Shown here in pieces: positions 1 to 64,000 of a DNA stretch of 64,000 bases; the stretch's first letter is position 1; the number at the start of each line of letters is the position of its first letter. The translations under genes were made by a program, and so were the position numbers. Source of the stretch: a bacterium. Lineage in GTDB: Bacteria > Caldisericota > Caldisericia > Cryosericales > Cryosericaceae. Location: positions 1 to 64,000 of the forward strand of contig JAJFTL010000007.1 of NCBI GenBank assembly GCA_021373025.1. The letters are read 5' to 3'. The notes beneath the pieces were generated by a model, which saw only the letters and a list, made by a program, of their open reading frames with translations, searched no databases and was not told where the DNA came from.

Positions 1-381
1 GGCGGCGATGGCTGGGATTCACCCGACTTCGTCAAGATCGGTGGCGCGGCTGTCGAAGGTGGCGTCTTCTCCAACCACTTCTCCAAGGATGATCCAAGCC
101 CCACGGTCCAGAAATTCGTCAAAGCATACACAGCCAAGTACGGGCAAGCACCTGACGGGTTCGCTGCGCTTTCCTATGATTCTGCAGGACTTCTCCTTGA
201 TGCATTGAAGACGTCCGGCTCCATCAAGGGTTCCGACATCAGGGATGCCCTGAAAAACACCAGTTACGTCGGCGTCTCCGGTGCCTACAAGTTTGATGAA
301 AACCGTGATCCCATCAAAGCGGCAGTCATCCTGCAGATCAAGAATGGCCAACAGTTATACATAACAACCGTCAATCCGTAA
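1..381 (+). CDS. Branched-chain amino-acid ABC transporter, substrate-binding protein (C-terminal part)
   Basis: Partial gene; the window opens inside it and 126 codons remain before TAA. This is the C-terminal lobe of a periplasmic-type binding protein of the LivJ/LivK (Peripla_BP_6) family, which captures leucine, isoleucine or valine outside the membrane and hands them to LivHM. Visible family features are the segment YDSAGLLLDALKTSGS, the helix around SDIRDALKNTSY, and the closing strand pattern GAYKFDENRDPIKAAVILQI, which resembles the usual 'F...G......I..I' ending. It lies 63 bp upstream of livH and is co-directional with the whole liv set, which supports the assignment. Substrate choice within branched-chain amino acids, or another amide or amino acid, cannot be decided from this fragment. 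Confidence 0.85.
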   Translation, partial: GGDGWDSPDFVKIGGAAVEGGVFSNHFSKDDPSPTVQKFVKAYTAKYGQAPDGFAALSYDSAGLLLDALKTSGSIKGSDIRDALKNTSYVGVSGAYKFDENRDPIKAAVILQIKNGQQLYITTVNP

Positions 382-444
382 CGCATCAGACATTCTGACG
401 CAGTGGGAATCGGTACTTCCCGCTGCGTCCTGTTGGAGGAGAAA

Positions 445-1350
445 ATGGGTGAGTTTCTGCAGCAACTTATCAATGGCATTCAGATAGGCAGTATTTATGC
501 GTTGATCGCTCTTGGCTACACCATGGTGTACGGCATCCTGAGGCTCATCAACTTCGCCCATGCGGACATTTTCATGGTTGGCGCCTATATGGGCTTCTTT
601 CTTGGGCCCGTCATGACGAAGATCTTTGGTAGCGCTTTCCTCCCGACGATCATTGCAGCCATGCTTGTCTGTGGCTTGTTGGGTTTCGTCATGGAAAAAC
701 TCGCCTACCGTCCGTTGCGTTACAAGTCGCGGCTCTCGGCGTTGATTACTGCACTCGGTGTTTCGATGTTCCTTGAAAACTTCTGCTCCATGCCTCGTGT
801 CTTCAGTCCGGCATTCCTTAAGTTTCCCGACCTGATTGTGGCCAGGAACATTCCCATTCCCGGCAACCTGGGGCTGAACGTATCCAACGTGCTGCTGCTT
901 GACGTCAGCGTATCGGTCATCCTGATGGTCCTGCTGTTCTGGTTCGTCAACAAGACTCTTATCGGCAAGCAGATGCGCGCTGTCTCGTTCGACAAGGCGA
1001 CCGCCAGTCTCATGGGCATCAACATTGACGTCGTTATCAGCACGGCCTTCATTGTCGGCCCAGCGCTGGCAGGGGCCGGCGGCATCCTGTACGGGACTAC
1101 GTATGGGATGCTGGCTTCCCCGTTCCTTGGCACATGGCCGGGGATCAAAGCATTCATCGCAGCTGTACTAGGTGGCATTGGTAACATCCCTGGAGCGGTG
1201 CTCGGTGCGTACATCATGGGCATCTCGGAGGCATTTGCGACATCGGTGAACTCGAACCTGGGGTACGGTATTGCATTCGCGATTCTTATTGGCATCCTTC
1301 TCGTTCGACCAAGCGGACTGCTGGGCAAATTCATGCCAGAGAAGGTCTGA
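445..1350 (+). CDS. livH: Branched-chain amino-acid ABC transporter permease LivH
   Basis: Encodes 301 aa, the usual LivH length, very hydrophobic with about eight membrane spans. It forms half of the inner-membrane channel for branched-chain amino acids. The N-terminal stretch GIQIGSIYALIALGYTMVYG followed by LRLINFAHADIFMVGAY is the family hallmark, and the cytoplasmic EAA-like loop (AVSFDKATASLMGINID) contacts the ATPases. The ATG at 445 was chosen over an in-frame ATG 42 bp upstream because GGAGGAG lies just before it. It is followed within 1 bp by livM, so the two are translated together. Confidence 0.93.
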   Translation: MGEFLQQLINGIQIGSIYALIALGYTMVYGILRLINFAHADIFMVGAYMGFFLGPVMTKIFGSAFLPTIIAAMLVCGLLGFVMEKLAYRPLRYKSRLSALITALGVSMFLENFCSMPRVFSPAFLKFPDLIVARNIPIPGNLGLNVSNVLLLDVSVSVILMVLLFWFVNKTLIGKQMRAVSFDKATASLMGINIDVVISTAFIVGPALAGAGGILYGTTYGMLASPFLGTWPGIKAFIAAVLGGIGNIPGAVLGAYIMGISEAFATSVNSNLGYGIAFAILIGILLVRPSGLLGKFMPEKV

Positions 1351-1351
1351 G

Positions 1352-2353
1352 ATGACGTTCATTCGTACGCATCGCACTGTGGCTACCGTTGCAGCTTTTG
1401 TGCTGGTCTACGTCATTATCAAGACTTTCAGCATCCTGCCCCTCGCAGAGGGCAAACCCTTGATCAACGGCTACTATCTCCAGCTCATCGCGCTCATTGG
1501 TATTAATATCGTCATGACAGTCAGCCTGGGCATGGTGAATGGCTTCACTGGCCAATTCTCCATTGGACATGCCGGTTTCATGGCTGTGGGCGCGTATACC
1601 TCCGCTATGATCACGACAGTGTGGCTTCATGTGAGTGTGGCCAATCCTTGGGTGGGCTACCCGGTTTTCATTCTTGCGATTCTCGTAGGAGGCCTAATGG
1701 CTGCAGGCGCAGGCTATCTGGTCGGTGCACCTTCGCTGCGTCTCAAGGGTGATTACCTGGCGATCGTTACCTTGTGTGCCAACGAACTCATCCGAACAGT
1801 CATCCGTGTTACTGAGGTGCTTAACGGACCCCGCGGTCTGGGCGGTATCCCCAAGTTCACAAATCTCGAAGTCATTTTTGTCTTTACAATCGTCAGTGTC
1901 GTGCTCATGCGCAACTACGTGTTCTCATCACACGGACGCTCTATGAAAGCTATTCGGGATTCGGAGATCGCAGCGGAAGCCATGGGTATCAATACAACAC
2001 GGCAGAAAGTATTTGTGTTCGCCTTTTCTGCCTTCTTCGCCGGCGTTTCTGGCGGCGTCTTTGCCCACCTGCTGCAGTACATTCATCCGGACAACTTTAG
2101 CTTCGTGAAGTCACTCGAGTATCTCATTTATTTGTACGTTGGTGGCTCCGAATCAATCAGCGGCGCCATCATCGGCCCAGCCATCTTCACCCTCCTGCCT
2201 GAACTGATGCGCGGCTTGAAGGATTGGCGTATGGTCATCTATCCGTTGATCCTTATCCTGACGATGATCTTCCGCACAGAAGGCATCATGGGTCTCAAGG
2301 AATTCAGCTTCATCCTCATTCCCCAGCGCAAGAGGAAGGAGGCAAATACATAA
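1352..2353 (+). CDS. livM: Branched-chain amino-acid ABC transporter permease LivM
   Basis: Encodes 333 aa, the second permease of the liv transporter, with about nine predicted membrane helices. The motif GQFSIGHAGFMAVGAYTSA and the later loop MKAIRDSEIAAEAMGIN are typical of LivM and mark the membrane core and the ATPase-contact loop. The ATG at 1352 sits one base after the livH stop; longer in-frame starts would lie inside livH. Its stop overlaps the livG start in a TAATG arrangement, which implies translational coupling. It works with LivH to pass substrate delivered by the binding protein. Confidence 0.93.
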   Translation: MTFIRTHRTVATVAAFVLVYVIIKTFSILPLAEGKPLINGYYLQLIALIGINIVMTVSLGMVNGFTGQFSIGHAGFMAVGAYTSAMITTVWLHVSVANPWVGYPVFILAILVGGLMAAGAGYLVGAPSLRLKGDYLAIVTLCANELIRTVIRVTEVLNGPRGLGGIPKFTNLEVIFVFTIVSVVLMRNYVFSSHGRSMKAIRDSEIAAEAMGINTTRQKVFVFAFSAFFAGVSGGVFAHLLQYIHPDNFSFVKSLEYLIYLYVGGSESISGAIIGPAIFTLLPELMRGLKDWRMVIYPLILILTMIFRTEGIMGLKEFSFILIPQRKRKEANT

Positions 2354-3117
2354 TGGCTCTCCTTACCATTTCACATCTCACACAGTTCTTCGGCGGCCTG
2401 CGCGCTATCTCCGACTTCAACATCGAACTGGAGCATGGCGAGATCGTTGGCCTCATTGGACCGAACGGTGCCGGGAAAACTACTGTATTCAACGTGCTAA
2501 CCGGCATATATGTCCCAACCAAGGGAACCATCGTCTTCGACGGACAGAACATTGTAGGTAAGAAAACCCATCAGATCACTCAGGCAGGGATCGCCCGCAC
2601 GTTTCAGACCATCCGTCTCTTCAGCAAGTCCAGCGTTATCGATAACATCAAGATCGCCTATCACTCTCGCATTCCATATGGCGACGCTGATGCATTTCTG
2701 CACACACACAAGTACTGGCAGGGTGAACAATTCCTCGACGATTACGCTATTGACCTCCTGCGCCTTTTCCATTTGGAGCAACATGCCGATGACATCTCGG
2801 GCTCGCTCCCGTACGGAGCCCAGCGCCGGCTCGAGATCGCCCGCGCCTTGGCCACAAAACCGAAGCTGCTCATTCTCGATGAGCCCGCGGCTGGCATGAA
2901 CCCGGCTGAGGCAGATGAGTTGATGGAAACGATTCGCTGGCTGCGTGACAAATTTGACTTGACGATCCTGCTCGTTGAGCACCAGATGAGGGTCGTCATG
3001 GGTGTCTGTGAACGCATCAAGGTCATGGACTTCGGCGAGACCATCTGCGAAGGTTTGCCCGAGCATGTCCGCAATGACCCCCGGGTCTGCGAAGCGTACC
3101 TTGGAAAGGGGGCCTGA
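2353..3117 (+). CDS. livG: Branched-chain amino-acid ABC transporter ATP-binding protein LivG
   Basis: Encodes 254 aa, a cytoplasmic ABC ATPase of LivG type. Walker A is GPNGAGKTTVF (about residues 36-46), the Q-loop lies near ARTFQTIRLF, the signature is the LivG-style LPYGAQRRLEIARAL, Walker B is LLILDEPAAGMNP, and the switch histidine is in LLVEHQMRVV. It pairs with LivF to power import. The start at 2353 overlaps the livM stop by one base. Family knowledge indicates that LivG and LivF form a heterodimer under LivHM; the gene order here is the standard one. Confidence 0.95.
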   Translation: MALLTISHLTQFFGGLRAISDFNIELEHGEIVGLIGPNGAGKTTVFNVLTGIYVPTKGTIVFDGQNIVGKKTHQITQAGIARTFQTIRLFSKSSVIDNIKIAYHSRIPYGDADAFLHTHKYWQGEQFLDDYAIDLLRLFHLEQHADDISGSLPYGAQRRLEIARALATKPKLLILDEPAAGMNPAEADELMETIRWLRDKFDLTILLVEHQMRVVMGVCERIKVMDFGETICEGLPEHVRNDPRVCEAYLGKGA

Positions 3118-3118
3118 C

Positions 3119-3826
3119 ATGCTGCTCGAAGTCCGAAACATTGACGTGTATTACGGCTCCATTCGCGCTCTCAATAATGTCTCTTTCACCGTGGACAAGG
3201 GTGAGATCGTCACGATCATCGGCGCCAACGGCGCAGGCAAGTCCACGACCCTGCGGGCAATCTCCGGCATCGTCCGCGCGAAATCGGGCAATATCCTGTA
3301 CGAGGGCACAGATATTACGCACATCCCTCCGCATCTCATCGCCCGCATGGGCATCTCGCACGTACCGGAAGGCCGCGGGATTTTTGGCAACTTGACGGTA
3401 CAGGAAAACCTCGACGTGGCTTTGTCGTCCGTAAGAGACAAGCGAACGGCCGGACCCAACCAGGACAAGGTCTTCTCCCTCTTTCCCCGCCTCAAGGAAC
3501 GGAGACGCCAGGTGGCCGGAACACTGTCCGGTGGTGAGCAGCAGATGCTCGCCGTCGGGCGCGGCCTTATGCAGAACAACCCGTTCATACTTTTGGACGA
3601 GCCATCGATGGGACTTTCACCGGTGCTGGTCGAAGAGATTTTTGGCATCATCGTCGAGATCAACCGACTGGGCAAGACCGTACTGCTTGTCGAACAGAAT
3701 GCCTTCAAAGCGTTGTCCATCGCTCACCGGGGATATGTTCTCGAGACTGGATCGCTAGTACTCGCCGGGACTGCCACTGAACTGCGCGACAACGCGGATA
3801 TCAAGAAAGCGTACCTGGGCGGCTAA
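3119..3826 (+). CDS. livF: Branched-chain amino-acid ABC transporter ATP-binding protein LivF
   Basis: Encodes 235 aa, the second ABC ATPase of the liv system. It carries Walker A GANGAGKSTTLR, the LivF-type HVPEGRGIF element, signature LSGGEQQMLAVGRGL, Walker B FILLDEPSMGLSP and the switch region LLVEQNAFKAL. The ATG at 3119 follows the livG stop by one base and gives the usual family length; longer versions would run far into livG. It is the last gene of the operon and is followed 21 bp later by a strong hairpin. Confidence 0.95.
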   Translation: MLLEVRNIDVYYGSIRALNNVSFTVDKGEIVTIIGANGAGKSTTLRAISGIVRAKSGNILYEGTDITHIPPHLIARMGISHVPEGRGIFGNLTVQENLDVALSSVRDKRTAGPNQDKVFSLFPRLKERRRQVAGTLSGGEQQMLAVGRGLMQNNPFILLDEPSMGLSPVLVEEIFGIIVEINRLGKTVLLVEQNAFKALSIAHRGYVLETGSLVLAGTATELRDNADIKKAYLGG

Positions 3827-3847
3827 CCTCCCCCGCCAATCCTCTTC

Positions 3848-3895
3848 AGCCGTTTCCGGGCAGCGGGACCTCTTCACTGCCCGGAAACGGCTTTC
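3848..3895 (+). terminator. Rho-independent-like terminator after liv operon
   Basis: A perfect 16-bp inverted repeat, AGCCGTTTCCGGGCAG at 3848-3863 and its complement at 3877-3892, with a 13-nt loop and a short TTCT tail. It lies between the convergent livF and aldolase genes, so it may serve both strands. Confidence 0.8.
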
Positions 3896-3908
3896 TAAGT
3901 GTCACTTA

Positions 3909-4934
3909 TTACGACTGCTGATGCTCCATTTCGGGTGTATATGAGCCAGTTCGAGCAGCGCTGTTACACTTGCTTCGATGATAGAACGCTGCCTGAGCTG
4001 CCACGACATTTGCCTCCTCGCCATGCCAAATGCTCAGTGCCGGCTCCTGCAGTGCCCGTCCATACGAGTAGCTCAACTCCCACGGATGCGGCCCCAGCTT
4101 GTTCATCGCATTCAGATGTGCAGTTGCCAGCTCGGAGGACTGCCCGCCCGAGAGAAATACAATACCTGGAACGGCAGCCGGGACGGTCCGGCGAAGCGTG
4201 CGTACTGTTGCTTCGGCAACCTCCTGAACACCAGCCTGACGTGCACATTGCTTGCCTGAAATAACCATGCTCGGTTTCAGTAGCATCCCTTCCAGCAACA
4301 CTCCTTGACCGGAAAGCTCTTGAAAGACTGATCTCAGAACCGTCGACGTGACAGCCTCGCACCGTTCCTGATCATGATCGCCATCCATGAGGACCTCGGG
4401 TTCGACGATCGGAACAAGCCCGGCTTCCTGAGCAAAAGCGGCATAACGGGCAAGTGCATGAGCATTGGTACTGATGCATGCTGTGCTCGGGATGCCGGCG
4501 CCGATCGTAATAACAGCACGCCACTTCGTAAACCTGGCCCCCATGCCTCGATATTCGGCTAGTCGCTCGCGCAGTCCATCCAACCCTTGTGTGATTTTCT
4601 CACCTGGGTGAAGGGGCAGGTCTATCGCTCCGGTGTCCACCTTAATGCCGGGGATGATGCCTTTGTCGGCCAGAAGGCGTGGAAACGGTGTTCCACCGAG
4701 TGATTCCTGGCGAATCGTCTCATCGTACAGGATGACGCCGGAAATGAATGCCTCAATACCCGACGTTGTAAACAACATGTCACGGTAGGCACGGTGCGTC
4801 TCGACAGTCGAAGGGACCCCGAGCTTTGCAAACCTTTTTCCGATCGTACCTACACTCTCATCTGCGGCCAGGATGCCCTTGTTCGGAGCTACCAGCGCTT
4901 TTGCCGTTTCTACCAGTTCCCGTTCATAGTTCAT
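3909..4934 (-). CDS. Class I fructose-bisphosphate aldolase
   Basis: Encodes 341 aa, close to the size of eukaryote-like class I aldolases. It should cleave fructose 1,6-bisphosphate to dihydroxyacetone phosphate and glyceraldehyde 3-phosphate without metal, through a Schiff base. The N-terminal ANKGILAADES-like element appears as PNKGILAADESVGTIGKRF, and the Schiff-base lysine is K220 in EGMLLKPSMV. The phosphate-binding region FLSGGQSSELATAHLNAMNK is also present. The ATG at 4934 is preceded by GGAGG at a good distance, so an upstream in-frame ATG was rejected. The TPR gene lies 75 bp upstream on the same strand and may share its transcript. With enolase at 21 kb it shows a glycolytic or gluconeogenic route. 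Confidence 0.93.
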   Translation of the reverse strand: MNYERELVETAKALVAPNKGILAADESVGTIGKRFAKLGVPSTVETHRAYRDMLFTTSGIEAFISGVILYDETIRQESLGGTPFPRLLADKGIIPGIKVDTGAIDLPLHPGEKITQGLDGLRERLAEYRGMGARFTKWRAVITIGAGIPSTACISTNAHALARYAAFAQEAGLVPIVEPEVLMDGDHDQERCEAVTSTVLRSVFQELSGQGVLLEGMLLKPSMVISGKQCARQAGVQEVAEATVRTLRRTVPAAVPGIVFLSGGQSSELATAHLNAMNKLGPHPWELSYSYGRALQEPALSIWHGEEANVVAAQAAFYHRSKCNSAARTGSYTPEMEHQQS

Positions 4935-5009
4935 ACATTCCTCCTTGTTTACTGTCCGTCTATACCGAAACGGTGCACATGTCATGCACGAGTCGTGGAA
5001 TCACTCAGG

Positions 5010-5891
5010 TCACTCATCCGTCTCTTCGTCTGTTTCACCGAGGTCGGCTGCCCGGCTGCGGTAGTCCTCTGCCAGTTCCGACTTGCCAATTTCTTCGTAG
5101 GACTCGCTCATTTCCCAGAACAACTGTTGTCGCAGCTCAATACTGGGTTGGTCCGCTTCAAGGTCAAGTGCCTGCTGAAACAAGGCAATAGCCTGTTGGT
5201 ACTCTCCGTCGAGTGCGCTGGCATCACCCATCGTCTGCAGAGCCCGCGCCTGGAAAAGCGTGTCCTTCAACCTTTTTCCAATGATTTCGCCCTTTTCAGC
5301 TAGCTCACGCGCCTTGGCTGCATCACCCTGCGCTATGGCAACCTGGCTCATGATCAGAAGGGCGTCACCCTCGACCTCACTGTTGCCCATCCTGTTCGCG
5401 GTCTCACATGCAATCTGAAAATAGTGCATTGCCTTGTCCCACGCTTCCATTTCTGTGTACATTCCACCGAGATCGCTTGCATAGTGCAACGTGAATTCAT
5501 GGTCAGCAGGCAGAGACTTCGCCAAACCTTCGGCTTTCAGCGAAAACTCGATGCCCTTCTCCAGCTGGTCCAGCATGCCATAGAGAGGGCCCATATTGAC
5601 ATACACGTGAGCCAGCCCTGCATTGTCGTGTTCCAGTTCGTACAACTCTGCTGCCCTGTCCAGCAGAGCCAGCGCAGGTTTGAACTCATCTTGCTCCGCA
5701 AGGACCACCGCGGCATCCAGCAGTCCGGTTGCAGGCTTCGTACCTGGAGGGCACGCCTGCTCGACCTTCTGAACGAAGGCCGCCGGATCTTTCTTGAATA
5801 AGCGCGTCAGTTCGGCAAGACGCTCGCGTTGCCTGCGGTCGTTGCGTTCCTCGGCACTGTTGCCAATTGGCGTGCTGTTCTTATCCACCAT
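5010..5891 (-). CDS. TPR-repeat protein
   Basis: Encodes 293 aa, probably cytoplasmic: no signal peptide or membrane span, and a very acidic C-terminus (ETDEETDE). From about residue 55 to 275 it is built of degenerate tetratricopeptide repeats, recognisable in helices such as KPALALLDRAAELYE, AWDKAMHYFQIACETA and YQQAIALFQQALDLE. TPR arrays mediate protein-protein contact, and nothing here identifies the partner. The ATG at 5891 is chosen because GGAGGA lies six bases upstream; an ATG seven codons earlier lacks this. It lies upstream of the aldolase gene on the same strand. Confidence 0.8.
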   Translation of the reverse strand: MVDKNSTPIGNSAEERNDRRQRERLAELTRLFKKDPAAFVQKVEQACPPGTKPATGLLDAAVVLAEQDEFKPALALLDRAAELYELEHDNAGLAHVYVNMGPLYGMLDQLEKGIEFSLKAEGLAKSLPADHEFTLHYASDLGGMYTEMEAWDKAMHYFQIACETANRMGNSEVEGDALLIMSQVAIAQGDAAKARELAEKGEIIGKRLKDTLFQARALQTMGDASALDGEYQQAIALFQQALDLEADQPSIELRQQLFWEMSESYEEIGKSELAEDYRSRAADLGETDEETDE

Positions 5892-6140
5892 GTCTGGTCC
5901 TCCAACGACCAAAGATTTCCTTCGAGTCCGGGCAAACCCCCGGCGTTTCCTTTACAGTATAGATGGTCCGCGCGAATTGCATGGAGGAATCTCAAGTTCT
6001 CACTCAGGAACGCCACTGGTTCCCTCTAACATGTGATGGGTGCCCTGTCAACAGGACCTCATTCTTCAGAACATCCGTCGACACGGGCTCGACTGTGGTT
6101 CAGTCTGACTATACTGCTATCACATGGTATGGAGGCAGAA

Positions 6141-6794
6141 ATGGAAAAGTTTGAAGAACTGTTAGCGAACGTCAGTGTTACCCGTATACCCGTCGGTCGC
6201 TTGTCGACCAATTGCTACGTCGTGCGATCTGGAACAGAGCTGATGCTCATTGACCCTGGTATGACTCAGAACCGCGAGCTGGAAGAGGTGGCCACTGTTA
6301 TCGAGAGCGCCAATGCTCGCCTTCGGTGGGTTATTTGCACACATGGGCACATCGATCATATCTCGGGGGTCGATACCATCATGAAACGATTTCCATATGC
6401 GACACTCCTCATGGACCCGAAGGAAGCTGAACTGGCGCGCGATCCAGCAACCAGTTACGCCGTGCAGCTGGGGTCGACGTATGTCATGCACGCTGAAGCG
6501 TCTCCCCTGGCGGCGGGGCAGGAGATTTCCCTGGGGCTCATTACCTATCGCGTTGCGACGATCGTGGGACATTCCCCCGCAAGTACTGTCCTCATAGCAC
6601 AGGACCACACATTCGTTGGCGACACGCTTTTTGCAGGTGGTGTTGGACGCGCTGCTACTCGAGATGCTTTCGAAGAGCTCCTGGATGGGATTCGCAAGAC
6701 GTTGATGGTTCTGCCGCCAGTCACCCGGATCTTCCCGGGACACGGGGAACCAACCAGCATCTCGACGGAATTGACCACGAATCGCTGGCTGTAG
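6141..6794 (+). CDS. Metallo-beta-lactamase-fold hydrolase (glyoxalase II-like)
   Basis: Encodes 217 aa of the MBL superfamily. The zinc motif is H68-G-H70-I-D72-H73 (THGHIDHISG); later ligands are in GHSPAS, GDTLFAGGVGR and PGHGEP, which match hydroxyacylglutathione-hydrolase-like proteins. These hydrolyse thioesters or related substrates, but the small glyoxalase II-like proteins have diverse roles and the substrate is not evident. The ATG at 6141 follows GGAGG by five bases. A TATACT box lies at 6110-6115, giving a short leader. It stands alone between the divergent TPR gene and lpdA. Confidence 0.82.
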   Translation: MEKFEELLANVSVTRIPVGRLSTNCYVVRSGTELMLIDPGMTQNRELEEVATVIESANARLRWVICTHGHIDHISGVDTIMKRFPYATLLMDPKEAELARDPATSYAVQLGSTYVMHAEASPLAAGQEISLGLITYRVATIVGHSPASTVLIAQDHTFVGDTLFAGGVGRAATRDAFEELLDGIRKTLMVLPPVTRIFPGHGEPTSISTELTTNRWL

Positions 6795-6849
6795 TTGTGG
6801 AAGTGCATCCATCACGTTGCGCTGCCCAGGTTGGTGTTGCACAATCATC

Positions 6850-6879
6850 TGTGACCTCGTGTCGAACGAGTGATATAGT
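6850..6879 (+). promoter_or_regulatory. Possible promoter of lipoamide dehydrogenase gene
   Basis: TGTGAC (6850-6855), 18-nt spacer, TATAGT (6874-6879), 37 bases before the gene. The -10 region reads GATATAGTGAAC, identical over 12 bases to that of the ferritin-like gene at 62.3 kb. Confidence 0.45.
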
Positions 6880-6915
6880 GAACTGTTTGGAAATATATTA
6901 CATCAGGAGGTTGAA

Positions 6916-8280
6916 ATGGTAGACGTGTTCATTATCGGTGGTGGCCCTGGCGGGTATGTTGCCGCTATCAAAGCTGCTCAACTGGGTCTTTCCGTGGCCC
7001 TGGCTGAACAGGCCGATATGGGCGGAGTCTGCACAAACTTGGGTTGCATCCCGACCAAGACGATGCTCGCCAGCAGTAAGTTGTACACCCAGATCCAGGA
7101 AGCACGCAAGTTCGGACTGAGTGCAGACAATATTGGTGTTGACTTCCCGGCCGTCATGGTGCGCAAAGATCAGGTCGTCGTCCGGCTGCGCAAGGGAATC
7201 GAGTTTCTTATGAAGAAGAACAAGATCCAGGTCTATCCCAGCAGAGCCACACTCAGGGACCCGACTCACGTGTCTTTGGACACGACAGGTGAAGTTGTCG
7301 AGGCAAAGAATGTCATTATCGCGACCGGAAGTTCCCCCATCAAGTTTCCTCCCTTTATCGATCCTGGCATTTGGACCAGTGACGATGTCTTTCGCAACAC
7401 CGAACAGCCGAAAAATCTTGTCATTATCGGCGGCGGAGTCATCGGTGTCGAGATGGCTACGTTCTTCAACGCCATCGGAACAAACGTCATCATCGTCGAG
7501 CTCATGCCGCATATCCTGCCCATCGAGGATGAGGACATAGCGCTGGCTCTCACCGCTACCCTCAAGAAACGCGGTGTCACGATCATCACCGGAGCAAAGA
7601 CGCAGTCGGTTACACCTGCGGACGGCGGCTACTTACTGAGTCTTGAGGTCAACGGCACGGTCCAGGAGATTCATGGTGATCATGTTCTGCTGTCCATTGG
7701 GCGCAAGTCGAACGTTGGCCCGGACTTCGAAGCTGCTGGTATTGCCATGTCCAAGAAGGGCATTATTGTCGATGACCATATGCGCACGAACGTTCCTGGC
7801 ATCTACGCCGTTGGTGACGTTAAGGGAACCTTTATGCTGGCTCACGTCGCTGAACACGAGGGAGTCATCGCTGCCGAGAATATCGCTGGGCATGATGCTC
7901 ACATGGTCTACACAGCCGTCCCTTCAGTTGTCTTCACTAATCCGGAGATCAGTGTCGTCGGCAAGAGAGAATATGAACTCAAGGCAGAAGGAATCCCCTA
8001 CAAGGCAGGGACATTCCCCGTCAGCGCCAGTGGTAAGGCTCGCACGATGGAAGAGAGTGTCGGCTTCGCCAAAGTGATTGCTCATGCCAAGACGCACGAA
8101 ATCCTGGGGGTCGCCCTCTACTGTGTCGAGGCCACCGATCTTGTCATGGAATCGGTCATTGCTGTCCAGTTTGGCTTTACCTCAGAGAAACTCCTTGAAG
8201 CAATCCACCCGCACCCCACCATGACCGAAATGATCATGGAAGCTGCGGAAGGCTCGATCGGGCTGCCACTGCAAATGTGA
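6916..8280 (+). CDS. lpdA: Dihydrolipoyl dehydrogenase
   Basis: Encodes 454 aa, the normal length for this flavoprotein disulfide reductase. It re-oxidises dihydrolipoyl groups with NAD+, using FAD (dinucleotide fold IIGGGPGGYVAA at residues 6-17), the redox disulfide C39-TNLG-C44, a second nucleotide fold (VIIGGGVIGVEMA), the FAD motif GIYAVGDV and the C-terminal His-Glu pair in HPHPTMTEMIMEA. AGGAGG precedes the start. No E2, H-protein or other lipoyl carrier lies nearby, so its complex (2-oxoacid dehydrogenase, glycine cleavage or another) cannot be named from context. A related pyridine-nucleotide-disulfide oxidoreductase is the alternative, though the His-Glu ending favours true LPD. Confidence 0.92.
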   Translation: MVDVFIIGGGPGGYVAAIKAAQLGLSVALAEQADMGGVCTNLGCIPTKTMLASSKLYTQIQEARKFGLSADNIGVDFPAVMVRKDQVVVRLRKGIEFLMKKNKIQVYPSRATLRDPTHVSLDTTGEVVEAKNVIIATGSSPIKFPPFIDPGIWTSDDVFRNTEQPKNLVIIGGGVIGVEMATFFNAIGTNVIIVELMPHILPIEDEDIALALTATLKKRGVTIITGAKTQSVTPADGGYLLSLEVNGTVQEIHGDHVLLSIGRKSNVGPDFEAAGIAMSKKGIIVDDHMRTNVPGIYAVGDVKGTFMLAHVAEHEGVIAAENIAGHDAHMVYTAVPSVVFTNPEISVVGKREYELKAEGIPYKAGTFPVSASGKARTMEESVGFAKVIAHAKTHEILGVALYCVEATDLVMESVIAVQFGFTSEKLLEAIHPHPTMTEMIMEAAEGSIGLPLQM

Positions 8281-8307
8281 ATACCAAGGTGCCTGGCCTC
8301 AGGGGAT

Positions 8308-10233
8308 TCACAATGGATGCCGGGTGCCTGAACGCGTGTGAGGCACATCATGAAGCAGGCGGAGGAGGGCTTCTTCTTCCTCCGCCGTTTGGTTCTCGGA
8401 AAACAGGAACTCATAGACACGCCATAAGACAGCCTCCAAGTCTGAAGAAGGTGCAACTCGGCGAATGAGTTCCAGCAGTGTTTCTCCAGGCCGTCGAGGC
8501 TCTCCCGCAATGCCCTCCAGCGCCAAAATCAATGGGTTGCGCCTGACTACTGAGCGATGGTGCAGGAGCAAAAATCCAACAGCTATAGCTCCAGCAAGCC
8601 CGGCAAGGACGCGCCAATCGCGCAGCAAACGCCGTGCTGCAATGCGGAAGGAAGCAAACAGATCTGCCATCGCACGGCTGCTTGCTGTCATAAAACGGCT
8701 GGCGGTCGTCACTGCCTGAAGTTGACTTGCCAGATTATAGGTGATGACGTTCCGGTACCACGCCATGCGGATATTGTCGAGCACGTTGGTTATCATGGAC
8801 ACCTGTTGGAATGAGCCAGGCGTCGGATCGTATCGTACCCAGTTGTCTCGATCCAGAACCTCGACCCATGTGTGAGCGTCGCTTGCCCGCACGATCAGAT
8901 ACCCCGAGGCGTTGTTCCACTCTGTGCCCACGAATCCGGAGACGAGACGTGCATAGACACCCTGAGAGCGTAGCAGAAGTACCATAGACGTTGCAAAGTG
9001 CTCGCAGTATCCTGTGCGATGGTTGACGACAAAGTCCTCGATCGACGTTGCTGTCGGGTCCAGCGAATACGTGTAGTTGGCCAGCAGAAAATCACGGGTC
9101 GCCTGCGCCTTCTGAGATATGGTTGCACCCCGGACAACACGCGCGGCTATTGCCCGAAAATCCGGCGAAAGATCTGGCACCTGAAGGTACCGGTCCGGCA
9201 ATTTCGGCTGATGAACGACAGCATCGTCAACGGGAATTGTATCGTTTGCTAGCGAGGCAACGTCATAGCGAATCGTCTTGTAGTACGGTGCATCAGTGAA
9301 AAGGCTGCCCTCCGCATCTCGACGCAGGAACTGAAACTGCCCTGTTACCTCTGTGATATGGTCGAGGCCGAAGATGACGTCCGTCCCTGTAGGCTCAAGG
9401 TACACCGTTGTCCAGGCGCTCGCCTGCTCGTCGCTGGTCACAAACGTATCGATCCCGGAGGACGCATACAGAGGCTGCGGTCGGCCGGCCGCAGCCAGCC
9501 ATTGACTGCCACTGAACGTAGTATACCGCATACCTGAAATGTAGGCCGGCAAACGAAGTGGTGGTTCACCCTCCCGGGGTTCGATGCGCATGACGACAGT
9601 GGCATCTTGCTGCACCTGCCCCGGCGAGATTGTCACATCCTTGGAGAATCCGGTGGTCTGTGTGACAAGGGCAGGGTTTCCCTTGATATATCCAAGTGTC
9701 CATCTGGGAAGCGCAAAAAACACACCAAAAGCAAAAATGAAAGACACCAGTGAGCATGCTACCATCGTTCCGTAGAATCCCCTGGCAATGAGGGGAACGT
9801 CGCCGTCAAACTGCGCCATGATCAGCAGCATGGTCGCAGCGAGAAACTGCGCTAGCAGCAGAAGTCCAAATGTCACCGAAATGGAGCCGGCTGCCGACAG
9901 CACGGTTATGAAGACACCGATGAGCACCAGCCCCTGGTAATCGCGCGCGTTCTCGGTCAGGACAAATCGGCATGCCATTGCCACCAGCATCGTCTGTGCC
10001 AGAAGAGCAAACAAGGGAGCCCCCAGAACGACAAGGACAAGAAACCATGCCAAAGGCAATGCTTCAAGCAAGCGCCGTTCCCAGCGTTTATGGAGATGCC
10101 CTGCCAACAGCAGGGCAAGAACGAACATGAAAGTATAGAGAAGATACCACGTCTCGACGATTGCCAGGAACCCACATGCCACGAGACCGAGCACGAGTGC
10201 CAATACCCGTCGAATGTCCATAGACGACTTCAT
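8308..10233 (-). CDS. TgpA-like membrane protein with transglutaminase domain
   Basis: Encodes 641 aa. The N-terminal ~180 residues hold about six membrane spans (DUF3488-type), then comes an extracytoplasmic region with a transglutaminase-like core: C410 (TGYCEHFATS), H454 (SDAHTWVEV) and D469 (RYDPTPGS) form the papain-like triad. A further membrane helix near residue 560 leads to a C-terminal cytoplasmic tail (DUF4129-like position). Family members act as peptidases or crosslinkers at the cell surface; the exact substrate is unknown. The start overlaps the stop of the DUF58 gene by four bases (ATGA). The MoxR-DUF58-transglutaminase order is a widely conserved trio. Confidence 0.88.
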   Translation of the reverse strand: MKSSMDIRRVLALVLGLVACGFLAIVETWYLLYTFMFVLALLLAGHLHKRWERRLLEALPLAWFLVLVVLGAPLFALLAQTMLVAMACRFVLTENARDYQGLVLIGVFITVLSAAGSISVTFGLLLLAQFLAATMLLIMAQFDGDVPLIARGFYGTMVACSLVSFIFAFGVFFALPRWTLGYIKGNPALVTQTTGFSKDVTISPGQVQQDATVVMRIEPREGEPPLRLPAYISGMRYTTFSGSQWLAAAGRPQPLYASSGIDTFVTSDEQASAWTTVYLEPTGTDVIFGLDHITEVTGQFQFLRRDAEGSLFTDAPYYKTIRYDVASLANDTIPVDDAVVHQPKLPDRYLQVPDLSPDFRAIAARVVRGATISQKAQATRDFLLANYTYSLDPTATSIEDFVVNHRTGYCEHFATSMVLLLRSQGVYARLVSGFVGTEWNNASGYLIVRASDAHTWVEVLDRDNWVRYDPTPGSFQQVSMITNVLDNIRMAWYRNVITYNLASQLQAVTTASRFMTASSRAMADLFASFRIAARRLLRDWRVLAGLAGAIAVGFLLLHHRSVVRRNPLILALEGIAGEPRRPGETLLELIRRVAPSSDLEAVLWRVYEFLFSENQTAEEEEALLRLLHDVPHTRSGTRHPL

Positions 10234-11252
10234 AGGGCCTCGTCCACAAAGCTGATGTCCTCGTGGGTTGAGCAGTGAACCGGTCCGGGGTGCGGCGGGT
10301 CATCGACCAGCTCAGCAAGTGCCAACAGTTCCATAGCCTCCTGCCAGACTCTGTGCTCACGCCCATCCAGAAACACTCCTGGAAGGGCGAGGGCTATGGC
10401 TTCTCCTCGCTCAAATGCGGTCGTCAACGCGCTCGCAACCTTTGAAACGCCGATCTCGAACGCCGGCGCGTCAGGCCACGCATCCCGTGCCGTATCGATA
10501 TAGAACACTGTTTCCTGCTGATACCTCGCTTCCTGTTCTATGACATAGGGGTCACCCCGCCGAGCCGACACCTTCCAGTCGATGTGGCGCGAGTCTTCTC
10601 CCTCCTCATATCTCCGCAACGAGAAGTAGTCGCCATCACCACCAGCCCTGGCTCTTTCCAGGCGATGCTCGCCCTCATCTTCCTGTTGTCGCAGGGTGAC
10701 TGGGCGGACTGCTGGATAAACGATGACTTCTCCCTTCACCTCGACATCTCGCCGCATCTCCACGATTCCAAATGGAAACGTCGAAGAGATCTCTGCCCTG
10801 ATGCCCCTAGTACGTCCCCGCGCAGGAAGCGTGAGGACCACAGAGAACTGACCAGTCGCATGAGCGTTCACAAAGGGGACATCCAGTAAGATCACACCAC
10901 GACCTGCCTTGAGGCTGATGTGGGCAAAGAAGAGTGGAAACGAACCGGCGTTACGCACCTGCAGAACGACCCTTCCTGGCTGGCCGGCATAGATGTCCTC
11001 CATGCTTTCGATCGAGACATCGAGATGCTGAAGATTTGCGACGGATAGCAGCCCTGAGAAAATGAGCGCCGAGAGAAGCACGCTGAACGTGAGATACAAC
11101 AGGTTGTTTCCCGAGTTGACAGCGACTGCCCCGATGGCAACAATGGCGAGAAAGAACAACAGCCCGCTGCGGGTCAGCCGTTCAGCACGGTGACGCCTTC
11201 TAAACCGCACCTCCATCGGACTCCTGGGGACCCGTGGCAGTGACGCTGTCAC
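10230..11252 (-). CDS. DUF58 domain protein
   Basis: Encodes 340 aa with two N-terminal membrane helices (about residues 28-68) and a DUF58 core recognised from YEEGEDSRHIDWKVSARRGDP, the family signature, followed by a von-Willebrand-like fold region. DUF58 proteins are thought to act with MoxR ATPases in protein complex assembly or cell-envelope functions. It uses a GTG start that overlaps the moxR stop (GTGA), and its own stop overlaps the next gene by four bases, so the three genes are tightly coupled. Confidence 0.88.
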   Translation of the reverse strand: MTASLPRVPRSPMEVRFRRRHRAERLTRSGLLFFLAIVAIGAVAVNSGNNLLYLTFSVLLSALIFSGLLSVANLQHLDVSIESMEDIYAGQPGRVVLQVRNAGSFPLFFAHISLKAGRGVILLDVPFVNAHATGQFSVVLTLPARGRTRGIRAEISSTFPFGIVEMRRDVEVKGEVIVYPAVRPVTLRQQEDEGEHRLERARAGGDGDYFSLRRYEEGEDSRHIDWKVSARRGDPYVIEQEARYQQETVFYIDTARDAWPDAPAFEIGVSKVASALTTAFERGEAIALALPGVFLDGREHRVWQEAMELLALAELVDDPPHPGPVHCSTHEDISFVDEAL

Positions 11253-12205
11253 GCAGGTGCCTGCACCTGCTCAAAGACGCGATCGATGTCAGCCCTGGTT
11301 GCACCTTTCCGACTGCCGCGACGTATGATGCGGTGAGCCGTCACGTATGGAGCCATCGCCTTGACATCGTACGGCACGACAAAAGCGCGGCCCTGCAACA
11401 GCGCCCACGCCCGAACTGCCTTGAACAGATCGATGGCACCGCGGGGGCTGATGCCCACGTCGAAGAGCGCATCCGAACGTGTGGCACGCACAAACGCAAG
11501 CAAGTAGTCGAGCACAGGCGGAGCTACGGTAACGCGATCAATGGCACTCTGTACATCCAATACCTGATCAACAGAGGCCACAGGCTCGATGATGATGGAG
11601 TGCTGGCGCACGGGACGCTCTGTCAGAATCTGGCGCTCTGCTTCGCTGTCTGGATACCCGACTCCCATGCACAGCTGAAACCGGTCCAGCTCACTTTCGG
11701 GCAAGGGATATGTCCCTGTGTACTCGATGGGGTTCTGGGTGGCGATGACAAAGAATGGATCCGGCAGCTCCCAGGTTGTGCCGTCAATACTGATGCGCCG
11801 ATCATTCATGGCCTCCAGGAGGGCGGACTGCGTCTTTGGACTGGCCCGGTTGATTTCATCGGCCAGAACAACGTTGGCAAAAATAGGACCCCGGCGGAAG
11901 CGGAATTTCCCCGTGGCGACTTCATAAATGTTGACTCCAAGAATATCGGCTGGAAGGAGGTCGGACGTGAACTGGATGCGGTTGTAGGAAGCACCAATCG
12001 ACTGTCCCAGTGCCTGCGCAAGTGTCGACTTGCCAACGCCCGGGACGTCCTGCAATAGCAGGTGTCCACCTGCAATCATTGGAACGAGTGCCAGGAGGAC
12101 CTGCTCGTGCTTGCCCCGCACCACACGCTCGACACTGGCCGCGATGGCCCCCACAGTCCTCATGGCCGATTCAAGCTGGTCTTGTTGCTCCTTGCTCACG
12201 CTCAT
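11249..12205 (-). CDS. MoxR-family AAA+ ATPase
   Basis: Encodes 318 aa, the standard MoxR size. Walker A is GVGKSTLAQALG, Walker B LADEINRASPKTQSALLEAM, and sensor 1 lies in FFVIATQNPIEYTGTYPLPE, all characteristic of MoxR. The C-terminal lid domain includes GISPRGAIDLFKAVRAWALL. Such ATPases act as chaperones for metal or complex insertion, often with DUF58 partners as here. It heads the three-gene minus-strand operon. The leader contains GATATAGAAT on the minus strand about 70 bp upstream, a possible -10 element without a clear -35. Confidence 0.92.
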   Translation of the reverse strand: MSVSKEQQDQLESAMRTVGAIAASVERVVRGKHEQVLLALVPMIAGGHLLLQDVPGVGKSTLAQALGQSIGASYNRIQFTSDLLPADILGVNIYEVATGKFRFRRGPIFANVVLADEINRASPKTQSALLEAMNDRRISIDGTTWELPDPFFVIATQNPIEYTGTYPLPESELDRFQLCMGVGYPDSEAERQILTERPVRQHSIIIEPVASVDQVLDVQSAIDRVTVAPPVLDYLLAFVRATRSDALFDVGISPRGAIDLFKAVRAWALLQGRAFVVPYDVKAMAPYVTAHRIIRRGSRKGATRADIDRVFEQVQAPA

Positions 12206-12345
12206 CTCTTCCTTTCCATCATCTGGAGACCTGCTTCACTCTGACAGCGAACCACGAACCACGGAATCCCACATTCTATATCAGACCCAAATTATGCTCC
12301 CATTGCGGGCTTAAGGCAAGCCTCTGAGCTGTGCCATTCCTTGCA

Positions 12346-12375
12346 TCGACATATTCATCAGTTTCAGCATATACT
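12346..12375 (+). promoter_or_regulatory. Probable promoter of nfnAB
   Basis: TCGACA (12346-12351), 18-nt spacer, TATACT (12370-12375), about 40 bases before the nfnA start. Confidence 0.5.
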
Positions 12376-12414
12376 GATTTTGGAGTTTATGGCCACGAAA
12401 ACCGAGAGGCGTAC

Positions 12415-13272
12415 ATGAATACGATTCGTGCAAGGGAGGAACTGGGACCCAACGTCACCAGATACGTTATCGAAGCACCAGTGATTGCAGCACACAGAAA
12501 GCCTGGTCAATTCGTCATCATCCGTGTGACCGACGAGGGTGAGCGCATTCCATTGACAATTGCCGATGTTGACGTTGCTGCCGGTACTGTTTCCCTGATC
12601 GTCCAGTCAGTCGGCAAGACGACGCGTCAAATGGCCTTGCTCAAAGCAGGAGACGCCATTCACGACATTGTCGGCCCCCTGGGGAAGCCAACGCACATTC
12701 AGCACGTTGGCACTGTTTTGTGCGTAGGAGGGGGCATTGGAATAGCCCCGCTCTACCCTATTGCAAAAGGCATGAAGGAAGCAGGAAATCATGTCATAAC
12801 AATTCTTGGGGCCAGAACGCGCGACCTTCTCATCTTGGAGGATGACATGCGCCGTTTCAGTGACGAAACCATCGTTATGACAGATGATGGATCATACGGT
12901 ACCAGGGGAGTTGTGACTGACGCTGTCCGCTCCCTAGTACATGGCGGAACCCATGTCGACCAGGCCGTCATCATCGGTCCTCCACTCATGATGAAATTCA
13001 CATCGCTGCTCACCAGCGAACTGGGCGTTCCTGCCATTGCGTCTCTGAATCCCATCATGGTCGATGGCACGGGCATGTGTGGCGCTTGCCGTGTTACAGT
13101 TGGCGGCCAGCTGAAATTCACGTGCGTCGACGGCCCAGAATTCGATGCACACCAAGTCGACTGGGACGGACTGATCCTTCGACTGGGAATGTACCGCGCA
13201 GAGGAGAAAGCCGCTGCTGAACGCTTTGACCACGAATGTCAGCTGCACCGCGCCCTGGAGGAGCCACAATGA
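12415..13272 (+). CDS. nfnA: NADH-dependent ferredoxin:NADP+ oxidoreductase, small subunit (NfnA-like)
   Basis: Encodes 285 aa of the ferredoxin-reductase/PyrK-like family. It has an FAD-binding motif RIPLTIADV, a nucleotide-binding GGGIGIAPLYP, and a C-terminal [2Fe-2S] site made of C-G-A-C (GMCGACRV) and a later cysteine (KFTCVDGPE), with an aspartate just upstream (VDGTG) that in known NfnA supplies the fourth ligand. With the overlapping nfnB it should form the bifurcating transhydrogenase that couples NADH and reduced ferredoxin to NADP+ reduction. The same family is also annotated as sulfide dehydrogenase subunit SudB. The chosen ATG gives the family length; the N-terminal MNTIRAREELGPNVTRYVIEAP is typical. 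Confidence 0.87.
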   Translation: MNTIRAREELGPNVTRYVIEAPVIAAHRKPGQFVIIRVTDEGERIPLTIADVDVAAGTVSLIVQSVGKTTRQMALLKAGDAIHDIVGPLGKPTHIQHVGTVLCVGGGIGIAPLYPIAKGMKEAGNHVITILGARTRDLLILEDDMRRFSDETIVMTDDGSYGTRGVVTDAVRSLVHGGTHVDQAVIIGPPLMMKFTSLLTSELGVPAIASLNPIMVDGTGMCGACRVTVGGQLKFTCVDGPEFDAHQVDWDGLILRLGMYRAEEKAAAERFDHECQLHRALEEPQ

Positions 13273-14696
13273 ATGCTGCACAGCGTTTGAAGCTTCAACC
13301 AGTTCCTATGCCCGAACAGGAACCGGCTGAACGAGTTCACAACGTTCGGGAGGTCCCCCTCGGGTTCACCCCGGCGATGGCAGCGCAGGAAGCCGAGCGG
13401 TGTCTTCACTGCGCGGACCAGCCTTGCGTAAAGGGCTGCCCTGTGGGGGTACAGATTCCTGATTTCATCGCCGCGATCGAGAAAGCCGATTTTGCCGCTG
13501 GAATCAGCATCATCAAACAGACAAACCTTCTGCCTGCAGTCTGTGGACGCGTCTGCCCTCAGGAATCACAATGTCAGAAGGCCTGCACGGTGGGAAGAGC
13601 GCACCGTGATGTCGGACAAGCCGTTCAGATCGGCCAGCTGGAACGGTTCCTCGCTGACTGGGAGCGCGAGAACCATGCTCAGATCATTCCTCAGATTCCA
13701 CCACCCACGGGCAAGGCAGTGGCTGTCATCGGAAGCGGCCCTGCAGGGCTTACCGTCGCAGGAGACCTCATCAAGCTGGGGCATGCGGTCACGGTGTTTG
13801 AAGCGCTCCATAAGCCAGGAGGAGTTCTGGGATATGGCATTCCCGAGTTCCGGTTGCCCAAAGAAATCGTCTATGCAGAGGTCTCCTACCTGTCTCGGCT
13901 GGGCGTTGACTTTCGCTATAACACAGTGATCGGAAAGTCGCTCACCCTCGATGAGATACGTCACGACTACGATGCGATTTTCATCGGCAGCGGCGCTGGC
14001 TTGCCCAATTTCCTGGGCATCCCAGGCGAGAGTTTACTGGGCGTCTATTCGGCCAACGAGTACCTGACGCGTGCGAACCTCATGCACGCCTATGATGAAC
14101 ACGCGGATACCCCGATTCTGCGCCGTGATTCCGTGGTGGTCCTGGGCGGAGGCAACGTTGCAATGGATTCGGCACGAACAGCACTTAGGCTCGGGGCTCG
14201 CAAGGTCTCGGTCCTCTACAGGCGGTCCGAGGAAGAGATGCCTGCACGCAGAGAGGAATACCATCATGCACTCCAGGAGGGCGTGGAGTTTGGTTTTCTG
14301 CAAAGCCCGATTGAGATTGTTGGCGACGCCCAGGGATGGGTAACTGGCCTCACCATGCAACAGATGCAGCTGGGGGAACCGGACGCCTCTGGACGCCGGC
14401 GTCCGCTGCCAATTCCTGGCCAGGTCACCAATGTGCCAGCGGAACTCGTGATTGTGGCAATTGGTAACGCCCCGAATCCGCTCATCCCTGCCGCTCTGCC
14501 AGGCCTTGAAATGAACAAGCACGGCGGAATCGTGGTGAACGAAGAGACAATGCAAACATCCATCCCTGGCATCTTTGCGGGAGGAGATATTGTGCTGGGC
14601 TCAGCAACCGTGATCCTGGCGATGGGCGAGGGTCGCAAGGCTGCCCGCGCTATCCACTCATGGCTCACCAAAACTGCAGGTGACGCCAGACCCTGA
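13269..14696 (+). CDS. nfnB: NADH-dependent ferredoxin:NADP+ oxidoreductase, large subunit (NfnB / GltD-like)
   Basis: Encodes 475 aa, homologous to the glutamate synthase small subunit. The N-terminal ferredoxin-like domain carries cysteines for two [4Fe-4S] clusters (CLHCADQPCVKGCPVG and CGRVCPQESQCQKACTVG). Two dinucleotide folds follow (AVIGSGPAGLTVAG and VVLGGGNVAMDSARTA), and the C-terminus has the FAD motif GIFAGGDIVLG. It overlaps nfnA by four bases (ATGA). No glutamate synthase large subunit is adjacent, so NfnB is favoured over GltD. The pair would supply NADPH or reduced ferredoxin according to redox state. Confidence 0.88.
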   Translation: MNAAQRLKLQPVPMPEQEPAERVHNVREVPLGFTPAMAAQEAERCLHCADQPCVKGCPVGVQIPDFIAAIEKADFAAGISIIKQTNLLPAVCGRVCPQESQCQKACTVGRAHRDVGQAVQIGQLERFLADWERENHAQIIPQIPPPTGKAVAVIGSGPAGLTVAGDLIKLGHAVTVFEALHKPGGVLGYGIPEFRLPKEIVYAEVSYLSRLGVDFRYNTVIGKSLTLDEIRHDYDAIFIGSGAGLPNFLGIPGESLLGVYSANEYLTRANLMHAYDEHADTPILRRDSVVVLGGGNVAMDSARTALRLGARKVSVLYRRSEEEMPARREEYHHALQEGVEFGFLQSPIEIVGDAQGWVTGLTMQQMQLGEPDASGRRRPLPIPGQVTNVPAELVIVAIGNAPNPLIPAALPGLEMNKHGGIVVNEETMQTSIPGIFAGGDIVLGSATVILAMGEGRKAARAIHSWLTKTAGDARP

Positions 14697-14762
14697 ATCA
14701 GGCCATCGGAAACGGGTCGCCCGCACAAGGGGGGCACGTGCTCCAGCCCTCGCCGTGGTTTC

Positions 14763-14790
14763 TTGTACTGCAGGCAGATACACCTATGAT
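14763..14790 (+). promoter_or_regulatory. Possible promoter of PAP2 gene
   Basis: TTGTAC (14763-14768), 16-nt spacer, TATGAT (14785-14790), 53 bases before the start codon. Confidence 0.4.
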
Positions 14791-14843
14791 AACCTGTGCA
14801 GGTACGTGCACTATCCGAGATATGTGCGGAAGAGGAGACCCCT

Positions 14844-15485
14844 ATGGACAACTTCAAGCGGTTCATGAGACAAAACTGGCGGCGATATCTGCTGAACCTT
14901 GTACTCGCTGGCGGCGTTTACGGGTCATCGACCTGGTATGCCATGACCAACCATGCAACCGCCAATGTTCACATTCTGCAAACGGCCTTTGACCGGTGGG
15001 TACCGGTCATTCCACAATTCATCGTCCCATACAACTGGCTCGAACCTGTTCTCTACTTCAGCCTCCTGTTCTTCTTTGTCTTTCACCCAAAGATCTTCAC
15101 AGCATTTGCTGTAGCATTCATTGCGCTCGAGGCTATCAGCAATGGCGTGTACATTGTATTTCAGACGCAGGTGCCGCGTCCCACGAACCTGGTCCCGGGC
15201 AGCAGCAAATATGTGGACGAGCTCCTTGAGACGTACAAGACAGACAACCCCTACAACTGCTTCCCGTCTCTGCACTGCGGCCTGTCAGCTCTTGCTGCGA
15301 GCTTCTGGTGGGTTAAGAGGCGCTATTGGCCTGTTGCCTGGCTGATGACACTGTTTGCCGCGGTAACGATCATTGCCACGCAAGTTCTCAAGCAGCACGT
15401 CATCGTGGATACGGTCGGCAGTCTGCTGGCTGTCGTGCTATTCCTTGTGGCATATCGCATCTTTGACCTGAAGACAGAGGTCTGA
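14844..15485 (+). CDS. PAP2-superfamily membrane phosphatase
   Basis: Encodes 213 aa with about five membrane helices. The PAP2 motif 2 appears as NCFPSLHCGLSALAAS (central histidine) and motif 3 as KQHVIVDTVGSLLAV with the catalytic histidine and aspartate. This variant resembles inositol-phosphorylceramide-synthase-like PAP2 proteins rather than classical undecaprenyl-pyrophosphate phosphatases. The likely substrate is a lipid phosphate at the membrane. AGGAG lies just upstream of the ATG at 14844; an upstream in-frame ATG lacks a site. A second, more classical PAP2 gene occurs at 19.6 kb. Confidence 0.82.
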   Translation: MDNFKRFMRQNWRRYLLNLVLAGGVYGSSTWYAMTNHATANVHILQTAFDRWVPVIPQFIVPYNWLEPVLYFSLLFFFVFHPKIFTAFAVAFIALEAISNGVYIVFQTQVPRPTNLVPGSSKYVDELLETYKTDNPYNCFPSLHCGLSALAASFWWVKRRYWPVAWLMTLFAAVTIIATQVLKQHVIVDTVGSLLAVVLFLVAYRIFDLKTEV

Positions 15486-15633
15486 GGTCTGCAGCAACCC
15501 TGCATACTGTCTTCGCACCCCTGGCGCTCGCGACGAATCCGGGCTGCTGGCTCGGTTCCCGCATTCCTCTGTCTTGCATTCCTTTCTATTGCGCAGACAA
15601 TGAAACAAGTGAATCCGGTCCTGGAGGCGCGAT

Positions 15634-16341
15634 ATGGCTGACGACGCGTTGTTCGACAGTAAGGCTGATACGTATGATAGCTGGTATATGACCCCTTTGG
15701 GTGCCTACGAAGATGAGCTTGAAAGCGCTCTGGTCTTCAAGCATGCGGGCGTCGTTCGGGGCAAGACGGTCCTTGATGTAGGGTGTGGCACCGGCTTGTA
15801 CAGTATTCGCTTCTCTGAGGCAGGCGCCGACGTAACCGCTGTTGACATCTCCTCAAGAATGCTCGAAATTGCGCGCCGCAAGGCACAGGATCGCGGTCAG
15901 TACATCTGGTTTGATCAAGCGGACATGTCAAAGCTTCCGTATGAGAACAGGACATTCGATATGGTTCTCTCCGTTACTGCGCTTGAGTTTTCGGAGGATC
16001 CTCTGAGTGCTCTCATGGAAATGGCTCGAGTCCTGAAGCCAGGCGGCAAGTTGATCGTCGGTGTCCTCAACAGTGATTCCCCATGGGCCGATGCCCGTCG
16101 TAAACGGGCCAAGCGTGAGGAGTCCATTTATGGATCCGCCAACTTTCTGTCGCCGAAAGAACTGCGCCAACTGTTCCACCGCACCGGTACGTTTGGGGCC
16201 CTGACTATGGAGAGTTGCATTTACACGCTTCCCGATGACGAGGCTTTCAATGATCGAAGGGCAGCGAGGCAGGAGTTCTTTGGCCGCATGTTCAAGCCCC
16301 TGACCGGCGCGTTCCTGGTTGGCGCGGCGCGTAAGCGTTAG
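15634..16341 (+). CDS. Class I SAM-dependent methyltransferase
   Basis: Encodes 235 aa. Motif I VLDVGCGTGLYSIRF (about residues 48-62) binds S-adenosylmethionine, motif II AVDISSRMLEIARRKA holds the acidic residue for the ribose, and motif IV-like DMVLSVTALEFSEDPL follows. The fold is that of Methyltransf_11 proteins such as UbiE/BioC relatives; the substrate is not recognisable. GGAGG lies just before the ATG. The next gene (CBS protein) follows after 18 bp and is probably co-transcribed. Confidence 0.82.
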   Translation: MADDALFDSKADTYDSWYMTPLGAYEDELESALVFKHAGVVRGKTVLDVGCGTGLYSIRFSEAGADVTAVDISSRMLEIARRKAQDRGQYIWFDQADMSKLPYENRTFDMVLSVTALEFSEDPLSALMEMARVLKPGGKLIVGVLNSDSPWADARRKRAKREESIYGSANFLSPKELRQLFHRTGTFGALTMESCIYTLPDDEAFNDRRAARQEFFGRMFKPLTGAFLVGAARKR

Positions 16342-16359
16342 GGGTCTGGAGAGAGGACC

Positions 16360-17019
16360 ATGCTTGTTCACGATTATATGACCACGAACGTTGTGACAAC
16401 CTTGCCCGAGACACGGCTGCCTGATGCGCTTAACATGATGCGCGCACAAGGCGTCCATCACCTTCCCGTCATTGAAGGTGGGTTATTGGTTGGGGTCGTC
16501 TCCGAGAAAGACCTCCTCTACGCTATGCCTTCCGCGGACAGATCAGTCAGCTGGGTCGAAGCCGCGGCTCAGGCAGCCGTGCTCCCGGTCCGCGATGTCA
16601 TGAAGCAAGATGTCATCAGTACCTGTCCGAGTTGTCCCATCGAAATAGCTGCGATGACGATGGTGGACCATAGTATCAGTGCTTTGCCTGTGGTCGACCC
16701 CCCAAAGTCACCGACTCTTGTGGGGATCATCACCAAGTCCGATATCTTCAAGCTGTTCGTTGAAATGTTAAATTCGAGAAAACCTTGCGTCCGTGCATCC
16801 CTCGAGATAGAAAACCGCAAGGGGGCTCTCGCCTCCCTGTTCAACAGAGTTGTCGAAGCAGGAGGTTTTGTTGTCAGCATATCGACGTTTCCTGCAAGTC
16901 TGCCCTATCGCATCCGAGTCATTCTCAAAGTTACAGACATCGACCAGGAATCGGTTCATAATCTGCTCAAGCCGGAGGAGACAGTGATCGACCTGCGAGA
17001 AATCCAGGGAGCCTCCTGA
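16360..17019 (+). CDS. CBS-pair protein with C-terminal ACT-like domain (AcuB-like)
   Basis: Encodes 219 aa. Two CBS motifs occupy about residues 1-60 (VHDYMTTNVVTTLPETRL) and 78-137 (VRDVMKQDVISTCPSCPIE), forming one Bateman module that usually binds adenine nucleotides. The last 75 residues (SLEIENRKGALASLFNRVVE) look like an ACT domain. This architecture matches AcuB-type proteins, which are regulatory, but the target is not known. A small membrane protein gene follows after 28 bp. Confidence 0.83.
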   Translation: MLVHDYMTTNVVTTLPETRLPDALNMMRAQGVHHLPVIEGGLLVGVVSEKDLLYAMPSADRSVSWVEAAAQAAVLPVRDVMKQDVISTCPSCPIEIAAMTMVDHSISALPVVDPPKSPTLVGIITKSDIFKLFVEMLNSRKPCVRASLEIENRKGALASLFNRVVEAGGFVVSISTFPASLPYRIRVILKVTDIDQESVHNLLKPEETVIDLREIQGAS

Positions 17020-17047
17020 TCTCCGGGTTTGGCCACCGGTCTCAAGC

Positions 17048-17344
17048 ATGAGACGACTGACAACGTTTCTTGCCTTCGCAGGAGGCCTAATTGGACTAGC
17101 TAACTACGTCTGGGATGGATGGACCGTCGTTTCTGGCGGCCGTAATCTGTACGTGCTCAGCAATGCGGTGTCGATAGTGCTGCTCACTATTTCCGGTTCG
17201 GCAGCAGTGACCATCCTGCTGCACAGTCGCAATCGCATGCCCGAAGAAGAGCGCAAGGAGTACCGGGCGACACTGGCAATATCGGCCCTTGCCTTGGTGG
17301 TCCTGATTTCCTGGATGCTGTTTCGCGCTCTCAGCAAGAGCTGA
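17048..17344 (+). CDS. Small membrane protein, unrecognised
   Basis: Encodes 98 aa with three hydrophobic segments: about residues 5-22, 38-58 and 75-92. A charged loop (HSRNRMPEEERKEYRA) separates the second and third. No family is recognised. It follows the CBS-ACT gene by 28 bp and ends three bases from the convergent FAH gene. The start is ATG; the upstream sequence offers only a weak ribosome binding site, so coupling to the preceding gene is possible. Confidence 0.6.
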   Translation: MRRLTTFLAFAGGLIGLANYVWDGWTVVSGGRNLYVLSNAVSIVLLTISGSAAVTILLHSRNRMPEEERKEYRATLAISALALVVLISWMLFRALSKS

Positions 17345-17347
17345 CGA

Positions 17348-18229
17348 CTACTTGACCCGGTTTATGAGAGTCCCGATCCCCTCGATCGAGCACTCGACGA
17401 TATCTCCTGATTTCAGCCACTTCGGGGGATGGAACCCCATCCCGACGCCGGCCGGTGTGCCCGTACTGATAACGTCTCCTGGCTTCAGGGTCAGCCCCTT
17501 GCTGAAATCGCTGATGATCTCTGTGACGTCAAAGATGAGCTGTGATGTGCTGGCTTTCTGCCGCAACTCACCATTGACTCTGCACTCAATGTTCAGAACG
17601 GGCGGGTATGTGATCTCGTCGGCTGTGACAACGACGGGACCCATGGCACAGCCGCCGTCCAGACTCTTCCCTTTGAACCACTGCTCGTGTCGCTGCTGAA
17701 GATCACGTGCCGTAACATCGTTGAGAACAGAGTATCCAAAAATGTGCTCAGAGACACTTCCGGGATCGATGTCGTGTCCTTCCTTACCAATAATAACAGC
17801 AAGTTCGGCTTCGTAGTCCAACATCCGTGTGACGTCCGCGTGCGCCGGGATCGCCTCGGTTGAACCACGTACATAGTCAACCATCTTCGAAAAGTAAACA
17901 GGAGCGGTCGGCACGCCTGATGCCTGGCCTCCAAGCGCGGCTGCCTCCTTCACGTGATCTCGATAATTCTTGCCCAGACAGATGATGTTGCGCTTCGGAT
18001 GAGGAAGAGGAGCAACCAGCTGTACGTCTGTCAGCAGGAGGCCTGTATCAGATGTGGTCTGTCGTGTCCGCACACGAGGCTCCAGATCCTCCCAACGTTC
18101 GATGAGCTCCATCATCGTTGCAGGAGCATCGCTTCCCAGCAGCTGGTTCAGGGGGATGATTCGTGCCCGGTGATCAGTGACGACTCCTACCTGTTCATGA
18201 CCCAAATACTTAAACGTTGCTACCTGCAT
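17348..18229 (-). CDS. Fumarylacetoacetate hydrolase (FAH) family protein
   Basis: Encodes 293 aa. The N-terminal cap domain (residues 1-70) precedes the FAH core with IICLGKNYRDHVKEAA, the acidic metal ligands in LDYEAELAVIIGKEG, YSVLNDVTARDLQQRH, and the ending GDVISTGTPAGVGMG. Family members are Mg-dependent hydrolases, decarboxylases or isomerases acting on beta-diketones or oxoacids (fumarylpyruvate, oxaloacetate, acylpyruvates). The substrate cannot be fixed here. The start lies 20 bp inside the upstream threonine synthase gene, so the two are coupled. Confidence 0.88.
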   Translation of the reverse strand: MQVATFKYLGHEQVGVVTDHRARIIPLNQLLGSDAPATMMELIERWEDLEPRVRTRQTTSDTGLLLTDVQLVAPLPHPKRNIICLGKNYRDHVKEAAALGGQASGVPTAPVYFSKMVDYVRGSTEAIPAHADVTRMLDYEAELAVIIGKEGHDIDPGSVSEHIFGYSVLNDVTARDLQQRHEQWFKGKSLDGGCAMGPVVVTADEITYPPVLNIECRVNGELRQKASTSQLIFDVTEIISDFSKGLTLKPGDVISTGTPAGVGMGFHPPKWLKSGDIVECSIEGIGTLINRVK

Positions 18230-19367
18230 GATCGACCTCCTCCTCTTCCACAGATCCTACAAGCCCTGCGACCTTGTCCGTGGCCTTCAGCCCATGTCCA
18301 GTGAACGCTGTGACAATCGTCTGGCTCGGTGCAGCAGCACGGGCATACGTGCGTGCCCCTGCGATGGCTGCGGCCGATGTCGGCTCGATGAACCACCCTT
18401 GCCGGCAGCAATCCCTGAGACTGGCCAGAATTTCCTCTTCGCCAACCGTGACAAATGACCCACCAGTGGCACGTACTGCTGCAAGGATCTGTGCCCCGCG
18501 CGCCGGAGATGCAATGGCAATACCTTCGGCAACCGTACTATCTGGGTGGATCGCGACGGGTTCATCCAGTCCTGCTGCAAACGCGGCAGCCAGAGGAGCA
18601 CATCGCGCAGCTTGGACCGCGATGATGCGAGGCACATGGTGTACAGTTCCTGCTCGCGCCAATTCCACGAACCCCAGGTACGCGCCTAACAGGAGGGTGC
18701 CATTGCCTGCTGGCAGAACGAGCGTATCGGGTGCCGTCCAGTTAAGCTGTTCAGCCACTTCATAGGCAAACGTTTTTGTTCCCTGCAGGAACCATGGATT
18801 GTAAACGTGACTGGCGTATGCAGATGATCCGATGGCATTCAGCGCTGCGCGCGCCGTGTCCTCGCGCGTCCCCCGGATGCGATGCAGGCTCGCTCCATAT
18901 GCCTCGATCTGCGCCGTCTTGGCCGGAGATGTGTCCTCTGGTACGTAAATATCGGCCTCGATGCCGGCATGAGCCGCATATGCAGCCACGGCGCACCCTG
19001 CATTGCCCGACGAATCTTCGACAACGCGCGTCACGCCGAGTTCGTGCAGGTGCGTCATGAGGACCGCCGCGCCTCGGTCCTTGTATGAGCCAGTGGGAAA
19101 CAGCTGCTCCTGTTTCACAAGAAGTCGCCGACCATCGAATGTCACCGGAAGGAGAGGAGTACAGCCTTCGCCCATAGTGATGATGTCATCGCCAACAGGA
19201 AGCGCCTCACGGTAGCGCCACAGATCATGCGGACGCCCAGCCACCATGCCGGGCTCGAACAATGACTCGAAATGCACATCCAGCGGGCCACCACAATCAC
19301 AGCGTACGCGCCTGCCATCGTCCTCGTAGTCGCGACCGCATCGCATACACCGGAGTGAGGCAGTCAT
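18210..19367 (-). CDS. thrC: Threonine synthase-like PLP enzyme
   Basis: Encodes 385 aa of the tryptophan-synthase-beta/threonine-synthase fold. An N-terminal zinc-ribbon-like segment (CMRCGRDY...CDCGG) is typical of short threonine synthases. The PLP lysine is in GSYKDRGA, the substrate loop in EDSSGNAGCAVAAYAA and the phosphate loop in LPAGNGTLLLG. It would convert O-phosphohomoserine to threonine; the rest of the pathway is absent from the window, so a related beta-replacing enzyme is possible. The ATG at 19367 is set by AGAGGA upstream and by the four-base overlap with the preceding 62-aa gene. Confidence 0.82.
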   Translation of the reverse strand: MTASLRCMRCGRDYEDDGRRVRCDCGGPLDVHFESLFEPGMVAGRPHDLWRYREALPVGDDIITMGEGCTPLLPVTFDGRRLLVKQEQLFPTGSYKDRGAAVLMTHLHELGVTRVVEDSSGNAGCAVAAYAAHAGIEADIYVPEDTSPAKTAQIEAYGASLHRIRGTREDTARAALNAIGSSAYASHVYNPWFLQGTKTFAYEVAEQLNWTAPDTLVLPAGNGTLLLGAYLGFVELARAGTVHHVPRIIAVQAARCAPLAAAFAAGLDEPVAIHPDSTVAEGIAIASPARGAQILAAVRATGGSFVTVGEEEILASLRDCCRQGWFIEPTSAAAIAGARTYARAAAPSQTIVTAFTGHGLKATDKVAGLVGSVEEEEVDHAGSNV

Positions 19368-19552
19368 CCTTCCTCTGGAAGCGTGCCCAAGCTGATCATA
19401 GCATCCGTAACAAGGTTCTGCACCATAGGTCTGCCAAATCGTGACGCAAAGCATTGGGGACCTGTCCACACGCTTGGTTTATGGGCCAGCCATGCAATTA
19501 GCAGAGTCTGCTGCTGACCAGTAAAGCCTTCAATGATCTTCGTGTGCTGCAC
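19364..19552 (-). CDS. Unrecognised 62-aa protein coupled to threonine synthase
   Basis: A short reading frame with a GTG start at 19552 preceded by AAGGAGG five bases away, one of the better ribosome binding sites in the window. It ends in TGA overlapping the threonine synthase ATG (ATGA), the coupling style seen throughout the window. The protein is mostly helical-looking (IIEGFTGQQQTLLIAWLAHK) with a basic-aromatic middle and one cysteine. No family is recognised. The evidence for it being real is the ribosome binding site, the overlap and a promoter upstream; it could alternatively be a leader whose translation controls thrC. Confidence 0.6.
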   Translation of the reverse strand: MQHTKIIEGFTGQQQTLLIAWLAHKPSVWTGPQCFASRFGRPMVQNLVTDAMISLGTLPEEG

Positions 19553-19594
19553 TGGTGCCTCCTTGGAGCTCACAGGCAAAAACTGGCAAGATAC

Positions 19595-19622
19595 AGTGTA
19601 GCGGGAGCAGCACATCTGACAA
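19595..19622 (-). promoter_or_regulatory. Possible promoter of the 62-aa gene and thrC operon
   Basis: On the minus strand TTGTCA (19617-19622), 16-nt spacer, TACACT (19595-19600), about 43 bases before the GTG start. Confidence 0.4.
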
Positions 19623-19639
19623 TAGAAAGGAAGGGGCAC

Positions 19640-20446
19640 ATGTCCGTCCATCCATGTTGTTTCATCATTTTTCGGTATCATCTCTTCATGAGAAAACAGA
19701 TTTCGTTTCTGACGAACCGCATCCATGTATGGCTGGAGAACCCTTGGCCATTTGCAGCGTTTGTCGGTGCAGCACTGCTCTACGTTGCGGCTCTCGCCTC
19801 AGGGATCACTGAAGAGGTCCTTGACAAGGAAAGCATCGTACGCATTGATGGCTGGCTCGTACAGCGGCTGGCTGCACACCGTACCTCCTTTGGCATTGAA
19901 CTCTTCAAGACAACGTCCTTCATTGGGAATTGGCAAGTCGCTGTCATCGTCCTGGGGCTGGCCGTCGTTGTTCTCTGGAACCGGCATCGGCGAGCAGCTC
20001 TCGCCCTCATGCTGTCCAGTGTGGGATCCGAATTGGTTGTCTTCGTGGGCAAGGCTGGATTCGGGCGTCCACGGCCTCCTGCTGTCCTCGCCGCCGTCAA
20101 GGAGCTTGACGCCAGCTTCCCGTCGGGACACGCAAGTATCTCGGTGGCTCTCTATGCACTGGGCTTCTACCTGCTGTTCCGATATGCATCGTCACGCAAC
20201 CTCAAGAGGCATTGGCTGGCATTGGCAATTCTCTTTCCGCTGATTGTCGGGTTTAGTCGCCTGTACCTTGGTGCACACTACTTTTCGGATGTTCTGGCCG
20301 GGTGGAGTGTCGGAGCGTGGTGGTCGATCTTTGCTCTCGGATTGTTCGGATTCATCAGGCGACGCCGCACCGCCCAACTTGAGACAGAGGACTTGAGGTC
20401 ACGGCCGAAGGCGGCGACCGAAATGATGACGTCACAAAACAGGTAG
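19640..20446 (+). CDS. PAP2-family membrane phosphatase
   Basis: Encodes 268 aa with about six membrane helices. All three PAP2 motifs are classical: KAGFGRPRP, SFPSGHAS and SRLYLGAHYFSDVLAG, with the catalytic histidines in motifs 2 and 3. Such enzymes dephosphorylate lipid phosphates such as phosphatidic acid or undecaprenyl pyrophosphate at the outer face of the membrane. The ATG at 19640 is preceded by GGAAGGGG; an alternative start is an ATG 16 codons later (MRKQISF). It stands alone, divergent from the thrC operon. Confidence 0.85.
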   Translation: MSVHPCCFIIFRYHLFMRKQISFLTNRIHVWLENPWPFAAFVGAALLYVAALASGITEEVLDKESIVRIDGWLVQRLAAHRTSFGIELFKTTSFIGNWQVAVIVLGLAVVVLWNRHRRAALALMLSSVGSELVVFVGKAGFGRPRPPAVLAAVKELDASFPSGHASISVALYALGFYLLFRYASSRNLKRHWLALAILFPLIVGFSRLYLGAHYFSDVLAGWSVGAWWSIFALGLFGFIRRRRTAQLETEDLRSRPKAATEMMTSQNR

Positions 20447-20740
20447 TACGTTCCAAGCGTCGACACGTTGGCATTGTGACGTTCGTCATGCGGTTGCCGT
20501 AGGGAAACACCATTGCTGACCAGCGATATGACTGCACGCAGTGAAATAGCGCCGACAAGCACTGCTCACCACGAGGAGAGCAGAATGACGGTGGACTACC
20601 CCCATGATCACGAGGTTGAAGACGATAAGGCTTTTCTTGTAGTCCAGCAGGGCGATGATGTTGGAATTCAGTGCAAGGAACCTGGGGTCGGGCCGCCAAC
20701 GCTGTGACGCAGTATGTTGTCCGAATTCCGTGCGCGGTAC
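20447..20740 (-). pseudogene. Possible frameshifted remnant of a membrane protein downstream of enolase
   Basis: This 334-bp gap has no intact gene. On the minus strand one frame reads like a membrane protein (LALNSNIIALLDYKKSLIVF, then NLVIMGVV) until about 20580. A shifted frame then continues in the same style (VGAISLRAVISLVSNG, then LGTYYLFCDVIISVAAFG) towards the PAP2 gene. The simplest reading is one small membrane-protein gene broken by a frameshift. No family is recognised, and chance open frames cannot be excluded. Confidence 0.3.
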
Positions 20741-20756
20741 GGCTCCCGTACCGCGC
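20732..20756 (-). terminator. Hairpin downstream of enolase
   Basis: A perfect 11-bp inverted repeat (GCGCGGTACGG and its complement) with a three-base loop, 25 bases past the enolase stop. It lacks a T-run on either strand, so termination is inferred only from position and stem strength. Confidence 0.4.
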
Positions 20757-20780
20757 CGCTCATCTGCAGGTTCCTTCTAC

Positions 20781-23145
<2,365 letters not shown>

Positions 23146-23180
23146 TGCTTCTCCTGAAGCAACACCCCGGCTTCGTATCT

Positions 23181-23194
23181 GTCGCAGATGCGAC
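23181..23194. promoter_or_regulatory. Palindrome upstream of the EamA gene
   Basis: GTCGCAGATGCGAC is a perfect 14-bp palindrome, just downstream of an AT-rich TATAGAAT on the minus strand that could be the -10 element. Its place at the likely transcription start suits an operator, but no regulator is known. Confidence 0.35.
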
Positions 23195-23261
23195 ATATTC
23201 TATACAGGCAGAAATGCATGGTAGTACTCGCTGCGGCCCTGATGAAGAATGGGGAATGCTG

Positions 23262-26120
23262 TTATGGGGTGGTACTCAAGGCGTCCAATTTTGCTAGAAT
23301 CTCCTCAAGCGTCTTGAGTTCCTTTCCCGCGTTCGCAAAGTCGCCTGCTGCCGAGTACTCCTTGTACCGTGTCATCGTGGCGACTGCTTCCCCGATGAGC
23401 GCCTTCTGTTTGGCAGTCACCGTCTCCGTCGCCCCGGTTTCACCTGTCGTTCCCGTGCCAGGCGGGACGACCACCGGCTCGGTCCCAGTAGTTGCCGGCC
23501 CCACGCCGCCAATATCCACCGGAGTTCCAAGCAGGTTGCTGAGAGCCAGGTCCAGGTTGTCGCCCCACACCAGCTTGTCCTTGGTGGCCGCCACGACTTT
23601 CTTGATCTGTGGCATCTTGGAACTGCTCGACTGCAGGTAGATGGGCTCAATGTACAGGAGCGAACCGTCGACTGGCAGGATAAGCATGTTGCCCCGCAAC
23701 ACTTGCGAACCCTGCTGGTTCCAGAGCGTCAACGTCTGGGAGATCGTCGTATCCTGATCGATACGTGCCTCAACCTGGAAGGGCCCGTAGACGACGCGGT
23801 CCTTGCTGAATTTGATGATCGACACGCGATCCGGGCTGCTGACATCTGAATTGATCGCCATGAGTGCCACAAGATTGTCCTTCCCGACAGGCGTGAATGG
23901 TGTCACCAGCGAAAACACCTGCTGCGTAGACCCTGGCAGTCGGAAGAAAATATAGTAAGGCTCAATGGTGGAATCTGTTCCAAGATAGCGTTCCTTTGCC
24001 ACTGCCCACTGATCCTCCTGGCCGTAGAAGACACGGGGGTCAGTCATGTGGTACTTTGAGAAGACGCGGCTCTGCAGGGCACCGAGACCTGATGGATACC
24101 GATAATGGTCCTTTACAAAGGTCGGGGCATCATCGAGTGACTTGAACAGCCCCGGGTATATGCGGTCGATGGTGGCTGCTATGGGATCGGTCTTGTCGAT
24201 GAGATAGAAGGTTGTCGCTCCATCGAATGCATTGACGGTATACATGAAGCTGTTGCGTATATAGTTGATGACCTTGCCATCCAGCTCGGCACCGGCATCG
24301 TAATACTCACTGTAGGGGAAGTTCTGCGATGTCGTATATCCCTGACCGAACCAGAAGAGCTTGCCATTGGGGTCGACGACAATGTAGGGATCGCTGTCGA
24401 CCTCCAGGAACGGGGCGATGTGCTTGATCCGCTCCTGCAAATTGCGGTAGACCATGATGCGTGATTCGCTGTTGATCTGGCCAGAGATGAGAATATTGAC
24501 ATTCTGGTCGACAAACGAGAAGGCTAGCCGGTTGAGCAGAGACAGGCGAATGCCGCCGCTCCCGGTATACCGATACTGCTTGTTGGCGTCTCCCTGCGGA
24601 TAGTCGAACTCGGACGAGTTCCCCTTCACGATGGCAAACCCGCTAGTGCTTTCACCGTAGTAAATACGCGGCTCCGAGATGTTGACAAAGCCTCCGCTGC
24701 TGACGGGAGGAATATCTTTCACCGCATACAGTGGTGCGCCTTCGGGAGTAAAGTCGCTCGCGCCATTGACCACAACACCGAACCCATGCGTGTACACAAG
24801 GCGGTCGTTGATGAAACTGCGCGACGTATCCGGCAGCAGCGACTGGTCCAGTTCACGTGCCGCGATCATGACCTCCTGCAATTTGCCATTCAAGGTGTAG
24901 CGATCGATGTCTATGTCATTGAACTTGTAGTAGCCGCGAATAGACTGCAGCTGCTCATTGGTGTCAGCCAGCGCACGCCAGTCCCACAGCCGCACATTCT
25001 GCAGCAGGTCCTCATTGGCAATAATGGCACTGGCGGTTAGGGTTGTCTGGGTGTCCGGTTCGGGGATCACATTCACGGCCGACAGGCCAAAAGCTGTATT
25101 GGTTGCTGCAATGTTGTTGGCCATGTAGGGCGTCTCACGCGAGAGTTCATTGGGCTTGATGACAAAGCGTTGATAGAGGGCTGGAATCCCAGAGACAAGC
25201 AAGACGTACGCGATGAGTGTGAGGGCCCCCACCCAGCCGAGAACCTTCGGATTTGCAAGTCGCGGCCTGAAGGCAGCCAGCAGAAACACGATGCCACAGA
25301 GCAGGACACCAACAGCTGTCACCTTCATGAGTGGAATGCGCACCACCTTATCGACATTGCCCACACCGAACACAACGCCGTTGCTCTGGAACAGAAGACC
25401 ATACATCGACACCCAGACTCCCGCAGCTGCAATCAGCAGGAGAATACCCGCAAAGAAGCTCAGACGACTGTGCAACCCTCGGCGCAGGGCAGCATCGCCG
25501 GGGACAGACGTCGCCATCAGAAAACTCGCGCCAATAACTGCCATTCCACCGACCGCAATCCCTGCAAGGATACCCAGAAGTCCCCGCAGGACAGGATACG
25601 TGAAGAAGTAGAAGCTGAGGTCGTGCCCAAAAATAGGGTCGGTGTAGGTCGTCGAAGGCACCTGACGCACTGCTGCGAGCAGTTGCAGGCTGAGACCACT
25701 CGTCGCCAGACCGACGAAATTCGCGGCTACAAGCGCGACGATGATGCGTGTCCACTTCAGCACCTGGGAGGTGCGGCGAGCGTCATCTGGATTCATTCCT
25801 GCAAAGAGCCTCCGAGGAAGTCCGGTGATGGCCCACATCGCGGCGTAGGCCACAACAAATCCGACCACGTAGCCGATGACCCTCGCAAAGGTTCTTGTCC
25901 AGAAAACCTGCCGGTAGCCGACCTCGGAAAAGAAGAGAAAGTCCGTATAGAGGCCGACCAGTGCTGAGAACGCAAGGCCCGCAACCGCGATAAGTAAGAG
26001 CGCTACACTGAGCCCCAGACGCCACCCGCTGGATCTGCTTCTGCGTACCCATATGAGTACGGCCACAGCCACCAGAAGCAGTACGCCGAATGCCGATATC
26101 ATTGCCGTCTGTCCAGTCAT
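23262..26120 (-). CDS. UPF0182-family large membrane protein
   Basis: Encodes 952 aa, matching the UPF0182 family. The first ~330 residues hold seven membrane helices. A large extracytoplasmic domain follows with conserved-looking runs (PNELSRETPYMANNIAATN, DWRALADTNEQLQSIRGYY, DPYIVVDPNGKLFWFGQGYT). The tail has a low-complexity Thr/Gly/Pro linker (PVVVPPGTGTTGETGATET) and a short helical ending. The function of the family is not established. AGGAGG lies about ten bases before the ATG. A hairpin-forming sequence (AGAGCA...TGCTCT) lies 20-40 bp further upstream. Confidence 0.9.
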   Translation of the reverse strand: MTGQTAMISAFGVLLLVAVAVLIWVRRSRSSGWRLGLSVALLLIAVAGLAFSALVGLYTDFLFFSEVGYRQVFWTRTFARVIGYVVGFVVAYAAMWAITGLPRRLFAGMNPDDARRTSQVLKWTRIIVALVAANFVGLATSGLSLQLLAAVRQVPSTTYTDPIFGHDLSFYFFTYPVLRGLLGILAGIAVGGMAVIGASFLMATSVPGDAALRRGLHSRLSFFAGILLLIAAAGVWVSMYGLLFQSNGVVFGVGNVDKVVRIPLMKVTAVGVLLCGIVFLLAAFRPRLANPKVLGWVGALTLIAYVLLVSGIPALYQRFVIKPNELSRETPYMANNIAATNTAFGLSAVNVIPEPDTQTTLTASAIIANEDLLQNVRLWDWRALADTNEQLQSIRGYYKFNDIDIDRYTLNGKLQEVMIAARELDQSLLPDTSRSFINDRLVYTHGFGVVVNGASDFTPEGAPLYAVKDIPPVSSGGFVNISEPRIYYGESTSGFAIVKGNSSEFDYPQGDANKQYRYTGSGGIRLSLLNRLAFSFVDQNVNILISGQINSESRIMVYRNLQERIKHIAPFLEVDSDPYIVVDPNGKLFWFGQGYTTSQNFPYSEYYDAGAELDGKVINYIRNSFMYTVNAFDGATTFYLIDKTDPIAATIDRIYPGLFKSLDDAPTFVKDHYRYPSGLGALQSRVFSKYHMTDPRVFYGQEDQWAVAKERYLGTDSTIEPYYIFFRLPGSTQQVFSLVTPFTPVGKDNLVALMAINSDVSSPDRVSIIKFSKDRVVYGPFQVEARIDQDTTISQTLTLWNQQGSQVLRGNMLILPVDGSLLYIEPIYLQSSSSKMPQIKKVVAATKDKLVWGDNLDLALSNLLGTPVDIGGVGPATTGTEPVVVPPGTGTTGETGATETVTAKQKALIGEAVATMTRYKEYSAAGDFANAGKELKTLEEILAKLDALSTTP

Positions 26121-26289
26121 GCCAATTCAACCTCCTGTCCCAGAGCAAAGGCCCTGCTCTCGCATAAGTCAATACCTATACGTACTTGCGAAGATCAGGG
26201 TTACTGTACACGTTCCGCATGTCACCCGGAGCACGCCGGGTATTGTTAACAGTCTAGGCCATTGCCCGAATGAAACAACGCGGGCGGAC

Positions 26290-29200
26290 TCAAGGTTGAG
26301 GATAGGTGATCGTAATGGTCTGAGTCGAAGCTTCCCACCGCACGTCGGCACCCAGACTCTCAGCAACGAAGCGAAGGGGAAGCATTGTAAGACCGTTCAG
26401 AATTTGGGGCACGACCTTCGCATTTGTGCTGTCGATGGCTGTCACCCTGCCATTCACCAGCGCTGTTGGCTTTCCAACAACCAGCTTCAACTGGGTTCCA
26501 TCGAGGGAGATCATCACGGTCTGGCTGCCGGCATCCCAGGAAACCGTCCCGCCAAGCGACTCCACAACTGCTCGAATCGGGACCAGCGTTCTTCCCTCGA
26601 CAATGACCGGCACAGCATCCAGTGCAATACTGGAGCCACCAGCCTTCATCATTCGAGAACCAACCCTGAGAACAAGAACAGTGCTTGCCTTTTCGGCTAT
26701 GACGCGAACAGGAATGGCGCGAGCCTTGCCAGCCAGTTGCTGCACGCCTCCATTGCCACCCAACAGTTGAAGCCGGTCAATATTCACCTGTGTCGTCCCA
26801 GCTTCCAATGCCTTGAATGTCAGAGTAGCGATGCTCCCATTGCTAGTAACAGGGTTGGCATCGCCCGTGAGTGTCAGGGCCACTGTTGCTTCGCCTGCGG
26901 TACTATGACTCTCGATAAACAGCGTGTCAGCACCTAGCAAGTTTCCACGGGTGATACTCATGAGCTGCAACGCTGTGATGTCATACGTCACGTGGCAGCT
27001 CGCTCCGTAGAGATTCTCGACCCCCTGCGCGCTCAGTGGCACTTGTACCGTGGCTCCCATGACAGTTTCCACAAGCACTCCCCCAACGACGACAAGAGGA
27101 GCCGTCCGGATCACGACGTTCGCATGAACAGTCACGGCTCTCGTGGAATCGAGGGCGCTGCGGACTTCAATATCGACCGGACAAACCGTTCCGCGAGAAG
27201 CCGCTGAAGGAGCGCGGACGGTCACAGTCACAGCGCCCGTCGCTCCAGAAGGGACCGTGACTGAGGCACTGCTGACCGAACTCGACCAACCGCTGCCGCC
27301 TCGAACGGTCGACTTGACCGTAAAACTATCTGCCCGGGCACTCCGATTGCGGAGGCTTACTTGAAATTCAGTCGATGACCCAGCCGCGACCTGGCGTTCC
27401 ACTGCATCGAGCCGCACTGTCATGGCAGTACCCCATGGTGCCCGTTGCTGTTCGTAGCTCAGTTCACGAACCACGTTGTGAAAACCGTCAGTCAGGTAGA
27501 ATGTGCCCTGGGCTGACCACGTCATCCTGCCCGGCAGATACCAGGACCTCGATGTTGTCCAGGCGACCGAACCGTCCTGCGCGAACGCAACAAAGCGTCC
27601 ATTCTCCCCGTCGCTTACCAGAACAAGGCCATCGGGAAGCAGGACTGCATCGTGAGGATAATACAGCTGCCCTGCCCCTCGACCACCACCGGCTGATCCG
27701 TATGTCTTGAGGACGGCCCCCTTGGAGCTGTATCGAATGACCTGCTGAACATCGGACAACTCCCCCCACACGCACACCAGAAGGTCTCCTCCGGGAAGAA
27801 CGGTCAGGCCGCCCGGCATGCCGGGCGTCGGAAATCGACCGAGTTCAGCCCCGTCAGCCCCCAGATGGACGACAGACCCGTCACCTTGATTGCAGGCCCA
27901 TAGCGTACCGTCACCAGCTACCTCAAGGTCGCTTGCCCCGTCGACCTTGCCAGCTGCAATGGTCCTGACATAAGTGCCGGCTTCATCATAAACGGCAATA
28001 AACCCTCCCCTGGTATCCTGTGCTGCGATATAGACCAGCCCCGCACCATTGGCTGCAACAGACTCCACCAGCTGCATGGAGCGGGAGCCAGCGCGCATGA
28101 CCGCAAATAGTTCGTTGCCGCTAGCGTCCAGCACGTCTGCGTAGCCCCTGTTCCATTCGATCGTTGTGCCGTCAGAAGAAACGACAGGCCAACTGCAGGC
28201 CACCCACAGTTGGCCTTTACCGTCCACGGCAACATCCTGGGGATTGTTGAGGCGTCCGCGAAGACCCTGGGCATACTCCTGAACGGCTACGACGCCTCCA
28301 CCCGGTGCGTACTCGATCAGCTTTGCATGGAAGCCGCTGCCGAACGGATTCGTCGAGTCACGGAAGAACCCGCTGTTCATGACATACACCAGTCCATCGG
28401 GCGTGACAGCGACACCGCCAGGGCTAAGCACCTCGCTCTCCTGAATATCTGCCATATCAATCGGATACTGGCCAAAGCTGCGCTGATACTGTCCACTGCT
28501 GGAGAAGACCTTGACAGCTGGAACCGGCAGCTGACCCGTGCCGCGGTCTGCAACATAGATGCTCCCTTTGGCGTCTACGGCAAGGTCAGCTGCACTGGTA
28601 ATACGATCTTCTGCTTCGCCGGGAGCCGCAAAAACACGCACGGCCTTCGTTCCATTCAAGCGATAGATGGCACTGTCGCCGCTGGCAACAACATACGGGA
28701 CGGCTCCTGCCGACGTCATGCCCGCAGGATGAGAGATACCTGTCACGGTCGCTACCCAGGTACCTGCAGTGGTAAACTGTTGCAGGCGATTATTCAACTG
28801 GTCCGCTACCCAGATACTGCCGTCTGGCAGCACGGCGATGCCGGCGGGCCCTTCAAACTGGCCGGCTCCCTTTCCTTCAGAGCCGAACTCCATCAGCACG
28901 GACCCATCAGTGCTGTACTTGACGACCTTGTTGCCAAAGAAGTCTGCAACATAGAGATTTCCTGTGCTGTCCACGGCAACATCGGCAGGATACTGCAACT
29001 GGCCGCGTCCACCACCCAGTGAGCCCACGGTGCGCTTATGAACCAGATTTTCTGAAAGGATGTGGACGCGGCCATATCCAGTATCACACACGACGACGTC
29101 CCCATTCGGAAGAACAGCCACGCCCTGAGATGGGAATGCGTGAGCCGACGGGTAATCCTTCTCCACTGTATTGATGCTTTCAATGGTCAGTGTCCCGACG

Positions 29201-29331
29201 TAGTCAGAGGGCATCACCCCAATCGTGTCGACCTCGGTCAAGCCAACAGCTCCCTGTGTCACTCTCAGACCAGATTTGACGGGCGAGACAAGGAGAACAA
29301 TCACGCACAGGAAACCAATCATTCTCTTCAT
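26290..29331 (-). CDS. Secreted NHL-propeller protein with cohesin and copper-amine-oxidase-N-like domains
   Basis: Encodes 1013 aa. A signal peptide is visible at residues 1-20 (MKRMIGFLCVIVLLVSPVKS). NHL-type beta-propeller repeats run from about 65 to 630 (for example YPADVAVDSTGNLYVADFFG and PAGIAVLPDGSIWVADQ). A NEW3/CARDB-like beta domain follows at about 640-745, a cohesin domain at about 748-875 (VPLSAQGVENLYGASCHVTY), and a copper-amine-oxidase N-terminal-like domain at about 905-1008 with its two LVPIRAVVESLGG-type repeats. Each part suggests binding or scaffolding outside the cell; no enzyme centre is seen. It follows the subtilase gene by 9 bp, so they form one operon. The ATG at 29331 is set by TAGGAG upstream. 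Confidence 0.85.
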   Translation of the reverse strand: MKRMIGFLCVIVLLVSPVKSGLRVTQGAVGLTEVDTIGVMPSDYVGTLTIESINTVEKDYPSAHAFPSQGVAVLPNGDVVVCDTGYGRVHILSENLVHKRTVGSLGGGRGQLQYPADVAVDSTGNLYVADFFGNKVVKYSTDGSVLMEFGSEGKGAGQFEGPAGIAVLPDGSIWVADQLNNRLQQFTTAGTWVATVTGISHPAGMTSAGAVPYVVASGDSAIYRLNGTKAVRVFAAPGEAEDRITSAADLAVDAKGSIYVADRGTGQLPVPAVKVFSSSGQYQRSFGQYPIDMADIQESEVLSPGGVAVTPDGLVYVMNSGFFRDSTNPFGSGFHAKLIEYAPGGGVVAVQEYAQGLRGRLNNPQDVAVDGKGQLWVACSWPVVSSDGTTIEWNRGYADVLDASGNELFAVMRAGSRSMQLVESVAANGAGLVYIAAQDTRGGFIAVYDEAGTYVRTIAAGKVDGASDLEVAGDGTLWACNQGDGSVVHLGADGAELGRFPTPGMPGGLTVLPGGDLLVCVWGELSDVQQVIRYSSKGAVLKTYGSAGGGRGAGQLYYPHDAVLLPDGLVLVSDGENGRFVAFAQDGSVAWTTSRSWYLPGRMTWSAQGTFYLTDGFHNVVRELSYEQQRAPWGTAMTVRLDAVERQVAAGSSTEFQVSLRNRSARADSFTVKSTVRGGSGWSSSVSSASVTVPSGATGAVTVTVRAPSAASRGTVCPVDIEVRSALDSTRAVTVHANVVIRTAPLVVVGGVLVETVMGATVQVPLSAQGVENLYGASCHVTYDITALQLMSITRGNLLGADTLFIESHSTAGEATVALTLTGDANPVTSNGSIATLTFKALEAGTTQVNIDRLQLLGGNGGVQQLAGKARAIPVRVIAEKASTVLVLRVGSRMMKAGGSSIALDAVPVIVEGRTLVPIRAVVESLGGTVSWDAGSQTVMISLDGTQLKLVVGKPTALVNGRVTAIDSTNAKVVPQILNGLTMLPLRFVAESLGADVRWEASTQTITITYPQP

Positions 29332-29340
29332 GACCATCTC

Positions 29341-32300
29341 CTAGGGGAACACTTCGCCGTAATGCTGACGCAGAATCTGCAGATCGGCATCATCGACGCG
29401 CCCATCACCATTGAGGTCAGCCATGGCATCATACAGCCTGTCACCGGTCTTCGAGCCATATGCTCGAGCAAGAGCGACCATGTCTGCCAAATCCACCCGG
29501 TTGTCACCGGTAATGTCCCACATGTTGCCGGCTGTTCGCAGCTTCAGAGTAAGTGTTTGTGCGATGGCTTCCCCGGTCCCGGTGCTCGTGACTGCCAGAG
29601 GCTTTTCGATCCACAGTTCCGTGGAACCGCTGTGCAGGACCGTGAACGTTACTGTGCACACACTGCCATGGCCCTGGACTGTTTCACTGCCTGTCGTTCC
29701 CTGGAGATGAATCACCCCTGATGAGGCATCGACCGTAGACAAGAATGTTGACGCAGACCTTCCTCCCTGGTTGAGGAAGTCGCCCTCCTTGATGGATTTC
29801 ACTGCGACATAGTAGGGTTCGAATTGTAGGGAGGCCATCACGCCCCCAATCCCCGTTGTGGTATCGATAGTGAGACTGATTACCAGATCTTCGCCCTCAC
29901 GGACACTCCCGCCCACGACGCTAAGACGAAGTATCGGGACGCCAGCTGCGCCCGTCACATGAATGGCCACCGATTGATGCGCTGCCTCGGTAACCAGAAG
30001 GTTGGTTGGATCGTTGTTGCTTTCCATCACAGAGGTTCTCAACTGATAGTCTCCGTCGGCCAGAAAGAGGTTGCCATGGACGTCACGCCCGTTCCATGTG
30101 AATGTGTGGTCACCCACCAGCAGCAATGACCGTCGGTACACGGTTCCCAGCGTTGTTGTGCCATCGGCGCTGATGACAGTTGTCACGACCTGAGACGCAA
30201 AGCTGGACCCCTGAGGCACATCGCCTGCTTCGACGGCAGGACGAATGCCCCCATAGCCGATGTTGAACCCCACGTCCATCGTGCCACCGGGAACTGCCAA
30301 GGTCGATGTGCTCGTCCACAGCCCGCTCAACTGCTGGGGAACCTCAACGTCGTTTCGCCAGTAGATATAGGGTACGTGCAGGGTTCCGCCGGTGGACGAC
30401 AGCGTAATGATCCCTTCGTGCGGTCCATCTGCAACCGCTGCCGGGTCCACGGTCGTCGTGACAGTCACTTGTGCGGTTCCCCCGGCGGCGATGGTGACAG
30501 TGGACGGAGCAAAAGTCACCTTGACACCCGCCTGGGCATTCATCGTCCAATTGAATGACGGCGTGAACGTGGCACTACGGTCCAGGAGACTGCGCAGCTT
30601 GATGGTCGTGCCAGTTTCAATGCTGTCGTCGTTGACCAGAACAGCTCCCGTCTGAATCGTTGTCGTGCCATCCGACGTGCCTACCCCCGCAACGGCCGGT
30701 GCAGCTATGGCAGCCGGCACATCGACCCGTCCGGCTCCCTGCAGGGTCCATGTGATGATTTCATTGTTCTGCCAATTCGACAGGACATCCGCGGTATTCA
30801 TCAGCGCCAGCTTGACTGTCTCTGGCGTCCAGGTGGGATGCGCGGCCTTGATGAGGGCAACAGCTCCGGCTACGCCCGGCGATGCCATTGACGTGCCGTC
30901 CAACTTTACATACGTGCCACCAGGAAACGTTGAATCTACACTGACGCCAGGGGCCGACACGTCCGGCTTGAAGTGAAAGTCCTCCGTGGGTCCCATCGAG
31001 GTGAAGTCCGCTATCGTCCCGAGGTTACTGCGTGTGCCAAACCGAACGACAAGTCCTCTGGTCGTCAATGCCTTCAAGTCAAGTCCTGCATCCTGCGTGA
31101 TACCGATACACGGTATATATGTCCTGTTTTCATCCCCAGGCGCCACCCTGAGCGTCATGCCCAGCACTCCAGGACTGTGGTTGTAGATGATGATGCCGGC
31201 AGCTCCCGCGTCCAATGCATTGAGGACCTTGTCGCGGAAGTAGATACCACCACTTCCGATTGGCCCCCTCTCTACAAGAGCAACTTTCCCTTTGACATTC
31301 ACGGCGGCAAAATCTGCTTTCGAGCCGTAGCCAGCATCTACGATACTGTACGTCGAGCCTTCCTTGAACTCGGGGGCAATGTCGGCATAGCTGCCCATAA
31401 TATCCCCCAGGTTCGTTCCGGTCGGGTTCATAACCTGTATAACAGGATAGGGGCCATCGTTGGAGGCTGCAACGGCGATGGCATTGAGTGCTGTTGCAGG
31501 AGAGCCCAGAGGCCAGTTGGTTTCAGGGTTGCGCGGGCCCGAATTGCCCGTCGCTGCAACGACCACGACGCCCGCCTTGACTGCGTTGTTGATGGACTCG
31601 GTCTCAGGGCTGTCAGCCGTGCCCCCCGTCATCCCCAGCGACATGTTGACCACAGTACAGTGGTCCCGGACAGAGCGGTCCAGCGCAGCGATAATGTCTC
31701 CATCGGCAGCCCCGCCCCCCCGGTCACTGAACACCTTGTACGCATAGAGCTTCGCCTTTGGTGCGACGCCCTGCACTTTTCCATCCGCCGCTGCAATGCC
31801 TGCAACGTGCGTCCCGTGGCCCTGGATGTCCCTGGGGTTACTGTCGCCATCGGCGAAATCATATCCTCCCACAACTTTTTTGTTTGGGAACCTAGCTCCA
31901 CCCAGATCCGGATGCGTGTAGTCGATACCCGTGTCGATGATGCCAATGGTCGTGCCGCTACCATCCAGTTTCTGCCCTGCAGCAGAGGTTCGGCTCCACA
32001 AAGCGTTGTCGACACCCATGGCGGCATTGGCATCGCTATCGATGATCTGGGCCTGCAGAGATTCGTAGATAAAGGACACATGCTTTGTCTGGGCAATGGC
32101 GGCGAGGTCGCTGCCAGCAACGCTCAAAGCAAGACCATTGAAGGTCACGCTCAGCCGTTGCTTGACGGTATAGGGGATACCATGGGCAGTCAGGGACCCT
32201 AGAAAGGCATCCTGTTCCCGGGAAATTTCTTGCTCTGCCACCTGCGCCGCCACGCTGTCCAACCACCCCACTGCTCCAGCATCCCGCACTCTCTCAACCA

Positions 32301-32487
32301 GTGCAGGACCCTGCATGCGGACGATCACGTTCTGAGGAAAGGGCAGTGACCCGACACGGGACAGGAAGGCTGCATCGATCGTGGGCAAGTTCTCAGCACC
32401 GTGCACGGGGTTCACCGGCAACACGCACCCCATGAGCAGAACCACCACGAGTACAATCCTCAGATGCCATTGGAATCGTTTCGTCAT
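29341..32487 (-). CDS. Secreted subtilisin-like protease with PA, cohesin-like and dockerin domains
   Basis: Encodes 1048 aa. A signal peptide covers about residues 1-31, then an inhibitor-I9-like propeptide. The S8 catalytic triad is D185 (IIDTGIDYTHPDL), H224 (GHGTHVAG) and S533 (GTSMASPG), with oxyanion N315. A PA domain is inserted at about 375-475. C-terminal beta domains follow, then a cohesin-like domain (about 850-985) and a type I dockerin (about 989-1046) with two calcium loops (DITGDNRVDLADMV and DLNGDGRVDDADLQ). The dockerin could tether the enzyme to a cohesin such as that of the next gene. It would break down external protein, feeding the amino-acid importers. AGGAGG precedes the ATG. 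Confidence 0.92.
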   Translation of the reverse strand: MTKRFQWHLRIVLVVVLLMGCVLPVNPVHGAENLPTIDAAFLSRVGSLPFPQNVIVRMQGPALVERVRDAGAVGWLDSVAAQVAEQEISREQDAFLGSLTAHGIPYTVKQRLSVTFNGLALSVAGSDLAAIAQTKHVSFIYESLQAQIIDSDANAAMGVDNALWSRTSAAGQKLDGSGTTIGIIDTGIDYTHPDLGGARFPNKKVVGGYDFADGDSNPRDIQGHGTHVAGIAAADGKVQGVAPKAKLYAYKVFSDRGGGAADGDIIAALDRSVRDHCTVVNMSLGMTGGTADSPETESINNAVKAGVVVVAATGNSGPRNPETNWPLGSPATALNAIAVAASNDGPYPVIQVMNPTGTNLGDIMGSYADIAPEFKEGSTYSIVDAGYGSKADFAAVNVKGKVALVERGPIGSGGIYFRDKVLNALDAGAAGIIIYNHSPGVLGMTLRVAPGDENRTYIPCIGITQDAGLDLKALTTRGLVVRFGTRSNLGTIADFTSMGPTEDFHFKPDVSAPGVSVDSTFPGGTYVKLDGTSMASPGVAGAVALIKAAHPTWTPETVKLALMNTADVLSNWQNNEIITWTLQGAGRVDVPAAIAAPAVAGVGTSDGTTTIQTGAVLVNDDSIETGTTIKLRSLLDRSATFTPSFNWTMNAQAGVKVTFAPSTVTIAAGGTAQVTVTTTVDPAAVADGPHEGIITLSSTGGTLHVPYIYWRNDVEVPQQLSGLWTSTSTLAVPGGTMDVGFNIGYGGIRPAVEAGDVPQGSSFASQVVTTVISADGTTTLGTVYRRSLLLVGDHTFTWNGRDVHGNLFLADGDYQLRTSVMESNNDPTNLLVTEAAHQSVAIHVTGAAGVPILRLSVVGGSVREGEDLVISLTIDTTTGIGGVMASLQFEPYYVAVKSIKEGDFLNQGGRSASTFLSTVDASSGVIHLQGTTGSETVQGHGSVCTVTFTVLHSGSTELWIEKPLAVTSTGTGEAIAQTLTLKLRTAGNMWDITGDNRVDLADMVALARAYGSKTGDRLYDAMADLNGDGRVDDADLQILRQHYGEVFP

Positions 32488-32543
32488 CGTTTCCTCCTGC
32501 GCCACTATCAGGGCACATTCAACCCATACAGGCAGACGTATTT

Positions 32544-32572
32544 GGTATACCCCCAAACACCTGCACGGTCAA
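32544..32572 (-). promoter_or_regulatory. Promoter of the subtilase operon
   Basis: On the minus strand TTGACC (32567-32572), 17-nt spacer, TATACC (32544-32549), 56 bases before the start codon. Both boxes differ from consensus by one or two bases. Confidence 0.6.
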
Positions 32573-32703
32573 GGTGGGCATCATCACGACCTCACCGAGA
32601 CACAAGCACTGCCGCTCTTGCCGTAAAGAGGGCAACATCCCTCGGTCGCCTTCCTCATATTCTTTATACCAAGACTGGATTTTCACATGCGCCGAGTACG
32701 CCC

Positions 32704-32733
32704 TTCGCCTTGAAGAAAAGGGCTCAAGGCGAA
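32704..32733. repeat. 10-bp inverted repeat in the divergent intergenic region
   Basis: TTCGCCTTGA (32704-32713) and its exact complement (32724-32733) flank a ten-base loop. No T-run follows on either strand. It sits between the divergent subtilase and tungstate operons; role unknown. Confidence 0.5.
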
Positions 32734-32762
32734 TGACGCGCAGAGAGACCAACCTCCGATTC

Positions 32763-32790
32763 TTGCGAAGTGCGTGGCACCGTCTATACT
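32763..32790 (+). promoter_or_regulatory. Probable promoter of the tungstate/cofactor operon
   Basis: TTGCGA (32763-32768), 16-nt spacer, TATACT (32785-32790). Transcription from here would produce a leader of about 120 nt that contains the riboswitch-like element. Confidence 0.5.
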
Positions 32791-32833
32791 ATCGTTGTCT
32801 GTGGTAGTTGCCACAGATAACGATTCTTCGAGC

Positions 32834-32914
32834 TGCCTGACCTTGGCAACAGCCGTGGCATGCAGCCGGTAGGGTGTGGTTGGAAACGGCCACGCCTCCC
32901 ATTGAGGAAAGGAG
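32834..32914 (+). ncRNA. Molybdenum/tungsten-cofactor (Moco) riboswitch-like leader
   Basis: The leader follows the layout of the Moco RNA motif known from the E. coli moaA leader. P1 is CCT-GA-CCTT (32836-32844) facing AGGAAAGG (32905-32912). Then come TTGG, GCCGTGGC (32852-32859) with a small hairpin to GCC, and AGGG (32871-32874). A P3-like stem, GTGTGG with CCACGC, runs directly into CCTCCC (32895-32900). GCCGTG, AGGG-stem-CCTCCC and GGAAAGG occur in the same order as I remember them in the E. coli leader. The 3' strand of P1 includes AAAGGAG, the ribosome binding site of the next gene, so ligand-stabilised folding would block translation. The genes it precedes are tungstate uptake and cofactor synthesis, which supports the call. 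It was recognised by eye; no covariance search was possible. Confidence 0.7.
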
Positions 32915-32919
32915 AAACA

Positions 32920-34731
32920 ATGAAACGAGATCTGTCACGTCTGCTTGTCCGTCGCATCCTTGCGACGGCGCTTGTTCTTGCATTCTTGTCCATGGCATCC
33001 ACTCTCTCAGTGCACGCCGCATCCCTCTCTGATATCGCCGGGCGTCCTGACCAGGCAGTTATCGAGAGAGTAGTTGCCAAAGGGTTCATGAGGGGCTATC
33101 CGGATGGTACCTTCCGGCCGAATGCTCCCATCACCCGTGCTGAGTTTGTGGTTGCCCTCGCACGCTCTGCAGGGCTCGACCCTGTGCAGTCGCCCGCCAG
33201 GACGTTCACAGACCTGCCGACAGGCAACTGGGCTGCTCCTCTCGTCTACGCCGCAGTTGCCAAGGGCTGGATCTCGGGGTACCAAAATGGCACCTTCCAC
33301 CCGACAGCCAACATTACACGTGAAGAGTCCATGGTGGTCGTCGCACAGCGGATGGGTTTTGAGATCCGTGGTATGGCGACCCATGTTGTACTGGACAAGG
33401 TTGCAGGTTCTGAGGATCTCTCACTGTGGGCACGAACCGCTGCCGCTGCATGTGTGCAAGAGGGCATGGTCAGGGATATAACCAAGCCGACTGCTGCCAT
33501 CAACCGTGCCCAGGCCGCTGCCTACCTCCCTGCCATCATGGACTACAAGGCACCTGAGGCGCAGTCGATGGTCCTCGCCACAACGACCTCGACTTATGAT
33601 TCCGGCCTGCTTAACTTCCTTGTTCCAATCTTCGAGAAGTCCAACCATGTCAAGGTCAAGATCATCTCCGTCGGTACCGGTCAGGCTATCACGACCGCGC
33701 GAAAAGGTGATGCCGACGTCTTGCTTGTCCATGCGCGCGCCCAGGAAGACCAGTTCATGGCCGATGGGTTTGGTCTCTTCCGGAAGGACGTGATGTACAA
33801 CGACTTTATCATCATCGGACCAGCCAGCGATCCCGCAAAGATCAAGGGCATGACGGACGCCGCCGCCGCGTTCGCGAAGCTCGCTGCCTCGGGCTCGACC
33901 TTCATCAGCCGTGGCGACAAGTCGGGTACCAACACCAAGGAACTGGACATCTGGAAATCCGCCGGCATCACCCCTGCCGGCAAGTCCTGGTACGTCAACG
34001 CCGGGCAGGGCATGGGCGAAGTCCTCATCATGGCTGACCAGAAACAGGCGTACACACTTACCGACCGTGCCACGTACCTCGCCTATCAAAACGGCGGCAA
34101 GATCAACCTGCCCATCCTTGTAGAGGGGTCGCAGGGACTGCTTAACCCATATGGCATCATACCCATCAACCCAGCCAAGTACCCGAGCGTCAAGGTCGAT
34201 CTGGCTGTTCGATTTGCGGATTTCATGACCGGCCTCCCCGGCCAGGAACTGATCAAGAGCTTCGGCGTCGAGCAGTACGGCCAGACTCTCTTCTACCCGG
34301 ATTCCACGGAGTGGAAGGCCACACGGAGCCTGGACATAGTCCTGCCAAACGGGAAAGAAGTCACGTATCATCTGAACGACGTGCGCAACTTCCCGGTGAC
34401 GACCATCAAGGTCTACCCGAACAACAACCAGTCGCTTGCTCCTGTTTCATATGGTGGTGTCCAGCTCATAGATATCCTGAAGATCATCTCGCCGGAACTC
34501 GCCTCGGCGAAGCGTCTGACTGTCATTGCCACAGCAACCGATGGCAGCCACGTGACGCTGGATTATGACGACATCTACAACACGCGCACGGGCACAAAGA
34601 TCACGGTCGTCTACCTCAAGAACGGTACGACGCTTTCGACTGATGAAGGGTTCATGGCACTCATGACGACCAGGGGCGCGTTTCTGGTCAACAACATCAA
34701 ATACGTATACAAGCTCGAAGTCCACAAGTAG
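32920..34731 (+). CDS. tupA: S-layer-anchored tungstate-binding protein (SLH-TupA fusion) with SUOX-like C-terminal domain
   Basis: Encodes 603 aa. A signal peptide ends near residue 34 (STLSVHAAS). Three SLH repeats follow at about 36-210 (GYPDGTFRPNAPITRAEF, GYQNGTFHPTANITREE, then a weaker third). A TupA-type oxyanion-binding domain spans about 215-465: LATTTSTYDSGLLNFLVPIF, GTGQAITTARKGDADVLLVH and SRGDKSGTNTKELDIWK match tungstate-binding proteins. The last ~130 residues (YGGVQLIDILKIISPE) resemble the molybdopterin-binding domain of sulfite oxidases. Ordinary TupA is a lipoprotein of about 280 aa; anchoring by SLH repeats and the extra domain are unusual. tupB and tupC follow. The ATG at 32920 has AAAGGAG seven bases upstream. 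Confidence 0.87.
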   Translation: MKRDLSRLLVRRILATALVLAFLSMASTLSVHAASLSDIAGRPDQAVIERVVAKGFMRGYPDGTFRPNAPITRAEFVVALARSAGLDPVQSPARTFTDLPTGNWAAPLVYAAVAKGWISGYQNGTFHPTANITREESMVVVAQRMGFEIRGMATHVVLDKVAGSEDLSLWARTAAAACVQEGMVRDITKPTAAINRAQAAAYLPAIMDYKAPEAQSMVLATTTSTYDSGLLNFLVPIFEKSNHVKVKIISVGTGQAITTARKGDADVLLVHARAQEDQFMADGFGLFRKDVMYNDFIIIGPASDPAKIKGMTDAAAAFAKLAASGSTFISRGDKSGTNTKELDIWKSAGITPAGKSWYVNAGQGMGEVLIMADQKQAYTLTDRATYLAYQNGGKINLPILVEGSQGLLNPYGIIPINPAKYPSVKVDLAVRFADFMTGLPGQELIKSFGVEQYGQTLFYPDSTEWKATRSLDIVLPNGKEVTYHLNDVRNFPVTTIKVYPNNNQSLAPVSYGGVQLIDILKIISPELASAKRLTVIATATDGSHVTLDYDDIYNTRTGTKITVVYLKNGTTLSTDEGFMALMTTRGAFLVNNIKYVYKLEVHK

Positions 34732-34757
34732 CATGAATACGGCGCGGAGAGACGCAT

Positions 34758-35477
34758 ATGGGTGATATTGGCCGAGGCCTGGTCCAGGCCGTTCACCTCA
34801 TCGTCTCGCTGGATCCAGGCACGTACGAGGCCTTGGGAACTTCTCTTCGCGTCACATTGAGTGCACTGCTGTGGTCAGCGCTGGTTGGATTTCCTCTCGG
34901 CATCCTGCTCGCCTTTGCCCACTTCCGGGGCAAGCAGGGTATCATGAATGTGATGTACACGTTTATGGGGTTTCCGCCCGTCGTGGCAGGACTCCTGGTG
35001 TACTTGCTGCTCTCTCGCAGCGGACCACTCGGGCCACTTGAGCTGCTCTACACACCGACGGCCATGATCATTGCACAGATCCTTCTTGCTCTGCCCGTTA
35101 TCATCGGACTCACCGTGCTGGGGCTTCGCAGTGCCGACAAGGGGGTCGTTGACCTGGCACTGACGCTGGGAGCCACACGCAGACAGGCGTCGTTCGCGCT
35201 TGTTCGGGACGCCCGTCTCGCCATCCTCGGGGCTGTCATCACGGCCTTTGGCAATGCAATGAGCGAGGTGGGGGCGGCTATGCTGGTCGGTGGCAATATC
35301 GAAGGGGCCACCCGTACCCTGACGACCGCGCTCATGCTGGAGACCCGCCAGGGCAGTTTCGACCGTGCCATCGCGCTGGGTATTATCCTCCTCCTCGTCT
35401 CATTCCTCGTCAACGTCCTTTTGTCCCGCCTGGGCGAGAGCACTTCAGAGACCGGCAATGTCCGCCACATTGACTGA
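34758..35477 (+). CDS. tupB: Tungstate ABC transporter permease TupB
   Basis: Encodes 239 aa with five to six membrane helices. The binding-protein-dependent permease loop is GLRSADKGVVDLALTLGATR followed by AILGAVITAFGNAMSEVGAAMLVGGN, which is close to TupB/WtpB-type permeases. It should form the homodimeric channel fed by the SLH-TupA protein. It begins 26 bp after tupA and overlaps tupC by 20 bp. Molybdate or another oxyanion could also pass, but the TupA-like binding protein favours tungstate. Confidence 0.88.
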   Translation: MGDIGRGLVQAVHLIVSLDPGTYEALGTSLRVTLSALLWSALVGFPLGILLAFAHFRGKQGIMNVMYTFMGFPPVVAGLLVYLLLSRSGPLGPLELLYTPTAMIIAQILLALPVIIGLTVLGLRSADKGVVDLALTLGATRRQASFALVRDARLAILGAVITAFGNAMSEVGAAMLVGGNIEGATRTLTTALMLETRQGSFDRAIALGIILLLVSFLVNVLLSRLGESTSETGNVRHID

Positions 35478-36246
35478 CCTGCTCATAGCCCACGGCATTG
35501 CCAAGCACTTCGGCTCGCGCGAAGTGCTGCGCGGTATCGATTTGAGCGTTCCGGCGCAAAGCATCACGGTCATCCTGGGCACCAATGGTGCTGGCAAAAC
35601 GACGCTGTTGCGTATCCTGGGGCTGCTGGATCCTGCCGATGCCGGAACGGTCACGTATGACGGCATCATCGCCGAGGAATCGAGTATCACATATAGCACT
35701 CCGTTGACGGGACCGGCTTATGACCGACGCACGCTGACCCTCCGTCGCCAGATGATGCTTGCATTTCAGCACCCCGTCGCCTTCAGTGGCTCAGTCCTCA
35801 GCAACGTGACGTATGGTCTGCTGCTCCGCGGCGTGGGCCGCGCTGAAGCCGAAAACCGGGCCATGGCCGCTCTGCGCGAAGCCGGCATTGACGAGCGTGC
35901 GCACCAGCATGCGTCGTCACTTTCTGGCGGTGAATCGGCGCGTCTGTCTCTTGCCAGGGCTCTTGCCCTGAAACCCGGCCTGCTGTTTCTGGATGAGCCG
36001 TCCGCAAGCCTTGACCCCCATGGCACCAAAGTGCTTGAGGATCTGCTACTTCACATGCGGGACGATCTCGGCATGACGGTGGTCGTCGTCACGCAGGACA
36101 TTTTTGAGGCCCGGCGCATCGCGGATCAGGTAGCGTTCCTCCACGAGGGGAGTATTATAGAACAGTCGTCACGCGACAGGTTCTTCGAGCAACCGCGCGA
36201 TGAGCGGACCCGTCGATTTCTGGCGGGCGACCTTCTTGTCACATAG
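35458..36246 (+). CDS. tupC: Tungstate ABC transporter ATP-binding protein TupC
   Basis: Encodes 262 aa. Walker A GTNGAGKTTLLRIL, the Q-loop near MMLAFQHPVAFSGSV, signature LSGGESARLSLARAL, Walker B LLFLDEPSASLDP and the switch element VVVVTQDIFEARRI are present. There is a small insertion between Walker A and the Q-loop (about residues 65-90). The start at 35458 lies inside the end of tupB, implying translational coupling. With TupA and TupB it completes the importer. Confidence 0.9.
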   Translation: MSATLTDLLIAHGIAKHFGSREVLRGIDLSVPAQSITVILGTNGAGKTTLLRILGLLDPADAGTVTYDGIIAEESSITYSTPLTGPAYDRRTLTLRRQMMLAFQHPVAFSGSVLSNVTYGLLLRGVGRAEAENRAMAALREAGIDERAHQHASSLSGGESARLSLARALALKPGLLFLDEPSASLDPHGTKVLEDLLLHMRDDLGMTVVVVTQDIFEARRIADQVAFLHEGSIIEQSSRDRFFEQPRDERTRRFLAGDLLVT

Positions 36247-36288
36247 GGACATCCCTATTTGTTGTAATTTCTGGCATGAGGAGCAATG

Positions 36289-37518
36289 ATGCTGAACACG
36301 CTAGAGGCACTGAACATAGTACTGGCTCATGCAGAACTTCTTGAGCCGGCTCGTATGCCGCTTGATAAGGCGGCAGGACTCGTACTGGCGGAAGATGTGA
36401 CCGCCCGGGGTAACGTGCCCCCCTTCGCCAATTCGGCCATGGATGGGTTCGCCGTCCTCGCTTCCGACATTCAGCAGGCGTCCGAGGCCACCCCTGTTCG
36501 ACTTCACATTTTGGAAGATGTCCCGGCAGGCAGTGTTGCAACCCAGCCCGTCCGCCCTGGCACCGCCATCCGCATCATGACCGGAGCTCCCCTCCCCGAT
36601 GGTGCCGACACTGTTGTCCACGTCGAAGTGACGCGCGTTGAAGGTAGCGACGTCGTGATCCTGCTCGCTCTCAAGAGCGGCTTCAACGTCCGCAGGGCGG
36701 GCGAAGATATGACTGACGGTACCGTCGTCCTGCACGCCGGGAGCACCCTGCGGCCCGGCGAGATCGGCGTCTGTGCCGCAGCTGGCCATGATGCTGTCTC
36801 CGTGTATCCGCGGGCCCGTGTCGCTATTCTGACGACCGGCAGTGAACTGGTGGACGCAGCAGACGAACTGACTCCGGGGCACATCCGTGACGCCAATGCG
36901 CATTCCCTGCGGGCTCAGATCGCAGCGATCGGAGCAGTACCCGTCGTCTTTGCACGCGTTCCTGACACGCGCGACGCTGTCCGATCATCGTTGGAGCAAG
37001 CTCTCGCTGGTTCCGATGTCGTGCTCACCAACGGAGGCATTTCTGTCGGCGATTATGACTTCGTCAAGGACGTTCTTGAGGAGATGGGAGCGCAGCTCGT
37101 CTTCTGGCGCGTGAAGCAAAAACCGGGGAAACCCATGGCTTTCTGGACCCTTGGACACAAACGCATCGTCGGCCTGCCGGGCAACCCGGTATCCTGCATG
37201 GTCTGCGTCGAAGAGTACGTGCGTCCTTTGATTCGCCGGATGATGGGTTTTTCCCTGCTGCACCGTCCAGAACGCTCAGCAGTGTTCGATGAACGCTACT
37301 CCAAAGGATCCGACGCAGGGCGTGTCCACTTCGTGCGCGTTCTCCTGGAACAGCGTGACGGCACCCTGCACGCTCGCCCCACCGGTCCTCAGGGCTCCGG
37401 TATCCTCACCTCCATGGCGCGCGCGGAGGCCATTGCCATTATTCCGGAAGAGGCTACTGTCATCGACGCGGGCGCTACGGTCCAGGTACAGCTCACCGAC
37501 CTGCCCGAGGACCACTGA
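36289..37518 (+). CDS. moeA: Molybdopterin molybdenumtransferase MoeA
   Basis: Encodes 409 aa, full MoeA length. It inserts molybdate or tungstate into adenylated molybdopterin. Motifs are PPFANSAMDGFAVLA in the N-terminal part, TNGGISVGDYDFVKDV in the MPT-binding core and LPGNPVSCMVCVEEY near the active site; domain IV closes the protein. Of two adjacent ATGs the second (36289) has the better spacing from GAGGAG; 36286 remains possible. It follows tupC by 42 bp and overlaps moaA by one base. Linking MoeA to tungstate import suggests a tungsten-containing cofactor. Confidence 0.93.
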   Translation: MLNTLEALNIVLAHAELLEPARMPLDKAAGLVLAEDVTARGNVPPFANSAMDGFAVLASDIQQASEATPVRLHILEDVPAGSVATQPVRPGTAIRIMTGAPLPDGADTVVHVEVTRVEGSDVVILLALKSGFNVRRAGEDMTDGTVVLHAGSTLRPGEIGVCAAAGHDAVSVYPRARVAILTTGSELVDAADELTPGHIRDANAHSLRAQIAAIGAVPVVFARVPDTRDAVRSSLEQALAGSDVVLTNGGISVGDYDFVKDVLEEMGAQLVFWRVKQKPGKPMAFWTLGHKRIVGLPGNPVSCMVCVEEYVRPLIRRMMGFSLLHRPERSAVFDERYSKGSDAGRVHFVRVLLEQRDGTLHARPTGPQGSGILTSMARAEAIAIIPEEATVIDAGATVQVQLTDLPEDH

Positions 37519-38483
37519 TGCAGGACCGCCTTGGACGTACGATCGACTACGTCCGTATCTCCGTCACCGATCGCTGCAACCTGCGGTGCCGGTACTGCAT
37601 GCCTGAGGAGGGCGTGCCTATGCTGCAGCACGAGGATATCCTGCGCTTCGAGGAGATCACGGCCTTCATGCGGGTCGCGGTTGGGCAGGGCATCGTCAAG
37701 GTGCGCCTCACCGGCGGCGAGCCACTAAACCGTCCGGGCATCGTGAACCTCGTCCGCATGCTGCTGGACATTCCCGGGCTCAAGGACCTCTCATTGACGA
37801 CCAACGGTACACTGCTGCCCCAGTTTGCCCCCCATCTCAAAGCAGCTGGTCTGAAACGCATCAACATCGGCCTGCCATCGCTGGACCCGGCTACCTATGC
37901 GTACCTGACCCGTCTGGGCTCGCTGGATCAGGCCCTTGCAGGGCTGAAAGCTGCGATCGACACGGGCTTCAGTCCGGTCAAGCTCAACGTCGTCGTCTTG
38001 CGTGGAGTCAACGACGACCTGGCACCGTACCTGGATCTTACCAGACGACTGCCCGTCGAGGTCCGTTTCATCGAGTACATGACCATTGGCCCCCTGGGCG
38101 AGGACCACTACCTCGTGCCCGCAGCTGAACTGCGCCGAAAACTGGAGGCGCTCGCCGCGCTGGAACCGGCTGAAAAGCCACAGGGCAACGGTCCTGCTCA
38201 ACAATATTTCCGCATCCCGGGAGCTCCCGGAACAGTAGCAATCATCGCGCCTATGACCGAGCACTTTTGTCCGACCTGCAACCGCCTGCGTCTGGTCGCG
38301 GACGGTCATCTGCGCCTCTGTCTCTTCGGTGCCGACGAGATTGACATCAAGCCGGCGCTGCGTCCCACGGTCGATGAGGAAGCCCTGCGCCGGTTACTCG
38401 AGCAGGCAATGCAGCAAAAACCAGAATGCATGCCCGACACCGCCCGTGATTACGGCCGAGCGATGGGGAGCATAGGAGGATAG
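37518..38483 (+). CDS. moaA: GTP 3',8-cyclase MoaA
   Basis: Encodes 321 aa, a radical-SAM enzyme that starts pterin-cofactor synthesis from GTP. The first cluster motif is CNLRCRYCMP (CX3CX2C) near residue 20; the second C-terminal cluster is in CPTCNRLRLVADGHLRLC, the substrate-binding set of MoaA. The protein ends in SIGG, the essential Gly-Gly tail of the family. The start overlaps the moeA stop (TGATG). Its product is rearranged by MoaC, encoded 2 bp downstream. Confidence 0.96.
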   Translation: MQDRLGRTIDYVRISVTDRCNLRCRYCMPEEGVPMLQHEDILRFEEITAFMRVAVGQGIVKVRLTGGEPLNRPGIVNLVRMLLDIPGLKDLSLTTNGTLLPQFAPHLKAAGLKRINIGLPSLDPATYAYLTRLGSLDQALAGLKAAIDTGFSPVKLNVVVLRGVNDDLAPYLDLTRRLPVEVRFIEYMTIGPLGEDHYLVPAAELRRKLEALAALEPAEKPQGNGPAQQYFRIPGAPGTVAIIAPMTEHFCPTCNRLRLVADGHLRLCLFGADEIDIKPALRPTVDEEALRRLLEQAMQQKPECMPDTARDYGRAMGSIGG

Positions 38484-38484
38484 T

Positions 38485-38967
38485 ATGGCTGAAACTAGTT
38501 TGACACACCTGGACGAAAATGGCAATGCCCGCATGATTGACGTCAGCGCCAAGGTGGAGACTGCCCGCGAAGCAGTCGCCCGCTGCCGCGTCATGCTGGC
38601 GCCCGCCACCTTTGATCTGATCAAGGCTGGCAATATTAAGAAGGGCGATGTCCTGACGGTCGCTCAGGTCGCCGGCATTCAGGCGGCCAAGCGCACGTGG
38701 GAGCTGATCCCCCTGTGCCACCCGATCACGCTGACCTTTGTCGGCGTTGTATTGACGCCAAACGACGCAGAACACACCGTCGACATCGAGGCAACAGCCC
38801 GAACGGTGTCCGAGACCGGTGTCGAGATGGAGGCGCTGGTCGCCGCCTCTACGGCAGCCCTGACGATCTATGATATGTGTAAGGGCGTTGAGCGCGGTAT
38901 TCGCATCACCGATCTCCGGCTCATCCGCAAGAGCGGCGGACAGTCGGGACTCTGGGAGGGCGCGTGA
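38485..38967 (+). CDS. moaC: Cyclic pyranopterin monophosphate synthase MoaC
   Basis: Encodes 160 aa, standard size. It converts the MoaA product to cyclic pyranopterin monophosphate. The active-site pieces are IPLCHPITLT (catalytic region), TGVEMEALVAASTAALTIYD and the lysine in MCKGVERGI; the C-terminus LIRKSGGQSG is typical. It overlaps the MOSC gene by four bases. moaD and moaE, needed to add the dithiolene sulfur, are absent from this cluster and must lie elsewhere. Confidence 0.96.
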   Translation: MAETSLTHLDENGNARMIDVSAKVETAREAVARCRVMLAPATFDLIKAGNIKKGDVLTVAQVAGIQAAKRTWELIPLCHPITLTFVGVVLTPNDAEHTVDIEATARTVSETGVEMEALVAASTAALTIYDMCKGVERGIRITDLRLIRKSGGQSGLWEGA

Positions 38968-39416
38968 GCCAGTCGGTCGTCGTCTCCGTCAACATCTCGG
39001 AGCAGAAAGGCACGCGCAAGCATCCCCAGCAAGGCCCCGTCACCATCACTATGCTGGGCATACAGGGCGACGCCCACGCGGGGGACTGGCACCGTCAGCT
39101 CAGCCTGCTGGCGCAGGAGAGCATCGACAAGATGCAAGGTCACGGCCTTTTCCTGAAGCCCGGCGACTTTGCCGAAAACATCACGACACACGGCCTGGAT
39201 CTGCTGACTCTGCCGGTTGGGACTCGTCTTCGGATCGGCACCGTCACCATGGAAGTCACACAGATCGGGAAGGAATGCCACCTCGGCTGCGAGATCCGCA
39301 AGCTGGTCGGCGACTGCGTCATGCCCCGCGAGGGTATCTTCGCCCGCGTCATCACCGCCGGCACGATCCGGGCCGGCGACCTCATCACCCTCATCAGCAA
39401 AGGAGAAACCTTATGA
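38964..39416 (+). CDS. MOSC-domain protein
   Basis: Encodes 150 aa, essentially a single MOSC domain as found at the C-terminus of molybdenum-cofactor sulfurase. Features are GDAHAGDWHRQLSLL, FAENITTHGLDL and the conserved cysteine region IGKECHLGCEI. Stand-alone MOSC proteins in cofactor operons are thought to carry sulfur or bind the cofactor. The GTG start overlaps the moaC stop (GTGA) and the gene overlaps mogA by four bases, so it belongs to the operon. The precise reaction is not known. Confidence 0.88.
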   Translation: MSQSVVVSVNISEQKGTRKHPQQGPVTITMLGIQGDAHAGDWHRQLSLLAQESIDKMQGHGLFLKPGDFAENITTHGLDLLTLPVGTRLRIGTVTMEVTQIGKECHLGCEIRKLVGDCVMPREGIFARVITAGTIRAGDLITLISKGETL

Positions 39417-39889
39417 AAGCAGCAGTTTTGACCATCAGCGACAGTTGTGTGGCAGGAACCCGCGTGGACGAGAGCGGCCCGTTCATCGCCGGAAGGTTAC
39501 AAGGCGCAGGCTGGGCCATCGATGAGATGACCATCGTCCCGGACGAGCAGATGGAGATCGCCGAGATCATCGAGAAATGGGCGACCGGCCGTCACGTCGA
39601 CGTCATCATCACCACGGGTGGCACCGGTTTCTCCGCTCGCGACGTCACCCCTGAGGCGACGCTCTCGGTCATCGACCGCCGCACCCCTGGCATCAGTGAG
39701 GCTATCCGTCTCTACGGCCTCAACAAGGGTGTTCCTACTGCCTGCCTGTCCCGGGCCGAAGCCGGGCTGCGAGGTACCACCCTGATCATCAACCTCCCCG
39801 GCAGCCTTCATGCCGTTCAGGATGGGATGGACGTGCTCATCCCCCTGCTTCCCCATGCCCTGGAGATGATCGCAGGCAAGGGACACTAG
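39413..39889 (+). CDS. mog: Molybdopterin adenylyltransferase (MogA/MoaB family)
   Basis: Encodes 158 aa. It activates molybdopterin with ATP before metal insertion by MoeA. The MPT-binding motif TTGGTGFSARDVTPEAT, the segment SRAEAGLRGTTLIINLPGS and the N-terminal VLTISDSCVAGTRVDESGP are all family hallmarks. MogA and MoaB proteins are close relatives; context with MoeA supports this role. An ATGA overlap links it to the MOSC gene. It is the last gene of the operon; the next gene is convergent and no clear terminator is visible in the 32-bp gap. Confidence 0.9.
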   Translation: MKAAVLTISDSCVAGTRVDESGPFIAGRLQGAGWAIDEMTIVPDEQMEIAEIIEKWATGRHVDVIITTGGTGFSARDVTPEATLSVIDRRTPGISEAIRLYGLNKGVPTACLSRAEAGLRGTTLIINLPGSLHAVQDGMDVLIPLLPHALEMIAGKGH

Positions 39890-39921
39890 ACCGTCATAGC
39901 CGTCACTCCATACCTGCGGGA

Positions 39922-40341
39922 CTAGAAGTCGAACAGGTTCAGGCCGGTAACGGGATCAGCTTTCCTGTCGATCGACCCCGGTGCGGTATGGATGAAGATC
40001 TCAGCAGTTCCACTTACCCTTGCCTCGTTCAGGTGGCCTCCGACGACCTGTCCATCCTCTTTTGCAAATGCGGCATGGAAATGCAGATAGACCTGGCCTT
40101 CCTTTTCCGTCGCGTTGCCGAGAAGAGATGTCACTTCCATTTCACCGTCAAAGGTGTTGGATTCGTATCTCTTGTCTGCAACGTGATACAGACCGACAAC
40201 GACGTGATCTACCGCGCCGATCCCGGAAATGCTTCCAAAGTGAACTTGCTCCTTTTCGCAGACTGTTTTCACACAGGAGATGATTTCCTCGCCGCGGTTG
40301 ACCCGCAGAGCGATGAGATCTCCACTTCTTGTATATTCCAT
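39922..40341 (-). CDS. PPC/DUF296 domain protein
   Basis: Encodes 139 aa, one PPC domain (plants and prokaryotes conserved). It shows the N-terminal LIALRVNRGEEIISCV, the central GSISGIGAVDHVVVGLYH and the conserved GQVVGGHLNEARVSGTAEI. Bacterial PPC proteins form trimers; some are called DNA-binding by analogy to plant AT-hook proteins, but no AT-hook is present here. The function is unknown. It converges on mogA with a 32-bp gap. Confidence 0.83.
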   Translation of the reverse strand: MEYTRSGDLIALRVNRGEEIISCVKTVCEKEQVHFGSISGIGAVDHVVVGLYHVADKRYESNTFDGEMEVTSLLGNATEKEGQVYLHFHAAFAKEDGQVVGGHLNEARVSGTAEIFIHTAPGSIDRKADPVTGLNLFDF

Positions 40342-40432
40342 GGTTTGGACCCCCTTGCCTTTCAGGCTGAATTCTGTTTGTGGTGAAGGCTTTTGAGCCC
40401 ACCATCATTTTACACGAAGATGCAAGTTGTCA

Positions 40433-40969
40433 TCATTCTCTCTGGCGAAGATCGCTTTCTGGTAATGCATGGGTGCTCCACAACGACTTCCACAAATCGA
40501 CCTTTCCGGCGGAGGAAACGACATAGAACCCCGTATCGACGGGCTTCGCAACAAACAGGATCTCGATGCCAGTCCGGTCCCGGATGACCTTTGAAATGCG
40601 CTTGTTCTACAGTTCCTTCCCTGTGGCGGGTACCTCCCTCAGGACCTGACACGCAAACCGTTTTGCAATGAGTCTCCCGTGATACAACTTGCACTAGTCC
40701 CTCGATTGATTGAAAGCCGGGGAGACCCTTTGAGGCAGCGGACACGGTTTAACGACACGAGACGGATGCATTTTGGCATTACCATTGACACATGTTCTCA
40801 ATCCTGCTATGACGTACATGGAACAGGGCAATGGATGACTGGTGACATGGCCATCAGTGGAACGGATCCGGGACCTTGTTCGGGGAGGTTCCACAAGTAA
40901 GGTAAAGCGGTGCTGCCAGCCCCATCTGGGGAGCGGTCTGACGGCAGGCTGATTCAGAGATGCAACCAT
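40433..40969 (-). pseudogene. Degenerate gene with two in-frame amber stops, family unknown
   Basis: A single minus-strand frame stays open for ~179 codons apart from TAG at 40694-40696 and TAG at 40607-40609, then ends in TGA at 40433-40435. The part after the first stop reads like a normal protein: LYHGRLIAKRFACQVLRE, VPATGKEL, then after the second stop KRISKVIRDRTGIEILFVAK and PVDTGFYVVSSAGKVDLWKS. The part before the first stop is less convincing and may not belong. No family is recognised. Point mutation of an old gene is the simplest view, because TAG is used as a normal stop by several neighbouring genes. Confidence 0.4.
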
Positions 40970-41128
40970 CTATTGCCTTATTCTCCTTTTGTCTTTGCAA
41001 TGCGAGATGTAGCGGGGACACGAGGATGTGCGATCAACCTGCAGGATGACGCGGGTGCTGGTAAGCGACGAAGTGATGTGCTTTGCAGTTGGCGACCAAG
41101 GAGGTTGTTACGGCTAGAGAGTAATAGG

Positions 41129-41355
41129 GTTGATCCCGTCTGGAGGTGGCTCTGAGTGAGTGGAAAACCGTAGAGACAGCTGAATCGAAGAGCAAGACCT
41201 ATGGGTTCTGTGTTGCTGAATGCAAAAGATCGTTCAAGGCGGATCCCATCAAGTACGTTGAGAACCCGTCGTCCCGGATGGTGCCTAGCCGCCGGGTGAA
41301 TCCGAGAAGTACTCGTTCACCACTCTTGATGGCAGCAGAAGAACGGCTTAGATGA
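41129..41355 (+). pseudogene. YHS-domain (metal-binding) gene remnant
   Basis: The frame from 41146 contains KTYGFCVAECKRSFKADPIK, a good match to the second half of the YHS domain, where two cysteines follow an aromatic residue (typical YYFCSEGCKEKFEADPEKY). The first half, normally DPVCGM, appears only as VDPVWRW in a different frame at 41129-41149, so the domain is broken by a frameshift and has lost its first cysteine. YHS domains occur in heavy-metal ATPases and small metal chaperones. A short expressed peptide cannot be excluded. Confidence 0.5.
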
Positions 41356-41397
41356 ATGTCCTCTACCGACAAGTTAAAGAGGTAGGAAGGAGATCAG

Positions 41398-41664
41398 ATG
41401 GGAATACTATCATGGATCGTTATCGGATTGATCGCAGGCTGGTTGAGCGGAATGGTGATGAAGGGCCATGGTTTTGGCCTCGTGGGAAATTTAATTGTGG
41501 GTGTCATCGGTGGACTGCTTGGTGGATGGCTGGCCGCCTGGCTCTTTAACGTGCCAAATCCCATGGGGAGATTTAATCTTGGCAGCTTCCTGATCGCGTT
41601 GCTGGGTTCGGTTCTAGTGCTGTGGCTCACCCGTTGGCTGGGAGGGCGCGAAAGACACGATTGA
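41398..41664 (+). CDS. GlsB/YeaQ/YmgE-family stress-associated membrane protein
   Basis: Encodes 88 aa with three membrane helices rich in glycine. The pattern IVIGLIAGWLSGMVMKGHGF, then LVGNLIVGVIGGLLGGWLA, is the transglycosylase-associated (YeaQ/YmgE/GlsB) family signature, though no enzymatic activity is established. The family is linked to envelope stress. GGAAGGAG precedes the ATG. It is the only intact gene in a 2-kb patch of decayed genes; the CsbD remnant immediately downstream belongs to a family that often accompanies it in stress regulons. Confidence 0.85.
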   Translation: MGILSWIVIGLIAGWLSGMVMKGHGFGLVGNLIVGVIGGLLGGWLAAWLFNVPNPMGRFNLGSFLIALLGSVLVLWLTRWLGGRERHD

Positions 41665-41695
41665 CCAGTACGGGGTCAGAGGGGGTTAAGGACGG

Positions 41696-41923
41696 ATGGA
41701 CGCGGATACGATGAGAGATGTTTTACTTGATAGGAGGCATAAAGCTAGGGACCAGGTATAACAGCGGTAGGAGAAACTCACTGATGAAGATCTTATCTGG
41801 CTGCATGGCAAGACCGAAGAACTTGTCGGCCCTTTGCAGCAACCTTATGGCTAGGATAAAGCGGGGGCGGGAACGGAGATCAACAACTGGCTGCGTGAGC
41901 GCGATCTGAAACCAGGTGCTAAA
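41696..41923 (+). pseudogene. CsbD-family stress protein pseudogene with three in-frame stops
   Basis: One continuous frame from ATG 41696 matches CsbD along its length without frameshift, but contains TAA at 41759-41761, TAG at 41768-41770 and TAG at 41852-41854. Recognisable pieces are EKLTDEDL (family KLTDDDL), GKTEELVGPLQQPYG (family GKREELVGKLQERYG) and the ending DKAGAGTEINNWL (family E.EKEID.W). The second stop falls where the family has tryptophan, a TGG-to-TAG change. Some reading continues to a TAA near 42004. It sits 32 bp after the GlsB-like gene. Confidence 0.75.
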
Positions 41924-42438
41924 AGTAGCATCGCGTGCACACGATCGCGTGCACACGAGCAGGAGGAGCAGGGCGACGGGGGCTGGGGCAGAAATCTCCA
42001 GTAAGTGAGGCGTTGTGGCGACTGAACTGGCTGCAGGAAAGAGCCTGTTGAGTCGCCACAATGGTGATGGCGATTTGTCCGGATGAACGTGCCAGCATCA
42101 CGTTGACAAGGTCATAGGAAGGAGACGTTGCTCTAGTCGTCCCGCTTATGAGTGTCGCGAGGATGAGTTTCCAGTTCATTTGTAGTGCATGTCCTGAAAT
42201 TCAGGGAAGGAACATGTTCAACGGCACTGTTCACCAGCCATAAGCGCAGTGAGAAAGCATTCCTCCTGAGCTTGAAGGACGCAGGACTCGCATTGAGCGC
42301 TACCACGACGAAGCCAGGAACCCTACGCAAGCGCGTCGAGAACAACTAAACGACACTGATCAATTGACTGGCTGACCTGTACCGACAGCAGAATGTACAC
42401 CAACATTATGGAGTTGACTGCATGAGGAAGGTAAGAGG
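41924..42438. other. Non-coding or decayed stretch before nadE
   Basis: About 515 bp with no recognised gene. A short plus-strand open frame near 42190-42349 (pieces such as LFTSHKRSEKAFLLSLKDAG) lacks an ATG, a ribosome binding site and any family likeness. A short repeat ATCGCGTGCACACG/ATCGCGTGCACACG occurs at about 41928-41957. No terminator or riboswitch is visible. Confidence 0.5.
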
Positions 42439-43365
42439 ATGAGTATTCGAGAACAACTGGTACTTGCCGATCCAGCTGCGGTCGTCGAACGTATCACAAC
42501 GTTTCTGATAGATCAGGTACGCGGGCAGAACCGTGACGGAGCGATCCTCGGTCTCAGTGGCGGTGTCGACTCGGCGCTGGACGCATGCCTTGCAGTCAAA
42601 GCGTTGGGCCCCTCCCAAGTCTCGCTGCTCTTCCTGCCTGAACGGGACAGCAGTCCACAAAGTAGAGCGGACGCAGTCCGCGTGGCAACCACCCTCGACG
42701 TTCCGTTACAGACTGTCAGCATCACACCGCTTCTGCGGGCAATGGGTGCATACCACCTGGAGCCGCCTGCCCGTTTCATCCCACGCACCATTCAGGAACG
42801 GTATGTCGAACAGCGCTATCGCGCGCTGCAGGGAGACCAGCCTTCCACGTTCCTGCGGACGCTCCGTGGCGGCGACGGGGTCGAGGAACTGCGCCGAAGC
42901 AATGCCTACCTGCATACCAAGCATCGCCTGCGCATGGTCATGTGGTACTACTGGGGGGAACTGCGTAATCAGATGATCATTGGCAACTGCAACCTGACGG
43001 AGAAGATGACCGGCTACTTTATCCGCTACGGAGACAGCGGCTCCGATGTTGATCCCATCGCCGGCCTGTACAAGACGCAAGTCTGGCAGCTGGCCCGTTT
43101 CGTCGGAGTTCCCGAGGAGATCGTCCAGAAAGCTCCTTCACCCGATATGGCACCGGGAATGACCGATGAATTCGCGCTGCAGATGCACTACGAGCTGCTG
43201 GACCAGATCCTGTGGGGCCTTACGCATGCCGTGGATCCGATGGTCATCGAGGACGAGACGGGAGCAACCGCACAGCAACTTGCTTACGTGCAGGACCTTG
43301 TGCGCCTGTCGGCTCCGATGCGGACACTGCCGGCTTCGCCTGATCTCACCGACCTGGTGTCCTGA
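42439..43365 (+). CDS. nadE: NH3-dependent NAD+ synthetase
   Basis: Encodes 308 aa. It amidates nicotinate adenine dinucleotide with ATP. The PP-loop is LGLSGGVDSALDACLA; the C-terminal half has GNCNLTEKMTGYFIRYGDSGSD and DVDPIAGLYKTQVWQLARFV, matching the NadE substrate region (family GT.N..E...GY.T.yGD...D). No nitrilase-like glutaminase domain precedes it, so free ammonia is the likely nitrogen donor. It is slightly longer than minimal NadE, with an extra segment around residues 110-150 (GDQPSTFLRTLRGGDGVEEL). It appears monocistronic. Confidence 0.88.
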   Translation: MSIREQLVLADPAAVVERITTFLIDQVRGQNRDGAILGLSGGVDSALDACLAVKALGPSQVSLLFLPERDSSPQSRADAVRVATTLDVPLQTVSITPLLRAMGAYHLEPPARFIPRTIQERYVEQRYRALQGDQPSTFLRTLRGGDGVEELRRSNAYLHTKHRLRMVMWYYWGELRNQMIIGNCNLTEKMTGYFIRYGDSGSDVDPIAGLYKTQVWQLARFVGVPEEIVQKAPSPDMAPGMTDEFALQMHYELLDQILWGLTHAVDPMVIEDETGATAQQLAYVQDLVRLSAPMRTLPASPDLTDLVS

Positions 43366-43417
43366 AACGAGACCGATCTATCGGAATGTGATCCCCACTC
43401 GCGCCTCATGCGGTCAC

Positions 43418-43446
43418 GTGGCAGCAGGGCGGTTTCTTGCTATACT
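43418..43446 (+). promoter_or_regulatory. Probable promoter of the methylmalonyl-CoA mutase operon
   Basis: GTGGCA (43418-43423, four of six consensus), 17-nt spacer, TATACT (43441-43446). The leader of about 70 nt is too short to contain a cobalamin riboswitch. Confidence 0.5.
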
Positions 43447-43520
43447 TTTTTGGAAATGGGAGGAGCGATCATGCAAGGGCTCCGAACCCAGAGTGGACAT
43501 GTCAACAGTGAGGTGACCGC

Positions 43521-45200
43521 ATGGACGACAGGGAAAGTCTGGAAAGGCTGAAGGCAGCGAAGTTAAGGTGGCAGCAGCATGTTGATAAAGTACCTGAGGG
43601 CAAGACGGGCAAGGCCTATTCTGACTGTGCTACGAGTTCCGGGATCGATGTCAGCCTGCTCTATACGCCTGAGGATGTCGAAGAGATGGATTACATGCAT
43701 GACCTTGGGTTCCCTGGAGAGTATCCATACACCAGGGGATACCAGGCGACTATGTATCGTGGCCGTCTCTGGACCATGCGGCAGTACGCCGGGTTTGCGA
43801 CGGTCGAGGAGTCCAACCGGCGCTACAAATATCTCTTGAACCAGGGTCAGACTGGCCTTTCCATTGCATTCGATCTTCCCACCCAGCTGGGCATGGATGC
43901 AGATCATCCACTCTCGGAGGGAGAGGTCGGCAAGGTGGGCGTGTCGGTCAGCTCGCTCGCGGACCTGGAGGTCCTGTTTGATGGCATTCCGCTCGACCAG
44001 GTCAGCACATCCATGACCATCAACGCTCCCGCGGCTGTCCTGCTGGCGATGTACATTGCGCTTGCGCGGCGGAGGGGCATCAGTGCAGACAAGCTGAATG
44101 GTACGATCCAGAATGACATTCTCAAGGAATACAGCGCTCGTGGCACCTATATCTACCCGCCAGCTCCGTCGATGCGTATCATCAATGACATCTTTGCTTA
44201 TTGTTCCAGAGAAATGCCAAACTGGAATACGATCAGCATCAGCGGGTATCACATGCGTGAGGCGGGGTGCACCGCGGTCCAGGAGGTCGCGTTTACGCTT
44301 GCGGACGGGATAGCCTATGTCGATGCAGCCATCAAGGCGGGCCTGGATATCGACAGCTTTGCCTCACGGCTCTCCTTCTTCTTCAATGCTCACAACAACC
44401 TGCTGGAGGAAGTCGCCAAATTCCGGGCCGCCCGCCGCATGTGGGCACGGATCATGAAGGACCGGTTCCACGCACAGAATCCGAAGAGCATGATGCTACG
44501 GTTTCACACGCAGACGGCAGGCTGTACGCTCACCAGTCAGCAACCGGATAACAATGTCGTACGTGTAACGCTGCAGGCACTCGCAGCAGTATTGGGTGGC
44601 ACCCAGTCCCTGCATACCAACAGCCGCGACGAGGCGCTGTCCTTGCCGACAGAGGACTCGGTCCGCATTGCGCTGCGGACGCAGCAGATTATTGGGTATG
44701 AGTCAGGGGTGACCGACACTGTTGATCCTCTTGGTGGAAGTTACTTTGTGGAATCCATGACAAATCGTATCGAGGAGGAGGCCTGGAAGTACATCGCCCG
44801 GATTGACGACCTCGGTGGTGCAGTGAAGGCAATCGAACGTGGATTCATTCAGCAAGAGATTCAGAACAGCAGTTACCAGTACCAGATGGAGATTGAATCT
44901 GGCAAGAAGGTCATCGTGGGTGTCAACAAGTTTCAAGCACATGACAAACCTGCCATGAATCTCACACGCATCGATCCCACCCTGTACGAGAAGCGTCATG
45001 AGGAACTGGCGGCGATGAAAGCTCGGCGCGATATGGCCAAGGTCGAGGCCGCGCTTGCAAGGGTGAGAGCTGCGGCTGGCGGAGATGAGAACCTCATGCC
45101 CGCGATCATAGAGGCGGTTGACGTCTACGCAACCCTTGGTGAGGTCTGTGACGTGTTGCGCTCGGTGTTTGGCGAATACCGGCCGGACGCATCGTTCTAA
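43521..45200 (+). CDS. mcmA1: Methylmalonyl-CoA mutase, large (catalytic TIM-barrel) subunit
   Basis: Encodes 559 aa, the catalytic part of the split form of the mutase; the B12-binding domain is in the next gene. It interconverts methylmalonyl-CoA and succinyl-CoA. Typical segments are [48 protein letters not shown] and the substrate loop [20 protein letters not shown] followed by [14 protein letters not shown]. Related isobutyryl-CoA or ethylmalonyl-CoA mutases share these; the adjacent epimerase argues for methylmalonyl-CoA. An AGTGAGG site lies before the ATG. Confidence 0.92.
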
Positions 45201-45210
45201 GGAGGAGAGC

Positions 45211-45612
45211 ATGGAACAGAAGATCAGAGTTCTTGTGGCAAAGCCCGGACTGGACGGGCACGATCGTGGTGCCAAGGTTCTAGCAAGAGCCTTTATGGAC
45301 GCGGGCATGGAGGTGATCTATACGGGAATTCGCCGTACGCCGGAGCAGATTGCCGAAGTTGCTGTCCAGGAAGATGTCGATGTCGTTGCCCTGTCATGTC
45401 TGTCAGGAGCGCACAACACGCTGTTTCCAAGGGTTGTCGACCTATTGAGGCAGAAAGGTGCCAATGATATGCTGGTCATGGGCGGAGGCGTCATTCCTGA
45501 AGAGGACGTTCCATTTCTGAAGGAGCACGGGATCAGTGAGGTTTTTGGACCCGGGACTCCACTGGCTACCATTGTGGAGTATATCAAGACCCACGTGACG
45601 AGGGAAGCCTAG
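45211..45612 (+). CDS. mcmA2: Methylmalonyl-CoA mutase, small (cobalamin-binding) subunit
   Basis: Encodes 133 aa. The B12-binding motif [18 protein letters not shown] holds the axial histidine (DxHxxG), with the later SxL (ALSCLSGAH) and GGG ([11 protein letters not shown]) elements that embrace the nucleotide tail. It completes the catalytic mutase with the upstream subunit. The ATG at 45211 follows AAGGAGGAG; longer starts would overlap mcmA1. The meaB start follows after 4 bp. Confidence 0.95.
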
Positions 45613-45616
45613 CAAC

Positions 45617-46555
45617 GTGGATGTAACCCAGGGCGTCCTGGCAGGTGACACGAGGGCAATTGCTCGCGCGATCACATGGGTAGAAAACGGAGATTCGCGC
45701 GGTGCTGAGCTCATTCGCTGTGTGTATGGCAGTACGGGACGGGCGTATATCGTAGGACTAACCGGTTCACCCGGCGCAGGCAAGAGTACCCTGGTAGCAC
45801 GGCTTGCAGGATTGCTGGCCGCTAAAGGGCACAAGGTTGGCATTCTCGCCGTGGACCCCAGCAGTCCTTTTTCAGGTGGCGCGATCCTGGGGGACAGAGT
45901 GCGGATGTTCGACGTGGCTCTTGCCCGCAACGTTTACATCCGCAGTATGGGAACGCGCGGGGCCACAGGTGGATTGAACCGTACGACCCGGTTGGCTGTA
46001 CGCATCCTGGATGCAGCCGGATTCGACTGGATCCTTGTCGAGACTGTTGGCGCCGGCCAGTCTGAAGTTGACGTCCATGATGTCGCCTATACGACGGTTG
46101 TTGTAATGGCGCCAGGAATGGGTGATGATATTCAAGCCATGAAAGCAGGCATCATGGAAATTGGAGACCTGTTTGTCATCAATAAGGCGGATCGTGAGGG
46201 AGCGGACCGCGCTGCGACGCAGATCGAGTCCATTCTCCAATTGTCCATGGCGACGGGCTGGCACCCACCGGTGCTCAAGGTTTCAGCCGAACAGAATACT
46301 GGCGTCGATCGCGTTATCGAGGCAATAGAGCAACACCGTTCGTATCTCGTGCAATCTGGGCAGTTGGATGTGCTGAAGGTGCGCATGGCCAAACTGGATG
46401 TGCTTGAGATCCTCAAGGCACGTCTGGTGGACATGACGAAGACCCAGCTGGACCGGCCAGCAGTGCAGGCTGAGTTGAACAAGGTTGTGAACAGACAAAG
46501 CGATCCATATACGCTGGCAGACTCAATTTTTGAGCAAAGTTGGAGGAAGACATGA
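45617..46555 (+). CDS. meaB: Methylmalonyl-CoA mutase-associated GTPase MeaB
   Basis: Encodes 312 aa, a P-loop G3E-family GTPase that guards mutase activity and gates cofactor loading. Walker A is [20 protein letters not shown], then [20 protein letters not shown], the switch region [11 protein letters not shown], Walker [16 protein letters not shown], and the base motif [11 protein letters not shown]. It uses GTG as start, 4 bp after mcmA2, and overlaps mce by four bases. Family name ArgK is an older synonym. Confidence 0.94.
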
Positions 46556-46962
46556 ATTTGAAGAACATCGACCATATTGGAATTGCTGTCGCCAATCTGC
46601 AGGAGTCACTGGCATTCTGGGAGAGTACGCTGGGCATCGAATTGCATGGCATTGAAGAAGTCCCTGAACAGAAAGTCAGAACCGCATTCCTGCCCATGGG
46701 TGAAGCTGAGATCGAGTTGCTCGAGCCGATCAGTCCAGACAGTACGGTTGGCAAGTTCATTGAAAAGCGTGGCGAAGGGTTGCATCACATCGCAATTCGA
46801 GTGGACAATATTGAAGCCGCTCTTGCCGAACTCAAAGCAAAGGGAATCCAGTTGATCGATGAGACGCCTCGAGATGGCGCAGGAGGAACCCGCATAGCAT
46901 TTGTTCATCCCAAGGCGGCCCACGGGGTTCTCCTGGAGTTGTGCGAGAGAAAGAAGAAGTAA
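46552..46962 (+). CDS. mce: Methylmalonyl-CoA epimerase
   Basis: Encodes 136 aa of the vicinal-oxygen-chelate fold. It interconverts the (R) and (S) forms of methylmalonyl-CoA to feed the mutase. The metal ligands are in [18 protein letters not shown] and GVLLELCE, and [20 protein letters not shown] is typical. GGAGG stands five bases before the ATG, which overlaps the meaB stop. The cluster lacks propionyl-CoA carboxylase, so the direction of flux is not set by context; with amino-acid import upstream, valine and isoleucine breakdown is a reasonable source. Confidence 0.94.
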
Positions 46963-46984
46963 GAGAAGACAGAACAATAACGGA

Positions 46985-47006
46985 GCGCCCCGTCAAACCG
47001 GGGCGC
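46985..47006. terminator. Bidirectional hairpin between convergent genes
   Basis: GCGCCCCG and its complement with a six-base loop, lying between mce (plus) and the DsrE-like gene (minus). The stem is strong but T-runs are short on both sides. Confidence 0.55.
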
Positions 47007-47039
47007 CTGGAATCATGCGAGCTGAGTCAAACAGAAGGT

Positions 47040-47381
47040 CTAGAAGACGAGAGGAACGTACCCATTGCGGATGTATTCTGAAATGATACCGCTCGCTTGG
47101 TTGAGTTCACATCCCACTGCCTTCAGTGCATCGCTCACAAAGGCATCTTCTGCAAATGAATTGCAGGCCATCGGGTGAGCAGTAACCTTGAAAACTTCAG
47201 CACCAAGCGTCTGAATCTCTTTGTCCTTGGCAAGAAGTCCTTCGAAGGGACCAAACAGCACGACGCGTACATCATCAAACCAGTGGTTATCTTGCGCGTT
47301 CTGAGCGTACATCAACCCGGCAATAGCCTTCTCGCGTTCTGCGGTTGAAAGTATAATCAATACCTTGCGTACTGGTTCCAT
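47040..47381 (-). CDS. DsrE/DsrF-like family protein
   Basis: Encodes 113 aa. The fold is suggested by the strand KVLIILSTAEREKAIAGLMY, the helix-strand VRVVLFGPFEGLLAKD and the cysteine-bearing VTAHPMACNSF, which resemble DsrE-like proteins in sulfur metabolism and sulfurtransfer. Two cysteines (in PMACNS and KAVGCEL) could be reactive. The exact role is not known. The ATG at 47381 is preceded by AGGAGG. Expression may be controlled at the tandem repeats just downstream of its promoter. Confidence 0.7.
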   Translation of the reverse strand: MEPVRKVLIILSTAEREKAIAGLMYAQNAQDNHWFDDVRVVLFGPFEGLLAKDKEIQTLGAEVFKVTAHPMACNSFAEDAFVSDALKAVGCELNQASGIISEYIRNGYVPLVF

Positions 47382-47424
47382 TGTATCCTCCTGTTTCCCC
47401 CGGTGAAAGTGCGCCGGGCCGCAC

Positions 47425-47460
47425 ATGCGCAGACTTCACATACTGCGCAAACTTCACATA
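47425..47460 (-). repeat. Tandem 18-bp direct repeats at the DsrE-like promoter
   Basis: On the minus strand TATGTGAAGTTTGCGCAG (47443-47460) is followed directly by TATGTGAAGTCTGCGCAT (47425-47442), differing at two positions. They overlap the likely -10 and transcription start and extend into the leader, where a regulator could bind. Confidence 0.7.
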
Positions 47461-47488
47461 TATATAGCAATCTAGACACTTGTGTCAA
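47459..47488 (-). promoter_or_regulatory. Promoter of the DsrE-like gene
   Basis: On the minus strand a perfect TTGACA (47483-47488), 18-nt spacer, TATATA (47459-47464); a 17-nt alternative exists in the same AT run. The start codon is 77 bases downstream. Confidence 0.65.
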
Positions 47489-47654
47489 GGACGACTCTGT
47501 GTAGACTTCCGGATGTCAACGAACAGTATTCTCGCCAGTGGGTTGTCTCGGAAGGGGTATGAGCTCAGCGCAGCCTGGGCAGTGGATCATCGTCCTCTTT
47601 CACTCATAGGCCGGTCGGTTTCCAGGTCTTCTGACACCGCGCGCTCATAAGAGC

Positions 47655-48644
47655 TCATGAGTGCAGTCGTATCCTGTCGGTAGCCTGCTCTCGTTCGATC
47701 AGGCCATCGCGTTCGAGTGCCCGCAAGATGTTTTCCAGCCAGGGCACATCAGGTTCTTCTTCTGTCACAAAGAGCCGGTTTCTGAGTTCTGCAAGAGCCA
47801 TTGTCTGATCGGGCCCGAGATCGCGCAGCAATTCGATGATGCGGCCTCGCCAAATACGGTTGGGCTTGCCTCTGTAAGAGGGTTCGCTCACGTGTGGTGG
47901 AGCAGCTTCGGCAAGTCCGAAGGCAGAGTGGCAGGCCTTGGCAATGGGGCAAAACAGGCACCGTGGAGACCTTGCTGTGCAGAATTCCGCGGCAATGTCC
48001 ATGCACGCCTGGTGCCACTCCGAGCTGCGTCCCCGTGGATACACCTCGGTTGCGACCTGCAAGAGCTGTGCTTCGGGCATCACGTCGAGAGTGGTCTGGA
48101 GGTTGAGGAACAGTCGGCTGTACAGCCTCTGCACATTAACATCCAGAACGATGACGTCGCGGTGAAAGGCAAATGACAGGATGGCTGACACGGTGTATGG
48201 GCCGAGACCCGGGAGTGATCGAAGATCATCAGCAGTGTCTGGCAGCTTTCCAGCAAAGCGATCGACGACGGCGCGTGCACAGTCTCGCAGCCGAAGAGCC
48301 CGGTTATTGTAGCCCATGCCCTGCCAGGCACGAACGATCGTAGCGTTGTTCGCAGCTGCGAGAGCAGTGAAGTCCGGAAATTGCTGAAGGAATGATGGAA
48401 GTCTTTCCTGAACGCGCGCTGTCTGTGTCTGCTGGAGCATCGTCTCGGAAACCAGAACGACATAGGGGTCAGGATTGGGAACCCTCCAGACAAAGTGACG
48501 CGCGTGGGCCGCATACCAGCCCAGAACCATCGCCTGCACACGCTCTACAGTGGTCAGATCGACGGAAGAGCCATTGGCGGTGGTTCTTCCGGTCCTGAGA
48601 GCAGCAACAGTCTCGATGGGCGGTGCCTTCTCCGAGCGTTTCAT
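47655..48644 (-). CDS. mutY: A/G-specific adenine glycosylase MutY
   Basis: Encodes 329 aa. It removes adenine paired with 8-oxoguanine. The catalytic glutamate lies in VLVSETMLQQTQTARV, the helix-hairpin-helix in LRSLPGLGPYTVSAILSFAF and the catalytic aspartate in VIVLDVNVQRLYSR. The [4Fe-4S] cluster is C-X6-C-X2-C-X5-C (CTARSPRCLFCPIAKAC). The C-terminus is short and looks like a winged helix (LRNRLFVTEEE...LERDGLIERE) instead of the NUDIX-like domain of E. coli MutY, so recognition of 8-oxoG may differ. The start at 48644 has no ribosome binding site, but a -10 box sits six bases upstream. Confidence 0.87.
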   Translation of the reverse strand: MKRSEKAPPIETVAALRTGRTTANGSSVDLTTVERVQAMVLGWYAAHARHFVWRVPNPDPYVVLVSETMLQQTQTARVQERLPSFLQQFPDFTALAAANNATIVRAWQGMGYNNRALRLRDCARAVVDRFAGKLPDTADDLRSLPGLGPYTVSAILSFAFHRDVIVLDVNVQRLYSRLFLNLQTTLDVMPEAQLLQVATEVYPRGRSSEWHQACMDIAAEFCTARSPRCLFCPIAKACHSAFGLAEAAPPHVSEPSYRGKPNRIWRGRIIELLRDLGPDQTMALAELRNRLFVTEEEPDVPWLENILRALERDGLIEREQATDRIRLHS

Positions 48645-48650
48645 GGAAGC

Positions 48651-48677
48651 AGTATAGCGGACAACGGCGTGCAGCAA
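48651..48677 (-). promoter_or_regulatory. Possible leaderless promoter of mutY
   Basis: On the minus strand TTGCTG (48672-48677), 15-nt spacer, TATACT (48651-48656). The mutY ATG begins seven bases after the box, where transcription would start, so the mRNA may have no leader. Confidence 0.4.
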
Positions 48678-48799
48678 TAGTCTGAACAAGTGTAAGAGGC
48701 GACAGAGCATGACATACGTTCCTGATTGCAAAGGAATAGTGGTCGAAAGGAATGTTGGTCGAGTCCAGATGCAGGGGCTGGACTCACCACGTTGCTGTC

Positions 48800-48828
48800 T
48801 TGACACATCTGTTTGTCTTGGTCATACT
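48800..48828 (+). promoter_or_regulatory. Promoter of the peroxiredoxin gene
   Basis: Perfect TTGACA (48800-48805), 17-nt spacer, CATACT (48823-48828), 53 bases before the start codon. Confidence 0.65.
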
Positions 48829-48881
48829 TGGTTTGTCAAAATCACTTTTGCAGATGGCGCAAAAGGACATGGGAGGAACAC

Positions 48882-49352
48882 ATGGAAGAACAGGCAAGAC
48901 CTATCGCTGTCGGGGAATTGGCCCCTGACTTTATCCTGGATGATAACCGGAAGCGCCCAATTCATCTAGCCAGCTATCGGGGCTCAAAGGTTCTGCTTTC
49001 CTGGCATCCTCTTGCCTGGACAAGCGTCTGCGCCGAGCAGATGAAATCGCTTGAGGCTCATGTGACAGATTTTGCACGGATGGGTACGACAGCGATGGGC
49101 CTCAGCATCGATTCTGTTCCCTCGAAGAATCAATGGGCAAAGGAGCTTCTGATCGCCGAGACCATGCTATTGTCAGATTTCTGGCCTCATGGCGGTGTGG
49201 CGCGCATGTATGGGCTGTTTCGTGAGGCAGACGGGTACTCTGAGCGTGCAAATGTGTTGATTGATGCATCTGGCAGGGTCTCATGGGTGAAGATCTATAG
49301 TATTCCTGAACTTCCCGACATCGACGAAGTGTTGCAGCATTGCGCCGAGTGA
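48882..49352 (+). CDS. Peroxiredoxin (AhpC/TSA family, AhpE-like)
   Basis: Encodes 156 aa. It should reduce peroxides at a reactive cysteine in PLAWTSVCAEQ, the PxxxTxxC peroxidatic motif. No clear resolving cysteine is seen; the only other one is near the C-terminus (QHCAE), which could take that role or none (1-Cys type). The N-terminal VGELAPDFILDDNRKRPIHL is typical. GGAGG lies five bases before the ATG. A nitroreductase gene follows after 16 bp, probably as one operon. Confidence 0.88.
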   Translation: MEEQARPIAVGELAPDFILDDNRKRPIHLASYRGSKVLLSWHPLAWTSVCAEQMKSLEAHVTDFARMGTTAMGLSIDSVPSKNQWAKELLIAETMLLSDFWPHGGVARMYGLFREADGYSERANVLIDASGRVSWVKIYSIPELPDIDEVLQHCAE

Positions 49353-49368
49353 CGGGCTGGAGGTATCT

Positions 49369-49956
49369 ATGGATGTACGAGATGCCATCGAGGGACGCAG
49401 GGCCTATCGATCTTTTAATCCAGTAGCTATCGCTGACGACCTGGTTTGGGACCTGGCTCGAGCGGCCAGTCTCTCGGCCTCGTGTTTCAATGATCAGCCT
49501 TGGCGGTATGTGTTCGTCCGCAGTCCCGAAGTGCTGGCAAAGGTCTTCACTGCCATGACAAAAGGTAATCAGTGGACCGAACGTGCTTCCATGGTCATTG
49601 CCGTGTTCAGCACACCAGAACTGGACTGCATCATGAAGGATCGTGAGTACTACGCGTTCGACACGGGCATGGCGACTGCTCTGCTTATCTTGCGTGCGAC
49701 CGAGCTGGGACTGGTGGCACATCCGATCGCAGGCTTTCGTCCAGACGAGGTAAAACCGATGCTAGGGATACCCGCAGATATGAAACTCTTGGCACTGGTC
49801 ATCGTTGGAAAACACTCAATGGTTCCCAATCCTGTCCTTTCTGAGAAGCAACTCCACGATGAAGCAGAGCGTCCACCGCGCCTTCCGCTGGAGCGAATTG
49901 CCTTCATAGATAGAGTGCCGGACGGAGCACCCGTTGGAGAGCCTATTCCCCATTGA
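49369..49956 (+). CDS. Nitroreductase-family flavoprotein
   Basis: Encodes 195 aa of the nitroreductase fold, a FMN-dependent NAD(P)H oxidoreductase. The N-terminal AIEGRRAYRSFNPVAI (family RRS.R.f), SASCFNDQPWRYVFV and the mid-region TALLILRATELGLVAHPIAG with FRPDEVKPMLGIP support this. The natural substrate may be a quinone, nitro compound or flavin; it cannot be set here. It lies 16 bp after the peroxiredoxin gene, which hints at a redox-stress role. Confidence 0.86.
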   Translation: MDVRDAIEGRRAYRSFNPVAIADDLVWDLARAASLSASCFNDQPWRYVFVRSPEVLAKVFTAMTKGNQWTERASMVIAVFSTPELDCIMKDREYYAFDTGMATALLILRATELGLVAHPIAGFRPDEVKPMLGIPADMKLLALVIVGKHSMVPNPVLSEKQLHDEAERPPRLPLERIAFIDRVPDGAPVGEPIPH

Positions 49957-50054
49957 CCGGTTGCAGCACGAGAATCTGACATAAATGCAGTGACGCGTGA
50001 ACATGGTGGCGCTGGTACAAAGGGGGGCCGTCACGCGAGGTGTCTATAACTAGG

Positions 50055-51500
50055 TCAGGGCGAAGCAAGGCTGAACACTTGCCATGGGGTGCTGTACTGA
50101 GGAAGGCCACGGTATCCTGCGCGAACGTTCAGCATGATCTCGGTGGCGGTTGCTACTTCTGGAATGGCAATGTCCAAGGTCACATCTGCTCCGTTCAGAG
50201 TCGTTGTGACTGATGTTGCGACGGAGGTTTCAGTCACGAGGTCGACAGTCCTTGCCTCCTTGCCGTGTTGAAGGCTGATGACGAGCTTGGGCTCTTGGGC
50301 GAAAGGGGCACCTGGGGTCATCGGAAAAACTGAAATCTCTGCGACAGAGTCTACAGTTGGGGGTGCAGCAAAGGTCATCGAGAGTCGAAGTGTCTGCGGG
50401 TCTTTTCTGGTAGCGCCGACAGCACGCAGCTCGACATTCTTGTCGATGTGTTCTAGCAGAAACTCCAGGGGGATGTGCGAGAACGGGGTTGGTGTCGACG
50501 AAAGCAATGGATGCTCGTCGTCAAAGAAAACCTCGTTGTGGCGCGAGAAACTGGCCAGCAGACGATAGTCAACTTTGGTCTGGCTGTGATAAAGCATCGT
50601 CGTCGTGTATTTGAGGGCTACCTGGCCGGCGGTGAGCTGGAGGTTACGTAGTCCGACCGGCAGAGAGGTGACAAATGCTGGTGGTGTCAATGTAGCCAGA
50701 GGATTGTACAGATGCGGCACGGGAAAGTGGTGCTCATGGACGAGATACGTATAGCGCGATGGATGCAGGTTGAGGTCATGCAGGGCTGCAGTGACGAAAA
50801 GGTAGGCAGACTGATGGTCAGGATTGAGGTCCAGAGGAGAAGGAAAGAGTATCACCGTAGGAGAGCATGCCTTCATCACCTTCTCCAGATCTGTGATAAC
50901 TGCACCGGCGTTGTAGGGAGACCCTGGCGTGAGGGCATCGGCATAGGGTACAGAGCGGGAATCGAGTGGAATGTGGAGCCTGCTCGTTCCTGGTTTCCAG
51001 GTTGTATCCCAGATGCGTAGTGTCCCTGAGTCCGGATAGCCGAGAAACGTCAGACACGTGGGGGCCAATCCCAGGGATGTAGCACCACTGATTGCTTCCG
51101 AGTGGCGAAGTTCTCCAAGTGCTTTGAACTGGCTGGGTGTAAAGGCTGGGACTTTCTTCGCAGCCCAGTAAGAAATCTCGAAGTTATCCCCATAGGTGAG
51201 GTAGACGATATGAACGCTGGCACCTGCTCTGACAGCATCAAGAATAGCACCAGCATTGGCGATACATTCATCGTCCGGGTGTGGCGCAACGACAAGGACG
51301 GAATCAGTTGCATGAAAGCTGGGGAGCTGGTTTTGTGGCTGGGATAGCAGTGCAGCGAGATGGGGCGCACTGGTAGACGTGCCAAAGAAGCTCATTCGAG
51401 CAATTGTTGCCATTGCCAGAAAGGCGATGATACTGATGCAAAGCACCCAGAGGAACTTGCGGTGCGTATGGAAGTAGTGAGAGGGTCGGGCCGACTCCAC
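50055..51500 (-). CDS. PIG-L-family deacetylase, membrane-anchored
   Basis: Encodes 481 aa. A membrane helix at about residues 15-37 (VLCISIIAFLAMATIA) anchors the protein. The LmbE/PIG-L zinc site is VVAPHPDDECIANAG (about 70-84) with the later histidine in NPDHQSAYL. The last ~170 residues form a beta-rich domain without a recognised family. The family removes N-acetyl groups from sugars such as GlcNAc in lipid or thiol precursors; an external cell-wall or glycan substrate is plausible. It uses GTG and follows the alpha/beta hydrolase gene on the minus strand by 6 bp. Confidence 0.84.
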   Translation of the reverse strand: MESARPSHYFHTHRKFLWVLCISIIAFLAMATIARMSFFGTSTSAPHLAALLSQPQNQLPSFHATDSVLVVAPHPDDECIANAGAILDAVRAGASVHIVYLTYGDNFEISYWAAKKVPAFTPSQFKALGELRHSEAISGATSLGLAPTCLTFLGYPDSGTLRIWDTTWKPGTSRLHIPLDSRSVPYADALTPGSPYNAGAVITDLEKVMKACSPTVILFPSPLDLNPDHQSAYLFVTAALHDLNLHPSRYTYLVHEHHFPVPHLYNPLATLTPPAFVTSLPVGLRNLQLTAGQVALKYTTTMLYHSQTKVDYRLLASFSRHNEVFFDDEHPLLSSTPTPFSHIPLEFLLEHIDKNVELRAVGATRKDPQTLRLSMTFAAPPTVDSVAEISVFPMTPGAPFAQEPKLVISLQHGKEARTVDLVTETSVATSVTTTLNGADVTLDIAIPEVATATEIMLNVRAGYRGLPQYSTPWQVFSLASP

Positions 51501-51506
51501 AACGGG

Positions 51507-52382
51507 TTACCCCCACTTGCTTGTAAGTTGAGACAGGATCTGCTGTGACCTGTTGAACAGCAGGGTATGGCCCTCATCTGAGTACCAGCGGGTCAGCGTG
51601 TGAGGAAGAAGTGATGCAAGTTCCTCTGCCATGACTGGAGGAGTAATCGTATCCTTGCGTCCATACCACAGCTGGATTGGATAGCATTCTCCTTGTGGTG
51701 CAAAAGGCCAGGAGCCGTGATAGAGCGACAACTCCTGTGCAGGACCAGCTACGCCTTGCCGAAATGCTTCCGTCAAATTGGTACGAAGCATTTCCTGAAT
51801 CTCCGGCCTGGCAAGGACTGTCTTGTCTACATCCGGTCGTCCTTCTGTCATATTCTTCAACACAGATTGGAAGTCAGCCTGTACGTCCTTTATGCTTCGC
51901 GCAAACATCTGGCGTGCAAGCCAGGGCAGGCGTGCCGCTGACACAAACATCCTACGTTGGTCGGCACTCATGGCTTGGCGCACTGCCGGGTTGCGAAAGG
52001 GCGAGAGGCCTGAGACAATGCCTGCAGCTGTCAGTCTCTCACTGATGCGATCAGCGCATGCAATGACGTAGGGAGATCCGCCGGACGTGCCAAGAACGGC
52101 AAAATCATAAATGCGCAGGTGCGACGAAAGCTCTATGATATCTTCTGCCCAATCCGAAAACGAACGTCCGGGTTTGGGATCTGACAGCCCGAATCCTGGC
52201 CGATCTGGAGCAATAAGTCGAACGCCGGTCTCCCGCGCGGGAGCGTCCAGGACTGTTGCTTCCACTCGAGAGCCAGGAAATCCATGAAAGAAGAAGACCG
52301 GCGTTCCTGTCGGGTCACCAAGTTCCACGTACCCCAGTGCCCGCCCGTCTGCAAGTTTTGTCGTCTGGTCGATCTTAGGCAT
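51507..52382 (-). CDS. Alpha/beta hydrolase
   Basis: Encodes 291 aa. The oxyanion region FFFHGFPGSRVEA, the nucleophile elbow GTSGGSPYVIA (Ser), the acid in YGRKDTITPP (Asp) and the histidine in DEGHTLLFN give a complete catalytic triad. Relatives include esterases, lipases and proline iminopeptidases; the substrate is not evident. There are two adjacent ATGs; 52382 is preferred because the GTGAGG site is five bases away. It precedes the PIG-L gene by 6 bp and is likely co-transcribed. Confidence 0.85.
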   Translation of the reverse strand: MPKIDQTTKLADGRALGYVELGDPTGTPVFFFHGFPGSRVEATVLDAPARETGVRLIAPDRPGFGLSDPKPGRSFSDWAEDIIELSSHLRIYDFAVLGTSGGSPYVIACADRISERLTAAGIVSGLSPFRNPAVRQAMSADQRRMFVSAARLPWLARQMFARSIKDVQADFQSVLKNMTEGRPDVDKTVLARPEIQEMLRTNLTEAFRQGVAGPAQELSLYHGSWPFAPQGECYPIQLWYGRKDTITPPVMAEELASLLPHTLTRWYSDEGHTLLFNRSQQILSQLTSKWG

Positions 52383-52513
52383 CATTGCCTCACTCAATGT
52401 GGATATAAGTCAGTTGAGAAGAGCAAGTCAAGTCTACCATGAAGCTCCATTCAATCAACTCCTGGACTAGGAGCAAGTCTGAAGGACTCATTCAATCCGT
52501 GAGGATGTTCCTG

Positions 52514-52542
52514 TTGACAGGGAGTCAGTCAGGACGTACCCT
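52514..52542 (+). promoter_or_regulatory. Promoter of aspartyl-tRNA synthetase gene
   Basis: Perfect TTGACA (52514-52519), 17-nt spacer, TACCCT (52537-52542), about 72 bases before the start codon. Confidence 0.55.
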
Positions 52543-52558
52543 GATAAAGACAGGTGAG

Positions 52559-52591
52559 GGCCGGTCCCGGGCGGTTGTCCCGAGAACGGCC
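52559..52591 (+). promoter_or_regulatory. Leader hairpin before aspS
   Basis: GGCCG (52559-52563) pairs with CGGCC (52587-52591), and an inner CGGG with CCCG, leaving a seven-base loop. It lies in the predicted leader; an attenuating role is possible but there is no T-box core sequence. Confidence 0.3.
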
Positions 52592-52613
52592 ATTGTCATA
52601 CATGGAGGTTGAC

Positions 52614-53918
52614 ATGGAACGTGTGCTGAGTAGCGAACTGTCCTCTCATGCAGGTGAGCGTATCATGATGGCTGGGTGGATGCACCGCATTCGCAGGCTG
52701 GGAAGCGGCATGGTCTTCGTGCACTTGCGTGATCGTGGCGGCATTTGCCAGATCGTTGTGGAAGCTCCCGAGGCGATCGCTTCCATTGATGGGCTGCTTG
52801 TCGAGAGCGTCATCCAGATCGAAGGAACGGTTGTCGCCGAACCTCAGGCCGTTGGTGGGTATGAGGTTCATGACCCTGTCTTCACCATCCTTTCTCCTGT
52901 CGTCGAAGCGTTGCCATTTCCAATTAACAAGCCGGTCATCAACGCTCATCTGGACACGTTCCTCGACCATGCCATGGTCGGCCTCAGAGCGCCCTCCAAA
53001 CAGGCTATCTTCAAGCTCAGTGCTGGCGTGCAGCATGGATTCCGTTCTACGCTCGACGCCAAGGGTTTCACAGAGATCGCGACACCCAAGCTGACCGGGT
53101 CTGCTACCGAATCAGGGGCTACAGTGTTTCCTGTTGAGTACTTTGGCAAGAAGGCCTATCTGGCGCAGAGTCCTCAGCAGTACAAACAGATGATGGTTGG
53201 TGTCTTTGAGCGTGTGTATGAGGTAGCGCCCGTCTTCAGGGCAGAGCCTCACCAGACGGTTCGCCATCTGAACGAATATGTGAGCATGGATGCCGAGATG
53301 GGATTCATCAACGACCACACCACGGTTATGACAGTCCTGACAGACGTCATCCATGGCATTCTCGAGTATCTGTCGGAACATCATGCAAAAGAGCTTGAAC
53401 TTCTCCATGTCGAGATGCCGCTTGCACCTGCAACCTTTCCACATATCTACTTTCCAGATGCGCAACAGTGGATCTTCGAGCATCATGGAGAGGATTGCCG
53501 CGGTGAGCCTGACTTGGCTCCTCAGCATGAGAAGTGGCTGGGCGAGTGGGCGAAAGAAACCTATCAGTCCGACTTCGTGTTTGTTACCGGATACCCGATG
53601 GTAAAGCGGCCCTTCTACACTGCGCCCAATCCTGACGACCCAAAGTACTCGAATTCATTCGATCTGCTATTCCGTGGAACCGAGCTTGTTACCGGTGGAC
53701 AGCGTCTCAACAAGTTTGACGACTATGCAAGGGCTCTGGAGTCTCATGGCATGACCCAAGAGGCTGTAGCCGGCTATCTTGAGGCGTTCCGGTTCGGCAT
53801 GCCGCCACACGGTGGGTTTGCAATTGGCCTGGAACGGTTCATCATGCAACTGACGGGGCTCACGAACCTGCGCGAGGCAGCGTTGTTCCCCCGCGACATG
53901 GAGCGGCTGCAGCCCTGA
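52614..53918 (+). CDS. aspS: Aspartyl-tRNA synthetase, archaeal/eukaryotic type (probably non-discriminating)
   Basis: Encodes 434 aa, much shorter than bacterial AspRS (~590) because the GAD insertion is missing. The N-terminal OB fold contains GWMHRIRRLG; the class II core shows VFRAEPHQTVRHLNEYVSMD (motif 2) and GGFAIGLERFIMQLTG (motif 3). In archaeal enzymes a histidine at the GWxH position (H24 here) marks the non-discriminating form that also charges tRNA-Asn, which needs GatCAB. The latter is not in the window. GGAGG lies five bases before the ATG. leuS follows after 60 bp. Confidence 0.88.
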   Translation: MERVLSSELSSHAGERIMMAGWMHRIRRLGSGMVFVHLRDRGGICQIVVEAPEAIASIDGLLVESVIQIEGTVVAEPQAVGGYEVHDPVFTILSPVVEALPFPINKPVINAHLDTFLDHAMVGLRAPSKQAIFKLSAGVQHGFRSTLDAKGFTEIATPKLTGSATESGATVFPVEYFGKKAYLAQSPQQYKQMMVGVFERVYEVAPVFRAEPHQTVRHLNEYVSMDAEMGFINDHTTVMTVLTDVIHGILEYLSEHHAKELELLHVEMPLAPATFPHIYFPDAQQWIFEHHGEDCRGEPDLAPQHEKWLGEWAKETYQSDFVFVTGYPMVKRPFYTAPNPDDPKYSNSFDLLFRGTELVTGGQRLNKFDDYARALESHGMTQEAVAGYLEAFRFGMPPHGGFAIGLERFIMQLTGLTNLREAALFPRDMERLQP

Positions 53919-53978
53919 CCCCTAGAATGTGAAGACCCTTGTACCAGGTACATAAGGCATTCATAATTGGAGTGACCG

Positions 53979-56453
53979 ATGAGGGAATACGACTTTCATA
54001 GCATCGAACCGAAGTGGCAGGACCTTTGGGAGGCCGAGAAGGCATACCGGACTGAGGACGCGTCGGACAAGCCAAAACTTTACTGTCTGGATTATTTTCC
54101 ATATCCATCCGGGGATGGCTTGCATGTGGGCCACTGCCGAAATTATATCCCTACGGATGTGATAAGCCGATACTATCGCATGAAGGGCTTCAATGTCCTG
54201 CACCCCATGGGATGGGACGCGTTCGGACTTCCAGCTGAAAACGAGGCTATACGACTCAAGAAGAGTCCGCGGGAGATCACTCGTAGGAATACAGCCAATT
54301 TCAAGCGGCAGCTCAAGCTCCTCGGAACTTCGTACGACTGGGAGCGCGAGATTAATTCTTCCGATCCTGAATACTACCGTTGGACACAGTGGTTCTTCCT
54401 GTTGCTCTACAAGCGTGGCCTTGCCTACGAGAAAGAGTCTGAGCAGTGGTGGTGTCCTCATTGCAAGACAGTTCTCGCAAATGAGCAGGCAAAGGACGGC
54501 AAGTGCTGGCGCTGTGGAACTGCTGTCGAGAAGAAACAGCTGAAACAGTGGTTCTTCAAGATCACTGACTATGCCGACCGTCTTGCCGACGACCTAGACA
54601 CCGTTGACTGGCCTGAGCGCATCAAGATCATGCAGCGTAACTGGATTGGCAAATCAGTTGGGGCGGAGGTCGTGTTTGAGATCGTGTCGGCTAGTGACAG
54701 CTCCAGACATCCGGTGACCGTCTTCACGACGCGTCTGGACACGATCATGGGAGCGACATTTCTCGTGTTGGCCCCGGAGCATCCTTTGGTGCAGGAAATT
54801 GTCTCTGATGGGCAGCGAGCCGATGTAGAAACATACATCGCAAATGCGAAGACCAAGACTGAGATTGACCGCATGTCAACCGAGAAGGAGAAGACTGGCG
54901 TCTTCACGGGAGCATATGCGATCAATCCATTTTCTGGCGAAAAAGTCCCGGTCTGGATAGCGGACTATGTGCTCATGGGATATGGCACGGGTGCCATTAT
55001 GGCGGTCCCGGCTCACGACAGTCGCGACTTCGTGTTCGCAAAGAAGTATGGCTTACCAATTCGCCAGGTGATCACATGGCCAGGCGTTACCTATGAAGAG
55101 TCGGTGTGGAATGACTTGTACTCTGAGCATGGAAGCCTTGTGAATTCGGGCCGTTTTGATGATCTGACGACAGAAGCAGCGTTCGCAGCAATGATTGCAG
55201 AAGGCCAAGAAAAGGGTGTTGCTAAGGCTGAAACCAATTATCATATGCGTGATTGGCTGATCAGTCGCCAGCGCTACTGGGGAGCTCCAATACCCATGAT
55301 ACATTGTCCAACATGCGGGACGGTCCCAGTTCCAGAAAGTCAATTGCCAGTACTGCTTCCAGATGTCGAGGGATATGAGCCCAGCGGTACCGGCGAGTCT
55401 CCTCTCGCTGGTATTAAGGACTGGGTCGAGACGACATGCCCTGTGTGCGGGGGTCCGGCTCGGCGCGAGACAGACACCATGGACGGTTTTGCATGTTCTT
55501 CATGGTATGAGTTGCGCTATACCAGTCCTCACGACGACAAGGTACCGTTCGATCGTGCAAAGGTTGATTACTGGCTTCCCGTCGACTTATACGTGGGTGG
55601 CGCCGAGCATGCAGTAATGCACTTGCTTTATTCGCGGTTCTGGACCAAGGTCATGTATGACGCGGGGCTGATTGGCTTCACTGAGCCCTTCGCACGCCTC
55701 ATGAACCAGGGCATGCTGTTGTCGTACGATGGACAGAAGATGAGCAAGAGCAGGCACAATGTCATCACTCCCGACGAAGTTGTCGAACAGTACGGTGCAG
55801 ATACATTACGCCTGTATGAGCTGTTCATGGCGCCGTTCGAACAGGAAGTGGCCTGGTCTAAGGAAGGCATTTCAGGAGCACATCGTTTTGTGAAGCGCCT
55901 GTGGGAGCTGGGGCAACGGTCGATCGATGCATCTCATGGCGAGCTTAGACCTGCACGCATTCCCGGATTCGAGCTACACATCAACAAGCTGACGAAGAAG
56001 ATCACGGAGGATGTCGAGAAGTTCAAGTTCAACACCGCCGTGGCTGCATTCATGGAGTACTTTAACTTCCTCTCCGGGATCGTTCGTGCTGATGAGACAG
56101 TACTTTCCACGGTTGAGTGGCAGTCAGGCATGCATCAGCTTCTTGTCCTCCTTGCCCCCTTTGCTCCCCACATGACCGAGGAGCTGTGGCAGGAATATGG
56201 TGGTGTGGGCAGTATTCACCGGCAACCCTGGCCTGCATGGGATGACAGCAAGCTGGTGGAAAGTGAAGTGGAAGTGGCAGTGCAGATCAACGGTAAGGTG
56301 CGAGGAACGATGGTGGTCGCCTCTGATTCGAATGACGACGAACTTGAGAAGCTTGCTCTTCGTCAAGACTTCGTTGTCAAGTACACCGCGGGACATATTG
56401 TCAAGCGCGTTGTTGTAATCAAGGGGAAAATCGTTAATATTGTAGTTCAGTGA
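53979..56453 (+). CDS. leuS: Leucyl-tRNA synthetase
   Basis: Encodes 824 aa, bacterial-type length. The HIGH-like signature is PYPSGDGLHVGHCRNY, zinc-finger-like cysteines lie in WWCPHCKTVLANEQ...CWRCG, the CP1 editing domain includes GTGAIMAVPAHDSRDFVFA (with the conserved aspartate), and KMSKS is exact in GQKMSKSRHNV. The anticodon-binding and C-terminal domains end with VQINGKVRGTMVV. It is followed by rpmF after 22 bp. Confidence 0.97.
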   Translation: MREYDFHSIEPKWQDLWEAEKAYRTEDASDKPKLYCLDYFPYPSGDGLHVGHCRNYIPTDVISRYYRMKGFNVLHPMGWDAFGLPAENEAIRLKKSPREITRRNTANFKRQLKLLGTSYDWEREINSSDPEYYRWTQWFFLLLYKRGLAYEKESEQWWCPHCKTVLANEQAKDGKCWRCGTAVEKKQLKQWFFKITDYADRLADDLDTVDWPERIKIMQRNWIGKSVGAEVVFEIVSASDSSRHPVTVFTTRLDTIMGATFLVLAPEHPLVQEIVSDGQRADVETYIANAKTKTEIDRMSTEKEKTGVFTGAYAINPFSGEKVPVWIADYVLMGYGTGAIMAVPAHDSRDFVFAKKYGLPIRQVITWPGVTYEESVWNDLYSEHGSLVNSGRFDDLTTEAAFAAMIAEGQEKGVAKAETNYHMRDWLISRQRYWGAPIPMIHCPTCGTVPVPESQLPVLLPDVEGYEPSGTGESPLAGIKDWVETTCPVCGGPARRETDTMDGFACSSWYELRYTSPHDDKVPFDRAKVDYWLPVDLYVGGAEHAVMHLLYSRFWTKVMYDAGLIGFTEPFARLMNQGMLLSYDGQKMSKSRHNVITPDEVVEQYGADTLRLYELFMAPFEQEVAWSKEGISGAHRFVKRLWELGQRSIDASHGELRPARIPGFELHINKLTKKITEDVEKFKFNTAVAAFMEYFNFLSGIVRADETVLSTVEWQSGMHQLLVLLAPFAPHMTEELWQEYGGVGSIHRQPWPAWDDSKLVESEVEVAVQINGKVRGTMVVASDSNDDELEKLALRQDFVVKYTAGHIVKRVVVIKGKIVNIVVQ

Positions 56454-56475
56454 TTCTCGTTGAGGAGGAAGTTGA

Positions 56476-56688
56476 ATGGCAAATCCGAAGAAGAAGATAA
56501 CCCACAGCAGAAAGGGCAACAGATACAGCAAGGTGAAGATGCGCTTCGCCAATAACCATAGTCCACTTGTACACTGCGGACACTGCAACAAGCTTATTCG
56601 CGCGCATCACGTCTGCCCATATTGTGGGTACTACGATGGTAAACTTGTGGTGAAGCAAGAAAAGAAGAAGGAAAAGTCTGCTGCCTAA
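56476..56688 (+). CDS. rpmF: 50S ribosomal protein L32
   Basis: Encodes 70 aa. The N-terminal MANPKKKITHSRKGNRYSKV is basic and typical; a zinc site is formed by CGHCNKLI...CPYCGYYDG (CX2C...CX2C), so this is the zinc-binding C+ form. The lysine-rich tail (KQEKKKEKSAA) is normal for the family. GAGGAGG precedes the ATG. Coupling to plsX 3 bp downstream is the common bacterial arrangement. Confidence 0.97.
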   Translation: MANPKKKITHSRKGNRYSKVKMRFANNHSPLVHCGHCNKLIRAHHVCPYCGYYDGKLVVKQEKKKEKSAA

Positions 56689-56691
56689 CAC

Positions 56692-57681
56692 ATGAAAGTC
56701 GCAGTCGATGCGATGGGGGGCGATTATGCCCCCCATGAAATTGTCAAGGGCGCGGTGGAAGCCGCACGGGAGTTTGGTGTCACTGCTGTTCTGGTGGGTG
56801 ATGAATCTGCCATCAACGGCGAATTGTCTCGATATAGGCAAGGCCCTCCCTTCGCCTATGAGGTTGTCCCCACAACCCAGGTCGTTACCTTTCACGACCA
56901 CCCCTCTGAGGCACTGCGAACGCGCAAGGATTCCTCTCTGTATCGGGCCATTCAACTTGTGGCAGAGGGCAGGTCTGATGCGATAGTCTCGGCTGGCAAC
57001 ACTGGAGCTCAGATGGCCATCTCACTCTTTGTTCTCGGTCGACTTCCTGGGTTACTGCGTCCGGGGCTTATCACGGCGGTTCCATCCCTGACCGGTGAGC
57101 CGTCATATTTCATCGATATGGGAGCTGCTGCCGACTGTGTCCCGGAAAACATACTGCAGTTCGCGCGCATGGGGCAGGAGTACTGTAAGATCGTGACGGG
57201 CAAGGACGCGCCAACCGTTGGTCTTCTCAACATCGGCGAGGAGCCCGAGAAAGGCTCTCGACAGATGATTGAAACACACAAACTGTTGGCAGCGAAGGTT
57301 CCTGAGTTCATAGGCAACGTTGAACCGAAAGACGTGTTTCGACGCGCTGCGGATGTTGTCGTTAGCGACGGATTCACGGGCAATATCTTCACGAAGACCT
57401 TGGAGAGCACGGCAGAAGCTTTGTTTGGAATGATGAAGGTGGCATTAAGCAGCTCCCTCAAGGGGAAGATAGGCGGAGCACTGACTCACGGCGATCTGCA
57501 CATTGTGAAGGACAAACTCGATTACAGCCAGTATGGTGGAGTCCCGCTGCTGGGGCTCAAGGGCATCAGCATTGTCTGCCATGGACGGTCAGACGCCACA
57601 GCCATCTATCATGCGATTCGAGTTGCCAGAAACGTCAGCGATCAAGGCCTTGTGACCAGGCTGGAGGCGTTGTGGCAATGA
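56692..57681 (+). CDS. plsX: Phosphate acyltransferase PlsX
   Basis: Encodes 329 aa. It makes acyl phosphate from acyl-ACP for phospholipid synthesis. The start MKVAVDAMGGDYAPHEIVKG, the central IVSAGNTGAQMAISLFVLGR, and GLLNIGEEPEKGSRQMIETH followed by VVSDGFTGNIFTKTLE are hallmark PlsX segments. It follows rpmF by 3 bp. Usual partners fabD, fabG and acpP are not between it and rnc, so the fatty-acid genes must be elsewhere. Confidence 0.96.
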   Translation: MKVAVDAMGGDYAPHEIVKGAVEAAREFGVTAVLVGDESAINGELSRYRQGPPFAYEVVPTTQVVTFHDHPSEALRTRKDSSLYRAIQLVAEGRSDAIVSAGNTGAQMAISLFVLGRLPGLLRPGLITAVPSLTGEPSYFIDMGAAADCVPENILQFARMGQEYCKIVTGKDAPTVGLLNIGEEPEKGSRQMIETHKLLAAKVPEFIGNVEPKDVFRRAADVVVSDGFTGNIFTKTLESTAEALFGMMKVALSSSLKGKIGGALTHGDLHIVKDKLDYSQYGGVPLLGLKGISIVCHGRSDATAIYHAIRVARNVSDQGLVTRLEALWQ

Positions 57682-58472
57682 CGGGCGGCATGCACGGGAC
57701 GCGCAGAAAACCTGTGCACCAAATCGTTGTCCCTAAAGAGGACTTTACCAGTGCTCTGGTGATGGAACGAGCTGAGGAATTCAATAGGACACTTCCCGTA
57801 TCATTCAAGAACCTGCGCTATCTGGTTGTCGCGCTGACGCACAGCTCATTTGCAAGTGAACATCATAGTTACACGTCGAATGAGAAACTTGAATTTGTAG
57901 GTGATGGAATTGTCAACTTCATCGTCGCCAAATTGCTCTTTCTGGAATTTCCCGAGGCCAACGAAGGCGATCTCTCCAAAATGCGAGCGGCACTAGTCAA
58001 AGAACGAGGCGTCTATGAGCGCGCATTGGACATAGGACTGGACAAGTACCTTCTGCTGGGAAAGGGTGAGGAGAAGCTGCGCGATGAACGAAAGCCGGCC
58101 ATTCTTGCAGATGGTTTTGAAGCTCTGACAGCGGCCATTTATTTCGACAGTGGGATGCATGCTGCCGAGAAGTTCGTGAGCATTGTATTTCGGAAGGCCA
58201 TCTCGGATTTGCACAATGCTGCTGTTCTCGATTACAAGACTGCCTTGCAGGAAGAGACCCAGCGCAGCGTTCATCTGCTGCCGGTCTATGCGACGGAGAC
58301 AGCGCGGGACGTGGACGGATCCGATGTTTTCACGTCGCTCGTGTATATTGGAAGTGTTCTCTATGGCGAAGGGCGTGGGTCATCGAAGAAGAAAGCCGAA
58401 GAGGATGCCGCCCACGCTGCACTTGATGCCTTTCTTGTGGAGCATCCGCGACGCATGGAGTCTGGGTCGTGA
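57678..58472 (+). CDS. rnc: Ribonuclease III
   Basis: Encodes 264 aa (266 if the upstream GTG at 57672 is used; GGAGG is nearer to that one). It cleaves double-stranded RNA. The signature is NEKLEFVGDGIVNFIVAKLL (usual NERLEFLGDAVL), so the first glutamate and GD are kept while A is replaced by G. The second acidic site is ILADGFEALTAAIYFDSG, and a dsRBD lies at about 185-255 (DYKTALQEETQR...SSKKKAEEDAAHAAL). The ATG overlaps the plsX stop. Confidence 0.93.
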   Translation: MTGGMHGTRRKPVHQIVVPKEDFTSALVMERAEEFNRTLPVSFKNLRYLVVALTHSSFASEHHSYTSNEKLEFVGDGIVNFIVAKLLFLEFPEANEGDLSKMRAALVKERGVYERALDIGLDKYLLLGKGEEKLRDERKPAILADGFEALTAAIYFDSGMHAAEKFVSIVFRKAISDLHNAAVLDYKTALQEETQRSVHLLPVYATETARDVDGSDVFTSLVYIGSVLYGEGRGSSKKKAEEDAAHAALDAFLVEHPRRMESGS

Positions 58473-59440
58473 GCGTTCTCTCGCGCATCAAGCAGTTATT
58501 TGGAGCAGAAGATCCAGTCCAGGATGGGTCTTCTGTCGAAGCGCAGGCAGTCCCCTCCCAATCACAGGAGCCAGATGTGACGGCCACAGTGCAGACCACT
58601 ACTCCGCAGGAGCGACGAAGTCGCAGCACAGCTCCCGACCTTGATGCGCTCGAGGAGTTGCTCATCGATGCGGGCATAGACGTTGACACTACCATGGGAA
58701 TACTGCAGGAAGTTGGAAAGAGCCGGTTGCTGGGGCGTCCGACAGCAGAACAGATTATCACTCGCATCCGAGCAAAGCTCAGTTCTGTGCTCGACCTGGA
58801 CTCAACATTGCACGTAGACGGTTCGCCGGCAGTTCTTCTGGTTACAGGTGTCAATGGGGCAGGCAAGACCTCGTCGGTCGCCAAGCTGGCAAATATGCTG
58901 AAACATCAGAACTATAAAGTTCTTCTCGTGGCCGCCGATACGTTTCGGGCAGGAGCCGTCGATCAGTTGGCCATTCTTGCCAATCGCGTTGGCGTACCTG
59001 TCATGCGCTCGGTCGAAGGCCAGGATCCGTCCAGCGTTGTCTTCAATGGACTTCAGAAGGCAGTGGCGGATCGTATGGATGTCGTGATCATCGATACGGC
59101 CGGGCGCCTCGAGAACAAGAAAAATCTCATATCGGAGCTTCAGAAGGTTACTCGGGTCATCGAGGATAAGTTCGGGCTGCCCCTATCGGAGACACTGCTG
59201 GTGATCGATGCGACCACCGGGGAAAACGCCTTGATGCAGGCACGAACGTTCAGTGAAGCTATTCACATTTCCGGTATCATTCTCACCAAGGTCGATTCCG
59301 GCGCCAAGGGCGGCAGTATAGTTGGCATCGCAAGAGAACTAAAAATCCCAGTCAAGCTGGTGTGCAATGGTGAAACGCTTTTGAGCATAAAACCGTTTGA
59401 CAAAGATGATATCGTGAACATGATACTACTGTCGGACTAA
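58469..59440 (+). CDS. ftsY: Signal recognition particle receptor FtsY
   Basis: Encodes 323 aa, a short FtsY lacking a long acidic A-domain; the N-terminal 55 residues are polar. The NG domain carries LLVTGVNGAGKTSSVAKLAN (G1), LVAADTFRAGAVDQLAI (G2), VIIDTAGRLENKKNLISEL (G3) and IILTKVDSGAKGGSIVGIA (G4/G5). It docks the SRP-ribosome complex to the membrane. The GTG start overlaps the rnc stop (GTGA). smc, often between rnc and ftsY, is absent. Confidence 0.95.
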   Translation: MSVLSRIKQLFGAEDPVQDGSSVEAQAVPSQSQEPDVTATVQTTTPQERRSRSTAPDLDALEELLIDAGIDVDTTMGILQEVGKSRLLGRPTAEQIITRIRAKLSSVLDLDSTLHVDGSPAVLLVTGVNGAGKTSSVAKLANMLKHQNYKVLLVAADTFRAGAVDQLAILANRVGVPVMRSVEGQDPSSVVFNGLQKAVADRMDVVIIDTAGRLENKKNLISELQKVTRVIEDKFGLPLSETLLVIDATTGENALMQARTFSEAIHISGIILTKVDSGAKGGSIVGIARELKIPVKLVCNGETLLSIKPFDKDDIVNMILLSD

Positions 59441-59496
59441 GTCCAACAGCGATGATAAAACAGACATTCCATCATATTGCCCGAAGGAGCTGAACT

Positions 59497-59919
59497 ATGC
59501 AGAGCAAAGCGAGAGATAAGGTCAACATCACTCCCGGTCACGAGAAGAAGATCCGACGCAAGGAAGAGATCCAAGAGCTTCTTGAGTTCTATTCGGGGCT
59601 CCTCACCAAGAAAGAACTCGGAGTTTTGGAACTCTACGTGCGTCCCGAATTCTCCGGTGCTGAAGTTGCGCGCATGCTGCACATTTCACGTCAGGCAGTT
59701 CACGACCACATTCGTCGTTCGCTGAGTCGGATGAGGCGATGCGAAAGCAAGCTGCATCTGATCTCGGATTACAAGACGAATGTGGTAATGTATCGGAGGA
59801 TCATGTCCAAGCTTGACGCCTGTTGTGAACAGGCTCACGATCCCGAGGGCAAGGCAAGCCTCGCCGACCTGAAAGTCCTCTTTGAAAAGCTGGTTAACCG
59901 CAACAGCCATCAACGATAG
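59497..59919 (+). CDS. ylxM: YlxM-family HTH protein
   Basis: Encodes 140 aa. A helix-turn-helix is clear in LYVRPEFSGAEVARMLHISR followed by QAVHDHIRRSLSRM, which is the YlxM/sigma-4-like pattern, just upstream of ffh as in Firmicutes. The protein has a longer C-terminal helical tail than usual. YlxM has been linked to the SRP pathway. AAGGAG lies before the ATG; ffh begins 9 bp after the stop. Confidence 0.85.
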   Translation: MQSKARDKVNITPGHEKKIRRKEEIQELLEFYSGLLTKKELGVLELYVRPEFSGAEVARMLHISRQAVHDHIRRSLSRMRRCESKLHLISDYKTNVVMYRRIMSKLDACCEQAHDPEGKASLADLKVLFEKLVNRNSHQR

Positions 59920-59928
59920 GTCCGGGAC

Positions 59929-61242
59929 GTGTTCGAATCGGTAAAGAAGGCATTTGGTGGAGTCTTTGATGGACTGCGCCGAAAAGGATTGCTGTCGCAG
60001 GGAGACATCGATGCTGCATTAGCAGAAGTCAGAGTCAGCCTGCTTGCGGCAGATGTCGACTACAGAGTAGTCAAATCGTTCATTGCACGCACACGCGAGG
60101 CGTGCCTTGACGAGAGGGTTCTTGGCAGCATGACACCAGGCGACCAGGTGACCAAGGTTGTGTATGAGCAGCTGGTACAGGAATTGGGAGGACCGGGAAG
60201 CAAGGGCATCGCCATAACGCACATCCCGTATCGTGTTATGCTTGTTGGACTTCAGGGATCAGGAAAGACGACGACGCTGGGCAAGCTGGCTCTCCTTCTC
60301 AAGAAGGAAGGTCACTATCCGCTGCTTATCCCGGGGGACCTTGGTCGGCCGGCAGCTTATCAGCAGTTACAGAAACTGGCGGCGGATGCAGGAGTGGAGT
60401 TCTTTGGAGAGCATGTCGATACTCTGGAAGATCTCCTGCGCGGGGCCGATCGCTTCGCACGCGAGAAATCTCTTGATGTCCAGTTGCTGGATACGCAAGG
60501 ACGTCACGAGTTCGACGCTGAACTGATGGATCAGCTGCGCATGGTGGTCACCATGTATCGACCTGATGACACGCTCATCGTTCTCGATTCCATGATGGGT
60601 TCGAAAGCGATCCCTCTTTCGCAGAGTTTTGACAAGGTTGCCCCGCTTACCGGGGCGATTTTCACGAAATTCGATTCGCCTGCCCAGGGAGGGGCTGTTC
60701 TATCGTTCAAGGATTCCATCGGGAAGCCGGTCAGATATATCGGAGTGGGCGAGCACCTTCAGGATATAGAGTACTTTGTACCGGAGAGGCATGCGGCGCG
60801 CATCGTCGGCTATGGTGATATGGAGGGGCTTCTTAAACGGTATGACGACGCTGAACATCGGGCAAAAGCAACAGTAATAGCAAAGAAGGTTCAAACGGGG
60901 AAGTTTGACCTTTACGACCTCCGCGATCAGCTGCTTGAAATAGCTCAAGTTGGTGGTATAAATAAAATGCTTGACAGCCTTCCTTCGAACGTGCTTCCCA
61001 AAGGAGCTGTTGTCGATGAAGGTATAGCAAAGAAGTTCACAGCTATTATTGACTCGATGACGGACACCGAAAGGCGCAATCCGGGAATTCTGAATGCGTC
61101 CCGCAAGCGGCGGGTTGCCCGTGGGGCTGGTGTGGACGTCAGTGATATCAACAGGATGCTCAAGCAATTTGAGTTGTTCAGCCGTATGGCAAAAATGGCG
61201 AACAACCGACATGCCGGGGGCTTTGGTTTTCCCGGACTCTAG
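59929..61242 (+). CDS. ffh: Signal recognition particle protein Ffh
   Basis: Encodes 437 aa. The NG domain has G1 VGLQGSGKTTTLGKLALLL, G2 PGDLGRPAAYQQLQKLA, an unusual G3 LLDTQGRHEFDAELMDQL (normally DTAGR) and G4 FTKFDSPAQGGAVLS (normally TKLDGDARGG). The M domain ends with SRKRRVARGAGVDVSDINRM, the SRP-RNA-binding helix-turn-helix, and a short glycine-rich tail without the long methionine-rich run. It uses GTG. It binds signal peptides with 4.5S RNA, which is not in the window. The substitutions in G3 and G4 are conservative in position but atypical. Confidence 0.95.
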   Translation: MFESVKKAFGGVFDGLRRKGLLSQGDIDAALAEVRVSLLAADVDYRVVKSFIARTREACLDERVLGSMTPGDQVTKVVYEQLVQELGGPGSKGIAITHIPYRVMLVGLQGSGKTTTLGKLALLLKKEGHYPLLIPGDLGRPAAYQQLQKLAADAGVEFFGEHVDTLEDLLRGADRFAREKSLDVQLLDTQGRHEFDAELMDQLRMVVTMYRPDDTLIVLDSMMGSKAIPLSQSFDKVAPLTGAIFTKFDSPAQGGAVLSFKDSIGKPVRYIGVGEHLQDIEYFVPERHAARIVGYGDMEGLLKRYDDAEHRAKATVIAKKVQTGKFDLYDLRDQLLEIAQVGGINKMLDSLPSNVLPKGAVVDEGIAKKFTAIIDSMTDTERRNPGILNASRKRRVARGAGVDVSDINRMLKQFELFSRMAKMANNRHAGGFGFPGL

Positions 61243-61270
61243 CACTTACAGGTATGCAACAGGAGGAAAC

Positions 61271-61540
61271 ATGGTAAGTATCAAGCTCGCAAGGACCGGA
61301 ACCAAACATCAGGCTCACTATCGTTTTGTCGTGCTCGATCGAAAGAAGCCCACCAATGGTGCGGTCATCGAGACACTGGGATATTATGACCCCAATCCCA
61401 AAGTGCCGAAGATCGAAGTCAGCGAAGAGCGCGTGGCATATTGGCTTGGATTGGGAGCACAGCCGACTGACGCAGTACGCAATCTCCTCAAGCACAACGG
61501 CATCTGGCAGCGATTTGTTGCAAGCAAGACTGTAGAGTAG
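61271..61540 (+). CDS. rpsP: 30S ribosomal protein S16
   Basis: Encodes 89 aa. MVSIKLARTGTKHQAHYRFV (family M.kIRL.R.G.k..p.YRIVV) and the segment IETLGYYDPNPKVPKIEVSE are unmistakable; the C-terminal VRNLLKHNGIWQ fits family helix 3. AGGAGG lies before the ATG; in-frame ATGs upstream belong to the ffh coding region. It is followed by khpA after 30 bp. Confidence 0.97.
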   Translation: MVSIKLARTGTKHQAHYRFVVLDRKKPTNGAVIETLGYYDPNPKVPKIEVSEERVAYWLGLGAQPTDAVRNLLKHNGIWQRFVASKTVE

Positions 61541-61570
61541 GACTGCCTTGCTCGTGGCAGGAGACGCTGT

Positions 61571-61843
61571 ATGAAACAGTTAGTCGAAACCATTGTCAAG
61601 GCGCTTGTGGACACTCCTGAAGAGGTTGTTGTCAACGAGATTGCTGGGGATCAGGTGACGACGTATGAGATTAAGGTCGCTCAGAGCGACGCGGGCAAGG
61701 TAATCGGGAAACAAGGCCGCACAGTCCAGGCGATTCGTACGCTCGTCAGAGCGGCTTCTGCAAGAAGTGGCATAGTGGCCACAGTGCAGATTGACAGCAT
61801 GAATGATGAACAGACCGATGGCGGTCTGGAAGAGGAGCAGTAG
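61571..61843 (+). CDS. khpA: KH-domain RNA-binding protein KhpA
   Basis: Encodes 90 aa, a single KH domain. The GxxG loop is VIGKQGRTVQAIRTLVRAA, with the N-terminal helix MKQLVETIVKALVDTPEEVV. It binds RNA, usually with KhpB, in cell-division or envelope control. The C-terminal tail is acidic (EQTDGGLEEEQ). The position between rpsP and ylqD is the Firmicutes order. The next gene starts 5 bp later. Confidence 0.93.
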   Translation: MKQLVETIVKALVDTPEEVVVNEIAGDQVTTYEIKVAQSDAGKVIGKQGRTVQAIRTLVRAASARSGIVATVQIDSMNDEQTDGGLEEEQ

Positions 61844-61848
61844 ATCAC

Positions 61849-62256
61849 ATGGCGACCAGCGTTTGGATGAAACAGAATGTTCTTATCAAGACAGTGGTGA
61901 CTCAGCAATTCAAGGACAGCTATCTGAAAGACTTGGACAAGGCGACTGGAGAAGCGAAGCAGAACCTCGAACGATTGAAGTCCTCGCTCTCTCAAGTGAT
62001 TCTTCGTGGTGGCGTTGGTGGTCAGTACGACGAGCTGGTCAAGGCGCAGCTGCAGGAGGAAAGGGCGAAGCAGGAACAGATGGTGATGGACCTGGAGGCC
62101 AAGAAGGCTGAAGTATCGAAGCTGGAACTTGGCTCTGTCTATGTGCAGGGAGCTCTTGAGGGGACGGTTGAAGTCAAGGTTGGAGACAACCTGTTTCAGA
62201 AGATCGGTTCCACGTCGATCCTTGTCCAGGATGGTGTCATCCTTTCTATCGACTGA
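61849..62256 (+). CDS. ylqD: YlqD-family protein
   Basis: Encodes 135 aa. A long coiled-coil-like helix covers about residues 20-95 (FKDSYLKDLDKATGEAKQNL, then LQEERAKQEQMVMDLEAKKA), followed by a small beta domain (VQGALEGTVEVKVGDNLFQK). The pattern matches YlqD, a protein of unknown function encoded in the rpsP operon of Bacillus. There is no rimM, trmD or rplS after it; instead a terminator follows, so the operon stops here. Confidence 0.78.
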   Translation: MATSVWMKQNVLIKTVVTQQFKDSYLKDLDKATGEAKQNLERLKSSLSQVILRGGVGGQYDELVKAQLQEERAKQEQMVMDLEAKKAEVSKLELGSVYVQGALEGTVEVKVGDNLFQKIGSTSILVQDGVILSID

Positions 62257-62281
62257 GACTGATCGCTTTCGTGAACGCTCC

Positions 62282-62310
62282 AAGGCAGAGTGCTGACGCT
62301 CTGCCTTTTT
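62282..62310 (+). terminator. Rho-independent terminator after ylqD
   Basis: AAGGCAGAG (62282-62290) pairs with CTCTGCCTT (62299-62307), extendable by a G-T and a G-C pair to a CTGA loop, followed by a run of T to 62310. Confidence 0.9.
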
Positions 62311-62325
62311 GCATCGCTATCAAGG

Positions 62326-62354
62326 TTGACAGACGTACGCATTCACGATATAGT
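62326..62354 (+). promoter_or_regulatory. Strong promoter of the ferritin-like gene
   Basis: Perfect TTGACA (62326-62331), 17-nt spacer, TATAGT (62349-62354). The leader of about 130 nt has no recognised regulatory fold. The -10 region shares GATATAGTGAAC with the lpdA promoter. Confidence 0.75.
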
Positions 62355-62488
62355 GAACAACAAGTGAGCAGGTGGAGACAATGGTCGCATTCGGGTTTGA
62401 AAGCGGGCTGTCTACTGGAGAATAGCCTGCTGGCTGGCGGTACAGGAACGCCTGGTGGGCTCCTATGGGGCCGCCGAAAGGAGAGACT

Positions 62489-62908
62489 ATGGCATCCAAA
62501 GAGTTGCTTGATATGTTGAACAAGGCGATCGCCGGAGAACTGCAGGTTTCGGTTCAGTACATGTGGCAACATGTTCAGTGGAAAGGCCTCAGGCATTTCT
62601 CCGTGAAAGATGAGTTTGAGAAAATTGCTGTCGAGGAGATGAAGCATGCTGAGATGATTGCCGAGCGGCTTTTCTACCTTGGTGGAACTCCTACCACAAG
62701 TCCAGAACCCATTACAGTAGGGCAGTCCCTCAAGGACATGCTGGCCGCGGACATCAAGGCCGAGGAAATGACGATCAAGCTGTACAAGGACATCATTGCT
62801 TTGGCAGCAAAGGAAGAGGATCCCACGACAGCTCATATCTTTACCGAGATCCTTGAGGATGAGGAAGAGCACCTCGACACTTTTCAGAGTCTTGCTGAAG
62901 AGGGCTGA
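62489..62908 (+). CDS. Ferritin-like/bacterioferritin-family protein
   Basis: Encodes 139 aa, four-helix bundle. Diiron-type ligands are in NKAIAGELQVSVQYMWQH, VEEMKHAEMIAERLFYLGG (ExxH), KAEEMTIKLYKDI and LEDEEEHLDTF (ExxH). The GGTPTT loop before helix C is typical of bacterioferritin relatives. It could store iron or detoxify oxygen or peroxide; it is shorter than Bfr (~158 aa), and no heme methionine is assignable with certainty. AAAGGAG precedes the ATG at 62489. It is monocistronic between a strong promoter and a terminator. Confidence 0.85.
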   Translation: MASKELLDMLNKAIAGELQVSVQYMWQHVQWKGLRHFSVKDEFEKIAVEEMKHAEMIAERLFYLGGTPTTSPEPITVGQSLKDMLAADIKAEEMTIKLYKDIIALAAKEEDPTTAHIFTEILEDEEEHLDTFQSLAEEG

Positions 62909-62933
62909 CCACTTTTCGTAAACCAGAATCCTG

Positions 62934-62957
62934 GCGCCGGTGAACCCGGCGCTTTTT
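62934..62957 (+). terminator. Rho-independent terminator after the ferritin-like gene
   Basis: GCGCCGG (62934-62940) and CCGGCGC (62946-62952) with a five-base loop, then TTTTT. Confidence 0.9.
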
Positions 62958-63470
62958 GCATTTTCGGATCAGCTATGCACGTCTACGTTGCTCGGCAGCT
63001 TGAAGCTCGACCCCTGGGTCTTGGTGTCAGGGATCCTGCGATACGTGTCGTTTTCAATATGGGCGGCTCTGAAGGTTAGCATTGAAGACATTCCAAATGG
63101 CATCACGAGATTTCGATCAGGAAAGAAGCACTTGGAACTCATACCGAGATCGCCAGCGATGGCATCCTCGACTTCGTCAGGGGGATCATCAACAATAGTC
63201 AGCAAACCGAAGAGTGTTCGTGAGAGTGCTCGCCGTCATTGCTGCAGCCTCTGCGAAGATCACTCACAACGAGCCTCGTGGTGGACGCAAGGAGGCTTGG
63301 CGTGGGGTGATGAGCTGACAGCGAAGCAGGGGGGCACTGTCATCCCTCGTTCCCAAGGTACGAAGATGGCGGCCTGTTGGGCCGCTGTTCTCTGTTTCAT
63401 GGCGTCGTTAGGAATTCGCTACGGGAGCGCTATACTCAACTGCAAGACACTTCTGATTGGGAGACAAGAT
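62958..63470. other. Region without a clear gene
   Basis: About 510 bp. A minus-strand open frame at 62969-63205 is described separately. From 63206 to 63440 no gene is seen. A hairpin, GCGGCC (63369-63374) with GGCCGC (63380-63385), followed by a T-rich TGTTCTCTGTTT, resembles a weak plus-strand terminator. TATACT at 63431-63436 could be the -10 of the next gene, without a matching -35. Confidence 0.5.
62969..63205 (-). CDS. Unrecognised small open frame, possibly a remnant
   Basis: 78 codons on the minus strand, with sequence that looks protein-like (DPPDEVEDAIAGDLGMSSK, RNLVMPFGMSSMLTFRAA, ENDTYRRIPDTK). No ribosome binding site is visible and the frame remains open further upstream, so it may be the end of a lost gene. 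It is not assigned to any family. Confidence 0.28.
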   Translation of the reverse strand: MLTIVDDPPDEVEDAIAGDLGMSSKCFFPDRNLVMPFGMSSMLTFRAAHIENDTYRRIPDTKTQGSSFKLPSNVDVHS

Positions 63471-64000
63471 GTGAACAAGCCAGTGATATGTGTAGGAGTG
63501 GCATTTGGTGTCATCGTCGGTGGGGCTGTTGTTGAGGGATTCTTCCGTGAGCCGTTTCAATTGGATGTGGAGCGGTTGTCGATAGTTGCACCTTCTCTGC
63601 CGACTGAATTTGATGGACTGAAGGTTGCCCAGCTGTCCGATCTCCACATTCACAGCGTTTCAAAGGCGTATCAGCGTGCTATCGATGACATCCAGAGGGA
63701 GCATCCGAATCTTGTCGTTATTACGGGCGACCTGGTGGATCGTCCCGAGGACACATCAGCATGCATTTCATTCCTGAGCCAGTTGCGCAACGCCGCTGGA
63801 GTGCCGATGGTCGTCGTGCCCGGGAACTGGGACCATCGTGCTTTCCCGACCGAGCAGAGCATTGCTACATGGCACAAGCGTCTCCAGGAAGAGACAGGTG
63901 TCCGGGTCCTTGTGAACCAAAACGCTGTCCTGCATCACCAGGGCAGCCGCATCTGGCTTGTTGGCACGGATGATCCGTATTTTGGATATGCAGACTTGGA
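63471..64000 (+). CDS. Calcineurin-like metallophosphoesterase (N-terminal part)
   Basis: Partial; 176 codons before the window ends. A membrane anchor is predicted at about residues 5-22 (VICVGVAFGVIVGGAVV). The metal site starts with LKVAQLSDLHIHSVSKAY (DxH), followed by VVITGDLVDRPED (GDxxD) and VVPGNWDHRAF (GNxDH), the canonical order of this family. It resembles YkuE/YaeI-type membrane phosphoesterases that act on lipid-linked phosphates. It uses GTG, with GGGAGA upstream. The C-terminal histidines lie beyond the edge. Confidence 0.87.
   Translation, partial: MNKPVICVGVAFGVIVGGAVVEGFFREPFQLDVERLSIVAPSLPTEFDGLKVAQLSDLHIHSVSKAYQRAIDDIQREHPNLVVITGDLVDRPEDTSACISFLSQLRNAAGVPMVVVPGNWDHRAFPTEQSIATWHKRLQEETGVRVLVNQNAVLHHQGSRIWLVGTDDPYFGYADL

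Follow-up and report, generated by a model that had tools for sequence, protein, structure and literature searches.

A putative wall-anchored tungstate-binding protein with a C-terminal SUOX-like domain, encoded behind a Moco/Tuco riboswitch in Candidatus Cryosericum

Tungsten importers, such as TupABC, are usually regarded as consisting of three parts, of which the binding protein is a simple one. Genes for molybdenum and tungsten transport and for synthesis of the corresponding cofactors can be preceded by the Moco/Tuco riboswitch (RF01055), of which the members lacking the P3 helix represent the tungsten-linked form. Proteins of the SUOX fold, in turn, bind the cofactor's pterin part rather than the free oxyanion, and they include the solved structures 7kos, 7kou, 7kom and 7rkb, which we take to be pterin-binding SUOX-fold proteins of the PruR type. 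In Candidatus Cryosericum, a bacterium of permafrost and lake sediments, these elements appear to converge on one gene, where a tungstate-binding protein that is probably tethered to the cell wall carries a SUOX/pterin-fold module and is encoded behind a Moco/Tuco riboswitch. Our literature search for TupA with SLH repeats, or for SUOX-like domains of this small kind (mini-SUOX) together with molybdenum transport, found no paper. The locus lies in a 64,000-nucleotide stretch of contig JAJFTL010000007.1, referred to below as the window.

Architecture, anchoring and distribution of the three-part protein

The open reading frame at 32920-34731 encodes 603 amino acids without an internal stop, and its three-part SLH/TupA/mini-SUOX architecture is read directly off the sequence:

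32920..34731, + strand: three-part gene, SLH / TupA / C-terminal mini-SUOX (open reading frame and domain searches)
32920..33021, + strand: signal peptide, residues 1-34, ending ...SVHA|ASL, without a lipobox cysteine (sequence)
33028..33147, + strand: SLH repeat 1 (PF00395, 1.0e-12)
33202..33327, + strand: SLH repeat 2 (PF00395, 2.3e-9)
33388..33531, + strand: degenerate SLH repeat 3, residues ~157-204 (sub-threshold in Pfam)
33550..34311, + strand: TupA tungstate-binding domain, residues 211-464 (Pfam, NCBIfam, PDB match and site residues)
34312..34728, + strand: mini-SUOX domain at the C-terminus, from about residue 467 to 603, non-catalytic and without cysteine (Pfam and profile comparison)

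An initial sequence-only reading had described a fusion of these three parts, and the reading frame, Pfam, NCBIfam and profile comparisons all agree with it. It had also counted three SLH repeats. Two of these stand clearly above the Pfam cut-off (SLH overall, 1.6e-23), while the third is recognizable only in degenerate form, by its alignment with the clear third repeat of a related protein from a sister Caldisericota family (genome G047).

The signal peptide ends at an AxA-type site. A search for Omp85/BamA found none in the genome at E<0.01, and control genomes with outer membranes were positive; Caldisericum exile is likewise reported to lack BamA and to look Gram-positive-type (PMC4104836). 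Given the missing lipobox, together with the missing BamA, SLH anchoring likely keeps the binding protein near the membrane, such that the repeats would stand in for a lipid anchor; capture of tungstate at the S-layer in particular, as put forward in the sequence-only reading, is one possibility. This arrangement is apparently a habit of the lineage rather than a feature specific to tungstate, since the same genome encodes a second SLH-anchored solute-binding protein (G000:C17, L141 2920-5115) of the peptide-type family 5 (SBP_bac_5), with two permease-like genes downstream. Elsewhere in the window, an S8 protease with both cohesin and dockerin domains (29341-32556, - strand) adjoins an NHL protein with a cohesin domain and a Cu-amine-oxidase-N stalk (26290-29337, - strand); this pair, which is syntenic across Cryosericum, constitutes cellulosome-like pieces in Caldisericota.

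In a scan of GTDB genomes all close relatives of the protein (85-89% identity) came from Candidatus Cryosericum or related Caldiserica MAGs. Of 14 further Cryosericum genomes, 10 carried the C-terminal domain and four, all 61-87% complete, did not, and a single-sequence search at E<1e-3 found no copy elsewhere in the phylum. Its occurrence in at least 10 genomes from different samples, along with the purifying selection described below, rules out a chance fusion or an assembly artefact. A panel of 386 genomes included 79 with TupA, and among these a long SLH-TupA frame was found in Cryosericum and G047 only; a 565-aa TupA frame was seen in genome G400. The architecture had been suspected of being unusual, and indeed SLH-TupA-mini-SUOX was met only in Cryosericum across everything searched, although the panel holds one genome per lineage for a few hundred lineages and the architecture may therefore exist elsewhere.

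The tungstate operon and its riboswitch leader

The middle of the protein is a complete TupA-like domain by several measures. It matches PBP_like_2 in Pfam (2.6e-45), and the NCBIfam TupA model (NF041772) aligns over the full length of the domain (residues 214-464; 214.6 bits, E 1.6e-63), a score below the curated cut-off of 400 bits, by which strict standard the domain is a TupA relative and no certified equivalog. Among PDB entries the domain is most similar to 3lr1, a tungstate-binding protein of Geobacter (1.5e-86). The site residues reported for Desulfovibrio alaskensis TupA, namely TTTS, His59, Arg118, Thr124 and Asp170 (PMC5517513), have counterparts in TTTS221-224, H271, R331, T337 and D382 of the window protein, which are invariant in 8 of 8 Cryosericum sequences. 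Downstream the gene is followed by tungstate transport and cofactor genes in conserved synteny (tupBC-moeA-moaA-moaC-MOSC):

34758..35477, + strand: tupB, tungstate permease (NCBIfam TupB 8.6e-49, ABC_perm1 1e-73)
35458..36246, + strand: tupC, ABC ATPase, start inferred at MSATLTDLL (PF00005, 4e-25)
36286..37518, + strand: moeA (PF03453/PF00994/PF03454)
37518..38483, + strand: moaA (PF06463/PF04055)
38485..38967, + strand: moaC (PF01967, 4e-55)
38964..39416, + strand: MOSC-domain protein (PF03473, 1.7e-13)
39413..39889, + strand: mogA/moaB-like, start inferred (sequence motif only)

The intact site residues, the TupA matches and the tupBC operon thus argue well for tungstate as the likely substrate, as had been proposed from the sequence.

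The leader of the gene contains a riboswitch that had gone unmentioned in the sequence-only reading:

32763..32790, + strand: promoter-like site TTGCGA-16-TATACT, 24 nt ahead of the riboswitch (consensus scan, weak)
32814..32930, + strand: Moco/Tuco riboswitch aptamer RF01055, apparently without P3 (cmscan 59 bits, with the gathering score at 36, E 6e-14 to 1e-13)
32908..32914, + strand: Shine-Dalgarno-like AAAGGAG, within the aptamer's conserved 3' region (sequence)

RF01055 lies ahead of the three-part gene at each of the eight Cryosericum loci examined (the one in the window and seven others), and likewise ahead of the two-part SLH-TupA gene of G047, with scores of 55-67 bits in the relatives. 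Folding and pair counts favour an extended P2 (GCUGY/RCAGC, 19-23 with 50-54) that is 98% paired and includes two compensated pairs; as it joins the next conserved block directly, it would leave no space for P3. The Rfam alignment places a mismatched P3 in the aptamer. The position of the Shine-Dalgarno sequence inside the 3' strand of the aptamer suggests that the riboswitch would act at the level of translation. A further copy of the Moco/Tuco riboswitch was observed in Candidatus Cryosericum hinesii (L007 3011-3128 and 2914-4770), before an aldehyde dehydrogenase gene that adjoins the tup operon; this dehydrogenase might replace a tungsten enzyme without itself requiring tungsten.

The C-terminal domain and its stand-alone relatives

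The C-terminal module had been likened to the molybdopterin-binding fold of sulfite oxidases, and this resemblance holds, as a weak similarity to Oxidored_molyb and more clearly in profile-profile comparison. Searched in isolation, the C-terminal 140 amino acids match Oxidored_molyb (PF00174) with 25.9 bits (E 8.5e-6, cut-off 24) over the second half of the model only (57-161 of 169), whereas in the full-length protein the score of 20.9 bits is below that cut-off. For a profile built from Cryosericum sequences alone, the match was 98.2% with stand-alone mini-SUOX proteins and 94.3% with catalytic SUOX proteins, as against 4.3% for TupA. In addition, ordinary TupAs and the SLH-TupA of G047 end at an FxPD motif that marks the start of the C-terminal domain. 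Taken together, the junction and the profiles indicate an added SUOX-like domain, and an ordinary extension of the TupA fold, which had been raised as a possible explanation, is rejected.

A profile of mini-SUOX proteins that included the window domain found the "Pterin Binding Protein" 7kos (2.3e-5) and 7kom (4.4e-4) in the PDB, with sulfite oxidases ranking lower; the Cryosericum-only profile (A2) gave no match there. AlphaFold models of the domain alone (pLDDT 46, low confidence) and of the whole protein (pLDDT 38) were built on alignments of eight near-identical sequences and did not recover even the known TupA fold, so that they are uninformative about the fold of the C-terminus. Foldseek with the low-confidence domain model returned unrelated folds only (E > 0.03, TM about 0.3) and was discarded. 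No match to the domain was found in PHROGs, and a scan of viral contigs for mini-SUOX found none.

The domain contains no cysteine in any of the eight Cryosericum sequences, and since the catalytic Mo-thiolate is thereby absent it is no Moco enzyme, and a true molybdopterin-enzyme module is not supported. Changes also affect the catalytic G-P and K-W motifs, and identity to other mini-SUOX proteins is about 20-30%. Its core motifs are nonetheless invariant in the eight sequences, and dN/dS across these genes was 0.12 for the C-terminal part, as compared to 0.06 for TupA and 0.14 for the SLH part, showing that the domain is under purifying selection and hence maintained.

Stand-alone proteins with this domain occur in diverse molybdenum and tungsten loci. 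For example, in Deinococcus psychrotolerans the gene order is regulator(PBP_like)-modA-TOBE-mini-SUOX-modB, placing the domain within a molybdate ABC operon. In Nostoc it is accompanied by modD, molbindin and a MoeB-like gene (modD, mini-SUOX, molbindin, MoeB-like), on a Pseudomonas aeruginosa plasmid by a TonB receptor, moaA and nar genes (TonB receptor, mini-SUOX, moaA, nar), and in Caballeronia it lies beside nifQ. In genome G223 two mini-SUOX domains are fused to a tetrapyrrole-methylase (TP_methylase) domain (L104 4224-6035), with a TonB receptor and an HTH-PBP_like regulator adjoining. In G133 and G390 (L115/L196) the gene order is TonB receptor, mini-SUOX lipoprotein, ECF S-component, phosphodiesterase, mini-SUOX, EcfA, EcfA, EcfT, MobB; RF01055 precedes these operons too (L197 3673-3793 and L196 355-477). 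Survey enlargements centred on G223, G133 and G182 covered 3, 13 and 10 genomes. The TonB-ECF-MobB operons may encode a new ECF/TonB system that takes up molybdenum, tungsten or their cofactor.

A gene specific to molybdenum or tungsten lay near 6 of 11 mini-SUOX loci and 2 of 33 catalytic SUOX loci (Fisher p=0.0014), an association to be read as an upper estimate because the context library was partly drawn from mini-SUOX loci; the other 5 of the 11 had no such gene nearby in the same library. The RF01055 matches are independent of that library. A cysteine near the SUOX position is kept in the stand-alone relatives from Pseudomonas and Caballeronia and is absent in that from Deinococcus; "non-catalytic" is therefore established for the window protein but does not extend, as an established property, to the mini-SUOX group as a whole.

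Proposed function and comparison with described systems

We propose, with a probability of roughly 0.6, that the protein is a wall-anchored TupA of a TupABC importer equipped with an accessory SUOX-fold module, which would bind a ligand of molybdenum or tungsten uptake under riboswitch control. When the cofactor is scarce, the riboswitch would keep the ribosome-binding site accessible, allowing translation of the tup-moe-moa operon, a direction of control that we infer from the overlap of the aptamer with the Shine-Dalgarno sequence. The protein would be exported without a lipid anchor, and its SLH repeats would hold it in the wall at a short distance from the membrane. As the solute-binding subunit of the importer, its TupA domain would bind WO4(2-) and hand tungstate to TupBC. 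The mini-SUOX module would most likely bind a ligand of molybdenum or tungsten supply, for which a pterin-type molecule is favoured over the bare oxyanion, and this binding would aid capture or regulate uptake. That the domain may bind a pterin had been suggested earlier, and the suggestion gains some support from the proximity to 7kos and 7kom, the Moco riboswitch and the genomic contexts of mini-SUOX proteins. Since the sister SLH-TupA of G047 appears to function without it, the module is probably dispensable for uptake.

Alternatively, the C-terminus could be purely structural, a degenerate SUOX fold without its own ligand, through which TupA would dock to TupB or the wall. The missing cysteine, the altered motifs and the divergence from other mini-SUOX proteins would fit such a role, as would a TupA-like protein of G088 that bears an unrelated C-terminal stalk domain; yet the low dN/dS, the invariant core motifs and the recurrence of the family in molybdenum and tungsten loci make this explanation somewhat unlikely. 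The G088 protein (L201 845-2065), whose stalk is Cu-amine-oxidase-N-like, is a different wall-type fusion as judged by eye. A PruR-like sensor, in which pterin binding in the wall would signal through a membrane partner to control the transporter or a regulator, is suggested by the annotation of the nearest solved relatives as pterin-binding and by the control that PruR-type proteins exert over a membrane cyclic-di-GMP enzyme. We consider it unlikely, as the operon contains no membrane signalling partner and the domain is fused to a transport protein. A second site for binding or storing tungstate or molybdate in the wall is quite improbable: stand-alone relatives are indeed encoded within operons for molybdate or ECF/TonB uptake, but no conserved cluster of basic residues was identified, and the pterin preference of SUOX folds speaks against an oxyanion site. 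Finally, a catalytic molybdopterin enzyme fused to its own metal supplier, in favour of which the Oxidored_molyb match just over its cut-off can be cited, is extremely improbable: only half of the model is covered, the Mo-ligating cysteine is missing, and the same genome encodes a separate intact SUOX protein with its cysteine.

Returning to an accessory ligand-binding module as the preferred reading, the recurrence of mini-SUOX in unrelated molybdenum and tungsten loci, two of which are also behind Moco riboswitches, makes it a concrete candidate for an accessory part that has so far gone unrecognised. We tentatively raise the broader possibility that mini-SUOX domains form a general, undescribed accessory class of such uptake systems, in which extracytoplasmic pterin-fold modules would capture or sense pterin-bound molybdenum or tungsten, or the cofactor, being fused to TupA here, encoded separately in the Deinococcus molybdate ABC operon, and part of a riboswitch-controlled TonB-ECF-MobB operon elsewhere. 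If so, that operon would provide a new, ECF-type pathway by which molybdenum, tungsten or their cofactor is taken up, a prediction that is directly testable, and the accessory role would account for some small "molybdopterin-dependent oxidoreductase" proteins without a catalytic cysteine.

Compared with TupA of the described TupABC systems (Desulfovibrio alaskensis 5my5, Geobacter 3lr1), the window protein shares the whole domain, all reported site residues and the tupBC operon, but it is predicted to be neither lipid-anchored nor free in the periplasm, having instead an SLH anchor and an extra C-terminal domain. Its leader resembles described RF01055 members in scoring above the gathering threshold upstream of transport and cofactor genes, and differs in apparently being of the P3-less form. 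With the pterin-binding SUOX-fold proteins (7kos, 7kou, 7kom, 7rkb) it shares a small non-catalytic SUOX-fold domain, a likeness by profile (2.3e-5), whereas those proteins are not fused to a transport protein. The stand-alone mini-SUOX proteins of Deinococcus, Nostoc, Pseudomonas and Caballeronia, annotated as "molybdopterin-dependent oxidoreductase", have in common with it a domain of ~130 aa and a molybdenum or tungsten gene neighbourhood; they are separate proteins, some with the cysteine, whereas the Cryosericum domain is fused and has none. The G047 locus (L136) is similar in having three SLH repeats, TupA, tupBC and a Moco riboswitch, but there the protein has two parts and stops at the TupA domain, without mini-SUOX. 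TupABC importers, RF01055 and SUOX-fold pterin-binding proteins are each known, and what appears to be new in this comparison of sequences is their combination as an SLH-anchored TupA with a mini-SUOX domain.
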